From contig NZ_JASBRW010000076.1 of the NCBI RefSeq assembly GCF_030149235.1, positions 62,001 to 126,000 on the forward strand: a DNA stretch of 64,000 nt. The letters run 5' to 3'. Positions within the stretch are counted from its first letter, which is position 1; every line of letters begins with the position of its first letter. Shown here one piece after another: positions 1 to 64,000 of this stretch. The stretch comes from Maricaulis sp. Its GTDB lineage: Bacteria > Pseudomonadota > Alphaproteobacteria > Caulobacterales > Maricaulaceae. The position numbers and the translations under genes were made by a program. The notes under the pieces are model-generated. The model searched no databases, was not told the DNA's origin, and saw only the letters and a list, made by a program, of their open reading frames with translations.

Positions 1-1
1 T

Positions 2-424
2 TGGAACCGGCCGGAGGAAACCGAGAAACTCTTTACTCCGGACGGCTGGCTGAAAAGCGGCGATCTGGGCCGGTTCGACGCCGATGGCTATTGCTTCGTC
101 GCCGGCCGGATCAAGGAGATGTATATTTCCGGCGGTGAGAATGTGTATCCGGCGGAAGTCGAGAATATCCTGCATGAGCACCCCGCCGTGCTCGAAGCCG
201 CCATTACCGGTATCGCCGACGAGAAGTGGGGCGAGGTGGGATGTGCCCACATCATGCTCCGCCCGAACCAGACGGCGACGGAAGACGATCTGCGCGCCTG
301 GTGCCGCGAACGCCTCGCCGCCTACAAGGTCCCGAAATACGTGCACTTTGCCGCCGATTTCCCGCGCACAGCCGCCGGCAAGGTGCAAAAACACCTGCTC
401 CCGGTTCCGGAGACGGCGCAGTGA
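2..424 (+). CDS. Acyl-CoA synthetase (AMP-dependent), C-terminal part; 5' end outside window
   Basis: Open frame from window start: ...DGWLKSGDLGRFDADGYCFVAGRIKEMYISGGENVYPAEVE...GKVQKHLL, the ANL superfamily C-terminal signature. Confidence 0.93.
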   Translation, partial: WNRPEETEKLFTPDGWLKSGDLGRFDADGYCFVAGRIKEMYISGGENVYPAEVENILHEHPAVLEAAITGIADEKWGEVGCAHIMLRPNQTATEDDLRAWCRERLAAYKVPKYVHFAADFPRTAAGKVQKHLLPVPETAQ

Positions 425-792
425 AACAGGCGTCGCTGATCCGCTCTTTCCGGCAAAGCGACTTTGATGCGTTCGCCGCCCTGTCCGGCGACGACAATGC
501 CATCCACACCGATCCGGACTTCGCCGCCCGCACCCGGTTCGGCAAGACCGTGGCGCATGGCGCCATGCTGTGCGCGGTCCTGCGCGGCCTCGTCGACCAG
601 CTTGTGCCCGGTGGCCGGCAGCTTCGCCAGTCGACCATGTACCCGGCCCCCTCCCCGGTTGATGAGGTCCTGCGTTTCCAGGCGGAGATCACGGCGGAAG
701 ACGAAAACCGCGTCGTCATCGACCTGCTGGTCCAGCGCGTCGCCGATGGCGAGACGACTTGCACAGGACAGACGGAGATCGCGCGCGGATGA
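421..792 (+). CDS. MaoC-like dehydratase / hotdog domain protein
   Basis: GTG start overlapping the upstream stop (GTGA); SGDDNAIHTDPDFAARTRFGKTVAHGAM hydratase motif. Confidence 0.8.
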   Translation: MKQASLIRSFRQSDFDAFAALSGDDNAIHTDPDFAARTRFGKTVAHGAMLCAVLRGLVDQLVPGGRQLRQSTMYPAPSPVDEVLRFQAEITAEDENRVVIDLLVQRVADGETTCTGQTEIARG

Positions 793-1166
793 CACAGCTG
801 GAACTCGGACAGCGCGCCGAACGCCGGCGCCGTTTCAACACCACGGACGCCGAAACCCTGCGCCAAATCACCGGTGCTGCCACCCCGGCGGGCGCGGTGC
901 CCGAGGCTCTGATCAATGCCCTGTTTTCCGACCTGCTTGGCGTCGACTTGCCCGGACGCGGTACCAACTACCTGAAACAGGAAACAGAATTCCTCGCCGC
1001 AGTACCGCTTGACCAGGACATCATCGCCGAGATCGAGATCATCCGCCTGCGTCCGGACAAGCATCTGGTCGACCTGTCCACCACCTGCCGCCTGGCCAAC
1101 GGAACCCCGCTCGCCAGCGGCCGGGCATTGGTTCTGGCCAAGGATGTGGACGGCGCCTGGGGCTAG
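789..1166 (+). CDS. Hotdog-fold (MaoC/thioesterase-like) protein
   Basis: ATG at 789 overlaps the previous stop (ATGA); translation MTQLELGQRAERRRRFNTTDAETLRQITG...; operon context. Confidence 0.6.
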   Translation: MTQLELGQRAERRRRFNTTDAETLRQITGAATPAGAVPEALINALFSDLLGVDLPGRGTNYLKQETEFLAAVPLDQDIIAEIEIIRLRPDKHLVDLSTTCRLANGTPLASGRALVLAKDVDGAWG

Positions 1167-1218
1167 TGCAACCAAGGGGTTATTGCCAATTGGGCCCAGC
1201 TATGGAAACTGCCGCGCC

Positions 1219-2844
1219 ATGTTGGCACTTGCTCCCAAATCCGCCGTCGAGACCCGCGACGCGATCATCATCGGCGGCGGTCACAACGGCCTCGTCTGCG
1301 CCGCCTACCTCGCTGAAGCCGGCCTCAAGGTCACCGTGCTGGAACAGCGCGACGTCGTCGGCGGCGCTGCGGTCACCGAGGAATTTCACCCGGGATTTCG
1401 CAATTCCGTGGCCTCCTACACGGTGTCGCTGCTCAATCCGAAAGTGATCGCGGACCTCGATCTGCATCATTACGGCCTGAAGATCGTCGAGCGAAAGGTG
1501 AGCAATTTCCTGCCCCTGGATGATGGCTACCTGCTCGCGGGAGAGGGCCTGACGCACGACCAGGTCGCCAAGTTTTCCAAGGCCGATGCTGCCAAGCTGG
1601 ACGCGTTCAACACCCGGCTCGACGCCATCGCCGACACGCTGCGGCAGCTGGTACTGGAAACCCCGCCCAATCTGCGTGAAGGCGGCTGGCTGTCGGCTCT
1701 GCCCGAACTGATCAAGGTAGCCGGCCTGGGCGGGCGCCTCAGCGGCATGCCCATGGGGACCAAGCGCGACCTGCTGGACCTGTTCTCCAAATCGGCCGGC
1801 GACTGGCTTGATGGGTGGTTCGACAGCGAGCCGATAAAGGCCCTGCTCGGCTTTGACAGCGTGGTCGGTAATTATGCCAGCCCCTACACGCCCGGCTCAG
1901 CCTATGTACTGCTCCACCACGTCTTCGGTGAGGTCAATGGCAAGAAGGGCAGCTGGGGCCACGCCATTGGCGGCATGGGCGCGATCACCCAGGCCATGGC
2001 CCGCTGCTGCGAGGACCGCGGCGTGGACATCCGTACCGGCTGCCGCGTCGCCGAAGTGCTGACAGACAACGGCTCAGCAACGGGCATTGTCCTGGAGAGC
2101 GGTGAAGTCCTGCATGGCCGCGCCGTGGTCTCCAATCTCAATCCCAAGCTCTTGTTCGGTTCACTGGTCGACAATGACGCCCTGCCGGACGACTTCAACG
2201 ACAGGATCGCCCGCTATCGCTGCGGGTCAGGCACATTCCGGATGAATGTCGCACTGTCGGAATTGCCGCGCTTTTCCTGTCTGCCGGAACCGGGTGATCA
2301 CCTGACAGCTGGCATCATTATCGCTCCCAGCCTTGCCTATATGGAACAGGCCTATAGCGATGCGCGGCGCCATGGCTGGTCGCGCGAACCCATTATCGAG
2401 ATGCTGATCCCGTCCACGCTCGATGACACGCTCGCGCCCGAGGGCCAGCATGTCGCCAGCCTGTTCTGCCAGCACGTCGCCCCTGTCCTTCCGAATGGCG
2501 ACAGCTGGGATGATCACCGCGACACGGTCGCCGATCTGATGATCGACACCGTCGAGAAATGGGCACCGGGCTTCAAGGCGTCGGTTCTGGGACGCGAGGT
2601 GCTTTCGCCGCTCGACCTGGAACGCACATTCGGCCTCGTCGGTGGCGATATCTTCCATGGTGCGCTGAGCCTGGACCAGCTCTTCTCGGCCCGCCCGGTT
2701 CTGGGTCATGCCGATCACCGCAGCCCGCTCAAACGGCTTTACCAATGCGGGTCCGGTACGCATCCGGGCGGCGGCGTCACCGGTGCCCCGGGACACAATG
2801 CAGCACGGGAAATTCTCAAGGACGTCAGAGCCCGGCGCATATAG
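1219..2844 (+). CDS. NAD(P)/FAD-dependent oxidoreductase (phytoene desaturase/PYROXD2-like)
   Basis: Rossmann DAIIIGGGHNGLVCAAYLAEAGLKVTVLEQ; C-term LYQCGSGTHPGGGVTGAPGHNAA. Confidence 0.88.
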   Translation: MLALAPKSAVETRDAIIIGGGHNGLVCAAYLAEAGLKVTVLEQRDVVGGAAVTEEFHPGFRNSVASYTVSLLNPKVIADLDLHHYGLKIVERKVSNFLPLDDGYLLAGEGLTHDQVAKFSKADAAKLDAFNTRLDAIADTLRQLVLETPPNLREGGWLSALPELIKVAGLGGRLSGMPMGTKRDLLDLFSKSAGDWLDGWFDSEPIKALLGFDSVVGNYASPYTPGSAYVLLHHVFGEVNGKKGSWGHAIGGMGAITQAMARCCEDRGVDIRTGCRVAEVLTDNGSATGIVLESGEVLHGRAVVSNLNPKLLFGSLVDNDALPDDFNDRIARYRCGSGTFRMNVALSELPRFSCLPEPGDHLTAGIIIAPSLAYMEQAYSDARRHGWSREPIIEMLIPSTLDDTLAPEGQHVASLFCQHVAPVLPNGDSWDDHRDTVADLMIDTVEKWAPGFKASVLGREVLSPLDLERTFGLVGGDIFHGALSLDQLFSARPVLGHADHRSPLKRLYQCGSGTHPGGGVTGAPGHNAAREILKDVRARRI

Positions 2845-2929
2845 CTATAACTTATCGGATTTTTGGTTGCGTCCCGCTCCAGCTCAAAGCTAGAACACTA
2901 TTCCTGAGTATTTAAAGGGGGATAGGAGC

Positions 2930-3637
2930 ATGGCGAAGAAGGGCAAGCTGAGCCGCCGCTCTTTCTTGTTGAATGTGTCCGGGGGCATCGTTTCCGTCGG
3001 CGCTATGGCTTCGGTGACGGGTCAGGCCGAAGCTTTGCAGCAATATACCGGCGAGACGGATAACGACTCCGGCAGCTATGCGGATCGCGCAGGCTATGGC
3101 CGCCAGCGGCGAACCGGCAATACCGATAATGATAGCGGAAGCGGTGCAGACCGGGCCGGCTATGGGCGCCAGTCGCGCACGGGCAATACCGACAATGACA
3201 GCGGCACCTATGCCGACCGTGCGGGTTATGGCACCCAGCGGCGGACCGGCAATACGGATAATGACAGTGGCTCGAATGCCGACCGTGCCGGCTATGGCCG
3301 TCAAAGCCGTACCGGTAACACCGATAATGATAGCGGTTCGAACGCCGATCGCGCTGGTTATGGCCGGCAAAGCCGGACTGGCAATACCGACAATGACAGC
3401 GGCTCCTATGCCGACCGTGCGGGTTATGGCCGCCAATCGCGCACCGGCAACACCGATAATGACAGCGGCTCTTACGCAGACCGCGCAGGCTATGGCCGAC
3501 AAACGCGTACCGGCAATACTGACCGGGATAGCGGGGTCAACGCCGACCGCGCCGGGTACGGGCGCCAACGTCGCACCGGCTGTACCGACAGCGATGGTGG
3601 CAGCAATGCGGACCGCGCAGGATATGGTCGCTGCTAG
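2930..3637 (+). CDS. Tat-signal-like protein made of nine ~22-aa repeats (TGNTDNDSGSxADRAGYGRQxR)
   Basis: ATG with RBS (ggggataggag); N-term KLSRRSFLLNVSGGIVSVGAMA; 196 residues of tandem repeat. Confidence 0.88.
   Translation: MAKKGKLSRRSFLLNVSGGIVSVGAMASVTGQAEALQQYTGETDNDSGSYADRAGYGRQRRTGNTDNDSGSGADRAGYGRQSRTGNTDNDSGTYADRAGYGTQRRTGNTDNDSGSNADRAGYGRQSRTGNTDNDSGSNADRAGYGRQSRTGNTDNDSGSYADRAGYGRQSRTGNTDNDSGSYADRAGYGRQTRTGNTDRDSGVNADRAGYGRQRRTGCTDSDGGSNADRAGYGRC
3047..3634 (+). repeat. 66-bp in-frame tandem repeat array, 9 units (last unit truncated to 20 aa)
   Basis: Direct reading of the translation: eight 22-aa units plus a terminal 20-aa unit ending in Cys. Confidence 0.93.
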
Positions 3638-3660
3638 CGGCGCCTATCCCAAACAGAAAA

Positions 3661-3700
3661 GGGGCGAGCTGTCACATAGACCGCTCGCCCCTCTTGTTTT
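3661..3700. terminator. Rho-independent, possibly bidirectional terminator between convergent genes
   Basis: Stem ggggcgagc/gctcgcccc (3661-3669/3683-3691), A-run 5' and cttgtttt 3'. Confidence 0.8.
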
Positions 3701-3718
3701 GCAGCACAGCTTTCGCAA

Positions 3719-4240
3719 TCAAGCGCGCTCAATCGCCTCGCGGATGAGCTGCTGAGCCTTGTCGGCATCGCCCCAGCCCTGGACCTTCACCCATTTATTG
3801 GGCTCGAGATCCTTGTAGTGCTCGAAGAAGTGCGTGATGCGCGCCAGCAGCGGCTTCTGGACGTCGGTGAAATTCTTCACATCGTCGTAGAAGGGCGTCA
3901 GCTTGGTATGCGGCGCAGCGAGAATTTTTTCGTCCAGGCCGCTCTCGTCTTCCATCAGCAGCACACCGACCGGGCGCGCGCGCACAACGCAGCCCGGCAT
4001 GAGCGTCGTCTGGCCCAGCACCATGACGTCAATCGGGTCACCATCATCGGACAGGGTGTGCGGGGTGAAGCCGTAATTACACGGATACATCATCGGCGTG
4101 TGCAGGAAGCGATCGACGAAGACGGTACCGGCATCCTTGTCCATCTCGTATTTGACCGGCTGACCGCCGACCGGAACTTCGATGATGACATTGATGTCTT
4201 CCGGCGGATTGACGCCGGCAGGGATTTTATCAAGGCGCAT
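3719..4240 (-). CDS. ppa: Inorganic pyrophosphatase
   Basis: [38 protein letters not shown]...[11 protein letters not shown]... Confidence 0.96.
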
Positions 4241-4400
4241 GGGGCGGGCTCCTTGCAGGACTGAAAATTGGCGACCCTCATACGCGCTTCCCCGGGCTGC
4301 GCCAATGGCCTTGCTGCGCTGCACTATGAAAAATCCGCGCTCAATCAATTAATCCGCCTGGCATTTGCACGCCAGGGGCGAAAACGGGCATGGTCGCGCC

Positions 4401-4937
4401 ATGAGCGAACACGAAAATTCCGAGTTGGTCGGCCTTGTTCTGGCTGGTGGTCAAAGCCGGCGCATGGGCCGCGACAAGGCCGGGATGCGCTGGCGCGGCC
4501 AGACCCTTCTCGAACAGGCACAATCCTGCCTTCAGGCGGCGGGCTGCAGCGCGGTCCATGTACTCGGTCCGAAGGGTGATTTTCCCGACAAGCAAGGCCA
4601 AAAGGGACCAGCCCACGCACTCTACGACGTCATGAACGCGCTCGACAGCAAGCGGGCCTTCCTCGCCTTGCCCGTCGACATGCCTCTGATCGACGCCAGC
4701 GACCTCTCGGCGCTGATCGGCGCCGCACGCGCCCGGGCGTACCGGGACCACCCCCTGCCCGCCTTTTTCCCGGCCCGCCTGCACACCAAGTTCGAGCCGC
4801 CGCAGCACTTCTCGATGCGAATGCTGCTTGAAGCTTACGAGGTCGACTGGCTCGAGCTTCCGCGATCACGCGCTGATCACTTTGCCAATATCAACACACC
4901 TGAGGACTTCGCAGCGCTCGATAAGGCGCTAGATTAG
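4401..4937 (+). CDS. mobA: Molybdenum cofactor guanylyltransferase
   Basis: LVGLVLAGGQSRRMGRDKAGMRWRGQTLLEQA nucleotidyltransferase motif; first gene of moa cluster. Confidence 0.9.
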   Translation: MSEHENSELVGLVLAGGQSRRMGRDKAGMRWRGQTLLEQAQSCLQAAGCSAVHVLGPKGDFPDKQGQKGPAHALYDVMNALDSKRAFLALPVDMPLIDASDLSALIGAARARAYRDHPLPAFFPARLHTKFEPPQHFSMRMLLEAYEVDWLELPRSRADHFANINTPEDFAALDKALD

Positions 4938-4985
4938 CGTCCAGCGACACTAGGGGTTGATTTGGACCGGACAGGCTTTTCCGAC

Positions 4986-5981
4986 ATGGCGACACCTCTG
5001 ATCGATGCTTTCGGGCGATCGATCACCTATCTGCGCCTGTCCGTCACCGACCGGTGTGACCTGCGATGCGTGTATTGCATGAAGGCCCGGCCGGAATTTC
5101 TGCCAAAATCGGAATTGCTGACCCTGGAAGAACTCACGCATGTCGCGGATGCCTTCATTCGCCGCGGTGTCAGCAAGATCCGCATCACCGGTGGCGAGCC
5201 CCTGGTGCGCCGGGACATTCTCACCCTGATCGAAAATCTGGGCGCCCGGATCGGCTCGACCGGCCTCGAGGAAGTCTGCCTGACCACGAATGCCACCCAA
5301 TTGCCGCGCTTTGCCAAACAGATCGCTGCCGCCGGCATCAAGCGGATCAATGTCTCGCTCGACACGCTGGACCCGGACCGCTTTGACCGTCTGACCCGCG
5401 GCGGACGACTGTCGGATACACTCGACGGTATCGAAGCGGCCGCTGCCGCTGGCCTGAAGATTAAAATCAACACGGTCGCCCTGAAGTCCGGCAATGCCGA
5501 CGAGCTCGATCATTTGGTCAGCTGGTCACACCGGCATGGCCACGACATCACCTTCATCGAAGTCATGCCGGTCGGTGATGTCGGCTTCGACCGGGCTGAT
5601 CAATTCCTGCCCCTGTCAGCCGTAAGGGAGCGTTTTGAGCAGATCTGGACGCTCAACGACCTGCCGGACCGCACCGGAGGCCCGGCGCGCTATGTGCGGG
5701 TTGAGGAGACCGGCGGCCGGGTCGGCTTCATCACGCCATTGACGGAAAATTTCTGTGCCGGCTGCAACCGCGTCCGCCTGACCTGCACAGGCCAGCTTTA
5801 CATGTGCCTGGGTCAGTCTGGCCGGGTCGACCTGCGCACGGCGCTGCGCGAAGGCGGACCGGAGGCTCTCGACCAGGCGCTTGATGAAGCCATGCGGGCC
5901 AAGCCGGAAGCACATGATTTTGACGTATCGCCCGGGGCTGCCCCCGCCGTCCCGCGCACCATGGCGCATACGGGAGGCTAG
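4986..5981 (+). CDS. moaA: GTP 3',8-cyclase MoaA (radical SAM)
   Basis: SVTDRCDLRCVYCMKA (CxxxCxxC) and C-terminal FCAGCNRVRLTCTGQLYMCL; alternative TTG start at 4962. Confidence 0.96.
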   Translation: MATPLIDAFGRSITYLRLSVTDRCDLRCVYCMKARPEFLPKSELLTLEELTHVADAFIRRGVSKIRITGGEPLVRRDILTLIENLGARIGSTGLEEVCLTTNATQLPRFAKQIAAAGIKRINVSLDTLDPDRFDRLTRGGRLSDTLDGIEAAAAAGLKIKINTVALKSGNADELDHLVSWSHRHGHDITFIEVMPVGDVGFDRADQFLPLSAVRERFEQIWTLNDLPDRTGGPARYVRVEETGGRVGFITPLTENFCAGCNRVRLTCTGQLYMCLGQSGRVDLRTALREGGPEALDQALDEAMRAKPEAHDFDVSPGAAPAVPRTMAHTGG

Positions 5982-5982
5982 G

Positions 5983-6231
5983 ATGACCTTGAATATCCGC
6001 TATTTCGCCTCGCTTCGCGATGAAATGGGCCGCTCGCAGGACGCTCTCGACGCCGCGGTGGCTAACCAGGTCTCCGGCATTATCGCCCATCTCAAGGATC
6101 GCGATGAAAAGGGATGGGTTCTGGCGGAACCCTTCGTGCGGATCATCGTCAACGGTGTTGTGGCTCATGCCGAGACACCGGTGGCGGATGGTGATGAGAT
6201 TGCCTTCTGCCCGCCCTTTTCCGGGGGTTAG
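5983..6231 (+). CDS. moaD: Molybdopterin synthase small subunit MoaD
   Basis: Ubiquitin-like protein with C-terminal FCPPFSGG diglycine. Confidence 0.94.
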   Translation: MTLNIRYFASLRDEMGRSQDALDAAVANQVSGIIAHLKDRDEKGWVLAEPFVRIIVNGVVAHAETPVADGDEIAFCPPFSGG

Positions 6232-6235
6232 TCGG

Positions 6236-6706
6236 ATGAGTATTCAAGTGCGCATCCTCCCAGAGGCCATGGACCCCGCCGCCAGCTTGGCCGAGCTGTG
6301 CGGACGTGACAGTGAGGCCGGCGCGATCAGCAGCTTCATCGGCCAGGTCCGGAGCGGCGATGACCTCATAGCCCTCGAGCTTGAACACTATCCCGGCGTC
6401 ACCGAGGCCGCGCTTGAGGGCATCGCGCAGGCTGCGATGCAACGCTGGTCCCTGACCGAGGCCCGCATCATCCACCGCGTTGGCCGGATGGAGGTCGGCG
6501 AGCCCATCGTGCTGGTCGCCGCGGCTGCGCCGCACCGCCGCGCCGCCCTCGCAGCGGTCGAGTTCATGATCGATGTCCTCAAGACCCAGGCCCCGTTCTG
6601 GAAAAAAGAATATACCCGTACCGGCTCGCACTGGATCGAGCCCCGGGACGAGGATCACGCGGCAGCCGAGGGCTGGCTGCGTAGCACACAGGATCAGGCT
6701 GTATGA
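6236..6706 (+). CDS. moaE: Molybdopterin synthase catalytic subunit MoaE
   Basis: GAISSFIGQVR, LELEHYPGVTE, RVGRMEVGEPIVLVAAAAPHR, PFWKKE. Confidence 0.95.
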   Translation: MSIQVRILPEAMDPAASLAELCGRDSEAGAISSFIGQVRSGDDLIALELEHYPGVTEAALEGIAQAAMQRWSLTEARIIHRVGRMEVGEPIVLVAAAAPHRRAALAAVEFMIDVLKTQAPFWKKEYTRTGSHWIEPRDEDHAAAEGWLRSTQDQAV

Positions 6707-7218
6707 GCGACATTCCCGAAACCGTAGGCTTCGCCGTCATGACCGTCTCCGATACCCGCGACGAGACATCCGACCGGACCGGTCCATGGCTGCGCGAACA
6801 AATCGAGGCCGAGAACCATGCCGTGATCGACCACGCGATTATTGCCGACGATATCGAGGCGATCCGTGCCCAGATCCGGTCCTGGCTCGGCGATGGGCGA
6901 ATTCATGCCATCATTACCACTGGCGGGACCGGACTGACCGGACGGGACGTGACGCCGGAAGCTGTGCGCCCGCTGTTCGACAAGGAGCTGGACGGGTTTG
7001 CTGTGGTGTTTCATCAGGTCAGCTACCGATCCGTCGGCGTCTCGACGATCCAGTCCCGTGCGCTCGCGGGGATCGCCGACGGCACCTATATTTTCGCTAT
7101 TCCAGGCTCCATGGGCGGTTGCAAGGATGCCTGGAACCATGTTCTGCGCGACGAGTTCGATCGGTCCCACCGGCCCTGTAACCTGGTCGAGTTGATCCCG
7201 CGCTTGAAAGAGGTCTGA
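6703..7218 (+). CDS. moaB: MoaB/Mog-family molybdenum cofactor protein
   Basis: [53 protein letters not shown]. Confidence 0.93.
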
Positions 7219-7219
7219 C

Positions 7220-7702
7220 ATGTCCGCACTGACACACCAGGACAGCGATGGACGCATTCGCATGGTCGATGTCGGCGACAAGGCCGTGACCCGGCGCCGG
7301 GCCGTGGCCGAGGCGCAGATCACCATGAACGCCGAGGCCTTCACCGCCGTGCGCGACGGGCAGGGCCCGAAAGGCGATGTGCTCAAGACAGCGGAAATTG
7401 CCGGTATCATGGCCGCCAAGAAAACCAGCGACCTGATCCCGCTCTGCCATCCCCTCCCGCTTACCAAGCTGAAAGTCGCCATTGAAGCGCTCCCGTCCGG
7501 AGCGGGGTTCCACATCACCGCGGAAGCCCAGACAGACGGCAAGACCGGGGTTGAGATGGAGGCGCTGACCGCCGCCTCTGCCGCAGCCCTGACGGTCTAT
7601 GACATGGCCAAGGCGCTGGATAAATCCATGGAGATCTCCGGCCTTCGCCTGGTCAGCAAGACGGGCGGCAAGTCCGGCGATTATCAGCGGCCGGGCTCAT
7701 GA
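7220..7702 (+). CDS. moaC: Cyclic pyranopterin monophosphate synthase MoaC
   Basis: [60 protein letters not shown]. Confidence 0.96.
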
Positions 7703-8883
7703 TCAGCCTGACAGAGGCCCAGCGACGGGTGCTGGACCACCTATCTCCGCTGGGAGCAGAGCAAATCGGCCATGAGCAGGCGCTGAACCGCCGGCTTGCC
7801 GTTCCGGTCATCGCCGTGCGCACCCAGCCGCCGGTCGATGTTTCGGCCATGGATGGCTATGCTGTAAGGGCCGCTGACCTGACGACCCAACCGGCCGAAC
7901 TGACACTCGCCGGTGAAAGTGCCGCCGGCCATGCCTTTGCAGAGATGCTCATCGAGGGCCGGTGCCTGCGCATCTCGACCGGTGCGGCCATCCCTGCGGG
8001 CGCCGACCAGGTCGTCATCCAGGAAAATACGACCCGCGCAAATGACCGCGTGACACTGACTGACACGCCCGCACCGGGCCGACATATCCGCCGGGCCGGA
8101 CTGGATTTTCAAGCGGGCGACACCCTGCTGAACGCCGGCATCCAGATGACCGCCGAGCGGCTGGCGCTGGCCGTGGGCGCCGCTGTCTCCGGCTTCGAGG
8201 TGTTCAAACAGCCTGTCGTCGGCATTTTGTCGACCGGCGATGAACTGGTGGAACCCGGTCAGGTTCCGGCCGCCGACCAGATCTATAATTCTGTCTCCCA
8301 CGCTCTACGCGGTCTGGTGGAAACCTGGGGTGGTCAGGCCCGTTATCTCGGCATCGCACGAGACAATGAAAACGACGTCGCAATGAAACTGGATAGCGCG
8401 GCAGAATGCGACCTCCTGGTCACGATCGGCGGCGCCTCTGTTGGCGACCATGATCACTTGCGCCGTGTGTTCGGCGAACGGGGCGGCCAGCTGGTCTTCG
8501 AGAAAGTTGCGGTAAAACCGGGCAAACCGACCTGGTTTGGCGAAATGGAGAGTGGCCCGGTGCTCGGCCTGCCCGGCAATCCGGTATCCGCTCTGGTGAT
8601 GGCCCGCCTGCTCTTGAGGCCTGCCCTCGCCCGGCTTGGCGGCACCGAGCACACAACCCTGTTCCGGACGGCCAGCCTGTCGCAAGCCCTGGGCGCAAAC
8701 GGTGATCGCGAGACCTTTGTCCGCGCCCATTTCGATCCAGCCCGGAATCAGATCGCGCCCGACGCAAACCAGGATTCCTCAGCCCTGTCAGCGCTGGTGC
8801 GATCCAATGCGCTGATCCGTCGCGAGATCGGCGCGCCAGAGGGCAAAGCCGGCGATCTGGTGGAATTTATTGCCCTGGACTAG
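7699..8883 (+). CDS. moeA: Molybdopterin molybdenumtransferase MoeA
   Basis: [55 protein letters not shown]. Confidence 0.95.
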
Positions 8884-9881
8884 CCGGTGACCGAAAAGCC
8901 GTGCGCGAACGGGTCACGCTCATCGACAAAGATCGTGTTGATCCCGGTCTGCAGCGCCCAGCCGCGGATACTGGGCATGATGGCGTCGAACTCGCCGAGC
9001 CGCGTCGCGCTTTCCACACGTCCGTGGAAGAGGCTGCCGATAATGCTTTCGTGCACAAATGTGTCGCCAGGCTGCAAGCGCCCCCGCGCAGCCAGCTGGG
9101 CCATGCGGGCACTGGTGCCGGTGCCGCAGGGCGACCGGTCGATGGCGCGTTTGCCATAGAAGACGGCATTGCGGGCATCGGCCTCGGCAGACTTGGGCGC
9201 ATCGGTCCACATGACGTGACTGACCCCGCGCACACTCGGATTTTCCGGATGGATGACATCGACGGCCGCATCAGCCAGTTCGCGCAATTTGGGGCTGAGC
9301 GCGATGATGCGGTCCACACCCAGCGCATCAATTCCCTCATAACCGCCCTGCGGTTCGACAATCGCGTAGTAATTGCCGCCATAGGCGATGTCGACGCTCA
9401 GCTTGCCCAGTTCCGGGCAGTGCAGTTCGACATCACGGCAGGCCAGATAGCTGGCGACATTGAAAATCCGCACGCCGGCGACACGCTCACCATCCCACTC
9501 AATCTCGGCCCGAACCCGGCCCGCGGGCGCATCCAGCACGACCTCGTCGCGCGAGCGCGGTTTGAGGATGCCATTCTCCAGCCCCATGGTGATGGCGCCG
9601 ATCGTGCCATGGCCACACATGGGCAGACATCCCGTGGTCTCGACAAACAGGATCGACGCATCCGCATCAGCCGAATGCGGCGGGTAGAATATGGCACCGG
9701 ACATCATGTCATGGCCGCGCGGCTCGAACATGAGCGCGGTGCGGATCCAGTCATGGCGCGCCATGAAATCGAGCCGCTTGGCGCTCATGTCAGTGCCCTT
9801 CAGCTCCGGCATGCCACCCATGATCAAGCGCACCGGATTGCCGCAGGTATGCCCGTCAAGGCAGGAGAATGTGTGCCGCAT
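8880..9881 (-). CDS. Proline racemase family protein, likely 4-hydroxyproline epimerase
   Basis: MRHTFSCLDGHTCGNPVRLI; catalytic MCGHGTIG and DRSPCGTGTSARMA, both Cys present. Confidence 0.9.
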   Translation of the reverse strand: MRHTFSCLDGHTCGNPVRLIMGGMPELKGTDMSAKRLDFMARHDWIRTALMFEPRGHDMMSGAIFYPPHSADADASILFVETTGCLPMCGHGTIGAITMGLENGILKPRSRDEVVLDAPAGRVRAEIEWDGERVAGVRIFNVASYLACRDVELHCPELGKLSVDIAYGGNYYAIVEPQGGYEGIDALGVDRIIALSPKLRELADAAVDVIHPENPSVRGVSHVMWTDAPKSAEADARNAVFYGKRAIDRSPCGTGTSARMAQLAARGRLQPGDTFVHESIIGSLFHGRVESATRLGEFDAIMPSIRGWALQTGINTIFVDERDPFAHGFSVTG

Positions 9882-9891
9882 CGAGCTCGAC

Positions 9892-10815
9892 CTAGTGCGC
9901 GATAACCGTGTCCTTGAGAATGAGCGGACGGGTGTCCCGGGCCCGCTCGACCATGGCCACCACTTCGGCCCGGCGCTCGCCCTGCAGTGCCATACGCGGC
10001 ATGCGCACGCGCTCGGAACCGCGTTCCATGACCGCTTCGGCCAGCTTGATGGACTGGACCAGGTCATGCTCGGCATCGAGATGAAGCAGGGGCATAAACC
10101 AGCGATAGATGACCCGGGCTGCGTCGAGATCGCCGGCTTCGAATGCATCCCAGAGCGCGATGGATTCCTTCGGGAAGGCATTGGTCAGGCCGGAAACCCA
10201 GCCCTTGGCCCCAAGCAGCAATTCTTCCAGCGCGACATCGTCGAGACCCGCGAACACGACATAGCGATCACCACAGGCATTGATGATATCGGTGATACGG
10301 CGCGGATCCGGCGCGCTTTCCTTGATCGACACAAGCGTTTCGACATCGCTCAGCTTTTTCAGCAGATCAACGGAAATGGAGACCCGGTAGGCGGGCGGGT
10401 TGTTGTAGAGCATGATCGGCAGATGGGTCGCAGCGGCCACCGTGCGGATATGCGCCTCGAGCTCGTGCTCCTGGGGCACATAGACCATGGCCGGAAGCAG
10501 CATCAGCCCATCCGCCCCGATCTCCGCGGCGTCACGCGCATAGTCAGCCGCCAGCTCGGTGCTGAGTTCGGACACGCCGGTAATGACCGGGACGCGCCCG
10601 GCAACGGCATCAACAATCGAACGGAGGGTGGCGCGCTTTTCATCCGCCTTCAGCGAATTGTTCTCGCCGACGGTTCCCATGGCGACGATCCCGTGCACGC
10701 CATCGGTGACGAGATTATCGACGACGCGGGCCGTAGCCTCGTGATCGATGCTGAAGTCTTCTGCGAATTGGGTCGTCGCGGCCGGAAATACACCGCGCCA
10801 GTTAACCGTGGCCAT
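9892..10815 (-). CDS. DapA/NAL-family protein (dihydrodipicolinate synthase-like; candidate pyrroline-4-hydroxy-2-carboxylate deaminase)
   Basis: MATVNWRGVFPAATTQF..., GTVGENNSL, LYNNPPAYRVSI, SIKESAPDPRRI; ATG at 10815. Confidence 0.85.
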   Translation of the reverse strand: MATVNWRGVFPAATTQFAEDFSIDHEATARVVDNLVTDGVHGIVAMGTVGENNSLKADEKRATLRSIVDAVAGRVPVITGVSELSTELAADYARDAAEIGADGLMLLPAMVYVPQEHELEAHIRTVAAATHLPIMLYNNPPAYRVSISVDLLKKLSDVETLVSIKESAPDPRRITDIINACGDRYVVFAGLDDVALEELLLGAKGWVSGLTNAFPKESIALWDAFEAGDLDAARVIYRWFMPLLHLDAEHDLVQSIKLAEAVMERGSERVRMPRMALQGERRAEVVAMVERARDTRPLILKDTVIAH

Positions 10816-10953
10816 ATCACCCTCCTGAATGTCCGAGGCCGGCACTCGATCATCAATTGCTTCGACAAACAACTCCCTTCGGCGTTCTGCTCGCGAAGGT
10901 GACAGGTTGAACGGACAGGGATAGCGTTGCGCCGAATTGATGGGGAGACATTC

Positions 10954-13458
10954 ATGAGCTTCGTACGCGCAATCGCCGCCGCACTGACGCTGGCCGGCGC
11001 CGGCATGGCCGCTCCGGCCCTGGCCCAATCCGACATCGCCAGCCTGAGCGAAACGGTCGCTGGCATGGAGCGACGCGAGGGCTTCCTGCCGCTCTATGTC
11101 GATGGTGAGAGCGGACGTATCCTGGCTGAGCTCACCCCGCAGGATGACGGGTCGCTGGGCCGGATGATCTACACCGCCCGTCTCACCTCTGGCCTGGGGT
11201 CCAACCCGGTCGGCCTGGATCGCGGCCGCGGAACCAGCTCGCACATCCTGCGCTTTTTCCGCGTTGCCAATCAGGTTTTCGCGGAGTTCGAAAACACGAC
11301 CTATGTCGCGCTGGGCGCCGGCGAGGACGAGGCGCGCGCGACGCAGCAATCCTTTGCCCGCTCGATTGTCTGGCAGACGGAAATTGCCGGCCAGTCGAAT
11401 GGCCGCGTTGTTATCGACCTGACGGACTTCCTCAAGCGCGATCCGGTCGGGGCAATCGGTTATCTCTCCGGTACCAACCAGGGCAGTTTCTCCATCGATA
11501 GCGGCCGCAGTGCCCCTCTCACCGACACCGCTCTCGCCTTCCCGGAAAATGTCGAGATCGATGCGCTTCTGACCCTGCAATCCTCCTCGCCGGGATCGGA
11601 AGTACGCGCTGTGACGCCCTATCCGACCGCTGTGACCCTCACCGTCCACCATTCCTTCGTCGCCCTGCCCGAGCCCGGCTACACGCCGCGCTACGCGGAC
11701 CAGCGCGCCGGTTCGATCACTTCGGCCTTTTACGACATGGCGGCCCCACTCGACGAACCGCTGCGCCGCGTCTTCGCCCTGCGCCACCGGCTCAACCGGG
11801 TTGATCCGGCGGCCGAGAGCGGGCCGGTGGAAGAGCCTATCATCTATTATGTCGACCGGGGCGCACCTGACGTTATTCGTGACGCCCTGATCGAGGGGGG
11901 CCAGTGGTGGGCCGACAGTTTTGAGGCGGCTGGGTTCGAAGATGCCTATCGCGTCGAACTCCTGCCGGAAGGCGTTCACCCCCTCGATGTCCGCTACAAT
12001 GTTATCCAGTGGGTGCACCGCCAGACCCGCGGCTGGTCCTATGGCGCATCGGTTATTGACCCGCGCACGGGCGAGATCCTGAAAGGTCATGTCACGCTGG
12101 GCAGCCAGCGCGTGCGCCAGGACCGGATGATCTTTGAAGGCCTGCTTGGCGTTGACGGAACAGGCACGGGATCGCCGGACGATCCGCTCGAAATTGCCCT
12201 GGCCCGAATCCGTCAGCTCTCCGCCCATGAAATCGGACATACGATCGGCCTGGCTCACAATTTTGCCGCCAGCATCAATGACCGCGCCTCGGTGATGGAT
12301 TATCCCGCGCCCTGGGTCCGGGTCGATGCCGCCGGTGAGATCGACATTTCCAACGCCTACGACACCGGTATCGGCGAGTGGGATACGGCCGCTATCTCCT
12401 GGCTCTATGGTCAGGCGGAAACGCCCGAAGCAGAAGCCCAGCTGATCGAGGGCGTCCTCGCTGACGCCCGGGAGGACGGCCTGCTTTACATCACAGACCG
12501 CCATGCCCGCGGTACCGGCTCAGCCCATCCGCTGGCCAATCTATGGGATAATGGCCCTGATCCGGTGGCCGAGCTAATGGAAACGCTGCAGGTCCGCGAC
12601 ACGGCCCTGGCTGGCTTCGGCCCGCATGTGCTGCGCGAGGATCAGCCGCTGAGCAGTCTGCGCGGGGTCTTCGCGCCGATCTATCTCTATCACCGATACC
12701 AGGTCGAGGCCGCGGCCAAGACGCTGGGTGGTGTCTATTTTGATTATGAGCTGAACGGCCAGGACGCACAGGGCCTGAGCCCGGCACCCGCCACCGATCA
12801 GCAAGCAGCGCTGGCCGCCCTGGTCGCAACGCTCGACCCGGCCCGGCTCGACATCCCTGACGCCACGCTTGCCCTGCTCGCTCCGGCGCCCTTTGCTGAC
12901 TATGATGAAGCGGTCACCCGCGAATTGTTCCAAAGCGGTCAGTATCCGGCCTTCAGCCGCCGCGATGCAGCGGCCGCAGCCGCCCGCATCACCCTGGCCG
13001 CTGCACTGTCGCCCGCTCGGATCGACCGGATGACGGACCAGTCCGCCCGCGACGCCACCCAGCTGTCTCCGCTGGACGCCTTCACCGCCTTCGAGACCGC
13101 CCTGTTCGAAGCACCGCGCGGCGAAGAAGCGCGCCTGGGTCCGGTTCGCGAGGCCATCCAGACCGAATACGCCGCGCAATTGCTACGCGTGGCGGCAGAC
13201 GACCGGCCGGTTGCGTCAAGCTGGGCCTATGACCGTCTGGAAAGCCTCGCCCGTGGCTTGCCGACGGGTCGCTATGGCCGTGCCGGGCGGCGCAGCCACC
13301 GGGTCTGGCTGGCGCGGCATATCGAAAGCAGTCTCGATCGCATCGATGAGGGCGAAGCCCCGGCCGCGACCGGAACGACCGTACCGCCGGGCAGCCCGAT
13401 CGGTGCGGCGACGTGCTGGCATTGTGACAGTGCCGAACTCATGGGGCTGGGGCGCTAG
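10954..13458 (+). CDS. Secreted zinc-dependent metalloprotease (DUF5117/DUF4953-like)
   Basis: Signal peptide MSFVRAIAAALTLAGAGMAAPALAQ; HEIGHTIGLAHNF (HExxHxxGxxH). Confidence 0.88.
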   Translation: MSFVRAIAAALTLAGAGMAAPALAQSDIASLSETVAGMERREGFLPLYVDGESGRILAELTPQDDGSLGRMIYTARLTSGLGSNPVGLDRGRGTSSHILRFFRVANQVFAEFENTTYVALGAGEDEARATQQSFARSIVWQTEIAGQSNGRVVIDLTDFLKRDPVGAIGYLSGTNQGSFSIDSGRSAPLTDTALAFPENVEIDALLTLQSSSPGSEVRAVTPYPTAVTLTVHHSFVALPEPGYTPRYADQRAGSITSAFYDMAAPLDEPLRRVFALRHRLNRVDPAAESGPVEEPIIYYVDRGAPDVIRDALIEGGQWWADSFEAAGFEDAYRVELLPEGVHPLDVRYNVIQWVHRQTRGWSYGASVIDPRTGEILKGHVTLGSQRVRQDRMIFEGLLGVDGTGTGSPDDPLEIALARIRQLSAHEIGHTIGLAHNFAASINDRASVMDYPAPWVRVDAAGEIDISNAYDTGIGEWDTAAISWLYGQAETPEAEAQLIEGVLADAREDGLLYITDRHARGTGSAHPLANLWDNGPDPVAELMETLQVRDTALAGFGPHVLREDQPLSSLRGVFAPIYLYHRYQVEAAAKTLGGVYFDYELNGQDAQGLSPAPATDQQAALAALVATLDPARLDIPDATLALLAPAPFADYDEAVTRELFQSGQYPAFSRRDAAAAAARITLAAALSPARIDRMTDQSARDATQLSPLDAFTAFETALFEAPRGEEARLGPVREAIQTEYAAQLLRVAADDRPVASSWAYDRLESLARGLPTGRYGRAGRRSHRVWLARHIESSLDRIDEGEAPAATGTTVPPGSPIGAATCWHCDSAELMGLGR

Positions 13459-13829
13459 GCCCCGCCCCTGGGCCCGTTTGGCCGGGTCAGGATGAAATAG
13501 GTCACCCCGCTCAACGTGATCGCCTGGACAACCAGGATGGACGGGCGCAGCTGCATCGCCACGGACAGGCCAAAAGTGAGGCCGATCGCGACCATGGACC
13601 AGAATTTGGACCAGGGGTCGATTGCGCCATGCTCACGCCAATTGCGGATCAGGGGACCGAAATGCTTGTGCTCCATCAGCCAGGTGTGAAACCGCTTGGA
13701 GCTGCGCGCGAAAGCATAGGCCGCGACCAGCAGGAAGGGCGTGGTCGGCAATAGGGGCAGGGCCGCACCGGCGACGGCAAGGCCGACAGCGATCCACCCC
13801 AGTGCCAGCCAGAGCCATCGAATAATCAT
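13455..13829 (-). CDS. DUF454 / YbaN-family inner membrane protein
   Basis: WLALGWIAVGLAVAGAALPLLPTTPFLLVAAYAFARSSKRFHTWL. Confidence 0.85.
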   Translation of the reverse strand: MIIRWLWLALGWIAVGLAVAGAALPLLPTTPFLLVAAYAFARSSKRFHTWLMEHKHFGPLIRNWREHGAIDPWSKFWSMVAIGLTFGLSVAMQLRPSILVVQAITLSGVTYFILTRPNGPRGGA

Positions 13830-15004
13830 CCGCTCGATGCGGCCGGCAGGTTTTCCAGGAAGAAGCGGATCGCATTCTCGCCCATCACCAGGCGAATATC
13901 GGCTTCGCTCATGCCCAGTACCAACAGCTCCTGGGTCAGAACCTCGAACTGGGAACCGTCGAATGTGGTCGTGACCGTGCCGTCAAAATCGGACCCCAGC
14001 GCCACATGCTCGACACCCACCAGCTCGACCGCTGCGACGATGGTCTGCGCAACGCCGCGCGGGGTGTCGTCGCAGGTCACATCCCCCCAGAACCCGACAC
14101 CGATCAGACCGCCCTCCGAGGCGATCTCCTGCATCAGGCGATCCGGTATGTTCCGGCGCACCTCGCAATGGCTGTAAATGCCGGTATGCGAGACAACGAG
14201 CGGCCGGTCTGTCATTGCCAGCACATCCTCAACCACAGCGTAGGAGGAGTGGGCGAGATCGATAATCATGCCGCGCTCGAGCATGCGTGCCACAGCAGCG
14301 CGGCCAAATTCGGTGAGCCCGGCATTGGACAGGCCATGCAGGGAGCCACCCAGGGCGTTATCAAAGAAGTGGTGCAGCCCGATTAGGCGATAGCCTTCGT
14401 CAAACAGGCCGTCGATATTGGCTAGGTCGCCTTCCAACGGATGCGCGCCTTCTGTGGCGAGCACCGTCACCATAAGCTCTGCATCCTGCTCACGGGCGAT
14501 GAGAGCCTGCCGCATCTGTTCGCGGTCTCGGGCGATGACCAGCCGGCCGTCCGAGCGTGCCTCCAGCCGTGTCAGCCGGCGGGCCTGGTAGCGGGCCCGG
14601 GCATAGAGCGAGCTCCAGCTATCAACCGGCCATCTTTGTGCGACCGCAAGGGCCGTGATGCGGTCGCTGTCCCCGCTATTGCTGTCGTAATTCTGGCCGG
14701 ACGGCGATTTGGTAACGGCAGAGAAGACCTGAAACGCGACCCCGCCCGCGCGCAGACGCGGCAAATCGGTGTGCCCGCGGTCATTCCAATTCTCAGGATC
14801 GCGCATCCAAAGCAGCATGTCGGAATGCAGGTCAGCGACACGCAGACTGGCATGCAGGTCACGCGCCTGCGGGGAAATCACATAGGGGTCGTGCGGCCGC
14901 ACCACATTCATTGCCGCATCAACCCTTACCGGGACCACCCAGAAAAAGGCGGCAGCGGCGACAGCCATGACAGCCGCCAGAACAATTACAATAATGCGGA
15001 CCAT
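13826..15004 (-). CDS. Membrane dipeptidase (peptidase family M19)
   Basis: VADLHSDMLLW, IIDLAHSSYAVVEDVLAMTDRPLVVSHTGIYSHCEVRRNIPD, GSDFDGTV. Confidence 0.92.
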   Translation of the reverse strand: MVRIIVIVLAAVMAVAAAAFFWVVPVRVDAAMNVVRPHDPYVISPQARDLHASLRVADLHSDMLLWMRDPENWNDRGHTDLPRLRAGGVAFQVFSAVTKSPSGQNYDSNSGDSDRITALAVAQRWPVDSWSSLYARARYQARRLTRLEARSDGRLVIARDREQMRQALIAREQDAELMVTVLATEGAHPLEGDLANIDGLFDEGYRLIGLHHFFDNALGGSLHGLSNAGLTEFGRAAVARMLERGMIIDLAHSSYAVVEDVLAMTDRPLVVSHTGIYSHCEVRRNIPDRLMQEIASEGGLIGVGFWGDVTCDDTPRGVAQTIVAAVELVGVEHVALGSDFDGTVTTTFDGSQFEVLTQELLVLGMSEADIRLVMGENAIRFFLENLPAASSG

Positions 15005-15069
15005 GCCGTCCTCCCTTTGCGCCGATCATGAACCGGGTCGACACAAAGGGGCAAGCTCGGGCACTTGGC

Positions 15070-16599
15070 CTAGTCGTCCTGCGCCGGCTCGTTCCAGCCC
15101 AGGGCGTGGGTGACCAGATGGAAGACGGTGTTCTGTTCCATCGATCCGCCAAAGTAATGCGCCCGGGCTCCGGCCGCGAACAGGGCCACATCGTCACCGG
15201 AGTGGGTCTGGCTGGGCAGCGCCACAGTCGCCTGCTGGCGATAGTTGGGATCGAGGACTTCTTCTTCGCTCAACGCCTCATCGTCCTGGCCACGCGGGTT
15301 CGGGCCATTGGCGTAGCTCAGCGTCGTGTAGGGGCGACCGGTCCGGTCGAGCGTCAGCGCCGTCTCGCCATCAATGCTGCCGGCCACCGCACGGCGCACC
15401 AGGCCCAGAATGGAGGTCCCGCGGGCCGGATAACCCGAGAAGGTCATGGTGTGACCATGGTCAGCGGTGACGACAATAAGCGTCTCATCCAGATCGACAC
15501 GCGCCAGGGCTGCTTCAATCGCAGCCTCGAAGGCTTGCATATCGGTCAGGGCACGATAGGCGTTGGTGGCGTGGTGGGCATGGTCGACGCGACCGGCCTC
15601 AACCAGCAGGAAATAGCCATCTTCATCCTGGCTCAAACGGTCGATGGCAAAACCCGTCATCTCCGCTAGGGACGGTTCTTCATCGGCATTGCGATCGGCC
15701 GAGAAAGCCAGGTGGCTGTTGGAGAAAAGGCCGAGCACGGGAGCCTCTGCGCCCGCGTCCAGAGCACGGAATGCCGACGCATCCATGACGGAAACACCAC
15801 CACGCTCCACCCATTCGGCAACGAGATTGCGACCGTCCTGACGCCGTCCACCGTCATCATCGGGCAGGAAATTCGCGCGGCCGCCGCCCATCATCACGTC
15901 AATACCGTCGCCATGATCGAAAGACAGGAGTTGCGCGGCAATATCCTCGCAGCCCGCAGCGACGGCATCCGCCGGCAGATCGCCATCGGCTTCCCACTGG
16001 CGTGAGACCGAGTGGGCGTAGGTCGTCGCTGGCGTCGCGTGAGTGATGCGGGTCGTCGTCACGATACCGGTTGCCAGTCCACGGCCTTCTGCAATCTCGG
16101 CCAGGGTCGACGGCGCAATGCTCTCGTCCCCGCACACTTCCAGACCTTGTTGCGACCCGATGCTGATCGCGCCATTGCGGGTTTTGATACCGGTCATCAG
16201 GGCGGTTGCGGTATTGGCGCTGTCGGGCACCTGGGAGTCGGTCGAATAGGTCCGCACAAGCGCGGTATTCGGGAAGGTCTCGAAAGTCAGGAGGTTCTCG
16301 ACACCATTGGTATTGCCACCGGTCTGGCCGTCATAAATGCGCGCCGCAGCGATGGTCGGAATGCTCATACCGTCAGCCACGAAGAGAATGACATTTCGAG
16401 CCTGCCCTTCACGGGCCCGCAAATTCAGACGCCGGAGCGCCTCTTCGGCACCGCGGTCCCACGTCTCATCGGCGAGACGGGTTTCGACTTGCGGCTGGGT
16501 AACCGGATCGGTTTCAGACTCAACAGCTTCAGGACGTTGCTGGCACGCGCTCAGCGCGGTGGCAATCACAAGGCTGGAAACGGCAAACGATGCACGCAC
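15070..16599 (-). CDS. Alkaline phosphatase (lipoprotein)
   Basis: NVILFVADGMSIPTIAAARI, DSANTATALMTGIKTRNGAISI, VTADHGHTMTFSGYP; probable GTG start at 16599 before lipobox LSAC (ORF extends to 16644). Confidence 0.9.
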   Translation of the reverse strand: MRASFAVSSLVIATALSACQQRPEAVESETDPVTQPQVETRLADETWDRGAEEALRRLNLRAREGQARNVILFVADGMSIPTIAAARIYDGQTGGNTNGVENLLTFETFPNTALVRTYSTDSQVPDSANTATALMTGIKTRNGAISIGSQQGLEVCGDESIAPSTLAEIAEGRGLATGIVTTTRITHATPATTYAHSVSRQWEADGDLPADAVAAGCEDIAAQLLSFDHGDGIDVMMGGGRANFLPDDDGGRRQDGRNLVAEWVERGGVSVMDASAFRALDAGAEAPVLGLFSNSHLAFSADRNADEEPSLAEMTGFAIDRLSQDEDGYFLLVEAGRVDHAHHATNAYRALTDMQAFEAAIEAALARVDLDETLIVVTADHGHTMTFSGYPARGTSILGLVRRAVAGSIDGETALTLDRTGRPYTTLSYANGPNPRGQDDEALSEEEVLDPNYRQQATVALPSQTHSGDDVALFAAGARAHYFGGSMEQNTVFHLVTHALGWNEPAQDD

Positions 16600-16687
16600 G
16601 GGACTATCCTCCACAATCGTGGGCGTGACATATCCAAGTCCCATTGCATTGGCTAGTGACGGGTTTGCGTCAATCCATCAAAATCTG

Positions 16688-17512
16688 TCATTCGGCCTCG
16701 AGCAGAATGGTGGCTTCGACAAGATTGCCGCGCCCGAGATAGGCCACGCTGGAAAACGACATGTCCCGGGCCAGCGCGATACCCCGGCCGCGATAGCCTT
16801 CCACCGGGCCCTTCTCCTTTTCATGGCGCTCGTAGTCGAACCCCATTCCATCATCCTGGATGGTTATGGCGATCAGGCGGGCGCCGCGCTGGAAGGAGAC
16901 CTGCACCAGCCGGTCGGCATACTCCTCGGAGGCCAGGCGGCGCTCGACCTCGTCGCGCCAGCGACCCTCCATGATGAGGTCCTGTTTTTCCTCGCCGGTG
17001 ATTTCCAGATTGCCATGCTCGACCGCATTGATAAGCAATTCCTGCAAACCGATCACGACCAGGTCGGAGTTCGGGCATGCCAGGGCGAGCATGGTCGCGA
17101 GATTGCGGGCTTCGTCCAGGGTGCGAATGGCGAACTGACCGCTGATGATATTGCCCACTGCGGACTGCCGGCGCGCGACGTCAGAACGAAGCGTCTGGAC
17201 CTGTTCGCAGAACTCCGCGGCAGCTGTAACCACCGACTTGAGAATGGTGTGGTCAACGTCTGCCGGCAGAACGAAATCGGCCCGGTCATCGGCCACATTG
17301 TCGGCGATCAGAATAGTCTGGGTCGTTTCGGCGAGACCGTCCAGCAGACCGATATGAGACGCATCAACGACCATGATAGCCAAGGCCTCGCCGTCGGGCG
17401 GCAACGTGTCGCTGACACCGAGAAGACGCCCCGCCAAAGCTTCGCCGACCACTTCGGCCAGGCCCGCGTCTGCAAGCTGCATGCAAACAACATGTCTCGC
17501 AGAGTCGAGCAT
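16688..17512 (-). CDS. HATPase_c anti-sigma-type kinase (RsbW-like) with N-terminal receiver-like segment
   Basis: LQELLINAVEHGNLEI, DDGMGFDYERHE, GRGIALARDM (N, G1, G2 boxes). Confidence 0.82.
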   Translation of the reverse strand: MLDSARHVVCMQLADAGLAEVVGEALAGRLLGVSDTLPPDGEALAIMVVDASHIGLLDGLAETTQTILIADNVADDRADFVLPADVDHTILKSVVTAAAEFCEQVQTLRSDVARRQSAVGNIISGQFAIRTLDEARNLATMLALACPNSDLVVIGLQELLINAVEHGNLEITGEEKQDLIMEGRWRDEVERRLASEEYADRLVQVSFQRGARLIAITIQDDGMGFDYERHEKEKGPVEGYRGRGIALARDMSFSSVAYLGRGNLVEATILLEAE

Positions 17513-18708
17513 CAGGAGCGGAGAACCTCAAGCATCAAGATCGTCAGATCGTCAGGGAAGCTTTCCGGAACCGAGCCAAAGACCCGCTTGATCAGATCGA
17601 TCGTGAACCCGTCCTCGGCATCCGCCTCCATGGTGGCGACGATCAGGGCGGACAATTCCTCGACGCTTAGGGCGCCGTCCGGGGTATCGAAATTCTCGTA
17701 CAGGGCGTCGCTGTAGAGGCACAGACGGTCCCCCGGCTGAAGCATTAAGCGCTGGTTCTCATAATGACCGTTTGACCGGCAACCCATGATTAACCCGCTG
17801 GCATCGAGATGCTCGACATTGCCGTTGGCGCGGCGCAGCACGGGCGTCGGCGCACCGGCACCGGCAAAGGTCAGGCTGAGATCGCGGGTATCGAACACCC
17901 CATAGAAGGCCGTCGCGAAGTGCTCTATGGGGAGGATTTCATACAATTCGTCACTGAGCCGGGCCAGCCATTGGCCGGGATCAGTTGTATCGACCTCACT
18001 GCGTTCGGCCAGCATATGCAGGCGGAAGGCATTGATCGCAGCCGACACCCCGTGACCGGACAGGTCGACCATGAGAACGCCGAAGCGATGCTCATCGATC
18101 TCGAACACATCCCAGAGATCACCACCCAGCTTGTAGGACGGCCGGTAGAATGTCTCCATACGCGCCTGGCGTGGCAGCGTAATGGCCTCGACCTCAGCGG
18201 TCTCCTTCATCAAGGACATCTGCATGCCCTCAGCCGAATGGAGCTCCTCCTCCATCCGCTTTTGATAGCTCTGCAGGCGCGCGATCAGGCGGCGGCGTTC
18301 AATGTGCAGGCGCAGACGCGAGATCAGCTCGCCCGCATTGATCGGCTTGGAAACGAGGTCCGTGGCCCCCATGTCAAAAGCGCGGACACGCTGCTCCGCT
18401 TCCTGAACGCCGGATTGCACCAGGATCGGCACATCGCTCTTGAAGCGGTTACGAATGGCGTCGCTGACCTCGAATCCATCCATGCGCGGCATAACGATAT
18501 CCAGCAGGATGATGTCGGGCTCGTGCGCCTCGAAACGCTCGAGCGCCTCAATACCGTCGCCGGCATAATCGATATTGCTGAACCCCGCAGACTTCAGCAC
18601 CGAGCCGATGAGCATGCGCGATGAGCGCAGATCATCGACCACCAGAATACGGGCATTATCGAAGTCGACGGGGGCCGGAGCCGGCGTGTGGGCAGGTTGT
18701 GCAACCAT
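17512..18708 (-). CDS. Response regulator with PP2C/SpoIIE phosphatase output (RsbU-like)
   Basis: ILVVDDLRSSRMLIG...DIILLDIVMPRMDGFEV; LMVDLSGHGVSAAINAFR...PGDRLCLYSDALYENFD. Confidence 0.92.
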   Translation of the reverse strand: MVAQPAHTPAPAPVDFDNARILVVDDLRSSRMLIGSVLKSAGFSNIDYAGDGIEALERFEAHEPDIILLDIVMPRMDGFEVSDAIRNRFKSDVPILVQSGVQEAEQRVRAFDMGATDLVSKPINAGELISRLRLHIERRRLIARLQSYQKRMEEELHSAEGMQMSLMKETAEVEAITLPRQARMETFYRPSYKLGGDLWDVFEIDEHRFGVLMVDLSGHGVSAAINAFRLHMLAERSEVDTTDPGQWLARLSDELYEILPIEHFATAFYGVFDTRDLSLTFAGAGAPTPVLRRANGNVEHLDASGLIMGCRSNGHYENQRLMLQPGDRLCLYSDALYENFDTPDGALSVEELSALIVATMEADAEDGFTIDLIKRVFGSVPESFPDDLTILMLEVLRS

Positions 18709-18716
18709 GTTGGGTG

Positions 18717-19022
18717 TCAGGACGCGACCGGAATGATCTCGTCCACCTTGGACAATTGAATAACCTTGAGAACATGCCCGCTTGCACCGGTCAGGCGCAC
18801 TTCCTTGCCGGCCTTCTTGGCTCGGTCATTGGCCAGCAGGAGCATGCCGATGCCAGCAGAGTCGATCATCTTGGTTTCAGTCAGGTCGATCTCGGCGGTG
18901 GCACTGGCGCTGGCGCTGATCGCTTTGACCACACTCTTGAAGCGCTCATGATCGTCAAAGGTCAGCACACCGGAAATGTATACTTTGAGGGCGTCTCCGC
19001 CTTGTTCAATTTTGTAGTCCAT
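18717..19022 (-). CDS. STAS-domain anti-sigma factor antagonist (RsbV-like)
   Basis: EIDLTETKMIDSAGIGMLLLANDRAKKAGKEVRLTG. Confidence 0.9.
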   Translation of the reverse strand: MDYKIEQGGDALKVYISGVLTFDDHERFKSVVKAISASASATAEIDLTETKMIDSAGIGMLLLANDRAKKAGKEVRLTGASGHVLKVIQLSKVDEIIPVAS

Positions 19023-19033
19023 TGGTCGTCCCC

Positions 19034-20086
19034 CTAGAAGAGTTCGATATTCGACATATCGTCACTGTCTTCCGATTCCTCAGCCTCCGAACCGGAAAGA
19101 GAACGCTGAAACTCGCGCCGGACGTCCGAGAGCGTAATCGAACCCAGAATGGCCGTGGTCAGAGCTTCACACGCGTCCTGGTCCATGGCGAGATCATCGA
19201 GTTCGCCCATGAAGCTTACTATTTGATCAAAAGCACCGATAACGGCTTCAGTTCGCTGCTTCATGCGGTCCTGGAACTGCATCGCCATGACCACATCATG
19301 GATCTCCTCGGCCATTATCCGGCTGGCATCGGTTGAGTTCCCGAGTTCCTTCTGGATCTCGCTATTGCGCGCGACCAAAGCGTTCAGCAGGACTTCGAGT
19401 TGTTCCTTGGCGTCAATCTGGCTCGACAGGTCCATGGCGCCGATCTCGCTGAGCTCCTGGTACTCGCTACGGATGGAGCCGATCACGTCGCGGATACTGG
19501 CGGTGACCTTGCCGACACTGCCGCGCATCTTCTCCGACAGGGCATCAATGCGCCGCGACAACGACTGCATTTCCATTGACACGACCTGGAAGCCGACACC
19601 CGCGGCACCCGCGCGGCCGGCTTCGATCTGGGCGTTGAGCGACAACAGGCGGGTCTGCCGGTTAATCGCCTCGATCTCGCCGATACAGCTGGCAACCTCT
19701 TCGATTTCCTCGAGGATTTCGTCGAGCGAGTAGATCAGCCCGACGCCCTGCTTGGACAAGACGAGTATTCGTTCGGTGACTTCCTGCAGGGACTCCTGCA
19801 AAATACGAGGCAGCGTCACGAGGTCGAAAGACTGGCCGTCATGATCGACCGTCGTAATCTGGGCAAAGAGCTCGCTCAGCCGCTCTGTCTGCTCAGAGGA
19901 TTTCTCCGTCAGGCTGGTGAACAGTCCGCTCAGTCGCTGGGTCTGCTCCTCCACATCCCGCGTCGATTCGGCGAGGATGGATTCGGCCGAGCCAAGCGCT
20001 GCGAGCAGGAGTTTCGCAAAAGGAGATTTCATGGCGACCGGCGCCATCTCGACCTCAGATTGATTTATTGCCATTCCTGTCATCAT
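19034..20086 (-). CDS. Soluble MCP-like coiled-coil protein with CheZ-like MAMQFQDRMKQ motif
   Basis: EIEAINRQTRLLSLNAQIEAGRAGAAGVGFQVVSMEMQSL signalling hairpin; C-terminal acidic tail SEAEESEDSDDMSNIELF. Confidence 0.75.
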   Translation of the reverse strand: MMTGMAINQSEVEMAPVAMKSPFAKLLLAALGSAESILAESTRDVEEQTQRLSGLFTSLTEKSSEQTERLSELFAQITTVDHDGQSFDLVTLPRILQESLQEVTERILVLSKQGVGLIYSLDEILEEIEEVASCIGEIEAINRQTRLLSLNAQIEAGRAGAAGVGFQVVSMEMQSLSRRIDALSEKMRGSVGKVTASIRDVIGSIRSEYQELSEIGAMDLSSQIDAKEQLEVLLNALVARNSEIQKELGNSTDASRIMAEEIHDVVMAMQFQDRMKQRTEAVIGAFDQIVSFMGELDDLAMDQDACEALTTAILGSITLSDVRREFQRSLSGSEAEESEDSDDMSNIELF

Positions 20087-20125
20087 CCACTCCAGCAGCC
20101 CGTCCGGCCTTCCGAACCGCCTAGT

Positions 20126-21181
20126 TTAAATACGCAACACATTGCCACGCTCGGATACAATTCTGAGTATAGCCTCTGGAATCTTAGCTTCCGGTAACTG
20201 CCGCTCGACGCCGCCGATATCGAATGCTGCCTTGGGCATGCCATAGACAAGGCTTGAGGCCTCGTCCTGACCCAGCGTATCGGCACCGGCGTCGCGCATG
20301 GCCTTGAGCCCGGTGGCGCCATCCTTGCCCATTCCGGTCAGAATGACGCCGATCGCCGCACCACGGCACGCCTTGGCAACAGACTCGAACAGCACGTCAA
20401 CCGATGGCCTGTGACCTGATACCGGCGGGTCATCCGTCAGGCGGCAGACATAATCGGCACCCGATCGCTTGACCGTGAGGTGGCGATCACCCGGAGCAAT
20501 AAAGACATGCCCGGTCCGGATCCGTTGGCCGTCACTCGCCTCGCTGACGGTAATGGCGCAATTCCGGTTCAAACGGTCGGCAAACTGCTTGGTGAACTGC
20601 GGCGGCATGTGTTGCGCGATCACGGTTCCAGGCGCATTCGGAGGCAGAGCCGCAAGCAGCCGGCCGAGCGTCTCGACCCCGCCCGTGGAGGCGCCCATCG
20701 CCACGATACATTCGGTCGTGTCGAAACTGACCGGCGCCGCTTTCTGCACGGCGACCCGGCGATTAGCGGCACGCACTTGCGAAGCTGCAGCGGTTTTCAC
20801 CTTATCGATCAACTCACCGGACAAGGCCGGCATGTTGCGCTCGAGGTCCATCACCGGCTTGCCAATGAAGTCTATCGCGCCGAGTTCAAGCGCCCGGAGG
20901 GTGACATCCGCGCCTTCCTGGGTCAGCGAAGAGACCATCACGACTGGGGTCGGGCGCAGCGTCATGATCTTCTCGAGAAAGGAAATGCCATCCATGCGCG
21001 GCATCTCCACATCGAGGGTGATCACGTCCGGGCTCAATTCCTTGATCATGGCGCGTGCCGCATGCGGGTTGGAGGCCGCACCGACGACTTCGATCTCGCC
21101 ACTACTCTCCAGCATGCTGGGGATCAGCATCCGCATCAGCGCGCTGTCATCGACGACCAAAGCTCTGATTTTCTGCGCCAT
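20126..21181 (-). CDS. cheB: Protein-glutamate methylesterase CheB
   Basis: Receiver VVDDSALMRMLI..TLDVEMPRMDG; MGASTGGVETLGRLLAALP; TGMGKDGATGLKAMRDAG. Confidence 0.96.
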   Translation of the reverse strand: MAQKIRALVVDDSALMRMLIPSMLESSGEIEVVGAASNPHAARAMIKELSPDVITLDVEMPRMDGISFLEKIMTLRPTPVVMVSSLTQEGADVTLRALELGAIDFIGKPVMDLERNMPALSGELIDKVKTAAASQVRAANRRVAVQKAAPVSFDTTECIVAMGASTGGVETLGRLLAALPPNAPGTVIAQHMPPQFTKQFADRLNRNCAITVSEASDGQRIRTGHVFIAPGDRHLTVKRSGADYVCRLTDDPPVSGHRPSVDVLFESVAKACRGAAIGVILTGMGKDGATGLKAMRDAGADTLGQDEASSLVYGMPKAAFDIGGVERQLPEAKIPEAILRIVSERGNVLRI

Positions 21182-21192
21182 GCCCTCTACCC

Positions 21193-21837
21193 CTAGAACA
21201 ACTCGATGGATGTATCGCGCGCGCGCAGTGGCGGTGGCTGGCGCAGCTTGCGCTCAGCCCGCGCGACATCATCAACGAGTTTCCTGGACAGGAAGCGCCG
21301 CCAAGCCTGACCGGTATAGGGGTCGAAGACTATCCGGCGACCGCGATCACCACCCAGATCGAAGGCGACTACATTCAAGCCTTCGGCCTGGGCATATTCG
21401 CGGGCGAATTCTGCATTACCGTCACCGACGCCGCTCATCCCGTTGACGACATTGCCGCCACCGAAAATCTTGCATTCCAGGCGTCTCTTGTCTGCCCCGG
21501 CGGCGAGCAGGCCATTGATCAGCGCGTCCATGGCGTGATTGCCATAGCGCAGCGCGAGACTGGCCCCACTCCAAAGTCCCTCATCATCATGCGGCAACAT
21601 GAAATGGTTCATGCCGCCAACACCCAATAGCGGGTCGTGCACGCAGGCCGCCACGCAAGAGCCCAGAACCGTGGAAATCAGTTCCTGGCCATCGGGGTCG
21701 GCAGACACATGCTGTGACCCGGGCAGGACCTTGACCACCCACCGGTCCGACGCGCGGTCGTGATAGCGGCCATTGGCGGGACTTTCCTGCCGGACTGCAG
21801 AACTACGCGCCATCATGCACACCGCCTTCACGGGCAT
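21193..21837 (-). CDS. cheD: Chemoreceptor glutamine deamidase CheD
   Basis: LISTVLGSCVAACVHDPLLGVGGMNHFMLP; KIFGGGNVV; alternative starts downstream (near 21816). Confidence 0.94.
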   Translation of the reverse strand: MPVKAVCMMARSSAVRQESPANGRYHDRASDRWVVKVLPGSQHVSADPDGQELISTVLGSCVAACVHDPLLGVGGMNHFMLPHDDEGLWSGASLALRYGNHAMDALINGLLAAGADKRRLECKIFGGGNVVNGMSGVGDGNAEFAREYAQAEGLNVVAFDLGGDRGRRIVFDPYTGQAWRRFLSRKLVDDVARAERKLRQPPPLRARDTSIELF

Positions 21838-22684
21838 AGATGGTGCGCCCCACCGACTTCAGATGGCCGGAATCGCCGAGCAATGACTCTGAATGCCCAA
21901 GGAAGAGACAGGCATCCTCCTTCATCATACCGCGGAAGCGCTGAATCAAAGTTCGCTTCGACTCTGCATCGAAATAGATGGTCACGTTGCGGCAGAAAAT
22001 AGCGTCGAACTTGACCTTCATCGGCCAGGCCGCATGAAGGTTGAGGCGATTGAATACCAGGTGGGATTTCAACGAAGCCGACACCGACATATGGCCGTCA
22101 TCCCGGCTGGAAGAGCGGAAGAATTTGGTCCGGTATTGCGCCGGAATCGCCTTGACCGCTTCGCGTTCATAGCGCCCCTCGCGGCAATGGTTGAGCACAT
22201 TGGTATCAATGTCGGTCGCCAGAATTTTCCAGTCCCAGCCGCCCAGCCCGTCCATCGCCTCCGCCATCGTCATGGCCAGCGTATATGGCTCTTCTCCGGT
22301 GGAACATCCGGCAGACCAGATGCGCAGTTTGCGATTGCCGTCACTTTGCGCCCGCCGCTTCCAGTGCGGCACGAGATGACTGCGCACATAATCGAAGTGG
22401 TGGGACTCGCGGAAGAAATTCGTGTGATTGGTCGTGAGGGCGTTGATCAGGTGATTGCGCTCGGCATCCCCGAAAGCGCCTTCCAGACGATCCAGATAGG
22501 CTTTGAAATCGGGCAAACCCAGTTCACGCAAGCGGCGCGCGAGCCGGGAGTAAACCAGCTCGCGCTTATGATCACCGATGACGATCCCGGCGTGATCGTA
22601 GATCGCCTGGGCTATGATGCGGAAGTCCGCATCCCGCATTGAGAACTCACGCTCTCCGCGGTCAAGATCTGTCGCCGTTCGCAT
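21803..22684 (-). CDS. cheR: Chemotaxis methyltransferase CheR
   Basis: NHTNFFRESHHFDYV, IWSAGCSTGEEPYTLAM, FDAIFCRNVTIYFD, LFLGHSESL. Confidence 0.96.
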   Translation of the reverse strand: MRTATDLDRGEREFSMRDADFRIIAQAIYDHAGIVIGDHKRELVYSRLARRLRELGLPDFKAYLDRLEGAFGDAERNHLINALTTNHTNFFRESHHFDYVRSHLVPHWKRRAQSDGNRKLRIWSAGCSTGEEPYTLAMTMAEAMDGLGGWDWKILATDIDTNVLNHCREGRYEREAVKAIPAQYRTKFFRSSSRDDGHMSVSASLKSHLVFNRLNLHAAWPMKVKFDAIFCRNVTIYFDAESKRTLIQRFRGMMKEDACLFLGHSESLLGDSGHLKSVGRTIYAREGGVHDGA

Positions 22685-22710
22685 GCAACCCGCTCCCTGG
22701 GGCCTGGTTC

Positions 22711-25593
22711 CTAGAACTCGCTCCAGTCGTCCTCATCATCAACGACCGTCTCGGCGAGTTGGACCTGGAGACCGCGGGCCCCACCGGTTCCGGTCGCCCG
22801 CACCGGGGTCGCCTGCGTGACCGGCTGGATGTGCTGTTTCGTATCGGCGCCCGCATTGAAGAAGCTCATGCGCTGACGCATGCGCAACGCTTGGTCGTTC
22901 ATCGTCTTGGCCGCCGCGGCATTCTCCTCGACCAGAGCCGAGTTCTGCTGCGTCATCTCATCCATCTGGGTTACGGCCGTGTTGATTTCATCGGCACCGG
23001 TCGCCTGTTCACGGGACGCAGCACTGATCTCGGCGACGATGTCGGCGACCTTCTTGATCGAGTCGACGATCTCGGTGAGCGCCTCGCCAGTCTCATTGAC
23101 CAGATCGACCCCGCTCTGCACCTGTTCGGTGGAGTCGACGATGAGATCCTTGATATCCTTGGCGGCCTGCGCCGAGCGCTGCGCCAGGGACCGCACTTCG
23201 GAGGCAACAACCGCGAAGCCGCGGCCGGCATCGCCCGCCCGGGCTGCCTCGACAGCAGCATTGAGCGCCAGGAGATTGGTCTGGAAGGCAATCTCGTCGA
23301 TTACGCCGATAATATCGGAGATGCGGCGGGAGCTATCCTCGATCTTGCCCATGGCCTCGACCGCATTGGACACAACCTCGCCACCCTTGTCGGCGCTGTC
23401 GCGAGCGGTAACCGCCAACTGACTGGCCTGCTGGGAATTATCGGCATTCTGCTTGATGGTGGAAGCCATCTCTTCCATCGATGCCGCGGTTTCCTCGAGA
23501 TTGGCCGCCTGCTGCTCGGTGCGCTGGGACAGGTCGGAGGCACCTGTGGAGATCTGCTGCGATGCAGAGGCCACTTCTTCCGAGGCCAGCGAAATCGTGC
23601 GTACGGTCTCCTGCAAGGTCGACGCCATCGAATTGGCGCTTTCCTTCAGCTCGTCATAGACGCCTTCATAGTCCTGGGAGATGCGTTGGGTGAGGTCGCC
23701 CTGCGCCATGGCCTGGAGCATGTCGCCCAGCGAGCCGAGAACGCCATCGACCGTCGATGCGAGACTGTTGACGCTCTGGGAGAGGTTGAGGAAGAAACCG
23801 TCCTTGCCCTCGAGCGACAGAGTGCGGGTGAAATCACCGCGGGATACGGCCGAAACCACGCCTTCGATCTCGCGTTCAATGGCTTTTTCGGCAGTCTGGT
23901 CTTTCCACTCCACGACGGTACCAATGCGTTGGTTCTGATCGTCCGACACCGGGCTGGCAATGAGATGGAAACTGCGGCCGCCGACGCTGATGTCGGTTTC
24001 AAATGCAGCGGTCAGATGGGCCAGCATATTGCGCTGGTGGGCCGGGTTCTTGTGGAAGACGTCGATATTCTGACCGAGCAGATTATTGGCATCAAAGGAG
24101 CTGAGATCCTTGCGCAAATCAGATTCCGCGGCGCGCATCATCTTTTCCTGGGAGGCGTTCATATAGACGATGTTTAGGTCAGCATCGGCGACCATGACAT
24201 TGGTCGAGGTGTTGTCGAGGGCCGCGCGGATGCGGGCATTTTCCTTCATCCGCTCACTTGCCGAGAGGTCGGTCGCGTATTTGACGACTTTTACCGGGTT
24301 CCCGTTGACGTCATAGATCGGATTATAGGAGGCTTGGAGCACGACTTTGCGGCCACCATTGGCAATCCGCTCATATTCACCGGTCTGATACTCACCGCGA
24401 CCGAGAGCCTCCCAGAAAGCCCGATACTCAGCGCTCGATGCATAGCCGGTCTCGGCGAACATCGAGTGATGACGGCCTTTGATCTCCTCGAGGGCATAGC
24501 CCATCGTTTTGCAGAAATTCTCGTTGGCGGTGAGGATCGTGCCATCCAGCTTGAACTCGATCACAGCCTGCGACTTGTGAATCGCATCGATCTGGCTGCT
24601 CATGTCCGCATTGCGGAGCTTCTCTTCGGTTATATCACTGGCGAATTTGACGACTTTCACGACCTTGCCGTGCTGGTCGAAAACCGGATTGTAGCTGGCG
24701 TTGATCCAGATTTCCCGGCCATCTCGACCAAAGCGCTGGTATTCGCCAGACCAGAACTCGCCCGTGCGGAATTTCTCCCAGAAGGCCTTGTATTCAACCG
24801 AGGCTGCGTAGTCCCGGTCGACAAAGATCGAGTGATGGCGGCCTTTGATCTCCTCGAGCGTATAGCCCACTGCATTACAGAAATTCTCGTTGGCGGTGAT
24901 GATCGTGCCATCAAGTTCGAACTCGATAATGGCCTGGGAGCGGTTGATGGCTTCCAGCTTGGCCTCACCCTCGGCGAAGGAACGCGCCTGGTCTGCGAGT
25001 TCCTTTTCCTGCGCTGTACGGTCTTCCCACTCGACCACCGTGCCGGATCGCTGATGTTGCGCGTCGAATACCGGGCTGACGATGAGGCTGAACGTCCGCT
25101 CGCCGATTGTCAGCTTGGTTTTATGGGTCTGGGTCAGCCGATCGAGAATTGAGCGCTGATAGACCGGGTTCTTGTGGAAGGTGTCGATGCTCTGGCCAAT
25201 GAGGCCCCGGGCATTGAACGTCGGAAGATCCGAGCGGATATCGGCTTCCGCCTCCTGCATCATCGTCTGCATCGTGTCATTCATGTAGACGATGTTGTAG
25301 TCGGCATCGGCAATCATCACGTTCTGCTGACACGTGTCGAGGGCCTGACGAATGCGATCATCTTCGGGCTGGCCTGCACCGCCACCCTTGAGGAATTGCC
25401 ACGCAGCGAAGAGCCCGGCGACGGGCAAGCCCGCGACCAAGGCGAGACCGACACCAGCATTGGCCGCGACGAAACTGACAGCAGTGAAAGCCACGGCGCC
25501 ACCAGCGAAAACGGCAGCTGTGGTGAGAAGGTCCTTGCGGCGACCAAAGTCACCGGCGGTCCGGTTCTGGGTATGTGCTTGAGCGTAATTCAT
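22711..25593 (-). CDS. Methyl-accepting chemotaxis protein with four PAS domains
   Basis: Two N-terminal TM-like segments, four PAS modules, MCP hairpin [50 protein letters not shown] at 25593. Confidence 0.93.
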
Positions 25594-25618
25594 AGCAGTG
25601 AGTCCTTTGGTCGTGTTG

Positions 25619-26146
25619 TCACTGAAGTTCGGTTTGTTCGTGCAGGGCGCTGTCGAGCACCTCGCTGCCGAGCAGGCGAGGCAGGTCGAGCATGGCAACC
25701 ATCTGGTCTTCCTCGGTGAGGAAGCCGGAGAAAACGCGCGCATCCTCGCGGCCGGAGGTTTCCGGTACCGGCTGAATGCGCTCATCCGACGTACTGAGAA
25801 TGTCCGAGACGGCGTCCACGAGGAGCCCGACCTGGCGGTCATCCACGGCAACGATGACAATGACATGACGTGGGCTCGTCTCGGTGAGCCCCCCGCCGAG
25901 CCGGCATTGCAGATCAATGATCGGCAGAACCGCACCGCGCAGATTGAGCACGCCGCGGACATGGTCCGGCTGGTTGGGCAGGCTGGTCACATCGGTCCAG
26001 CCCTTGATTTCGCGGACCGAGATAATGTCCACGGCATATTGCTCGTCGCCGGCGGCGAAGCTGACATATTGCTTCGCGTCGGAACTGGTCTCGCGGCCGG
26101 CCGCTATGGCCTCCACGGTCGCAAGCACGGCTTCTTCTGCATTCAT
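25619..26146 (-). CDS. cheW: Chemotaxis coupling protein CheW
   Basis: [54 protein letters not shown]. Confidence 0.95.
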
Positions 26147-28194
26147 GCGCTCAGGCCTCCGGTCGCTTCTTCGGGTTTGGCTATTTCGCCGCCCTTGGGG
26201 CTGATGTCGGGATTGCGGCCGGCCATCGCGGCGAGCCCGTCAATATCGAGGATGAGGCGAACCCGGCCATCGCCCAGAATTGCGGTTCCGGCGACGCCTT
26301 CGATCCGCCGATAATTCGCCTCAAGGCTCTTGATCACGACTTGCTGCTGGCCAAGGAGTTCGTCGACCACAAGCCCGACCCGCCGGCCAAACTCGGTTTC
26401 GACGATAACGGCGAGCTTGCGCAACGGTTCCGCCTGGCCATGCCGGGACAGGTTCATGGACTGGCACAAATCGATCAGCCGGATCGCTTCGCCGCGTAGG
26501 GGCATGACCGTCCCGCCATCGGGCAAGGCTCGGATGACCGAGGCGTCCGGGCAGACCGTTTCCACAATGGCCGAAAGCGGAACGACGTAACGCTCACCCG
26601 CGACGGATACGAGCATGCCGTCGAGCACCGCCAAGGTCAGGGGCAGGGCCAGAGTAAAGGTCGAGCCTTCGCCCTCGTTTGATTCAACCGTCACGCGGCC
26701 GCCGAGTTTCTGGATATTGCGGCGAACCACGTCCATTCCGACACCGCGGCCAGATACATCGCTGATCTCCGCAGCGGTCGAGAAACCCGGCATGAAGATG
26801 AGCGCTTCAATCTCTTCCTTGTTGAGCTCCGCATCCGCATCGACGAGGCCGTTTTCGACCGCCTTGTTGAAGACTTTTTCCGGGTTGAGCCCGCGCCCGT
26901 CATCGCTGACACGGATCAGGATGCGACCATTGCGGTGCTCGGCCGACAGACGCACGACACCCTGCTCCGGCTTGCCGGCTGCCTGGCGCTCCTCCGGCGT
27001 TTCCAACCCATGATCCATACAGTTCCGGATCATATGGGTGAGCGGGTCGCTGAGCTCTTCGATAATGGTCTTGTCGACTTCGGTCGCCTCGCCATCGAGC
27101 TCAAGACGTACGGACTTGCCCAGCTTGCGGGAGAGGTCGCGAACAATGCGCGGGAAGCGCTGAAACAGCGCTTTGAGCGGTTGCATCCGGACCGCCATTA
27201 CACCTTCCTGCAACTGCCGCGTCCGCATGGTCAGGTCTTCAAGCGCCTGCAATTGTTTGACGTGCCGGATATCCACCAGCTCGGACAGGCTATCGAGCGC
27301 CATGGCCTGGGCGATCACCAGCTCACCGACCATGTCGACCAGCTGATCAACGCGTTCCAGCTCGACACGGATAGAGGTCGACTGGACTCCGGCCGGGCCG
27401 GAGTTTTCCGCTTTTGCGACGGGCTTGGCGTCTGGCGCTTCGACCTCGGGCTCGACAACCACTTCGGCGGGTGAGGCTGCGACCGAGCTCAGTGGCTCGA
27501 TGGTCAGATCACAATCCCCATCGACAAATTCGAAGACTTCCTCGACGGCGGCACGATCCGGCACGCCGCGCACTTCGATCTGCCAGGAGACATACCCTTC
27601 ATCGGGCTGCATCTTGGCCAGATCCGGCAATTTGGTGAGATCCGCGACAACCGACAATTCACCCAGCGCCACCAGCGCATGAAACAGGAGTTGCGGCTCG
27701 TTGGCGGTCTCATACATCGCCCGGTGAGGACGGAAGTCGATACGGAAATCGCCCGCTCCGCCCTTGTCACACACATTTTCGACGTCGGCCGCAACGGCGT
27801 CAACTGATCCTCCGGCCAGCATGGCTTGGAGACGCCCAAGGGCCTCGTCTTCAAGGCCTGCTGCCGCCTCGACACCCCTGCGGGCCGCAGCAACAAGGTC
27901 CTGCAGAACGTCGCCGGCTTCAATGATAAATTCCGGATCGCCCTCAGACAGCTCCATGCGACCGGAACGAACCCGGTCCATGACGTTTTCGAGCTCATGG
28001 GCGAACTTGACCAGGCGGTCGAACTTGAACGCACCGGCGCCGGCCTTGATGGAGTGGACCGAGCGGAACATGTCATCCAGCCCGGCCGGATCGTTGCTGC
28101 CAGCCTTGAGCGTCCCGGCGACATCTTCAAACTGTTGCAGCAATTCTTCGCATTCATCGAAGAAGGTCTGCTTAAACTGTTCGAAATCGTTCAC
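26143..28194 (-). CDS. cheA: Chemotaxis histidine kinase CheA
   Basis: HPt FRSVHSIKAGAGAF; LTHMIRNCMDHGLE; GRGVGMDVVRRNI; CheW-like C-terminus. Confidence 0.96.
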   Translation of the reverse strand: MNDFEQFKQTFFDECEELLQQFEDVAGTLKAGSNDPAGLDDMFRSVHSIKAGAGAFKFDRLVKFAHELENVMDRVRSGRMELSEGDPEFIIEAGDVLQDLVAAARRGVEAAAGLEDEALGRLQAMLAGGSVDAVAADVENVCDKGGAGDFRIDFRPHRAMYETANEPQLLFHALVALGELSVVADLTKLPDLAKMQPDEGYVSWQIEVRGVPDRAAVEEVFEFVDGDCDLTIEPLSSVAASPAEVVVEPEVEAPDAKPVAKAENSGPAGVQSTSIRVELERVDQLVDMVGELVIAQAMALDSLSELVDIRHVKQLQALEDLTMRTRQLQEGVMAVRMQPLKALFQRFPRIVRDLSRKLGKSVRLELDGEATEVDKTIIEELSDPLTHMIRNCMDHGLETPEERQAAGKPEQGVVRLSAEHRNGRILIRVSDDGRGLNPEKVFNKAVENGLVDADAELNKEEIEALIFMPGFSTAAEISDVSGRGVGMDVVRRNIQKLGGRVTVESNEGEGSTFTLALPLTLAVLDGMLVSVAGERYVVPLSAIVETVCPDASVIRALPDGGTVMPLRGEAIRLIDLCQSMNLSRHGQAEPLRKLAVIVETEFGRRVGLVVDELLGQQQVVIKSLEANYRRIEGVAGTAILGDGRVRLILDIDGLAAMAGRNPDISPKGGEIAKPEEATGGLSA

Positions 28195-28214
28195 GGGAAA
28201 GGCCTCCTGACCGC

Positions 28215-28580
28215 CTAGCGGCAGACCCGGTTCACAACCCCGATCAATTGATCGGGATCAAAGGGTTTGACGATCCATCCTGTGGCACCGGCAGCTTTGC
28301 CGGCGGCTTTCTTTGCCTGGTCAGCCTCCGTGGTGAGAATCAGGATTGGCGTGGCGCGGAATTTCGGGTCCTGGCGCAGCTTTCCGACCAGGGTAATGCC
28401 ATCCATGCGCGGCATGTTGACGTCCGAGATCACCAGATCAAAAGCGCCATCGGCTGATTTTTCGATCGCCGCGACGCCGTCCTCGGCTTCAACGACGTCA
28501 AACCCCTCCCGCTTGAGCGTGAAGGAGACCATGTCACGCATGGTCTTGGAATCATCCACGGCCAATACCCGTTTACCCAT
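28215..28580 (-). CDS. cheY: Chemotaxis response regulator CheY
   Basis: RVLAVDDSKTMRDMVSFTLKREG...LVISDVNMPRMDGITLV. Confidence 0.94.
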   Translation of the reverse strand: MGKRVLAVDDSKTMRDMVSFTLKREGFDVVEAEDGVAAIEKSADGAFDLVISDVNMPRMDGITLVGKLRQDPKFRATPILILTTEADQAKKAAGKAAGATGWIVKPFDPDQLIGVVNRVCR

Positions 28581-28875
28581 CGCTGTCTCTCCAACTCTCC
28601 AGAACGTCTTTCAGCCCGAGTATGGCCATGGCTTCAGAGATGGCCGGGCTGGGCTCACGTAAAACAAAACGGCCGCCTCGCGCGGCTTGGTCATTCGCAG
28701 CCGAAAGCAGGACCTGGATCGCAGGCGTGTCGATCAGGCTGACCTCGCGACCGCTAATCGTCAGGACCTCCACGCCTTCCCGGCGGTCGAGCAGGTCGCT
28801 GCGCAGGGCCTCTGCCGCGATCAGGTCGAGCCGGGCTGCCAGTTCCAGCGGTTCTGATTCAGCCGCGGCGACCAT
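28573..28875 (-). CDS. STAS-domain protein
   Basis: LDLIAAEALRSDLLDRREGVEVLTISGREVSLIDTPAIQVLLSAANDQAARGG; overlaps cheY start. Confidence 0.82.
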   Translation of the reverse strand: MVAAAESEPLELAARLDLIAAEALRSDLLDRREGVEVLTISGREVSLIDTPAIQVLLSAANDQAARGGRFVLREPSPAISEAMAILGLKDVLESWRDSDG

Positions 28876-29204
28876 CAGCTGGCGCCCTCGAGGGAACCGA
28901 CTGCCGTTTCAAACACCGCATCGAGATCCGCCGCGACACTGGTATCTCCGGACTCCAGCATGGCCGCGAGCCCGGACAGGCGTACCAATCCGATATTGGC
29001 TGCAGCGCCCTTCAATGCGTGTGCGGTCTGCGATGCAGCTCCGGCATCACCACGACCGGCTTCTTCCTTGTAGGCCTGATGCAGGTTTTTCAGGTCATCA
29101 ATGAATTGCCCGCGCATTTCCATGAACGCATCTGACCCCACAGCAGCGATCAGGGTGGAGACGATCTGGTCATCGAGGTCAGGCTTGGAACGCCAGTCGG
29201 ACAT
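28875..29204 (-). CDS. Hpt (histidine phosphotransfer) domain protein
   Basis: SQTAHALKGAAANIGLVRLSGLAAMLE (phospho-His motif AHALKGAAANIG). Confidence 0.88.
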   Translation of the reverse strand: MSDWRSKPDLDDQIVSTLIAAVGSDAFMEMRGQFIDDLKNLHQAYKEEAGRGDAGAASQTAHALKGAAANIGLVRLSGLAAMLESGDTSVAADLDAVFETAVGSLEGAS

Positions 29205-29497
29205 GTGTTTATCCTGCAAATACTGAAACGCACCACTCAGACGTGTGGTGACAAGAGGACCTATTGTGAGTTGAAACTAAATGATTCTTCTAACCAAAAC
29301 CTAACGGCCCCAGCCTTGTTATGGGTATAGTTATTCTGTATTTTAGAAATATATTACAGATACTTAGCACATATTCCGGAAGCCGGACTCAAATCGGCTC
29401 CAGCCCCGAGTTCTCGCTATAAGTAGTTGTAAAATATAAGGCTGTTTACCATATCGCCGGTGTCGAGGCGGTCAGGCGCGCCTTCATTAGCGATGCA

Positions 29498-29534
29498 TAA
29501 AATATGCACACCGGTAACTTGCCCGGTGCAGTGT
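29498..29534 (-). terminator. Terminator-like hairpin downstream of lacI-family gene
   Basis: Minus strand gcaccgg...ccggtgtgc followed by atattttat. Confidence 0.5.
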
Positions 29535-29539
29535 GCGCC

Positions 29540-30595
29540 TTAACCGCGGTCCGGTGCGACCGGACAGGAACTGTCGCGGATGATCACTTCGCATGGCAGC
29601 AAGCGCTGGGTCTGGGCGACATCCTGATCGGGTTCAGCGTTTATCGCTGCCGTAAGCAGATCGACGGCAGCGCCGGCCATATCGGCGATGGGTTGGCGAA
29701 CCGTGGTCAGTTGCGGCCAAAGCGTCGTGGCCGTGTGTGTGTCGTCAAAACCGGCGACGCTCAACTGGCCGGGCACATCAATCCCCTTGCGAGCCGCCAC
29801 GCCGACCACGGCTGCCGCCATGTCGTCATTGGACGCGAAGATGGCCGTCGGCGGTTCGGGCATGGATAATAGCTTCTCGGCGGCTGCCAGGCCCGAGCGA
29901 TAGGTAAATCGCCCCTCTACGATCAGCGCGTCTTCAAGCTCGATCCCTGCATCTTCGAGCGCCGCGCAGAACCCGCTCATTCGCTGACGGCTGGCGCCAT
30001 GCCCGGCATCACCGGCGATGAAGCCCAAGCGCCGGTGTCCGAGATCAAGCAGGTGCCGGGTCATGCGCCGGGCGGCGTCCCGGTCATCAGTCCTCACACT
30101 AGCAAACAGGTCCGGCTCCTGCTCTGGCGCGATCCGCACACACGGTAGATCGGCGCGCTCGATCGCGCTGATAACACTGTCGAAATCACTAACCGGCGGC
30201 GCCACGATCAGACCATCGAAGTTTGAGCTGGACAACAGGCCATCGATGTCGGCGGCCCATTCCTCGTCGGTACTGCCGAAATTCTCGATCACCAGATGAT
30301 AGCCGACCTGCCGGCAGCGGTTCATCAGGCCAATCAGAAGCTCGCTGACATAGCCCGGGTTCGGGTTGTTATAGAGCAGGCCGATGAAAAGACTGCGTGC
30401 CTTGGCCAGGCTCCGCGCTGACAGATTGGGCCGGTAGTTGAGCTCGCGGATCGCCGCCTCAACCCGCTCCTGGGTGGCGGGCCGAACACGATGCCCGGAA
30501 TTGAGCACACGCGACACGGTCATCGCCGAAACACCCGCGAGGTCCGCGACATCCTTGATGGTCGCTCCAGATTGCTTGTTTGCACGCGTTCTCAT
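29540..30595 (-). CDS. LacI-family transcriptional regulator
   Basis: ATIKDVADLAGVSAMTVSRVLNSGHRVRPATQERVEAAI HTH plus periplasmic-binding-like domain. Confidence 0.95.
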   Translation of the reverse strand: MRTRANKQSGATIKDVADLAGVSAMTVSRVLNSGHRVRPATQERVEAAIRELNYRPNLSARSLAKARSLFIGLLYNNPNPGYVSELLIGLMNRCRQVGYHLVIENFGSTDEEWAADIDGLLSSSNFDGLIVAPPVSDFDSVISAIERADLPCVRIAPEQEPDLFASVRTDDRDAARRMTRHLLDLGHRRLGFIAGDAGHGASRQRMSGFCAALEDAGIELEDALIVEGRFTYRSGLAAAEKLLSMPEPPTAIFASNDDMAAAVVGVAARKGIDVPGQLSVAGFDDTHTATTLWPQLTTVRQPIADMAGAAVDLLTAAINAEPDQDVAQTQRLLPCEVIIRDSSCPVAPDRG

Positions 30596-30659
30596 TGCCG
30601 GCGATCGGATCAGTCCAATCGCACGCCGTCAATGTGTCTCGGACATAGGACGTGAAAAA

Positions 30660-31319
30660 TCAGAGGCCGGTGAAGACCTGGAACAGCTTCAACAGTGGGC
30701 TGTCATAGCGCAGCTTGCCGCGCGTCAGGGCCAGGCAGATGCACTCTTCGCCCTCATCGATACGAATATCATGTTCGGTATCCGGGCCAGCTTCCTCGAC
30801 ATCGCCACGGGAGTATTGCTGCTCGCCATCATGGAAACTGCCCTTGAGAACCAGAGTTAGCTCGGAGCCGTTATGCCCATGATGCGGGATGGCAACGCCC
30901 GGCTTGGCCTTCAGCAGCCAAAGCTTCTCCTGCTCGGGCCCATCCCAGAGCATGGCTTTCTGCAAGCCAGGGCCGAGAAACTCCCACTTCACGTCCCGTT
31001 CAATGCCCGTCAGGAAGCTCTTGAGCGCTTCCGGCAGGATGATCTCGCTGTCGATATCGTTGGCCGCAAGCGGAGTCGGCGCCGATGCCGGCGCATCCAT
31101 GTCAAAGATATCGTCTGCAGAAAAACTCAATTCGGTTTCGTCGCCGGCGACCATCAAGAGGGCCGCGCCGATACGCTCAAGCTCGGCCACACGCTCACTC
31201 GCGGTGCCGGACAGCTCCAGATGCGACGCAATCAGGACTTCCTCACCGACGCTATCAAGCGATCCGGCGGCATAGTCCATATACCAGGCGTCATCCATCA
31301 TTTGGCCGCGCTCGGTCAT
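30660..31319 (-). CDS. ChrR-like cupin anti-sigma factor with degenerate N-terminal Zn motif
   Basis: MDYAAGSLDSVGEEVLIASHLELSGTASERV; cupin PHHGHNGSELTLVLKGSFHD...DTEHDIRI...ECICLALT; next to ECF sigma. Confidence 0.85.
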   Translation of the reverse strand: MTERGQMMDDAWYMDYAAGSLDSVGEEVLIASHLELSGTASERVAELERIGAALLMVAGDETELSFSADDIFDMDAPASAPTPLAANDIDSEIILPEALKSFLTGIERDVKWEFLGPGLQKAMLWDGPEQEKLWLLKAKPGVAIPHHGHNGSELTLVLKGSFHDGEQQYSRGDVEEAGPDTEHDIRIDEGEECICLALTRGKLRYDSPLLKLFQVFTGL

Positions 31320-31900
31320 TCCTGTTCTCCAATACACACGCGCAGTTTATCCATGGCCAGTCGAATCCGGGATTTGACAGTACCCAGCGGCAAGTCGAGC
31401 TGATCGGCAATATCTCGGTGCGACCGGCCCTCCTTGAACGCGAGATCCACGACAAGACGTTGATCATCGGGCAGCGTAGACAAGGCTTCAATTACAGTTG
31501 AAACGTCCTCGGCCCGCGATACGAGCGCATCCGGGGCCGGGTCATCATTGAGGTGGAAATGCGGATCGTTCTCGTCAAGTTGCTGAGCCCGCGCCGTTTT
31601 CCGGAAATAGTCGATGTGCTGGTTGCGCGCGATCGTGTAAATCCAGGTCGAGGGTGAGGCCTTCGACCGGTCATAGCTTTCCGCGCGACGCCAAATCGTC
31701 AGCATGACGTCTTGCGTCAGGTCATCCGCCTGAGCACCGGACAATCGCCGCTGGACCAGAAATGTCCGGATCCGGGGGGCGAAATGCTGGAAGATTTGGC
31801 GAAAGGCGGCGCGATCACGCTCTTGGCCAACTTGCTCCAGCAAGTCAGACAAATCAGCTGCGCTTAACGCCGTGCCTGGAAAATTGACGGTCGAAGCCAT
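31316..31900 (-). CDS. ECF RNA polymerase sigma factor (RpoE/ECF11-like)
   Basis: DDLTQDVMLTIWRRAESYDRSKASPSTWIYTIARNQHIDYFRK; GRSHRDIADQLDLPLGTVKSRIRLAMDKLR; overlaps anti-sigma start. Confidence 0.93.
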   Translation of the reverse strand: MASTVNFPGTALSAADLSDLLEQVGQERDRAAFRQIFQHFAPRIRTFLVQRRLSGAQADDLTQDVMLTIWRRAESYDRSKASPSTWIYTIARNQHIDYFRKTARAQQLDENDPHFHLNDDPAPDALVSRAEDVSTVIEALSTLPDDQRLVVDLAFKEGRSHRDIADQLDLPLGTVKSRIRLAMDKLRVCIGEQE

Positions 31901-31975
31901 CCGGCCCTTTCCGGGGTCGTCAATCGGAGCGTCTTTCCGACGCCTATCTAATTGAGCGGCAACGTACATGTTTTC

Positions 31976-32004
31976 AAATACGAATCCATCAGAGAATTGG
32001 ATCA
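31976..32004 (-). promoter_or_regulatory. Putative ECF-sigma (RpoE/ChrR-type) promoter of the sigma operon
   Basis: Minus strand TGATCC (32004-31999), 17-nt spacer, GTATTT (31981-31976). Confidence 0.55.
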
Positions 32005-32019
32005 TCAAAAAAACTAATG

Positions 32020-32048
32020 TGATCCGCCCTGCGTCATAACCCGTAGGA
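32020..32048 (+). promoter_or_regulatory. Putative ECF-sigma promoter of the FAD-oxidoreductase/DUF1365/CFA operon
   Basis: Plus strand TGATCC (32020-32025), 17-nt spacer, GTAGGA (32043-32048), 35 nt before ATG 32084. Confidence 0.6.
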
Positions 32049-32083
32049 CTTCCCGGGGTTTCGGGAAACCATCGAGGATTTCT

Positions 32084-33451
32084 ATGACGCATTCGACACG
32101 GAAAAGCGTAGCCGTAATCGGCTCGGGCATATCAGGCCTGTCCGCCGCTTGGCGGCTCAGCGAAACGCATGATGTGACCGTGTTCGAGAAGGATGGGCGT
32201 CTTGGCGGACACGCCAACACCCAACACGTTCAGATCGATGGAGCCGATGTCGCGGTTGATACCGGCTTCATCGTCTACAATCCCAAGAATTATCCGAACT
32301 TCACCCCGATGCTCGAGCAGCTCGGGGTCGAGAGCGCGCAGAGCGACATGTCGTTTGCGGCATCGATTGATGATGGCGATTTCGAATACTCGTCCAATTC
32401 TCACGGCCTGTTCGCGCAGAAACGAAACCTGCTGCGTCCGCGCATGTGGATGATGATCTCGGACCTGCTACGCCTCTATCGCGCTGCGCAGGACGGATCA
32501 CTGACCAAGGATCCGCGCTCGCTGGACGAGTTCCTGCGCGAGGAGGGGTATTCCGACATCTTCCGCAATGATCACATCCTGCCGATGTGCGCCGCGATCT
32601 GGTCGTCGCCCGCCGTGCAGATGAAGCAATACCCGGCGCGGACCTTTTTTGAATTCTTCCGCAATCATGGGCTGGTGCAGCTGCGCGACCGTCCCATGTG
32701 GCGCACGGTCCGCGGCGGTAGCCAGAATTACGTCAAACCGCTCAGCGAGGCGATCAAGGGCGAAATTCATTGCGAAGCCGATATCCAACGCATTGACCGG
32801 ACGGTCGATGGCGTACTGGTCTACCTGGCCGGTGAGGAGCCAATGCGGTTCGATGAAGTCGTTCTCGCTTGTCATAGCGACCAGGCGCTCGCCCTGCTCT
32901 CCGACGCTGACGGGCAGGAACGCGAGATCCTCGGCTCCATCGCCTACAAGCCGAATACGGCCGTGCTGCACACCGATACTCGCCTGATGCCGAAACGCCG
33001 CGGTGCCTGGGCCAGCTGGAATTATATCGAGACGCGCGGCGGCGCCGGTCAGAGCGAAATCAGCCTGACCTATTGGATGAACGCGCTGCAGCCGCTCAAT
33101 ACCGAAAAACCGGTCCTGGTCACGCTCAACCCGGACCGCGCACCAGCTCCTGAAACCGTGCTTAAAACTGAGACATACGCCCACCCGGTATTTGATGAAG
33201 CCGCGATTGTCGCACAGCACCGTATGCCGGAGATCCAGGGACGAGGCGGTATCTGGTATTGCGGCGCCTGGATGGGCTCCGGTTTTCATGAAGATGGGCT
33301 CCAGGCCGGCCTCGCTGTTGCCGAGGCGCTTGGCGCACCGATCCGCCCGTGGGGACTGGCCGGCAGCACCTCGCGCATCCCCTGGCCCAACCATGTCGGG
33401 AACAAGCCGGTCTTCGAGCGCCCGCAAACCCTCGGTGTGGCCGCGCAATGA
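32084..33451 (+). CDS. FAD-dependent amine oxidoreductase-like protein of the CFA-synthase cluster
   Basis: VAVIGSGISGLSAAWRLSETHDVTVFEKDGRLGGHANT; ...IWYCGAWMGSGFHEDGLQAGLAVAEAL. Confidence 0.9.
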   Translation: MTHSTRKSVAVIGSGISGLSAAWRLSETHDVTVFEKDGRLGGHANTQHVQIDGADVAVDTGFIVYNPKNYPNFTPMLEQLGVESAQSDMSFAASIDDGDFEYSSNSHGLFAQKRNLLRPRMWMMISDLLRLYRAAQDGSLTKDPRSLDEFLREEGYSDIFRNDHILPMCAAIWSSPAVQMKQYPARTFFEFFRNHGLVQLRDRPMWRTVRGGSQNYVKPLSEAIKGEIHCEADIQRIDRTVDGVLVYLAGEEPMRFDEVVLACHSDQALALLSDADGQEREILGSIAYKPNTAVLHTDTRLMPKRRGAWASWNYIETRGGAGQSEISLTYWMNALQPLNTEKPVLVTLNPDRAPAPETVLKTETYAHPVFDEAAIVAQHRMPEIQGRGGIWYCGAWMGSGFHEDGLQAGLAVAEALGAPIRPWGLAGSTSRIPWPNHVGNKPVFERPQTLGVAAQ

Positions 33452-34218
33452 AGCCGCTTCCGGCTTCCATATATACCGGCGAAGTCGGGCACACACGGCT
33501 ACGCCCGCGTCATCATGCCTTGCGCTACAAAATGTACTCAATCCTGGTCGATATCGACGGCCCGAGCGCACAACCCAAGGCCGGGCCACTTTTTTCGATC
33601 GGCGCCTTTAACGCCATCAGCTTTACCACCCGTGACCATGGCCGCGGTGACGCGGATTTGCGGGTATGGGTTGAGGAGAAGCTGGCAGCCGCAGGGGTGG
33701 AACAATCCCTCGGGCGCATACAGCTGCTCACCGCCCCGCGCACATTCGGCCTCAACTTCAATCCGCTGTCCGTCTACTTCTGCCATGACGTTCGGGATCA
33801 CCTCGTCGGCATGATCTTCGAGGTCAATAATTTTCATTCCGGACGCTGCGCCTATGCCTTTGCCGTGGATGACCCGAAAGCACGCACCCTGCGTTTTTCC
33901 TGTCCGAAGGAATTCTTCGTGTCGCCCTTCAACCCGGTGGATGGGGAGTACAGCTTCCGCCTCGACCGGGATGAAAACCGCTACCGGCTTGGCATCCAAC
34001 TCGTCCGAAATGGGACGATCGAAATGAGCGCGGTGCATTGTGCCGAACGCCAACCGCTCAACGCCAGAACAGTTCTGACCACAAAATTTCAACACCCTTT
34101 CAATACCTTGTCGATTGTTGGTGCAATCCTGATCGAAGCGCTAAAATTGCGCCTGAAAGGACTTGCCACCCACGCCCCCCGGCGCGGAACAATCGATACA
34201 CAATCCCGGAGCCTGTAA
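33448..34218 (+). CDS. DUF1365 family protein
   Basis: SIYTGEVGHTRLRPRHHALRYKMYSILVDID...FNPLSVYFCHD...EVNNFHSGRCAYAF; ATG overlaps previous stop. Confidence 0.9.
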   Translation: MKPLPASIYTGEVGHTRLRPRHHALRYKMYSILVDIDGPSAQPKAGPLFSIGAFNAISFTTRDHGRGDADLRVWVEEKLAAAGVEQSLGRIQLLTAPRTFGLNFNPLSVYFCHDVRDHLVGMIFEVNNFHSGRCAYAFAVDDPKARTLRFSCPKEFFVSPFNPVDGEYSFRLDRDENRYRLGIQLVRNGTIEMSAVHCAERQPLNARTVLTTKFQHPFNTLSIVGAILIEALKLRLKGLATHAPRRGTIDTQSRSL

Positions 34219-35450
34219 TGGACCTGACTTCAGAACACATGCAGGGCGAACCCCGCCAGCCGTCCGCCGGACCGATCGATCGACTTGTCAAATCCTGGCT
34301 CAGCAAGGCCATGGCCCGCGTCGAGGATGTACGCCTGATGGTACAGCTGCCGTCAGGCTATCGCTTTGTCTGCGGACACCCGGATGCGACGCGCGATATT
34401 GAATGGTCGCTGAAGCGCTGGAATGCGGTGATGCGGATCGCGTCGAGCGGCGCGCTGGGCTTTGCCGAAGGCTATATCAATGACGAATGGGATACGCCGG
34501 ACCTGCAGGCTCTGCTGACCACCCTTTCTGCAGAACTCGACAAGATCCAGACGGCTCAGCGCCGCAGCGGACCGAGCCGGCTTCTGGCGCGCCTGAAGCA
34601 CCTGCGCAACGCCAACACCCGCAAGGGCAGCCGCCGCAATATCTCTTTCCATTACGACCTCGGAAACACGTTCTACAGCCATTGGCTGGACGAAACGATG
34701 ACCTATTCCTCGGCCGTATTCGAACAGCTTGACGAACCCCTCGCCGACGCCCAGCGCCGCAAGTATCGCCGTATTTGCGACCAGCTCGAGCTCAAAGAAG
34801 ACCAGACCGTGCTTGAGATCGGTTGCGGCTGGGGCGGTTTTGCTGAAGTCGCAGCCGGCGAATACGGCGCCCGCGTCACCGGTGTAACCCTGTCCAAGGA
34901 ACAGCTCGATTTTGCGCAGCAGCGCATGCTTCGGCTCGGCCTGGCTGACAAGGTTGATCTGCGGCTGCAGGATTACCGCGATATTCCGGAGACCTTTGAC
35001 GCCATCGCCTCGATCGAAATGTTCGAGGCCGTCGGCGAAGAACATTGGCCGATCTATTTCAAGAAGCTTCAGTCCTGCCTGAAACCGGGGGGCAAGGCTG
35101 CGCTGCAGATCATCACCATCCGGGAACAAGATTTCGAGGGTTATCGCCACGCGGTCGACTTCATCCAGAAATACATCTTCCCGGGCGGCATGCTGCCACC
35201 GCCAGTGAAACTGACAGAACTGGCCGGCGAAGCGGGGCTGGAGGAAGACAACGTCTCCATGTTCGCATCTAGCTATGCAGAGACGCTGCGGCGCTGGCAT
35301 GAGGATTTCGATTCCGACTGGGACCGTATCGAACCCCTCGGCTTTGATCAGCGCTTCCGCCGGATCTGGAAATATTATCTGGCTTATTGCGAAGCCGGTT
35401 TCGATACGGGCCGCATCGATGTCGGCCAATTCGTCTACCGCAAACCCTAG
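34218..35450 (+). CDS. cfa: Cyclopropane-fatty-acyl-phospholipid synthase family protein
   Basis: NISFHYDLGNTFYSHWLDETMTYSSAVF; VLEIGCGWGGFAEVAA; SIEMFEAVGEEHWPIYF; KYIFPGGMLPP. Confidence 0.94.
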   Translation: MDLTSEHMQGEPRQPSAGPIDRLVKSWLSKAMARVEDVRLMVQLPSGYRFVCGHPDATRDIEWSLKRWNAVMRIASSGALGFAEGYINDEWDTPDLQALLTTLSAELDKIQTAQRRSGPSRLLARLKHLRNANTRKGSRRNISFHYDLGNTFYSHWLDETMTYSSAVFEQLDEPLADAQRRKYRRICDQLELKEDQTVLEIGCGWGGFAEVAAGEYGARVTGVTLSKEQLDFAQQRMLRLGLADKVDLRLQDYRDIPETFDAIASIEMFEAVGEEHWPIYFKKLQSCLKPGGKAALQIITIREQDFEGYRHAVDFIQKYIFPGGMLPPPVKLTELAGEAGLEEDNVSMFASSYAETLRRWHEDFDSDWDRIEPLGFDQRFRRIWKYYLAYCEAGFDTGRIDVGQFVYRKP

Positions 35451-35564
35451 GCTCATAATAAATTACCGTCCTACTGCGCTCATGGTGAAGAAGCGCAGTG
35501 GCTGGAAGCGGAGTTTTTACTTCTGCTTGCTAGCGTCCCTCCCAAAGAAAAAACGGGATGGGTG

Positions 35565-37709
35565 ATGCGTAAGCCGCTCGAGAAAAGACTGGCCTTGTAT
35601 CTCAGCGCCGCGGCGATCCTTTCGCTGATTGCGTCGGTGCTGACGATCTACTTCTTCGTCGGGACACTGAACCGGAACGCGGCGGACACCGATCGCCGGC
35701 TGATCACCGCGGGGATTGAGTCTGCGGCACGCCAAACCGAGGCCTGGGCAGCTGACTATGGCTGGTGGGAAGAAGCCCTGTTTCTCTTTGATGCCGGCAG
35801 TACTACCGTGCTGAGCTCGGCCATGGCGTCCCCGTTTGACGATCACGACGGCTTCGATCTCGTTGTGTTGTCGGAAGCAGGCGGACGCTCCTTTGGCTGG
35901 CATCGCGACACCGGACTGAAAGTCCGTCCGCGCCCGCTCGACCCGGAAATCCTGACGGGCCTGCGCAGGGGCCTGCAGCAAAGTGTCGATGACGGCCGGT
36001 TTGTCACCAGTCAATTCGCGGACCGTGACGGCATTCTGTATCTCCTCTCGGTCACGACGCTCGGAGACAGTGACGACCGGGCATCAATAGACGAGATGTC
36101 AGCACCCATCATTGTCATCGGTACGCGGATCGACAAATCCTTCATCGACCAGATCGAGCAGAACTTCCTGATTGAGAACATACGTCTGGTCGAGGAAGAC
36201 CGCATGCCTGTTCCGGGTGCGGTACAGCTTACCAACCAGGCAGGGGAGGTTATTGGCGAACTGGTCTGGACCCAGTCGACCCCAGGCATTGATACCCTGC
36301 GCGTCGCGATGGTGCCGATCGTCGGCTATATTCTCGTCTTCATGCTCGCCTTCCACGTTATGCGCCGGCGTGTCCGCCGACTGGCACGCCGCTCGGAGGC
36401 CAATGAGCGCCGGGCTCGCCGCGCCGCGGCACGCGATGCCCTGACAGGCCTGTCCAACCGCCAGGGTTTCAACCAGTACATCGCCCGCCCCGAATCCCTT
36501 CGCGCGGCCCGCGATGGAGAAGCCGCGGTGATCTACATCGACCTCAATGGCTTCAAGGCGGTCAATGACAAGGCCGGGCACCAGGCCGGCGATACCGTGC
36601 TGAAAACGGTTGCTGGACGGTTCCGCAAGAACATGCCGTTGAATGTGCACACAGCCCGGATCGGCGGCGATGAATTCGCCTGTGTCGTGCTGGGCTCCAA
36701 TGCGTCCCACCAAGCGCTGGAATTGGCGCGGACGATCTCAGATTTCCTGGCCGACCCGGTTCAGGTCGACGGCCGCGATTATGATATCGGCGGGGCAATC
36801 GGTGTGAGCTGGTCGACCTATGATCAGCCGCGCGCCTTCAAGGACCTGGTGGAAGAGGCCGATATGGCCATGTACCGGGCCAAGGCAGAACAGCTCGATC
36901 AGCCACTGACCTATGATTGCTCGCTCGGCATTGAGCACAATCGACGCCGCGATCTCGAGGCGGACATGGAAGCCGGTCTGGAGCGTGGCGAATTCTATGT
37001 CGTCTACCAGCCCATCGTCGATGCGGCCGACGGTTCTATCCGCTCTGTCGAGGCCCTGGCCCGCTGGGAACACCCGACCCGTGGCGCTGTGCCGCCGGAC
37101 GTGTTTATCCCGATCGCCGAGCGCTCAAAACTGATCCAGAAACTGGGCGATTTCGTCCTCGACACGGTGTGCCAGGACTTCGCCGCCTGCTCCGAACATA
37201 CCGTATCGATCAATCTCTCGCCGGCTCAGCTCAACAGTCCCGATGTCTGCCAGCGCTATGTTGCCAAGCTCGAGGCCGCCGGTCTGTCACCCGATCTGAT
37301 CGAGATCGAGCTGACCGAAGCGGTCCTGGTCGACGATTTCGAGCGCGCGCGGGAGCGCCTGCTGCAATTCGCTGCGGCCGGCTTCCGTCTCAACCTGGAT
37401 GATTTCGGCACCGGCTTTGCCGGGATGGGCTATCTGCACCAGATCCCCTTCAACAAGATCAAGATCGACAAGAGCTTTGTCCGCTCGATCGGCAAGGGCG
37501 ATGGTTCCAACAAAATGCTGCAGGCGATGTCACTCCTGGGCGACGCCCTGCAGAAGGACCTCGTCGCCGAAGGGGTGGAAACCGAAGCGCAGGCCTCCAT
37601 GCTGCGCCTGCTCGGCTTCCGCTATCTGCAAGGCTGGCATTTCGGCCGACCTTTGACCGCCTCGGCGCTGCGCCAGCATCTCCGCGACTACCGGCACACC
37701 GGAACCTAA
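35565..37709 (+). CDS. Diguanylate cyclase/phosphodiesterase (CHASE4-like sensor, GGDEF, EAL)
   Basis: RIGGDEFACVVLG; SVEALARWEHPTRG; DDFGTGFAGMGYLHQIPFNKIKIDKSFV; two TM-like segments; alternative GTG at 35562. Confidence 0.93.
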   Translation: MRKPLEKRLALYLSAAAILSLIASVLTIYFFVGTLNRNAADTDRRLITAGIESAARQTEAWAADYGWWEEALFLFDAGSTTVLSSAMASPFDDHDGFDLVVLSEAGGRSFGWHRDTGLKVRPRPLDPEILTGLRRGLQQSVDDGRFVTSQFADRDGILYLLSVTTLGDSDDRASIDEMSAPIIVIGTRIDKSFIDQIEQNFLIENIRLVEEDRMPVPGAVQLTNQAGEVIGELVWTQSTPGIDTLRVAMVPIVGYILVFMLAFHVMRRRVRRLARRSEANERRARRAAARDALTGLSNRQGFNQYIARPESLRAARDGEAAVIYIDLNGFKAVNDKAGHQAGDTVLKTVAGRFRKNMPLNVHTARIGGDEFACVVLGSNASHQALELARTISDFLADPVQVDGRDYDIGGAIGVSWSTYDQPRAFKDLVEEADMAMYRAKAEQLDQPLTYDCSLGIEHNRRRDLEADMEAGLERGEFYVVYQPIVDAADGSIRSVEALARWEHPTRGAVPPDVFIPIAERSKLIQKLGDFVLDTVCQDFAACSEHTVSINLSPAQLNSPDVCQRYVAKLEAAGLSPDLIEIELTEAVLVDDFERARERLLQFAAAGFRLNLDDFGTGFAGMGYLHQIPFNKIKIDKSFVRSIGKGDGSNKMLQAMSLLGDALQKDLVAEGVETEAQASMLRLLGFRYLQGWHFGRPLTASALRQHLRDYRHTGT

Positions 37710-37758
37710 CCGCCAAGCCCGCTGGACGACCCAGCGGCTCGCGCGCCATAGTCCGTGC

Positions 37759-38520
37759 ATGCGTGACGGGCTCAAACTCCTGCTTCTGCTCGGTCTAATG
37801 GCCGTTTCCAGCGCCTCTGCGCGGGCGGATGAGATCCGCGTCGCCGTAGCGGCAAATTTCCTTGCGACCGCGCGGCAACTGGAAACGGCATTCGAGGCCG
37901 AACACGACCACGAAGTCACCCTGATCGCGGGCTCCACAGGCCTGCTTTATGCCCAGATCGTTCAGGGTGCGCCTTTCGATCTTCTTCTGGCCGCCGACCA
38001 GGTCCGGCCTGAAAGCCTGGAGGAAGCCGGGTTAGGTGTTGCCGGCTCGCGCTTCACTTATGCGGCCGGCCAGCTCAGCCTGCTCGTGCCGGGCAGACAG
38101 GGTGATGCAAACGAGCTCGGCCAGGTGCTGCAACAGGCCCGCCGCATCGCCATGGCCCAACCGGCCCTTGCGCCCTATGGCTTGGCTGCGGAACAGGCCC
38201 TCACAGCACTCGGACTGGATGATGAGACGGCACACCGGCGCGTCTATGGTCTCAACGTGGCGCAGGTCTATGCCGTTGTGATCACGGGTAATGCCGATGC
38301 CGGCTTTGTCGCCCGTGCGGCGACGCATCAGAACGTTGTACCGGCAGACTTCCGGGTGATTGACGTGCCCACCGAGTTACATGCGCCCGTGCACCAGGAT
38401 GCAATCCTCCTGTCTGGCGCCTCCGACCCGATCGCCGCACGGCGCTTTCTCGACTTTCTGCGTTCACCCCCCGCGCGCGCCCTCATCGAATCGGCTGGAT
38501 ATTCAAGCGTGGCACCATGA
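37759..38520 (+). CDS. modA: Molybdate ABC transporter substrate-binding protein
   Basis: EIRVAVAANFLATARQLETAFEAEHDHEVTLIAGSTGLLYAQIVQGAPFDLLLAAD. Confidence 0.95.
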   Translation: MRDGLKLLLLLGLMAVSSASARADEIRVAVAANFLATARQLETAFEAEHDHEVTLIAGSTGLLYAQIVQGAPFDLLLAADQVRPESLEEAGLGVAGSRFTYAAGQLSLLVPGRQGDANELGQVLQQARRIAMAQPALAPYGLAAEQALTALGLDDETAHRRVYGLNVAQVYAVVITGNADAGFVARAATHQNVVPADFRVIDVPTELHAPVHQDAILLSGASDPIAARRFLDFLRSPPARALIESAGYSSVAP

Positions 38521-39191
38521 GCGCGGAGTGGGAGAGCATTTTTCTCAGCCTGCGGCTGGCAGGACTGGTGACCGTCATGCTTCTGGTCATCGCGACACCT
38601 CTGGCTTGGTGGCTGGCCCGGTCCCGGGACCCGCTGCGGCCGGTCGTCGAGGCCCTGACGGCGTTACCGCTCGTCCTGCCGCCGACCGTACTCGGCTTCT
38701 ACCTGCTTATCCTGCTCAATCCGCAATCACCGATCGGGTCGTTCTGGCGCGAATGGACCGGCGGGTCGCTGACCTTCTCTTTTGCCGGTCTGGTCGTCGC
38801 TTCCATCGTGTACTCCTTGCCCTTTGCCGTACAGCCACTGCAAACGGCTTTCGCCAGTGTCGGCCGTGGTCAGTTGGAGGCGGCGACCAGCCTGGGCGCA
38901 GGCCCGCTTGACCGTTTCCTGCACATTGTCATCCCGCACTCGATCCGTGGCTATATCACCGCGGCCGTACTCAGCTTTTCCCACACGCTGGGAGAATTCG
39001 GCATTGTCCTGATGATGGGCGGATCCATTCCGGGCGAGACACGCGTTGTGTCCATCGCCCTTTTCGAAGCCGTTGAGACCCTCGACTACGACACCGCTCA
39101 TACGCTCGCCGCCGGTCTCATCCTCTTCGCGTTTGTAACCTTGCTTGCCGTGTTCGCTCTCAATCGCCGTTTCCCTGTCCATGTCCGCTGA
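38517..39191 (+). CDS. modB: Molybdate ABC transporter permease
   Basis: ALTALPLVLPPTVLGFYLLILL; SFSHTLGEFGIVLMMGGSIPGETRVVSIALF (EAA-type loop). Confidence 0.95.
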   Translation: MSAEWESIFLSLRLAGLVTVMLLVIATPLAWWLARSRDPLRPVVEALTALPLVLPPTVLGFYLLILLNPQSPIGSFWREWTGGSLTFSFAGLVVASIVYSLPFAVQPLQTAFASVGRGQLEAATSLGAGPLDRFLHIVIPHSIRGYITAAVLSFSHTLGEFGIVLMMGGSIPGETRVVSIALFEAVETLDYDTAHTLAAGLILFAFVTLLAVFALNRRFPVHVR

Positions 39192-40269
39192 AGACCTGAC
39201 CCTCGACCTCCGGTGGAGCCGGCCCGGTTTCACCCTGCGGGTCGACACCGTGATCCCGGCTCAGGGTGTGACCGGCGTGTTCGGAGCGAGCGGTAGCGGC
39301 AAGACCTCATTGCTCCGCCTGATCGCCGGATTCGAGACCTCTGGCGCAGGGGTTATCCGTCTTGGCGGAACGGATTGGTCCAAAACCGGCGGAGGCAATA
39401 GTCTGCCCCCCCACAAACGGCGGATCGGCTATGTGACCCAGCATGCCGACCTGTTCGAGCATCTCGATGTGCGCGGCAATCTCGACTTTGCTGCCCGGCG
39501 CTCTGGTCTTCCGGTCGACCGGCAGGACGGCATTATCGAAGCCCTTGAGCTCGACACCCTGCTCGGGCGGCGGACGGGCCAGCTATCGGGCGGCGAAAAG
39601 CAACGCGTCGCCCTGGCGCGGGCACTGATGAGCGATCCCAAACTCCTGATGCTGGACGAACCTCTTTCGGCCCTCGACCGGGGACGGCGCCAGAAATTGA
39701 TTGCCTATATCCGCAACAGCCTCGCCGGGTTCCCCGGGCCAGTGCTTTATGTTAGCCATGACCTGGACGAGATGCTGGCCCTGACGGACCGGGTGCTCCT
39801 GCTCGAACATGGATCCATCCGGTACCAAGGTGACACCTCTGACGGGCTCTCCAACTATCTCGTGCAGACCGATCAGGGCGAACAGGCCGCCGGTGTGCTC
39901 AGCGGGCAGATTGAAGCCCATGATCACGGCCTGGCTCTGAGTCGGGTCGCGATTGCAGGCGGGGTAATCTACCTGCCCGATCTGCTCGACCGGCCGCCCG
40001 GCGCCCCGGTACGCCTGCGCATAGCCGCCCGCGATGTAATCCTGGCTCGCAACGAGCCCCAAGGGTTGAGCATTCGCAACCGGCTGAAGGCGACGATCAC
40101 GGCGATCGATGCAGACCTCGCCCCGGCATTCTGCCTCGTCCGGCTGCAGCTTGCCGGCGGGACCGGCCTCACCGCCCGTTTGACCCGGGCCGCTGTGCAA
40201 GAGCTCTCGCTGGAGCCCGGTGACCCGGTTCTCGCCTTGATCAAGACCGCCTCCCTGGCATCGCTCTGA
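39181..40269 (+). CDS. modC: Molybdate ABC transporter ATP-binding protein
   Basis: GVFGASGSGKTSLLRLIAGFE, LSGGEKQRVALARALMSDPKLLMLDEPLSALD; C-terminal TOBE-like domain. Confidence 0.95.
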   Translation: MSAEDLTLDLRWSRPGFTLRVDTVIPAQGVTGVFGASGSGKTSLLRLIAGFETSGAGVIRLGGTDWSKTGGGNSLPPHKRRIGYVTQHADLFEHLDVRGNLDFAARRSGLPVDRQDGIIEALELDTLLGRRTGQLSGGEKQRVALARALMSDPKLLMLDEPLSALDRGRRQKLIAYIRNSLAGFPGPVLYVSHDLDEMLALTDRVLLLEHGSIRYQGDTSDGLSNYLVQTDQGEQAAGVLSGQIEAHDHGLALSRVAIAGGVIYLPDLLDRPPGAPVRLRIAARDVILARNEPQGLSIRNRLKATITAIDADLAPAFCLVRLQLAGGTGLTARLTRAAVQELSLEPGDPVLALIKTASLASL

Positions 40270-40362
40270 CCTTGAGCCGCGACAAATTGCTGCTGCGCGA
40301 TTTGGGCACATCGTGGGCCCCCTCTTGCCTGCCTATAGTCCCAAAAAATTCAGGGAATACCG

Positions 40363-41703
40363 ATGACCGCCACCGATCCGCCCGCACCGCGCTTCCTGCC
40401 CCAATTGGCCTGCGAAACCGTACCCCGCTATACCTCCTATCCGCCGGCAACAGGCTTTGAGGCGGACACCGGGGCGCAAAGCTGGAGCCGCTGGATGCAC
40501 GCCCTGCCGGACAACCCGGCCGTCTCGCTCTACCTGCACATCCCGTTCTGCAAATCCATGTGCTGGTATTGTGGCTGTCACACAACAATTCCCAACCGGC
40601 GCGATCGGATCGAGCGATATGTCGAGGCTCTGCTGCTTGAGTTCGACCAGCGGGCAGCGCAATTGCCGAGCGGCCACAGCGTGCACCATGTGCATTTTGG
40701 CGGCGGCTCTCCGGACATGCTGGACACAGTCGAATTCGGACGCATTCTGGGCCGGATCCGTGAGTGCTTTACCCTGGCACCGGACGCAGAAATCGCTGCA
40801 GAACTCGACCCGCGTGGGGTCACCCCTGAACTGGCAGCAAGCTTGGTCGAGAACGGGTTCAACCGGGCAAGCTTGGGGGTCCAGGACCTTTCGGAGGAGG
40901 TTCAGACCCTGATCCACCGGATCCAGCCTCTCGCGACTGTCGAGAAGGCGGTCGAAACGCTGCGCTCTGCCGGCATCCCGGCGATCAATCTCGACATCAT
41001 GTATGGCCTTCCCGCCCAGACCCGCGAGCGGGTGGCGCGAACGGCACGCTGCGCCGCCATGCTCAAGCCGGACCGTATTGCCCTGTTCGGCTATGCCCAT
41101 GTGCCCTGGTTCAAGAAACATCAACGCGCCATTCCGGAAGACCGGTTACCCGGTGCCCAGGCACGCTTCGACCAGATGTTCACGGCGTCTGGCGTACTGG
41201 AGCTGGCGGGTTATGAACCGGTCGGCTTCGATCACTTCGCCAAGCCGGATGATCCGCTGGCCATCGCGGCCCGGGAGGGCACGCTGAACCGGAACTTTCA
41301 GGGCTATACCGATGACCGCTATGACGTCCTCATCGGCCTGGGGGCTTCGGCAATCAGTGAAGCGCCCGGCGGCTATATCCAGAACCAGCCGGACCCGGCG
41401 CTCTATGCACAGGCATTGGAAAACAAGGCCAGTGCCATGATCCGCGGGCGTGCCCGCAACGACGAGGAGCGGCAGGCCGGTGCGCGTATCGAGCGCCTGC
41501 TGTGCGACTTTCGCCTGCCTGCCGATGTTGTCGATGCACAGGACCGCGCCGCATTGAACGAACTCAACGCGCTTGGACTGGTCGAGGATAATGGCGAAGG
41601 CCTGACTGTGACCCCGGCCGGACGCCCCTATGTGCGCAATATCGCCGCCCGCCTCGACCCGGCTTTCGTCACCGGGGCCCAGCGCCACAGCGTCGCTGTT
41701 TAG
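40363..41703 (+). CDS. hemN: Oxygen-independent coproporphyrinogen III oxidase
   Basis: LYLHIPFCKSMCWYCGCHT (radical SAM CxxxCxxC), VHFGGGSPDML, GFGA-type downstream motifs. Confidence 0.94.
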   Translation: MTATDPPAPRFLPQLACETVPRYTSYPPATGFEADTGAQSWSRWMHALPDNPAVSLYLHIPFCKSMCWYCGCHTTIPNRRDRIERYVEALLLEFDQRAAQLPSGHSVHHVHFGGGSPDMLDTVEFGRILGRIRECFTLAPDAEIAAELDPRGVTPELAASLVENGFNRASLGVQDLSEEVQTLIHRIQPLATVEKAVETLRSAGIPAINLDIMYGLPAQTRERVARTARCAAMLKPDRIALFGYAHVPWFKKHQRAIPEDRLPGAQARFDQMFTASGVLELAGYEPVGFDHFAKPDDPLAIAAREGTLNRNFQGYTDDRYDVLIGLGASAISEAPGGYIQNQPDPALYAQALENKASAMIRGRARNDEERQAGARIERLLCDFRLPADVVDAQDRAALNELNALGLVEDNGEGLTVTPAGRPYVRNIAARLDPAFVTGAQRHSVAV

Positions 41704-41724
41704 CCCTTTTATCCGACGACCAAA

Positions 41725-41760
41725 ACAAGAACGGGCGCCCCTAGGGGCGCCCGTTTTGCG
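41725..41760. terminator. Strong bidirectional terminator between hemN and the giant autotransporter
   Basis: Near-perfect stem acgggcgcccc-ta-ggggcgcccgt (41731-41753), flanked by A-rich and ttttgcgttt. Confidence 0.88.
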
Positions 41761-41779
41761 TTTATTGGTTTGATCGGGC

Positions 41780-44700
41780 CTAGAACTTAAAGCCGATCTC
41801 GAAGCCGGCGCTGTGGTTCTCGGTCGTCTCGCCGTACTCGCCATTATAGCCGAGCGAGACGCGCAGATTGTCGCCATTGGACAGGTCGACCGCGGCATCG
41901 AAGGTGATCATCTCCTGATCAATCTCGGTGATGATATCGGCCGGAACAACACCCGCCGGAGCATCACGGAAGCTGATCGGCAGACCCACATGATCCTGTG
42001 CCGTGAACCGCGCACCAATGCCGAAGGACAGACGGGCATAGCCATTTTCCTCACGGTCATGGATATAGCCGAACTCCACATTCGGCGCCGCCGACGTGAT
42101 GTACTGCGTGTGACCATCGGAGCGAACGCCATTGCCGTCTGCACCCATCTCGAAGAGACCGTCATGGATCAGCGAGGTCGCCGCGAACTCGATGGAGGGA
42201 AGGATGTAGGCATTGCCGTCATCGGACTCGATGCGATGGCCAGCCTCGAAGCGCAGATCGACATAACCCGCTTCCGGCTCGCTCTCGATCGTGAACTGCT
42301 CCCACAGCTGCATCAGACGGACGGTCTCATACTTCATCCAGCCGCCGGTCAGCGAGCCGCTGATTACTCCGCCGTCAGCCCAGTGACGCTGCAGGGTCGC
42401 ACCCACGGTCACACCATCACCATTGGTGTTGGCCCGCACCCCATCGATGGAGTGGATGTTGATCGACTCGATACCGATCGCCATACCCACGCGCCACTCC
42501 TCGTTGATCGGACGCTGATAGCCCGCCCGCAGAGAGGTCGTATGGGTCTGCGTGCCGAAGCGCTCGAAGCTTGAGTCACGATCGGCCGTACCCGCATCCA
42601 GACGGAAGAAGCTGCATTCCTCATCGAGGCTCAACATCGTATCCGTACCGCAGCCCTGCAGATCATCGCTGAAGCTGGACGCCGTGTTGAGCAGGCCCTG
42701 AAGCGGAGCGATATGCGGCTCCGGATTCAGTTCCGTCATGAGGACGTTGTAGAGCGCTTCGTCCTGAAGATTGCCGAGCCATGCCAGCAGACGGCCGGTC
42801 CCCTCCGCACCACCAACCAGCAGGTTGGAGTCCATGTGATAGCCCATCTCCCGCTCATTGCGGTTGAGGCCGTTCACACCGCCGAAGTCGGTATCGATAT
42901 TGAGCAGGACATCACCGGCCTGCGTGGTGATGGAGAAGTCCACCGCCAGCGTATCCGTGATCTCAAGACCATTATCTGTCGCCGTTCCCGTTGCAGACGT
43001 GAACAGCGGCGTTGCCTCCGCGTCGGACAGCCAGATGAAGGTGACATCACCGGTGCCGTCGACATCGGTATCTCCGGTCAGCGTGACCAGGTCATACTCA
43101 TACGGGCCGAAGGCGACGTCGAAGTTGAGATAACCGGTATCAGTCTGAACATAATTACCGTCCAGCTGGACGTCATTGATGACCCGGGCACCGTAATAGA
43201 TGTTGAACAGCGGATCGCCTTCACCATCCAGGTTGTAGAACTCCGCCGACGGATCCTGCAGGTCGATCGGCAGCGTCGTTGCCGCCAGACCCATCAGGAA
43301 ATTACCTTCATTGGTGAAGGTCGCCGGATCACCCGGAGCCGCATCCAGCGGCGTTACCGGAGCAGCATCCATGACCGAGATCACCGGAGCGATCGAGGTC
43401 TGGACTTGCGGGGCCAGATCATTTTGGACCGCCAGCTTCGGAGCCGGAGCCGCCACCGGATCAGCGGAGGCCAGAACGATCTCGCTTGCAGCATCATCGC
43501 TGGAGATCGCCGTCTCGTCCGAGGTCGCTTCCACCGGACCCATCAGACCCGACTGACCGCGTACCGGAGCCGAAGCTGCCGGCGTGGCCACACCCACGAG
43601 GCCGTTGGCCGTCGCATTGGTCGCCGTGCCGCCGGACATCGGGCCAAAGGCCTCGCCCTGACCGCTGCCGGGTTGGAAGAAGGCGAACTGGCCAGAGGCC
43701 GAGTTATCGGTCTCAACCGGACCAGACGCCGACGTGTCCAGAGTGACAGGCGTCGAAGCCGGAGCCGGTGCGTTCAGCGCCGTATCCGACGTTGCTAGCT
43801 TGATCGGCGTGGACGGCTCAGACGAGACCGTCACCTCAGAGCCCGGGGCCGTATCCGACACCGGTGCCTTCAGGTCCGTCGACACCGTCGTCACCAGACC
43901 CAGAGCACCCTGGCTCGCCGTGGGTGCAATCACCATACGCTGCGCCAACGATCGGCTACCGGCGCGGTTACCCGCTACCAGAGGCGTTTGCGGTGCACCG
44001 GACGGGTCACGCAGATCAATCGTGTTGAAGGCCATGAAGGTCGAACCGATCTGGTTGTTGAACCGGTTGATACCGGAACCCAGATCGATATTGCCGACGA
44101 CGAGACCGGTATTGTTCACCGTGTCATTACCGGTGGTCATGTTCATCGCCCAACCGGAGACGGCAGACACCGTGCCGGAGGTGTTGAGGATGTTGTTGCT
44201 GCCACCGTCATAGAACACGCCCATGCCGAACAGCGATCCACCGCGGATATCGCTGTCCAGGGTGATGATCATGTCATCCGTGCCGTCACGCGCATCGGAC
44301 TGAGACAGGACCGCAACGGCATTGACGTCCGGTGCAATCACATCACCGGAGTGGATGATGTTCACTTCACCGGCAACACCGGCACCGAGGAAGCTGCCCA
44401 GGGAGCCCAGCGAGGAGCCGAAATTCCCGAGCAGACCACCACCGCCGCCGACCGACTGGGCGAAGATGCCCGTCGCGCCGAAGCCGCGGATATTGATATT
44501 ACCATTAGTGCGGATGGTGATGTCACCGCCATCGCCATCGCCGCCCGAGAACGGGTTGAGGCCGACATTGGTGGTGTAGGTGCCGAAGCCGAAGGAGTAG
44601 TCGCCGGCTGCCCCGCCGCCGCCACCGATGGACTGGGCAAAGATGCCGTAGGCACCGAAGCCTTCCGTGGTGATGTCACCGGTATGGGTGATGTTGATGT

Positions 44701-47700
44701 CACCGCCATCACCGGCCGAACCGCCGATACCGGAAATCGTCACATCGCCCCAGGCACCGACCGAGCCGGCACCGCCGACACCGCCGCCGCCACCGATCGA
44801 CTGGGCCATGATGCCGTGGGCACCATCACCATACGTGAAGATCGATCCGAAATTGGTGATGTTGATATCGCCACCGTCACCGGCCGCTCCGCCCTTACCG
44901 CCGATATTCAGCGTCAGGGACGGATTCTCGAAACTGTCGAGCAGCTGGTAGAACTCGGTCAGGTCGGCCGCGGTCTGGATGGCTGCGCCGAGAGCCGTGC
45001 GGCTGTCATTGCTGTCATCATAGTCCGTAGCGCCGCCGACACCGCCACCGCCACCAACCGACTGGGCGAAGATGCCGTGCGCGTTGGAGCCGCTCGTGGA
45101 GACCGAGCCGCTGTTGTCGACCGTGACATTGCCGCCATCACCAGCTGCACCGCCTGCACCGCCGACCGCGACATTGCCGGCCAGGCCGGAGCCGCCGACA
45201 CCGCCGCCGCCGCCGATGGATTGGGCGAAGATGCCGTAACCGCTGCGGGCATTATCCGCGACGATGACACCGCTATTGGTGACGACAACACTGCCGCCAT
45301 CACCCGCTGCGCCACCGGAACCACCGATATTGATAGAGGCTGCGCGGTTTTCATCGTTGGAGATGAAGCCGAGCCAGGTTTTCACCAGCTCGCCGGACTG
45401 GGAAACCAGACCGCCTTCACCACCGCCGCCACCGACGGACTGGGCGAAAATACCGTTGGATTGTTCGCCGCTGACGCCGATCGCGCCCTGGTTATCGACG
45501 CTGACCGCGCCGCCATCACCGCCGGTGCCACCGGAACCACCCATCGAGACAGACACCTGGGTGTCACGCGTCCCGGCCTGGTCCGTGGAGTTATAGGAGG
45601 TGACGAAACCGCCGGCATCACCGCCGCGGCCACCGCCGCCGCCAACCGACTGGGCGAAAACGCCATGCGCCGCGCCGCCGAGCGTGAGAATGGCGCCGGT
45701 ATTGGTCACGTCGACCGAACCGCCAACGCTGCCCGTACCGCCGGAACCACCAATGCCGATGGCGTAATTGCCGTTATTGCCCTTGCCGAAGGAACCCGAC
45801 GTGGCGAAGCCAACGCCGCCGTCACCGCCGCCGCCGCCGATGGACTGGGCGTAGACGCCGACGGCCTGGTTACCGAGGGTCAGGATCGCCGCATTGGTAT
45901 CGACCGTCACCGAACCACCGGAGTTACCGGCACCGCCGGAGCCACCGATGGAGACATTGAGGCTGTTGGAATTGGTGCCCGTGCTGCCCGAGGTCGAGCC
46001 CGTCAGGAAGGCGCCGAACGTGTCTTCATCAACACCGACCATGCCGCCCTGGCCGCCGCCGCCGCCAATCGACTGAGCGAAAATCGCGTGCGAGGCCTCG
46101 CCCGTCGTCTGGACAATACCGTCGGCCGTCACCGAGACCGCACCACCGGTGCTGCCATCGCCGGCAGCGCCGCCAATCGACAGGTCGATCGTGTTGGAGT
46201 TGGAGCCGGTCAGCGACAGATTGCCAGCATAACCGCCCTGGCCGCCGCCGCCGCCCACGGATTCTGCGAAGATACCGTAGGAGGACGCACCGGAGGTCGT
46301 AATCGTACCGGTCTGGTTGACCGAGACCGATCCACCCGTACCACCAATACCGCCGCTACCCCCGATGGAGACGTTGAGCGAATTGGAATTGGACAGCGAG
46401 AAGGAACCCGAGAAGGTCGAGCCGCCATTACCGCCGCCGCCGCCGATCGACTGGGCGAAAATACCGTGAGAGGCATCGCCAAGGGTTCCAATATCCGTCG
46501 TCGAGGTGATGGAAACCGTGTTGCCGTCACCGCCACCCGCGCCGCTGCCGCCAATGGCGACACCCAGCGAGGTCGTGTTGGAAGAGGTCAGCGCACCGGA
46601 GAAGGTTCCGGAGAAGCCGCCATTACCGCCGCCGCCGCCGATCGACTGGGCAAACAAGCCATGCGAACCGGAACCTGCCGTGGTCACAACGCCATCAGAC
46701 GCAATGCTCGCTGCACCCGCCTGACCAGCGGTCCCGCCGGAGCCGCCAAGCGAGACGTTGAGCGAAGTGCCCGCCGAACCGCCGGTGAGCGAACCGGCGA
46801 CCGAGAAGCCGCCATTACCGCCGCCGCCGCCAAGCGACTGGGCGAAGATACCATGTGCCGCATCGCCGAGCGTAGAGACGCCAACCTGCTGCGAAATCGA
46901 GACGTCGCCGGCATCGCCGCCGCCGCCACCGGATCCGCCGAGCGAAACGCCAATCGAGCGATTGGTCGAGCCGGAATAAGCCGCTGCCAGATTTCCGGAC
47001 CAGCCGCCATTACCGCCGCCGCCGCCGACAGACTGGCCGAACAGGCCGTGCGAGCGATCCCCTTCGGTCAGAACGCCTTCGGTAGAGGCGATGGTCACGG
47101 CATCGGCATTGCCGGCGCCACCACCGGTGCCACCGATGGAGACACTGGCCGTATTGGCCGACTGGCTGGCACCGCCGCCGGAACCGGAAAGCGAGAAGCC
47201 GCCGGTACCGCCACCGCCGCCGACCGATTGCGCCTGCACGCCGGAGGAGTCGTTTCCGAGCGTCGAGATCAGAGCCGAATTGGTAACCGAGACGGAGCTG
47301 GCATCATTGCCGGTACCGCCGTCACCGCCGAGGCTGACCGAAGCCGTCGTCGTTGAATTGCCGATTGCAAAGGCCAGGGAGCCAGACCAGCCGCCGCGGC
47401 CACCGCCGCCAGCGATGGACTGCGCCAGGATGCCCTGAGCCTGGTCGCCTTCGGTCACAATGATGTTGGAGTTGTCGACCGTGACAGTCCCGCTGGTGGC
47501 GCCATCGCCCCCATCGCCGCCAAGGCTCACAGAAGCTGAGAGCGGGCTGCCCGATCCGGCCACTGCCGCGGAACCGGAAAGCGAGAAGCCACCGGCACCG
47601 CCGCCACCGCCAACCGACTGGGCCAGAATACCGACACCGCCATTTGCCGAAGTGCCGATGGCGCCGGAATTGGTCACGGAGACGTTGTTACCGAGACCGC

Positions 47701-50700
47701 CCGTGCCGCCGTCACCGCCAAGCGAGACCGAGGCCGCATTCGCGGTCGAGCCGACAGCGATTGCACCGGAGACGGAGAAGCCGCCATTACCGCCGCCGCC
47801 ACCAACAGACTGGGCCACGATACCCGACGCATTGACGCCCGTCGTGGTGATGGTCGCGGTGTTGGTCACATCAACTGTACCGGCATTGTTACCGCTGCCC
47901 GCATCGCCACCCATGCTGAGCGCGAGAGAGCCGGAGGACGAACCGGCAGAACCGGATGCGGCAAAGGAGAAGCCGCCATTGCCGCCACCGCCACCGACCG
48001 ACTGGGCCAGGATGCCGTGCGCATTGTCGCCAAGCGTGGCAACGCCCGCGGTATTGCCGACCGTCACAGCTGCAGACGTGCCGCCGCTGCCCCCATCGCC
48101 GCCCATGGCAACCGATGCGGCATAGGAATTGGAGCCACCGGACAGCGCCACCGCGCCAGCCCAGCCGCCATTACCGCCGCCACCGCCGACCGACTGGGCG
48201 AAGATACCGTGAGCGCTATTGCCGCCGGTATTGATGATCGCAGAGTTGGTGACATTTACCGTCGAGGCCGCACCACCCGTGCCACCATCGCCGCCCATCG
48301 CAAAGCCGATGGTCGGGAAAGACGAGCTGCCAGCTCCCACGCCAACTTTGAGACCAAAGTGGCCATTACCACCACCGCCGCCAATGGACTGGGCCGCGAG
48401 CGCGATCGCAGAATCACCCGCGGTCAGGATTTCACCCGAGTTATCTACGGTTACTGCGCCAGCAACGCCGCCGGAGCCGCCGTCCAGGCCACCGATCCCG
48501 AAGGAACCGGCAACGCCTTTTGAACCCACACCAACAGAACCGGTCGCCGAGAAGGCGCCGTTACCGCCACCGCCGCCGATGGACTGGGCGAGAATACCCA
48601 TGGCCGCGTCGCCATACGTCTCCAGGTAGGAGCTGTTGGTGACGCCGACGGTCGAGCCGTCGCCGCCGTCGGAGCTGGTACCACCAATAGAATAGGGCAC
48701 TGCGAAGGAGGTCGAGGACCCTGCGAAGGTTGCCGAGCCGGAGACAGCAAAGCCGGCATCACCGCCACCGCCACCGAGAGACTGGGCGAAGATCGCGTGG
48801 GCTGCGTCGCCTGCCGTGGTAACGAAATCACCAGAATTGTTGAGCGTTACGGCCCCGGCATTGCCGCCATTGCCGCCGTCACCACCGAGCGCCAGGGCAC
48901 CGCCAAGGGCTTTGGAACCGGCCGCATTCACGTTGCCGGAGATAGCAAAGCCACCGGCGCCGCCACCGCCGCCGACAGACTGCGCGAACATGCCGTGGGA
49001 GCGGTCGCCGCTGGTCGCGACCCAATCCGTCGAGGTCAGCGAAACCGTGCCGGCATTGCCGCCAATCGCGCCGCTTGCACCAAAGGCGAGGTCAAGACCA
49101 ATAGAGTTCGATCCTGTGCCGTTGATGGAGCCAGAGATCGAGGAGCCGCCATTACCGCCGCCGCCGCCAATTGACTGCGCGAAGATACCGGTCGACTCAT
49201 CGCCAAGGGTCACAACAGCGCCATTGGAGACCGTGGTCACATTGCCGGCATCGCTGGCTGCGCCTGCACCGCCACCGATCGACACGCCAATCGAGCCGCC
49301 ATTGGAGCCGGCCAGGGTGATGGAACCGGTGATGGACATGCCGCCATTACCGCCACCGCCACCGATGGACTGGGCGAGGATACCGTGAGACCGATCGCCC
49401 TGGGTATAAACCAGGTCCTCGGTCGTAACATTGACGTCATTGCCATTGGCACCGGCACCGCCAGCACCGCCCAGGGCGAAATTAATGCCCATAGCGTTGG
49501 AGCTGCCTGCGGTGATCGAGCCGGAAACGGCAAGACCGCCATCACCGCCGCCGCCACCGATGGACTGGGCCAGAATGCCGTGCGCATCGTCGCCGACCGT
49601 GCTGACGGTTTCGTTCGTCGTGACCGAGACGACACCCGGCGTATCGCCGGTTCCGCCAGCGCCGCCGATGGAAACGCCGAGCGTAACTGCCTGTTGGCCG
49701 AAGCTGAGGCCACCGGCAATGGACATGCCGCCATTACCGCCACCGCCGCCGAGCGACTGGGCCGAGATACCGTGGGCGCCATCGCCCTGCGTGCTGACGA
49801 TGTCGGCAATGACCGTGACATTATCCGCCTGGCCGCCTGAGCCGGCGCCACCGCCAATCGCGACGTTCAGCGCGCCGCCGACCGTACCGCCCAGGCCTGC
49901 GCCGGCAGAGATGGCGAAGCCGCCATTACCACCACCGCCACCGATGGACTGGGCCAGGATGCCGATTGCATCATCGCTGACCGTGTAGACTTCGTCGGCT
50001 GTTACGGAGACCGCACCGGCCACGCCGCCATCACCGGCACCGCCGCCGATCGAGACGCCGACAGATCCGCCAACCGTGCCGCCGCCGCCGACACCGGCTG
50101 ACAACGAGAAGCCGCCATTACCGCCACCGCCGCCGATGGACTGGGCCATGACGCCGATCGCGCCTTCGCCCATGGTCTGGACGTCATCAACCGTAACCGT
50201 GACATTGCTGGCATTGCCGCCAACAGCACCCGTGCCGCCAAGCGCGACATTGACCGAGCCGCCAACCGTTCCACCGAAGCCGGCCCCAGCGGAGATAGCA
50301 AAGCCACCATTACCGCCACCGCCACCAATGGACTGGGCCAGGACACCGTGGGCGTCATCGCCCTGGGTGATGATGTGCTCGGTCTGCGAAACCGTAACCG
50401 TGCGTGCGAACGAGCCGGCGCCGCCGCCGCCACCAATGGAAACGCCGACACCGACACCGCCGGTACCGCCTGCGGTGATGTTGCCGGTCGCAGACCAGCC
50501 GCCATTACCACCACCGCCACCGATGGACTGAGCCGCGATACCGTGAGACCCGTCGCCGGAGGTTTCGACCACAGCCGTGGACAGTACCGTCACATCGTCG
50601 GCATTCGAGCCCGCGCCCGCAGCGCCGCCGAGAGCGACATTGACCGCACCCCCCGCCGTGCCACCGACACCGAGCGTACCGGAAACAGCGAAGCCTCCAT

Positions 50701-53700
50701 TACCGCCGCCGCCGCCGATGGATTGGGCGAGGATACCGTGGGAAATATCGCCGAAGGTGAAGATGCCATTGTCGGAGGTCACCAGGATATCGCCATTGAC
50801 GATACCGCCGCTGCCACCGTCACCGCCGAGCGATACGCCGACGCCAACCCCGGCCGTGCCACCGATGGAGATGGAACCGGTCGCGGACCAGCCGCCATTA
50901 CCGCCACCGCCGCCAACAGACTGGGCGAACAGACCATGCGAATTGCTGCCCGTGGTCGTGATCTGGCCATCGCTGTTGAGCGTGACCGCGCTGGAATAGG
51001 AACCTGCGCCGCCATCACCGCCGAGCGCGACATCAACACCGATACCGGCTGCACCGCCCGCCGTCAGCGAGCCAGAGAAGGAGAAGCCGCCATTACCACC
51101 GGCACCACCGATCGACTGAGCGACCAGACCGTGGGAATTGGAGCCGGTTGTCGAGACGTCACTCGTGGAGTTCAACGAAACCGTGCTGCCGAAGCCGCCG
51201 GTCGCGCCGTCACCGCCCAGCGAAACGCCCACACCGACCGCCGCACCATCGGAAATGGCCAGGGTTGCCGTACCGGACCAACCGCCATTACCGCCGCCGC
51301 CGCCGACAGATTGCGCCAGGACACCAAAGGAGTTGTCGCCCCGGGTCTGCAGCGCACCATCTGTCGTGACACTGACCACCCCGCCATCGCCGCCCGATCC
51401 GCCATCGCCACCAATGGCAACGGAGACAGACGCGGAGGCACCGAGACCAGCGCTGACCGCACCGGCAAAGCTCTGACCGCCATTACCGCCACCGCCACCA
51501 ACAGCCTGGGCGATAATACCGTGCGAGTTGGCACCAAACGTCGTGACCGAGCCGTCGGTAGTGATATTGACGATACCACCATTACCACCGGCACCGCCCT
51601 CACCGCCGACCGCGACGCTGACAGAGCCGAAGGCGCCAATGGAGCCGGCGACCGAATAGCCACCATTACCACCGCCGCCGCCAACGGACTGGGCCAGAAT
51701 ACCCGCCGAGTTGTCACCGCGGGTTTCGATGTCACCATCGGAACTGGAATTGACCGTGACCGTACCGCCCTGGCTGCCAGAGCCGGCGTCACCACCGATT
51801 GCCACTGAGGCAAACCGGCCATCGGACACGGCATTACCGCCATTACCGCCGCCGCCACCGATGGACTGAGCGATCAAACCGCCGGAGTTTGCATTCGTGG
51901 TCAGGACATTCCCGTTCACATTGACGGTAACATTGTCGGCGTTCTGGCCATTACCGCCGGAACCACCAACGGTGATCATGCCGCCGGCGCCGCCGCCATT
52001 ACCACCACCGCCACCGATGGACTGAGCCACGATACCGGTTGAATTGACGCCCTGGGTCTGGATCAGGCCGGAGGTCGTGACATTGACCGTACCGCCCAGA
52101 CCGCCAGCACCACCCGTGCCGCCGATCGCGCCGATGTCACCACCGGCACCGCCATTACCGCCACCGCCGCCGATGGATTGCGCCAGCACACCAAATGCGC
52201 GCACACCCTCGGTCAGAACGCTGCCCGTCGTCACACTGACGGCTGCGCCATTGCCGCCGCTGTCGGCAGAACCGCCAATACCGACAATGCCGGCACCCGT
52301 GCCGCCATTACCACCGCCGCCGCCGATCGCTTGGGCCAGGATGCCGTGCGCATCATCGCCAAAGGTCGCAATGGTGCCGTTGCCGCTCACGGTGACCGTA
52401 TTGGCGCTGCCACCAGTCGAACCCGAGCCGCCAATGGCTGCAAGGCCGCCGGAAGACGACCCGTTACCGCCGCCGCCACCAATGGACTGGACGATGATAC
52501 CAATAGCACCCTCACCACGCGTGGTGATCAGGCCATCATGATGGGCCAGAACGGCGCTGGAGACACCGCCATTACCGCCGGAGCCACCCACAGCAACAAG
52601 ACCGCCCGTGCCGCGGCCGGAACCGCCGCCGCCACCGATGGACTGGGCGATGATGCCGTAGGACCGTGCACCCGTTCCGCCGGTGATACCGGTGTCGATG
52701 GAGCCATAGTTATAGACAGAGACCGTGCCGGCATTGCCGCCACTGCCCGAACCGCCGCCAATCGCGGCGATACCGCCTGCAGCACCGGAGCGACCGCCGC
52801 CACCACCGATAGACTGGGCAAAAATTCCCGGGGCATCGTCATTGCGAGTGGCAATATTGCCGCTCGCGCGGTTGTAAACAAAGACATTGCCGCCATTACC
52901 GGCGCCGCCACCGCCACCACCAGAGGCAAACAGACCACCGGACGCACCCGCATCGCCGCCGGAACCGCCGACAGACTGAGCAAAGATCCCGGCCGCGTTC
53001 AGACCGGTCGTGATGATCGAGCCATAGTTGTCGACGGTGACCGTCGAACCATTACCACCGGTCGAGCCGCTATCGGCATCGCCGACGATGCCAATGCTCG
53101 AGCCACCGGTACCGGAGTTGCCGCCCATGGACTGGGCCAGAATACCGTTTGAATCCGTGCCTGTGGTCGAAATCGCACCATGGTTGACGACGCGGACCGT
53201 TCCGCCCTCAGCCGCCGGCCCCGAAGACCCCCCATCGGACCAGATAAAGCCGGATCCGCCATTGCCACCGCGGCCTGCGCGGGACTGGGCAAAGATACCG
53301 TGGGCACCCGTACCGGATGTCGACACATCGACATAGCTGGTAAGATCGACATCACCACCGGCGCCAGACGCGCCACCTTCATAGCCCTGGAAACCAAAGC
53401 CGGCCGCGTTACCACCCTTGCCGCCATTACCGCCGATGGAAATCGCGGAAATGCCGGACAGACCGTCCGTTACGGATTGCACATTGCCATTATTGACGAC
53501 CGTAATGGTCCGAGTGATGTCCGGCCCGTCGCCGCCATCTTCACCGGCCGAACCATTCGCGCCGATAGTGAAACACTTGATGATACAGATCCGGGCACCC
53601 CAGGCATTGCTGCCGCCGGAGCCATTGGTGCCGGTGAGCCACTCGGAATAGACGTTGACATTGCCCGCGGGGATGGTCGGGCTGATATTGGCGCCGGGGG

Positions 53701-54172
53701 AGCCGGGCGCACCGGTGATGCCGGAGGACGCACCATTGATCTGGCTTGCACGCGAGGTCACGGAGGCGAAGGTGACCTTGGTGCCGCCACTGTCTTCACC
53801 TTCGATCGAAATGATACGGCCATTCGTATCCTTGTTGATCTTGGTGACCGTGTAGATCGTGCCTGTCCCGGGGTTCTCGGTCGTCGCAGTCGGGTCGATA
53901 AAGGTCTCGCCCACCGCGTCGGCCAGAACAATAATGTTCAGGGCGCTGGTGAAGACCACATTCGTTCCGAGAACCGCCTCAACGGTTTCCGACGCCCCGG
54001 TTACCGGGTTGGTGACCGTAGACCCGACAGTCTGCGCGTACGCACTCGGCGCGACGATCGAAGCCACCGCCATGGTTGCAAGCGCAGCCCCCATGGCATG
54101 CATGGACGATCCACCCAACAGACGAGCTGCACGGCGCGCACGAGTCGCGGACACTTTTACTTTGCTGGACAC
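41780..54172 (-). CDS. Giant Gly-rich repeat autotransporter/adhesin (~4,130 aa) with C-terminal beta-barrel
   Basis: Single uninterrupted ORF; GTG at 54172 preceded by RBS (minus-strand gggggagg); extended signal peptide ...MGAALATMAVASIVAPSAYAQT; ~48 GILAQSIGGGGGNGG repeats; C-terminal barrel ending ...HSAGFEIGFKF. ORF track extends to 54274. Confidence 0.92.
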   Translation of the reverse strand: MSSKVKVSATRARRAARLLGGSSMHAMGAALATMAVASIVAPSAYAQTVGSTVTNPVTGASETVEAVLGTNVVFTSALNIIVLADAVGETFIDPTATTENPGTGTIYTVTKINKDTNGRIISIEGEDSGGTKVTFASVTSRASQINGASSGITGAPGSPGANISPTIPAGNVNVYSEWLTGTNGSGGSNAWGARICIIKCFTIGANGSAGEDGGDGPDITRTITVVNNGNVQSVTDGLSGISAISIGGNGGKGGNAAGFGFQGYEGGASGAGGDVDLTSYVDVSTSGTGAHGIFAQSRAGRGGNGGSGFIWSDGGSSGPAAEGGTVRVVNHGAISTTGTDSNGILAQSMGGNSGTGGSSIGIVGDADSGSTGGNGSTVTVDNYGSIITTGLNAAGIFAQSVGGSGGDAGASGGLFASGGGGGGAGNGGNVFVYNRASGNIATRNDDAPGIFAQSIGGGGGRSGAAGGIAAIGGGSGSGGNAGTVSVYNYGSIDTGITGGTGARSYGIIAQSIGGGGGSGRGTGGLVAVGGSGGNGGVSSAVLAHHDGLITTRGEGAIGIIVQSIGGGGGNGSSSGGLAAIGGSGSTGGSANTVTVSGNGTIATFGDDAHGILAQAIGGGGGNGGTGAGIVGIGGSADSGGNGAAVSVTTGSVLTEGVRAFGVLAQSIGGGGGNGGAGGDIGAIGGTGGAGGLGGTVNVTTSGLIQTQGVNSTGIVAQSIGGGGGNGGGAGGMITVGGSGGNGQNADNVTVNVNGNVLTTNANSGGLIAQSIGGGGGNGGNAVSDGRFASVAIGGDAGSGSQGGTVTVNSSSDGDIETRGDNSAGILAQSVGGGGGNGGYSVAGSIGAFGSVSVAVGGEGGAGGNGGIVNITTDGSVTTFGANSHGIIAQAVGGGGGNGGQSFAGAVSAGLGASASVSVAIGGDGGSGGDGGVVSVTTDGALQTRGDNSFGVLAQSVGGGGGNGGWSGTATLAISDGAAVGVGVSLGGDGATGGFGSTVSLNSTSDVSTTGSNSHGLVAQSIGGAGGNGGFSFSGSLTAGGAAGIGVDVALGGDGGAGSYSSAVTLNSDGQITTTGSNSHGLFAQSVGGGGGNGGWSATGSISIGGTAGVGVGVSLGGDGGSGGIVNGDILVTSDNGIFTFGDISHGILAQSIGGGGGNGGFAVSGTLGVGGTAGGAVNVALGGAAGAGSNADDVTVLSTAVVETSGDGSHGIAAQSIGGGGGNGGWSATGNITAGGTGGVGVGVSIGGGGGAGSFARTVTVSQTEHIITQGDDAHGVLAQSIGGGGGNGGFAISAGAGFGGTVGGSVNVALGGTGAVGGNASNVTVTVDDVQTMGEGAIGVMAQSIGGGGGNGGFSLSAGVGGGGTVGGSVGVSIGGGAGDGGVAGAVSVTADEVYTVSDDAIGILAQSIGGGGGNGGFAISAGAGLGGTVGGALNVAIGGGAGSGGQADNVTVIADIVSTQGDGAHGISAQSLGGGGGNGGMSIAGGLSFGQQAVTLGVSIGGAGGTGDTPGVVSVTTNETVSTVGDDAHGILAQSIGGGGGDGGLAVSGSITAGSSNAMGINFALGGAGGAGANGNDVNVTTEDLVYTQGDRSHGILAQSIGGGGGNGGMSITGSITLAGSNGGSIGVSIGGGAGAASDAGNVTTVSNGAVVTLGDESTGIFAQSIGGGGGNGGSSISGSINGTGSNSIGLDLAFGASGAIGGNAGTVSLTSTDWVATSGDRSHGMFAQSVGGGGGAGGFAISGNVNAAGSKALGGALALGGDGGNGGNAGAVTLNNSGDFVTTAGDAAHAIFAQSLGGGGGDAGFAVSGSATFAGSSTSFAVPYSIGGTSSDGGDGSTVGVTNSSYLETYGDAAMGILAQSIGGGGGNGAFSATGSVGVGSKGVAGSFGIGGLDGGSGGVAGAVTVDNSGEILTAGDSAIALAAQSIGGGGGNGHFGLKVGVGAGSSSFPTIGFAMGGDGGTGGAASTVNVTNSAIINTGGNSAHGIFAQSVGGGGGNGGWAGAVALSGGSNSYAASVAMGGDGGSGGTSAAVTVGNTAGVATLGDNAHGILAQSVGGGGGNGGFSFAASGSAGSSSGSLALSMGGDAGSGNNAGTVDVTNTATITTTGVNASGIVAQSVGGGGGNGGFSVSGAIAVGSTANAASVSLGGDGGTGGLGNNVSVTNSGAIGTSANGGVGILAQSVGGGGGAGGFSLSGSAAVAGSGSPLSASVSLGGDGGDGATSGTVTVDNSNIIVTEGDQAQGILAQSIAGGGGRGGWSGSLAFAIGNSTTTASVSLGGDGGTGNDASSVSVTNSALISTLGNDSSGVQAQSVGGGGGTGGFSLSGSGGGASQSANTASVSIGGTGGGAGNADAVTIASTEGVLTEGDRSHGLFGQSVGGGGGNGGWSGNLAAAYSGSTNRSIGVSLGGSGGGGGDAGDVSISQQVGVSTLGDAAHGIFAQSLGGGGGNGGFSVAGSLTGGSAGTSLNVSLGGSGGTAGQAGAASIASDGVVTTAGSGSHGLFAQSIGGGGGNGGFSGTFSGALTSSNTTSLGVAIGGSGAGGGDGNTVSITSTTDIGTLGDASHGIFAQSIGGGGGNGGSTFSGSFSLSNSNSLNVSIGGSGGIGGTGGSVSVNQTGTITTSGASSYGIFAESVGGGGGQGGYAGNLSLTGSNSNTIDLSIGGAAGDGSTGGAVSVTADGIVQTTGEASHAIFAQSIGGGGGQGGMVGVDEDTFGAFLTGSTSGSTGTNSNSLNVSIGGSGGAGNSGGSVTVDTNAAILTLGNQAVGVYAQSIGGGGGDGGVGFATSGSFGKGNNGNYAIGIGGSGGTGSVGGSVDVTNTGAILTLGGAAHGVFAQSVGGGGGRGGDAGGFVTSYNSTDQAGTRDTQVSVSMGGSGGTGGDGGAVSVDNQGAIGVSGEQSNGIFAQSVGGGGGEGGLVSQSGELVKTWLGFISNDENRAASINIGGSGGAAGDGGSVVVTNSGVIVADNARSGYGIFAQSIGGGGGVGGSGLAGNVAVGGAGGAAGDGGNVTVDNSGSVSTSGSNAHGIFAQSVGGGGGVGGATDYDDSNDSRTALGAAIQTAADLTEFYQLLDSFENPSLTLNIGGKGGAAGDGGDINITNFGSIFTYGDGAHGIMAQSIGGGGGVGGAGSVGAWGDVTISGIGGSAGDGGDINITHTGDITTEGFGAYGIFAQSIGGGGGAAGDYSFGFGTYTTNVGLNPFSGGDGDGGDITIRTNGNINIRGFGATGIFAQSVGGGGGLLGNFGSSLGSLGSFLGAGVAGEVNIIHSGDVIAPDVNAVAVLSQSDARDGTDDMIITLDSDIRGGSLFGMGVFYDGGSNNILNTSGTVSAVSGWAMNMTTGNDTVNNTGLVVGNIDLGSGINRFNNQIGSTFMAFNTIDLRDPSGAPQTPLVAGNRAGSRSLAQRMVIAPTASQGALGLVTTVSTDLKAPVSDTAPGSEVTVSSEPSTPIKLATSDTALNAPAPASTPVTLDTSASGPVETDNSASGQFAFFQPGSGQGEAFGPMSGGTATNATANGLVGVATPAASAPVRGQSGLMGPVEATSDETAISSDDAASEIVLASADPVAAPAPKLAVQNDLAPQVQTSIAPVISVMDAAPVTPLDAAPGDPATFTNEGNFLMGLAATTLPIDLQDPSAEFYNLDGEGDPLFNIYYGARVINDVQLDGNYVQTDTGYLNFDVAFGPYEYDLVTLTGDTDVDGTGDVTFIWLSDAEATPLFTSATGTATDNGLEITDTLAVDFSITTQAGDVLLNIDTDFGGVNGLNRNEREMGYHMDSNLLVGGAEGTGRLLAWLGNLQDEALYNVLMTELNPEPHIAPLQGLLNTASSFSDDLQGCGTDTMLSLDEECSFFRLDAGTADRDSSFERFGTQTHTTSLRAGYQRPINEEWRVGMAIGIESINIHSIDGVRANTNGDGVTVGATLQRHWADGGVISGSLTGGWMKYETVRLMQLWEQFTIESEPEAGYVDLRFEAGHRIESDDGNAYILPSIEFAATSLIHDGLFEMGADGNGVRSDGHTQYITSAAPNVEFGYIHDREENGYARLSFGIGARFTAQDHVGLPISFRDAPAGVVPADIITEIDQEMITFDAAVDLSNGDNLRVSLGYNGEYGETTENHSAGFEIGFKF
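44430..53300 (-). repeat. Autotransporter passenger repeats, ~48 divergent ~50-70-aa units with core GI[LF]AQS[IV]GGGGGNGG
   Basis: Manual count on the translation; boundaries approximate. Confidence 0.85.
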
Positions 54173-54550
54173 GAATGCCTCCCCCTGAACACCGCCCATT
54201 CTCGGGCTGACGCTCATATAGATTTGCACCGCCCAGGCTGGGCGGCACTCCCCACAGTGGCAGAACATAACCACATGGACTGATGAGTTGAAAGCACTAG
54301 GAGCGAATTTTCATTAAATCTTCCGAATTGCCTCTGACTTGTAATATATATATTTCATTTTCGGATCAGATACTTATGGGTCCGCCGAAAGATTTAACAA
54401 ATACAGGGCGGCACTCGGAACCACAATCCAAGCGGGGCGGACACCACCTACCTGCATGCACGCTCAGCCGGAAGTTCATTGCTTCCAAATGCGCTATTAA
54501 TGCGGCTGGGACTCTCAATTATATCCCATGGGGCAATTGAGGAGAACGCC

Positions 54551-54649
54551 ATGCACTGGACCGGATTGATCGTCGCGACCGCCATTTTCGCCATTGTCGC
54601 CAGCTTTGCTGCAACCAGCACGGCGAGCCAGAGCCCACTGATTGGTTGA
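54551..54649 (+). CDS. Small hydrophobic ORF (32 aa), candidate small membrane/secreted peptide
   Basis: Good RBS (gaggagaacgcc-ATG): MHWTGLIVATAIFAIVASFAATSTASQSPLIG; below the size cutoff of the supplied ORF track. Confidence 0.45.
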   Translation: MHWTGLIVATAIFAIVASFAATSTASQSPLIG

Positions 54650-54789
54650 TCGCCTGGGTCACCCATCAAATCAGAATAGGGCAGCAATAATAACCGGAGT
54701 TTTATTCATGTCTGGGGTTTGACCCTGCCGAACGGCAATGGAATGGTCATCGACGAGCAAACCGATTGCTGTGGCGAGGAGGGCCCATA

Positions 54790-56025
54790 ATGATCAGAAT
54801 GTTTGTCACGCTAACCGCTACAGCATCAATACTGGCCGCATGTGGCCAGGGCGGCCAGTCCGGACGTGATCTGAGCGGTGCCGATACCAACTATCAAAGC
54901 GTCCTCCTGGAACAGCTTATCGATGCCCAGCCCGGCGATGTGATCACCATCCCGGCCGGCGTTTATCAATTCGACCGCTCCTTGATGCTCACCGTCGATG
55001 GTGTGACCATACGTGGTGAGGGCATGGACGAGACCGTGCTCAACTTTCAGAACCAGATCGCCGGCGCCGAGGGCCTGCTGGTTACCGCAAATGATTTCAC
55101 CCTGGAAAACCTGGCCATTGAGGACACGATCGGCGACGCCGTGAAGGTCAATGGCGGCCGCAATATCGTCATTCGCGGGGTTCGAGTGGAATGGACTGGC
55201 GGTTATGCGACCGAGAACGGGGCTTACGGGCTTTACCCGGTGCAGACCGAAAACGTGCTGATCGAAGACAGTGTCGCAATCGGCGCATCAGATGCCGGTA
55301 TTTATGTCGGCCAGTCGCGCAATATCACGGTGCGCAATAACCGCGCCGAATACAATGTAGCCGGCATTGAGGTCGAGAACTCCGTCGGCGCCGATGTCTA
55401 CGGCAATACCGCGACCAACAATACGGGCGGCATCCTCGTCTTCAACATGCCCAACCTGCCCCAGCGCGGCCACCGCACCCGCGTCTATGACAATGACGTA
55501 TTCGCCAACAATACCGAGAATTTCGGCCATGCCGGCACTCCGGTCGCGAGCGTTCCGGCCGGCTCGGGCATCGTCATCAATTCCAATGACGAGGTCGAAA
55601 TCTTCAACAACCGGATCTCCGATAACAATACCGCCAATATCATCATCTCCAGCCTGCATTCGACCGGCTATTCGGATTATGCCGTGCAGCCCGACTTCGA
55701 CCCGTATCCGGAAACCATCTGGATCCACTCCAACACGTTCTCCGGCGGCGGCAGCTCGCCTGACGGGCTCGATCTGACCGCCCTCAAAGTCGTTCTGTTC
55801 GGCCTTAATGGCAGCCTGCCCGACGTGCTGTTTGACGGCTATGTGGATGCTGACAAATTGGTCGATGGCGCCCTGCCCGCCGCACTACGCATCTGCGTCG
55901 ATGATGAAGTGGATGTCCTGAATGCGGACGGCCCGAACGGGTTTGAGAATCCGCGCGTTGAAACGGAAAACTATCGCTGCACGCTCGACAGCCTGCCGGC
56001 CGCAACGCTGGACTTCCTAGACTGA
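54790..56025 (+). CDS. Parallel beta-helix lipoprotein (TIGR03805-like)
   Basis: Lipobox ILAACGQ; repeated beta-helix patterns (NIVIRGVRVEW, NVLIEDSVAIGASDAGIYVGQSRNITVRNNRAEYN). Confidence 0.88.
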   Translation: MIRMFVTLTATASILAACGQGGQSGRDLSGADTNYQSVLLEQLIDAQPGDVITIPAGVYQFDRSLMLTVDGVTIRGEGMDETVLNFQNQIAGAEGLLVTANDFTLENLAIEDTIGDAVKVNGGRNIVIRGVRVEWTGGYATENGAYGLYPVQTENVLIEDSVAIGASDAGIYVGQSRNITVRNNRAEYNVAGIEVENSVGADVYGNTATNNTGGILVFNMPNLPQRGHRTRVYDNDVFANNTENFGHAGTPVASVPAGSGIVINSNDEVEIFNNRISDNNTANIIISSLHSTGYSDYAVQPDFDPYPETIWIHSNTFSGGGSSPDGLDLTALKVVLFGLNGSLPDVLFDGYVDADKLVDGALPAALRICVDDEVDVLNADGPNGFENPRVETENYRCTLDSLPAATLDFLD

Positions 56026-56032
56026 CACACTC

Positions 56033-57154
56033 ATGACCGTTTGTCGTGTTTTCGCCACCGTCCTTGCGCTGCTGGTTACGGCCTGCGGCGCTGAAACGGT
56101 AACCCCGCGCTATATCGAGAGCGGCAATCCGGCCCAGCTTTCGCAATGGGGGCAGCTGCAGATCCGTGGCGGGGTGCTGGAACCGGCAGAGGGCGTGATT
56201 GCCTATGACCTGACATCGCCGCTGTTCACGGACTACGCTCACAAGCTGCGGACCATCTGGATTCCCGAAGGTCGCCAGGCGGTCTACCGCGACGGCGATG
56301 TGCTCGATTTCCCGGTCGGAACGGTCATCACCAAGACTTTCTACTATCCGCGCGGCGAAGAGGCGGGTGTTCTGTCGAGCACCTATCCTGGCGACGGCGA
56401 AGCACAGCCGGCCCGACTTGACCTAGGCCAGGTCGAGCTGATCGAGACCCGCATACTGGTGCGGCGCGAAACCGGCTGGGATGCGATCCCCTATCGCTGG
56501 GATGCGAACCAGAGCGAGGCCGCTCTCAATCGTATCGGCGACATCATCCCGATGCAGCTGGACCATGACGGCCAGCAACTGGCGTTCAACTACATCATGC
56601 CGAACGTCAATCAGTGCGCCAGTTGCCATGCGCCGGACTCCAACACCCGCGAGATCGCACCGATCGGCCCCAAACCACGCCATCTGAACCGGGATTTCGA
56701 TCACGGCTCAGGCCCGGTGAACCAGCTGACCCACATGGCAGAACTCGGCCTGTTGATGAATTTCCCCCTGCCCGAGGCGGCACCGCGCAATGCCGACTGG
56801 AATGACCAGGCGGTCACGCTGGACGCCCGCGCCCGCGCATATCTCGACATCAATTGCAGCCATTGTCACAGCCCGGTCGGGCCTGCCGACACGTCGGGCC
56901 TTTTTCTCGAACCGGACACCCCGGCGGGACCACAATTGGGATTATGCAAGCTTCCGATTGCAGCCGGCGGCGGCACCGGCGACCGCCCTTACGATATCGT
57001 GCCGGGCGAACCCGACCTATCCATCTTGCTGTATCGCATGGCGTCGGTGGAAGCGGATGTGATGATGCCGGAAATCGGCCGCTCCACTATTCACACGGAA
57101 GCGGTCGAACTGATCCGTGACTGGATCGCGCAGATGGACGGAAGCTGCGGTTAG
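56033..57154 (+). CDS. Diheme c-type cytochrome lipoprotein (SO2930/HNE_0200 family, TIGR03806-like)
   Basis: Lipobox VTACGAE; heme motifs CASCH and CSHCH. Confidence 0.87.
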   Translation: MTVCRVFATVLALLVTACGAETVTPRYIESGNPAQLSQWGQLQIRGGVLEPAEGVIAYDLTSPLFTDYAHKLRTIWIPEGRQAVYRDGDVLDFPVGTVITKTFYYPRGEEAGVLSSTYPGDGEAQPARLDLGQVELIETRILVRRETGWDAIPYRWDANQSEAALNRIGDIIPMQLDHDGQQLAFNYIMPNVNQCASCHAPDSNTREIAPIGPKPRHLNRDFDHGSGPVNQLTHMAELGLLMNFPLPEAAPRNADWNDQAVTLDARARAYLDINCSHCHSPVGPADTSGLFLEPDTPAGPQLGLCKLPIAAGGGTGDRPYDIVPGEPDLSILLYRMASVEADVMMPEIGRSTIHTEAVELIRDWIAQMDGSCG

Positions 57155-57813
57155 TCAAGATAGGGCGCGATGTAGCGCTCGACCACCCGCATCGCTTCAG
57201 CGAAATAGCGATCGGCGACCTCCGGGTCGGCACGCCTTTCAAAGGCAATCACCTCGGCGGCGCAATAGATCTCGACAATCATGCGGGCGACCAGCTCCGG
57301 ATCACCGCCATTGAAATTGTCACGCCCCGCACGCCAGCGGTCGGCCAGCATGTCGGCAAACCGGCGGTTCCACTCCTCACGGACCCCGCGCAGCTCAGGC
57401 GTGGTCAGGGTCAGGCGGAAAACAGCGCCGAATGAAGGCGTGTCATGAACCAGTTGGCGCAGCCCCTGGATCATCCCGGTCAGACTGACGCGCCAGTCCT
57501 GGATATCCGGGTCGGAGAGAATACCATGAATGATGCCATCCGTTTGCGCCTTGAACGCCTCCAGGATGGTCAGGTGGATCGAATAAATATTGGGGAAGTA
57601 GCGGTAGACCGAGCTGACCGGCACATTGGCTTCAGCGGCAACGGTGCTCGTGGTTATGGAATCCGCCTCTCCACGCTCAAGCAAACGCTTGGTCGCCTCT
57701 ATGATGACCTCGATGCGCTCTTGCGACCGCTTTTGTCTGGGCGCCACCCGACGTTGCAGGTCAACAGGGTCTTGGGCAGCTTGTTCGTTCACGCTATTTC
57801 TCGCAGGTTCCAT
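57151..57813 (-). CDS. TetR-family transcriptional regulator
   Basis: RSQERIEVIIEATKRLLERGEADSITTSTVAAEANVPVSSVYRYFPNIYSI HTH. Confidence 0.92.
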   Translation of the reverse strand: MEPARNSVNEQAAQDPVDLQRRVAPRQKRSQERIEVIIEATKRLLERGEADSITTSTVAAEANVPVSSVYRYFPNIYSIHLTILEAFKAQTDGIIHGILSDPDIQDWRVSLTGMIQGLRQLVHDTPSFGAVFRLTLTTPELRGVREEWNRRFADMLADRWRAGRDNFNGGDPELVARMIVEIYCAAEVIAFERRADPEVADRYFAEAMRVVERYIAPYLD

Positions 57814-58350
57814 CCCGTAAACCTGTGCTTGAAATACATGAAATACAAGAGACTAAGCGCGACACACCGGCCGATTTGAATAGGGAATTTAGCGCCATCA
57901 CCCGGCGAACAACCCCGCAACCAAGTTTGGCTCAACTCCCGGACCCACCTGCTCCGCGTGTATTTTTCAGAACTCTCTGAACCAATTTTAACGTGTACTT
58001 TTCGAAGCTTGCTCGAATGTCGCAAACCGCTGAGCGGAGCAATACTGCTCAGCTCATCCTGGTTCTGGGCATGCTTTTCTCCCTTTCATACCACCCAATG
58101 CGACTGCATCGCCCATTCGCCACAAACGCAAGAAAGTCGACTCGAAGTTTCACCAACTGCGCGCAGCGGTTGATCGAGGCCGGAAACGGGCGCGAATCGG
58201 TCGCCGGAATCCACTGAACAGGCATCTTTTGCAGATTCGCTGCAGCCAAGCCGTTCTGAACGTGATACAGCCCCCGCTTTCCTCAACCCGCCCGGATGAC
58301 CGGGGCAGCGCGCCAGAGTGAATGACCGGCGCGAAAGGATTGTCTTTTAA

Positions 58351-60462
58351 ATGACCGGATCGGACCGCATCGCGCCGCCCTTGGCACGTGCCCTCGAAGC
58401 GCGAGGCTACACCGCCCTGACCGAAGTTCAGGAGGCCGTGCTGAGCCAGGCCGGAGATGCCGCTGACCTGCTTGTTTCCGCCCAAACCGGTTCAGGCAAG
58501 ACCGTCGCCTTTGGCCTCGCCATCGCCCCCGGTATTCTCGGCGAAACCGACCAGCTTGGCTTCGCGGCAGAGCCCCTGGCCCTGATCATTGCGCCGACGC
58601 GGGAGTTGGCGCTCCAGGTCCAGCGCGAGCTCGCCTGGCTCTATGACGAGGCGCGTGGCCGGATTGCCTCTTGTGTTGGCGGCATGGACCCGCGCGCAGA
58701 GCGCCGGGCCCTGGAGCGCGGCTGTCACATCGTTGTCGGCACGCCGGGCCGTTTGCGCGACCATATCGAGCGCCGTGCGCTGGACATGTCGAATATCCGC
58801 GCCATCGTACTGGATGAAGCGGACGAGATGCTCGATTTCGGCTTCAAAGAAGATCTCGAATTCATTCTGTCCAAGGCCCCGGAAGAGCGCCGCACGCTGA
58901 TGTTCTCGGCCACGGTGCCGCCGGCCATCGCATCCCTGGCCCGCGAGTTCCAGAAAGACGCCCAACGCATCTCCACCATCGGTGAGCGCGAACAACACGT
59001 CGATATCGACTACCGGATTTTCCCGGTCGCTCCGCGCGACCGCGAGCACGCCATCATCAACACGCTGCGCTTCTATGATGCCGAGCGCGCGATTGTTTTC
59101 TGCTCGACCCGTGAGGCGGTCAGCCGTCTGACAAGCCGCCTGGGCAATCGCGGTTTTTCGACCGTCGCCCTGTCTGGCGAGCTGAGCCAGAGCGAGCGCA
59201 CGCACGCCCTGCAGGCGATCCGGGATGGACGCGCCCGTGTCTGCGTGGCCACAGATGTCGCCGCCCGAGGCATCGATCTGCCCGGGCTGGAACTGGTCAT
59301 TCACGCTGACCTGCCGGGCAAGGCCGAAACCCTTCTGCACCGATCCGGCCGCACCGGGCGCGCCGGTCAGAAGGGCACTTGCGTGCTGATCGCGCCGGTT
59401 CCGCGCAAAGGCAAGGCAAACCGGCTTCTGCGAGAGGCCGGCGTAACGGCAGAGTGGCAATCCCCGCCCAGCCAGGAAGCGATCCGGGAACGCGACCGCG
59501 AGCGGATCTTTGCCGATCCAGCCCTGACCGCGGAAAGCGATGAGGAAACCCTCACCGACGCGCGCATCCTGATCGAGACCTATGGCGCAGAGACTGTCGC
59601 CGCGGCCTTCCTCAAAAGCCATATCGCCGCCCTGCCGGCGGCCGAGGACCTGTCCCCGGCGCCAGCGGCGAAGGTGGCGGAGCGAGCCGATTTCGATGAT
59701 GGTGTCTGGTTCAAGCTGACCGCCGGGCGCAAGCATCGCGCCGAACCGCGCTGGCTGCTGCCGCTGATCTGTCGCGTCGGTGATGTCACCCGGCGCGAGA
59801 TCGGTGCCATTCGCATTGATGAGGACGAAAGCTATTTCGAGGTGACCGGACGTGTTCTGGAGGTCTTCGAACAGGCCCTGGCTCGCGCGGGTGGCGGCGA
59901 GAAGAATATCCGCATCGAGCGGGTCGTGGGCGATGTTCCGGTTCCCGCACGCGGCAAGCCGGCCTATGGCCGCGATGATCGTGATGATGACCGAGGCGAC
60001 CGCAAACCCCGGCGCGCGCGCCCGGATCGTCCCGATGGCGACCGCCCATTCAAGAAGCGCGAGGGCGGGCCGGCCAAAGGCAAGGACCGTCCCTGGAAAG
60101 AGGACGGCCCGCGCAAGAAAGGCGCACCCGGGAAGGATGAGCGCCCAGCGAAACCGGCAGCACGCGATCGCAAGCCCGATGCCCATGACGCTCACGAAGG
60201 CGGCGCCAAACCGCATTGGGACGAGGCACGTCCCGCGCCGGAGACCCGTGAAGACCGGCCGAAGCGGAACAAGCCCTATGGCAACAAGCCGAAGGGCAAA
60301 CCGGCCGGCAAGGCGGGCGGCAAAACCTTCGGCAAGCCGGGCCACAAACCCAAATCCGGCGCGCCGGGGCCAGATGACCGTCCCAGGCGCCGCAATCCGT
60401 CACAGCCCGCCGAGACAGGGCACAGCCTAAAAAAGGTCAAGCGCAAGCCCAAGCGCGACTAG
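58351..60462 (+). CDS. DEAD-box ATP-dependent RNA helicase with long basic C-terminal tail
   Basis: AQTGSGKTVAFGLA, APTRELALQVQ, LDEADEMLDFGF, FSATVPP, HRSGRTGRAGQKG; DbpA-like region then K/R/P/G-rich tail. Confidence 0.95.
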   Translation: MTGSDRIAPPLARALEARGYTALTEVQEAVLSQAGDAADLLVSAQTGSGKTVAFGLAIAPGILGETDQLGFAAEPLALIIAPTRELALQVQRELAWLYDEARGRIASCVGGMDPRAERRALERGCHIVVGTPGRLRDHIERRALDMSNIRAIVLDEADEMLDFGFKEDLEFILSKAPEERRTLMFSATVPPAIASLAREFQKDAQRISTIGEREQHVDIDYRIFPVAPRDREHAIINTLRFYDAERAIVFCSTREAVSRLTSRLGNRGFSTVALSGELSQSERTHALQAIRDGRARVCVATDVAARGIDLPGLELVIHADLPGKAETLLHRSGRTGRAGQKGTCVLIAPVPRKGKANRLLREAGVTAEWQSPPSQEAIRERDRERIFADPALTAESDEETLTDARILIETYGAETVAAAFLKSHIAALPAAEDLSPAPAAKVAERADFDDGVWFKLTAGRKHRAEPRWLLPLICRVGDVTRREIGAIRIDEDESYFEVTGRVLEVFEQALARAGGGEKNIRIERVVGDVPVPARGKPAYGRDDRDDDRGDRKPRRARPDRPDGDRPFKKREGGPAKGKDRPWKEDGPRKKGAPGKDERPAKPAARDRKPDAHDAHEGGAKPHWDEARPAPETREDRPKRNKPYGNKPKGKPAGKAGGKTFGKPGHKPKSGAPGPDDRPRRRNPSQPAETGHSLKKVKRKPKRD

Positions 60463-60524
60463 TCGGCAGCGGCAAGGTCCGCAGCGTCTGATGCTGCGGC
60501 CAAGGCTGGCAGCTGAGCCCGACC

Positions 60525-61601
60525 TTACCCGCCAAGCCAGCGGCCGACCTGCCACAAACGGTCCTGGCCAAAGGTCCAGTTGTCGCCGACCTTGAAGGTC
60601 GGCACGCCCCAATGTCCGTGGGCAAAGAGCTCTTGGCGATTGGCTTCGACCACATCGCGCCAGCTCTCGTCCGCCATGGCGGCCTTGGCATCGGCCCAGC
60701 TGACACCGCCTTTCAGGCAAATCTCCTGCAGGCCCTTGTCGGTCGCTGCATCGAGACCCTCGGCGAACACGCCGCGCAGGAAGGCCTGGGAGAGAACCTC
60801 GCCCCGGCCCGCCTCGATCTCCTTGACCAGAATGGCGAGGCCACGCTCGATACCGGGCCCGACCGGGTCACAGATCTTGCCGAAGGGCAGCTCATAGCGC
60901 TCGGCCTCACGCAGGGTATCGCGCAGAATATAAAAGCGTTTCGGCCACGGCACCGGCAGGGCGCGCATGACCATGGGCAGGACCGGGCGCAGCTTCACCG
61001 TCGCATTCCAGCACCTGGCCAGCTCGAACACCCGCATCACGGCGAGATAGCTGTAGGGGCTGCGGAAGGAGTAGAACATCTCGAATTCGCCGCCCTTGGC
61101 CGTGTCCGGTTCGGCAATCGGCATGAAGATCGGCTCGGCGGCACCGAGGCGTGTCTCGAGATGGTGGATACGGTCGAGCCCCCAGAACCACTCGCCCTCA
61201 AAATAGATCATTCCGGAACCGTAATGACCCCATTTCTTTCTTAAGTTATCGCCATTTGGCAGGTCCCCGGGATCATAATCCGCTGCCGGTACGTCAAGCC
61301 CGAAAGCCTCAGCCAGGCGCGCCGCATCAAGCGGGCCATAGGCCGAGAGCTTTTCAGGTTCCGGCGCGGCTGATTTCTCTGGCGTCGATACGCGGTAGCG
61401 CTTGACCTGGACATCATAGGCCGCCCCGAGGCGGTCGAGGATAGGATCGATCAGGGCGGAATAGGCCTCGCCCGGCTCGAGGAAGGCGTGCAGCGTCTTT
61501 TTGGAAAAGGTCAGAGCCCGCCCGGCCGCATGCCAGCCACGGGAAAACCCACGGATACGGGTCGAGGTAATCAGTTGCGGGAACAGGAGTTTCACGCTCA
61601 T
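60525..61601 (-). CDS. DsbA-family / 2-hydroxychromene-2-carboxylate isomerase-like protein
   Basis: MFYSFRSPYSYLAVMRVFELA...; C-term HGHWGVPTFKVGDNWTFGQDRLWQVGRWL. Confidence 0.82.
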   Translation of the reverse strand: MSVKLLFPQLITSTRIRGFSRGWHAAGRALTFSKKTLHAFLEPGEAYSALIDPILDRLGAAYDVQVKRYRVSTPEKSAAPEPEKLSAYGPLDAARLAEAFGLDVPAADYDPGDLPNGDNLRKKWGHYGSGMIYFEGEWFWGLDRIHHLETRLGAAEPIFMPIAEPDTAKGGEFEMFYSFRSPYSYLAVMRVFELARCWNATVKLRPVLPMVMRALPVPWPKRFYILRDTLREAERYELPFGKICDPVGPGIERGLAILVKEIEAGRGEVLSQAFLRGVFAEGLDAATDKGLQEICLKGGVSWADAKAAMADESWRDVVEANRQELFAHGHWGVPTFKVGDNWTFGQDRLWQVGRWLGG

Positions 61602-62026
61602 CCGATCACCGTTTTCGACGCAAAGCAGGGAATGAGAAGCTGACCGGCCAGGCCCGCCTTGCGGTGGATGGAAATGTCCCTGAACGCGTCCGACAGGGTC
61701 AGCTCGACCATCACCTGTGCCGAGGGATAAGTCATGATCGCGACCAGGTCCCAGTCCGCGCTGGCGCTTCCGACCAGGAGTGCATCGGGCTGGGCGGAGA
61801 ATTTCAGCTCGCCGCCGGCCTCCATCACCAGTCCGGCCATCGGGCCGCCATAGAGCATATAGGCGTCACGCCCCGAGAGGTCGCTTTCGCGGCCATCAAG
61901 ATATTCGGCTTTCTCTTTGAATTTCAGCAGGTTCACCATGTGAACCGGACCATCATCGCTGGCCGCGAGGAAGGCAGCGACTTGCGCCTCGGTCGGCTCG
62001 ACCGCATTCTCGATCTCGATTTTCAT
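61598..62026 (-). CDS. DUF1330-like (dimeric alpha-beta barrel) protein
   Basis: PVHMVNLLKFKEKAEY...YMLYGGPMAGLVMEAGGELKF...WDLVAIMTYPSAQVMVEL. Confidence 0.72.
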   Translation of the reverse strand: MKIEIENAVEPTEAQVAAFLAASDDGPVHMVNLLKFKEKAEYLDGRESDLSGRDAYMLYGGPMAGLVMEAGGELKFSAQPDALLVGSASADWDLVAIMTYPSAQVMVELTLSDAFRDISIHRKAGLAGQLLIPCFASKTVIG

Positions 62027-62242
62027 GATCATCTCCCCCTCGAAGATCTGCGCTATTGCGGTTGCGAGCCGGTGCATTTCCGGGGTGATTTCGGTTCTAC
62101 CCCCGGCGCCGGACCTGTGTGCGTCTGGTTGGCTTTTTTCCTGTTCTGACGCTAGGGCGCATCTGGCGGTTTGCAAACCCATTCCAGATCGGTTCAGACT
62201 GAGTCTGGGCATCGAAGAATTGGGCATTTGGGGACATTCATC

Positions 62243-63553
62243 ATGACGACTTCCGATCTCGGTCTGGGCGATCCTCTGGCGCTGCCCTGCGGGGCGGCCT
62301 TGCCGAACCGTTTGTGCAAGGCGGCGATGACCGAGGGACTCGCCGATGAACACAATCGCGCCACCGGCCGTCATGCCACCCTCTATCGCCGCTGGGCCGA
62401 GGGCGGGATCGGCCTGTCGATCACCGGCAATGTCATGGTCGACAAGCGCTATCTGGAGCGCCCGGCCAATCTGGTCATTGATGGCGAGCAATCGCCCGAG
62501 CAACTCGCCGCCCTGCAGGCCTATGCGGCGGCCGGGCGGGTCCGCGATGGCCATATCTGGATGCAGATCTCCCATGCCGGCCGACAGACGCCAAAATCCG
62601 TCGCCACCGAGCCGGTGGCCCCGTCGGCCACGGGTGAAGTCGCCTTGCCCGGCGGCCTGTTCGCCAAGCCGCGCGCCCTCTCGCTCGAGGAAATCCACGA
62701 GATTATCGGCCGTTTCGCCCATACCGCCTTTGTCGCCAAACAGACCGGCTTTACCGGCGTGCAGGTCCACGCGGCCCATGGTTATCTGCTGTCGGAATTC
62801 CTCAACCCGCTGATCAATCAGCGCGAGGATGAATGGGGCGGGTCGCTGGAAAACCGGGCCCGGCTCTTGCTGGAGATTATCGGTGCTGTCCGCGAGGCGG
62901 TCGGGGCGGAATATCCGATCGGGGTGAAGCTCAACTCCTCGGACTTCCAGAAGGGCGGTTTCTCGCTCGAGGATTCGATCGCTGTTGTCGGTTTGTTGGA
63001 AAAGGCCGGGGTTGATCTGATCGAGATCTCTGGCGGCAATTACGAACAGCCCGCCCTGCTGGGTATTGAAGGCATGGAGCCGGTCTATCAGGACGAGGCC
63101 ATGGTCAAGGCCTCAACCCGCGCCCGCGAGGCCTATTTCCTCAATTATGCCGCCGCGATCCGCAAGAATTGCCAGGTCCCGCTCATGGTCACCGGCGGTT
63201 TCCGCACCCGCTCGGCCATGCTCAATGCCCTCAATGAGGACGACATCCAGATGATCGGCCTGGCCCGGCCCCTCTGCGTCGATACCGACCTGCCGGACCG
63301 GCTGATCGCGGGTGAAATCGACAAACTGACCAGCTGGGAAAAACTCCAATCCCTCGGCCCGGGCTGGTTCGGCCCGACCTCCTCCAATGCCACGCTGCGG
63401 GCGATGAACGGCTTCGCCAACATGGCCTTCTTCTACCGCAACATCATCCGCCTCGCCGACGGCAAGGCGACCAAGCGGCAGATGAATTTGCTGTTTGCCT
63501 TCATCAAGCACCAGATGACCGATGCCGGCGATGCGAAACGGCTGGTGCGGTAG
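62243..63553 (+). CDS. NADH:flavin oxidoreductase / Old Yellow Enzyme family
   Basis: NRLCKAAMTEGLAD; DGHIWMQISHAGRQTP; FTGVQVHAAHGYLLSEFLNPLINQREDEWGGSLENRARLLLEI. Confidence 0.94.
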   Translation: MTTSDLGLGDPLALPCGAALPNRLCKAAMTEGLADEHNRATGRHATLYRRWAEGGIGLSITGNVMVDKRYLERPANLVIDGEQSPEQLAALQAYAAAGRVRDGHIWMQISHAGRQTPKSVATEPVAPSATGEVALPGGLFAKPRALSLEEIHEIIGRFAHTAFVAKQTGFTGVQVHAAHGYLLSEFLNPLINQREDEWGGSLENRARLLLEIIGAVREAVGAEYPIGVKLNSSDFQKGGFSLEDSIAVVGLLEKAGVDLIEISGGNYEQPALLGIEGMEPVYQDEAMVKASTRAREAYFLNYAAAIRKNCQVPLMVTGGFRTRSAMLNALNEDDIQMIGLARPLCVDTDLPDRLIAGEIDKLTSWEKLQSLGPGWFGPTSSNATLRAMNGFANMAFFYRNIIRLADGKATKRQMNLLFAFIKHQMTDAGDAKRLVR

Positions 63554-63577
63554 GGGCTTGCTCTATCCAATTCTCAG

Positions 63578-63653
63578 GCCCTCATCCTGACGCAAGTCAG
63601 GACCCATGGCTCAGACCGCGCAATAGGTCCCGGATCAAGTCCGGGATGAGGGC
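63578..63653. repeat. Palindromic intergenic (REP-like) element with nested hairpins
   Basis: Outer perfect 10-bp arms gccctcatcc/ggatgagggc enclosing cctga-cgcaag-tcagg and tcccgga-tcaag-tccggga. Confidence 0.8.
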
Positions 63654-63659
63654 GTAGAA

Positions 63660-64000
63660 CTAGGCTGGGCGCGGCGAAAACTTCTTGATCGTGCCGGAAA
63701 ACGAAAAGCATGACCGCTCTTCCGCATAGATCATCCCGCGCACGAAAAGCACCGAACGCCCGGCCCGCAGGACCTCACCGCGGCTGGTGAGCAATTCGCC
63801 CTCGCGAGCGGCCGCGAGGAATTCGGAATTCATCGTCAGGGTGACGCCCATCGAGCCGTCGGTGAAACTGTCCCAGGCGATGGAGAAGAGCATGAAATCG
63901 GCAAAGCTCATCAAACAGCCGCCATGCACCGACCCGCCGGCATTCATATGCCGCCGCTCAGCCCTGAAAGCGCCGATCACGCCCTTGTCGTCGACCTTGC
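63660..64000 (-). CDS. PaaI-like thioesterase (hotdog), N-terminus beyond window edge
   Basis: KGVIGAFRAERRHMNAGGSVHGGCLMSFADFMLF...; frame open to the window end. Confidence 0.8.
   Translation of the reverse strand, partial: KVDDKGVIGAFRAERRHMNAGGSVHGGCLMSFADFMLFSIAWDSFTDGSMGVTLTMNSEFLAAAREGELLTSRGEVLRAGRSVLFVRGMIYAEERSCFSFSGTIKKFSPRPA

What the first reader, a model, noticed from the sequence alone, without database searches (positions are those of the whole stretch)
31200..31223. ChrR-like anti-sigma factor has lost the N-terminal zinc-site cysteines
Seen: IASHLELSGTASERV where classical ChrR has, from memory, VATHLxLCxxCR. The His remains but CxxC has become SxxA; the expected early N-terminal His is also not seen (MMDDAWYMDYAAGSL). 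The C-terminal cupin ligands are retained (PHHGHNGSELTL, EHDIRI, ECICLA). Known: in Rhodobacter ChrR the N-terminal Zn site is needed for sigma-E inhibition, and the cupin domain for singlet-oxygen response. Implies a Zn-independent sigma-binding domain or altered release mechanism.
Basis: partly seen in the sequence, partly recalled or inferred. Interest (0 to 1): 0.66.

Follow-up and report, generated by a model that had tools for sequence, protein, structure and literature searches.

The report
Zinc-free ChrR anti-sigma factor, recurrent loss
In the marine bacterium Maricaulis, the protein that holds back a light-stress switch has lost the zinc clamp thought to be essential for it, yet it keeps its sensor half and its whole gene circuit intact, and the same loss has happened many times in related bacteria.

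Summary
The chrR gene (31319..30660, minus) encodes a ChrR-family anti-sigma factor whose N-terminal domain has S37/A40 in place of the CxxC cysteines and Met in place of His6. Only one His (H33) and no Cys remain in that domain. This is not an error or decay. All 18 Maricaulis orthologues with a readable N-terminus lack the site, and the domain evolves under strong constraint and is modelled confidently as the ChrR helical fold. The sigma gene, both divergent sigma-E promoters and the furan-fatty-acid operon (ufaD-ufaO-ufaM) are conserved beside it.

It is nearly all-or-none: His6 is kept in 136/136 proteins with CxxC and 5/117 without. The cupin ligands are kept in 269/271. Caulobacteraceae ChrR, almost certainly including the singlet-oxygen-responsive C. 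crescentus protein, is zinc-less.

Best reading: a working, zinc-independent sigma-binding domain with sensing left to the cupin. Non-zinc anti-sigma domains are already known, so this is a variant, useful as a natural test of what the ChrR zinc does.

The parts
30660..31319 (-). chrR: anti-sigma factor, 219 aa, zinc-less anti-sigma domain plus cupin domain
   Evidence: TIGR02451 136.3 bits against a cut-off of 124.5; Pfam Cupin_7; best PDB match ChrR 2z2s/2q1z
31152..31319 (-). anti-sigma domain, residues 1-56 (three helices 10-17, 24-36, 38-57)
   Evidence: AlphaFold2 model, block pLDDT about 97 over residues 11-50; dN/dS 0.02-0.10 between six close pairs
31200..31223 (-). degenerate zinc knuckle H33-LEL-S37-GT-A40 (R. 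sphaeroides H31, C35, C38)
   Evidence: alignment; S37 is the one-residue break before helix 3 in the model
30663..31034 (-). cupin-like domain (residues 96-219), ligands H147, H149, E153, H183, CxC 193/195
31316..31900 (-). ECF sigma factor (rpoE/ECF11-like), 194 aa from the ATG at 31900; 4-nt ATGA overlap with chrR
   Evidence: Sigma70_r2/r4; a sigma gene lies directly upstream in 104/117 zinc-less and 129/136 zinc-site ChrR loci
31979..32004 (-). sigma-E-type promoter TGATCC-N16-CGTA of rpoE-chrR
   Evidence: same place in 18/18 Maricaulis loci
32020..32045 (+). divergent sigma-E-type promoter TGATCC-N16-CGTA of the ufa operon
32084..33451 (+). ufaD homologue (RSP1091; FAD-dependent methyl-fatty-acyl desaturase)
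   Evidence: Pfam Amino_oxidase/NAD_binding_8; gene order and role from PMC7380195
33448..34218 (+). ufaO homologue (RSP1090; DUF1365)
   Evidence: DUF1365, 214 bits; PMC7380195
34218..35450 (+). ufaM homologue (RSP2144; CFA-synthase-like methyltransferase)
   Evidence: CMAS, 289 bits; PMC7380195

Best explanation
This is a functional sigma-E/ChrR singlet-oxygen switch in which the anti-sigma domain folds and binds sigma-E without zinc. The knuckle between helices 2 and 3, tied together by zinc in R. sphaeroides, is here closed by ordinary packing: Cys35 is replaced by Ser/Asn at the helix-3 N-cap and Cys38 by Ala. Sensing and release stay with the metal-binding cupin domain and with ChrR breakdown that depends on the adjacent ufaD/ufaO genes. 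Shown: ligand loss, genus-wide constraint, modelled fold, conserved cupin site, promoters and neighbours, recurrent loss elsewhere. Inferred: sigma binding, absence of metal, the capping role, the singlet-oxygen response.
For: Window domain has 1 His and 0 Cys, so no His/Cys zinc site can form. Loss in 18/18 Maricaulis. dN/dS 0.02-0.10 in the domain, near the cupin's 0.01-0.10. Model mean pLDDT 89, best PDB match the ChrR-sigma-E complex. Cupin HHEH in 269/271. Divergent TGATCC-N16-CGTA-type promoters at matching places in 18/18. ufaD and ufaO beside all 32 zinc-less genes with full flanks. At least 8-11 changes on trees built without the ligand columns. Caulobacteraceae ChrR over the NF051881 cut-off lack both Cys; C. 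vibrioides also passes it, and its system responds to singlet oxygen (PMC6852236). Other anti-sigma domains work without zinc: RseA, RskA; RsiW binds sigma independently of its zinc (PMC7406223).
Against: In R. sphaeroides zinc binding, mapped by single alanine changes at the ligands, is required for inhibition (PMC6852236), so loss needs compensation; no site with convergent compensating change was found in the domain or in sigma. No binding, metal or stress data exist for Maricaulis. The model is of ChrR alone, not of the complex. The C. crescentus protein itself could not be read here by name.
Confidence: 0.8

Rival explanations
1. The domain still binds zinc through substitute ligands (H33, E35, His at residue 6 in some species, or acidic residues), so behaviour is unchanged.
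For: H33 and E35 are invariant in Maricaulis, and a His at residue 6 occurs in about half of the species. H31 is kept in 79 of 117 zinc-less proteins although the other ligands are gone.
Against: The window protein and two others have only one His and no Cys in the whole domain. In other zinc-less lineages H31 itself is replaced by Gln, Val or others in 38 of 117.
Confidence: 0.06
2. The anti-sigma domain is degenerate and no longer inhibits sigma; the protein is a relic, or the cupin has taken another job.
For: The ligands needed for inhibition in R. sphaeroides are lost (PMC6852236).
Against: Strong purifying selection on the domain; invariant residues across the genus; 4-nt coupling to sigma; conserved autoregulatory promoter, which would run unchecked without an inhibitor; loss recurs without decay.
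Confidence: 0.05
3. Zinc loss changed the trigger: zinc-less ChrR responds to other or additional signals (for example organic hydroperoxide, cadmium, UV-A as in Caulobacter) or has a different release threshold.
For: The C. crescentus system responds rapidly to singlet oxygen and organic hydroperoxides and more slowly to other inducers (PMC6852236), and its ChrR family is zinc-less. The zinc site reacts with singlet oxygen in a model peptide (PMC6432622).
Against: The cupin ligands, CxC and ufa genes used for release in R. sphaeroides are kept. R. sphaeroides with the zinc site also responds to organic peroxide (PMC3818230).
Confidence: 0.15

Closest known systems
ChrR of Caulobacteraceae (NCBIfam NF051881; C. 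crescentus sigma-E/ChrR)
   Same: ChrR family with full cupin ligands, CxxC replaced (RxxT/RxxN/RxxA), His31 kept
   Different: Independent loss with different substitutions; window scores 104 bits, far below the 300-bit cut-off; ufa genes are not next to rpoE-chrR in C. crescentus (PMC3818230)
R. sphaeroides ChrR (PDB 2q1z, 2z2s)
   Same: Two-domain layout, fold, cupin zinc ligands, sigma pairing, ufa regulon
   Different: Has the HHCC zinc site, which is required for inhibition; the window protein lacks three of four ligands
Parvibaculaceae ChrR (Parvibaculum, Tepidicaulis)
   Same: Zinc-less; groups with Maricaulis, support 94/89; same divergent promoters
   Different: Cys35 replaced mostly by Leu/Val rather than Ser/Asn
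Non-zinc class I anti-sigma domains (RseA, RskA) and RsiW
   Same: Bind ECF sigma without needing zinc (PMC7406223)
   Different: From general knowledge: membrane-anchored, no cupin, different sensing

Membership tests
ChrR family anti-sigma-E factor (TIGR02451) | Score over the curated cut-off | tested here: met
   136.3 bits, cut-off 124.5
ChrR family anti-sigma-E factor (TIGR02451) | C-terminal ChrR cupin with HxH..E..H zinc ligands | tested here: met
   Cupin_7; H147, H149, E153, H183
ChrR family anti-sigma-E factor (TIGR02451) | Encoded directly downstream of an ECF sigma gene under a sigma-E-type promoter | tested here: met
ChrR family anti-sigma-E factor (TIGR02451) | Inhibits its sigma; released by singlet oxygen | not testable with these tools
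   needs binding and reporter assays
ZAS (zinc-binding anti-sigma) family | H-x3-C-x2-C plus an upstream His | tested here: not met
   S37 and A40 replace the cysteines, no His6; no Pfam zinc-finger match at the N-terminus
Cadmium/peroxide/UV ChrR equivalog (NF051881, Caulobacter type) | Score over 300 bits | tested here: not met
   104.4 bits

The most novel reading that the evidence does not exclude
Zinc loss re-tuned the switch: in zinc-less ChrR lineages the anti-sigma domain no longer takes part in sensing, and the inducer range or threshold shifted compared with zinc-site ChrR, so that one protein family holds two natural sensing modes.
Probability: 0.15. Interest if true: 0.7.

Novelty: new variant of a known kind. 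Interest (0 to 1): 0.48.

Why it matters
A review states that the role of the ChrR N-terminal zinc in the singlet-oxygen response is unknown (PMC6852236), and a chemical study proposes that its oxidation by singlet oxygen takes part in release (PMC6432622). If zinc-less ChrR proteins with intact cupins and regulons still inhibit sigma and respond to singlet oxygen, the zinc is structural and replaceable, and zinc-oxidation models cannot be general. The recurrent loss gives many natural pairs for testing this, and shows that annotation by the CxxC motif would miss functional ChrR proteins.

Tried and rejected
Sequencing error: rejected, the loss is genus-wide. Pseudogene: rejected by dN/dS and the conserved circuit. 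Substitute His/Cys zinc ligands: rejected for the window, one His and no Cys. A backup zinc-site ChrR in the same genome: none found with the protein search (genome about 90% complete). Compensating sites elsewhere in the domain or in sigma by independent pairs: nothing beyond noise. Genome-wide sigma-E sites: the pattern TGATCC-N17-CGTA was a miscount and gave nothing; N16 gave 7 sites, few enough that the five outside this locus may be chance. Key papers (Lourenco and Gomes 2009, Campbell 2007, Nam 2013, Greenwell 2011, Dufour 2008, Casas-Pastor 2021) were not held, so whether the Caulobacter loss was noted before could not be checked.

Full report
WHAT IS THERE. The window lies in a Maricaulis genome (G000:C43, 2.76 Mb, 87 contigs, about 90% complete; the named nearest relatives are Maricaulis). 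On the minus strand an ECF sigma gene (31900..31316) overlaps by four bases a 219-codon gene (31319..30660). The latter passes the curated cut-off of the ChrR family (TIGR02451, 136.3 bits against 124.5), and its best solved relatives are R. sphaeroides ChrR. At 31200-31223 it encodes HLELSGTA where R. sphaeroides has HLSLCDEC. His31 is kept, Cys35 and Cys38 are Ser and Ala, and His6 is Met. In the window's N-terminal domain there is one His and no Cys.

IT IS GENUS-WIDE AND CONSTRAINED. All 18 Maricaulis orthologues with an N-terminus have S or N, then A, at the two Cys positions; H33, E35 and A40 are invariant. Between six close pairs dN/dS of the domain is 0.02-0.10, close to the cupin's 0.01-0.10 and below that of the linker wherever it could be computed. 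AlphaFold2 gives mean pLDDT 89 with block values of about 97 over residues 11-50. Helix 2 ends at 36, residue 37 is a single non-helical residue and helix 3 starts at 38, so S37 sits where a helix N-cap sits. That Ser/Asn/Asp caps helix 3 in place of the zinc thiolate is an inference. Across the wider zinc-less set position 35 is Arg in 35, Ser 25, Asn 20, Leu 11, Cys 10 and Asp 7 of 117, so capping residues are common but not the rule.

THE CIRCUIT IS INTACT. Divergent promoters TGATCC-N16-CGTA flank the sigma gene in the window (31979-32004 minus, 32020-32045 plus) and at matching positions in 18 of 18 Maricaulis loci, as well as in Parvibaculaceae and zinc-site relatives (two Maricaulis loci have TGATCT on the divergent side). 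The divergent operon is ufaD (32084-33451), ufaO (33448-34218, DUF1365) and ufaM (34218-35450), the methylated furan fatty acid genes (PMC7380195). In R. sphaeroides RSP_1091/RSP_1090 (ufaD/ufaO) are needed for full singlet-oxygen activation, and RSP_1090 for singlet-oxygen-driven ChrR breakdown (PMC3818230). All 32 zinc-less loci with full 5-kb flanks have ufaD and ufaO beside them.

THE LOSS IS RECURRENT AND NEARLY ALL-OR-NONE. ChrR proteins were gathered from Maricaulaceae, Caulobacterales, Alphaproteobacteria and some Gammaproteobacteria. Among 254 distinct proteins, 136 keep CxxC and all 136 also keep His6 and His31; 117 lack it and only 5 keep His6, whereas 79 keep His31. No protein has exactly three of the four ligands. 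The cupin ligands are HHEH in 269 of 271. The sampling is uneven: the family and order draws over-represent Caulobacterales. In the class-wide draw 17 of 90 loci are zinc-less, in 16 of 61 families. On trees from cupin plus sigma, with the ligand columns left out, the trait needs 15 changes, at least 11 forced by supported branches (FastTree, 233 rows), or 10 changes with at least 8 forced (IQ-TREE, 80 rows). With the gammaproteobacterial HHCC proteins as outgroup, loss is the natural direction. Maricaulis groups with Parvibaculaceae (94/89), not with the zinc-site ChrR of other Maricaulaceae, so its operon may have been acquired sideways after the loss.

A WORKING ZINC-LESS CHRR PROBABLY EXISTS ALREADY. 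Seven checked all exceed the cut-off of the equivalog NF051881, and Caulobacter vibrioides exceeds it too (control line). The C. crescentus system responds rapidly to singlet oxygen and organic hydroperoxides (PMC6852236). The C. crescentus protein was not read by name here, so this link is strong inference, not proof.

HOW IT LIKELY WORKS. Class I anti-sigma domains without zinc are known (RseA, RskA), RsiW binds independently of its zinc, and about 28% of soluble class I anti-sigma factors lack the motif (PMC7406223). So the most likely mechanism is the usual ChrR one, with the zinc tie replaced by packing and capping: the domain holds sigma-E, and the cupin plus ufa-dependent proteolysis release it. 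No specific compensating site was detected. The retention of His31 in two thirds of zinc-less proteins suggests that it has a second, zinc-independent role.

VERDICT. It is filed under the ChrR family but not under ZAS, whose defining motif was tested and not met. It is a variant of a known kind, useful because it turns an open question about the ChrR zinc into a natural experiment. In the open-licence papers reachable here I found no statement that ChrR/ECF11 proteins lose the site repeatedly; subscription papers could not be read.

Noticed in passing
window 32084-35450 (+): Complete ufaD-ufaO-ufaM furan-fatty-acid operon divergent from rpoE-chrR, with its own sigma-E-type promoter.
   Followed up: partly
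L001-L019 against L047-L058, L263: Maricaulis rpoE-chrR groups with Parvibaculaceae, while some other Maricaulaceae genera have zinc-site ChrR (L141, L147, L149, L155): possible horizontal transfer of the whole operon.
   Followed up: partly
L144, L146, L153, L159, L160: Second, zinc-less ChrR copies in other Maricaulaceae genera with no ECF sigma gene found directly upstream: orphan anti-sigma or cupin proteins.
   Followed up: no
L062, L064, L065, L078 against L066: Recent losses within Rhizobiaceae caught part-way (HHNS, HHSS, QHCS), nested beside HHCC proteins; suggests that cysteine loss can precede loss of His6.
   Followed up: partly
L276, L278, L272 (own genome): Exact TGATCC-N16-CGTA sites 8-31 nt upstream of a SOUL heme-binding protein gene, a DUF6134 gene and a small membrane protein gene: possible further sigma-E targets, though chance is not excluded.
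   Followed up: partly
L148, L162, L164: Rare ChrR proteins with changed cupin residues (CxC replaced by VxV; Glu replaced by Asp or Ala).
   Followed up: no
L061, L073: Contigs titled Klebsiella pneumoniae MAG carry gammaproteobacterial ChrR like those of unnamed Gammaproteobacteria (L059, L063); the titles may be wrong.
   Followed up: no
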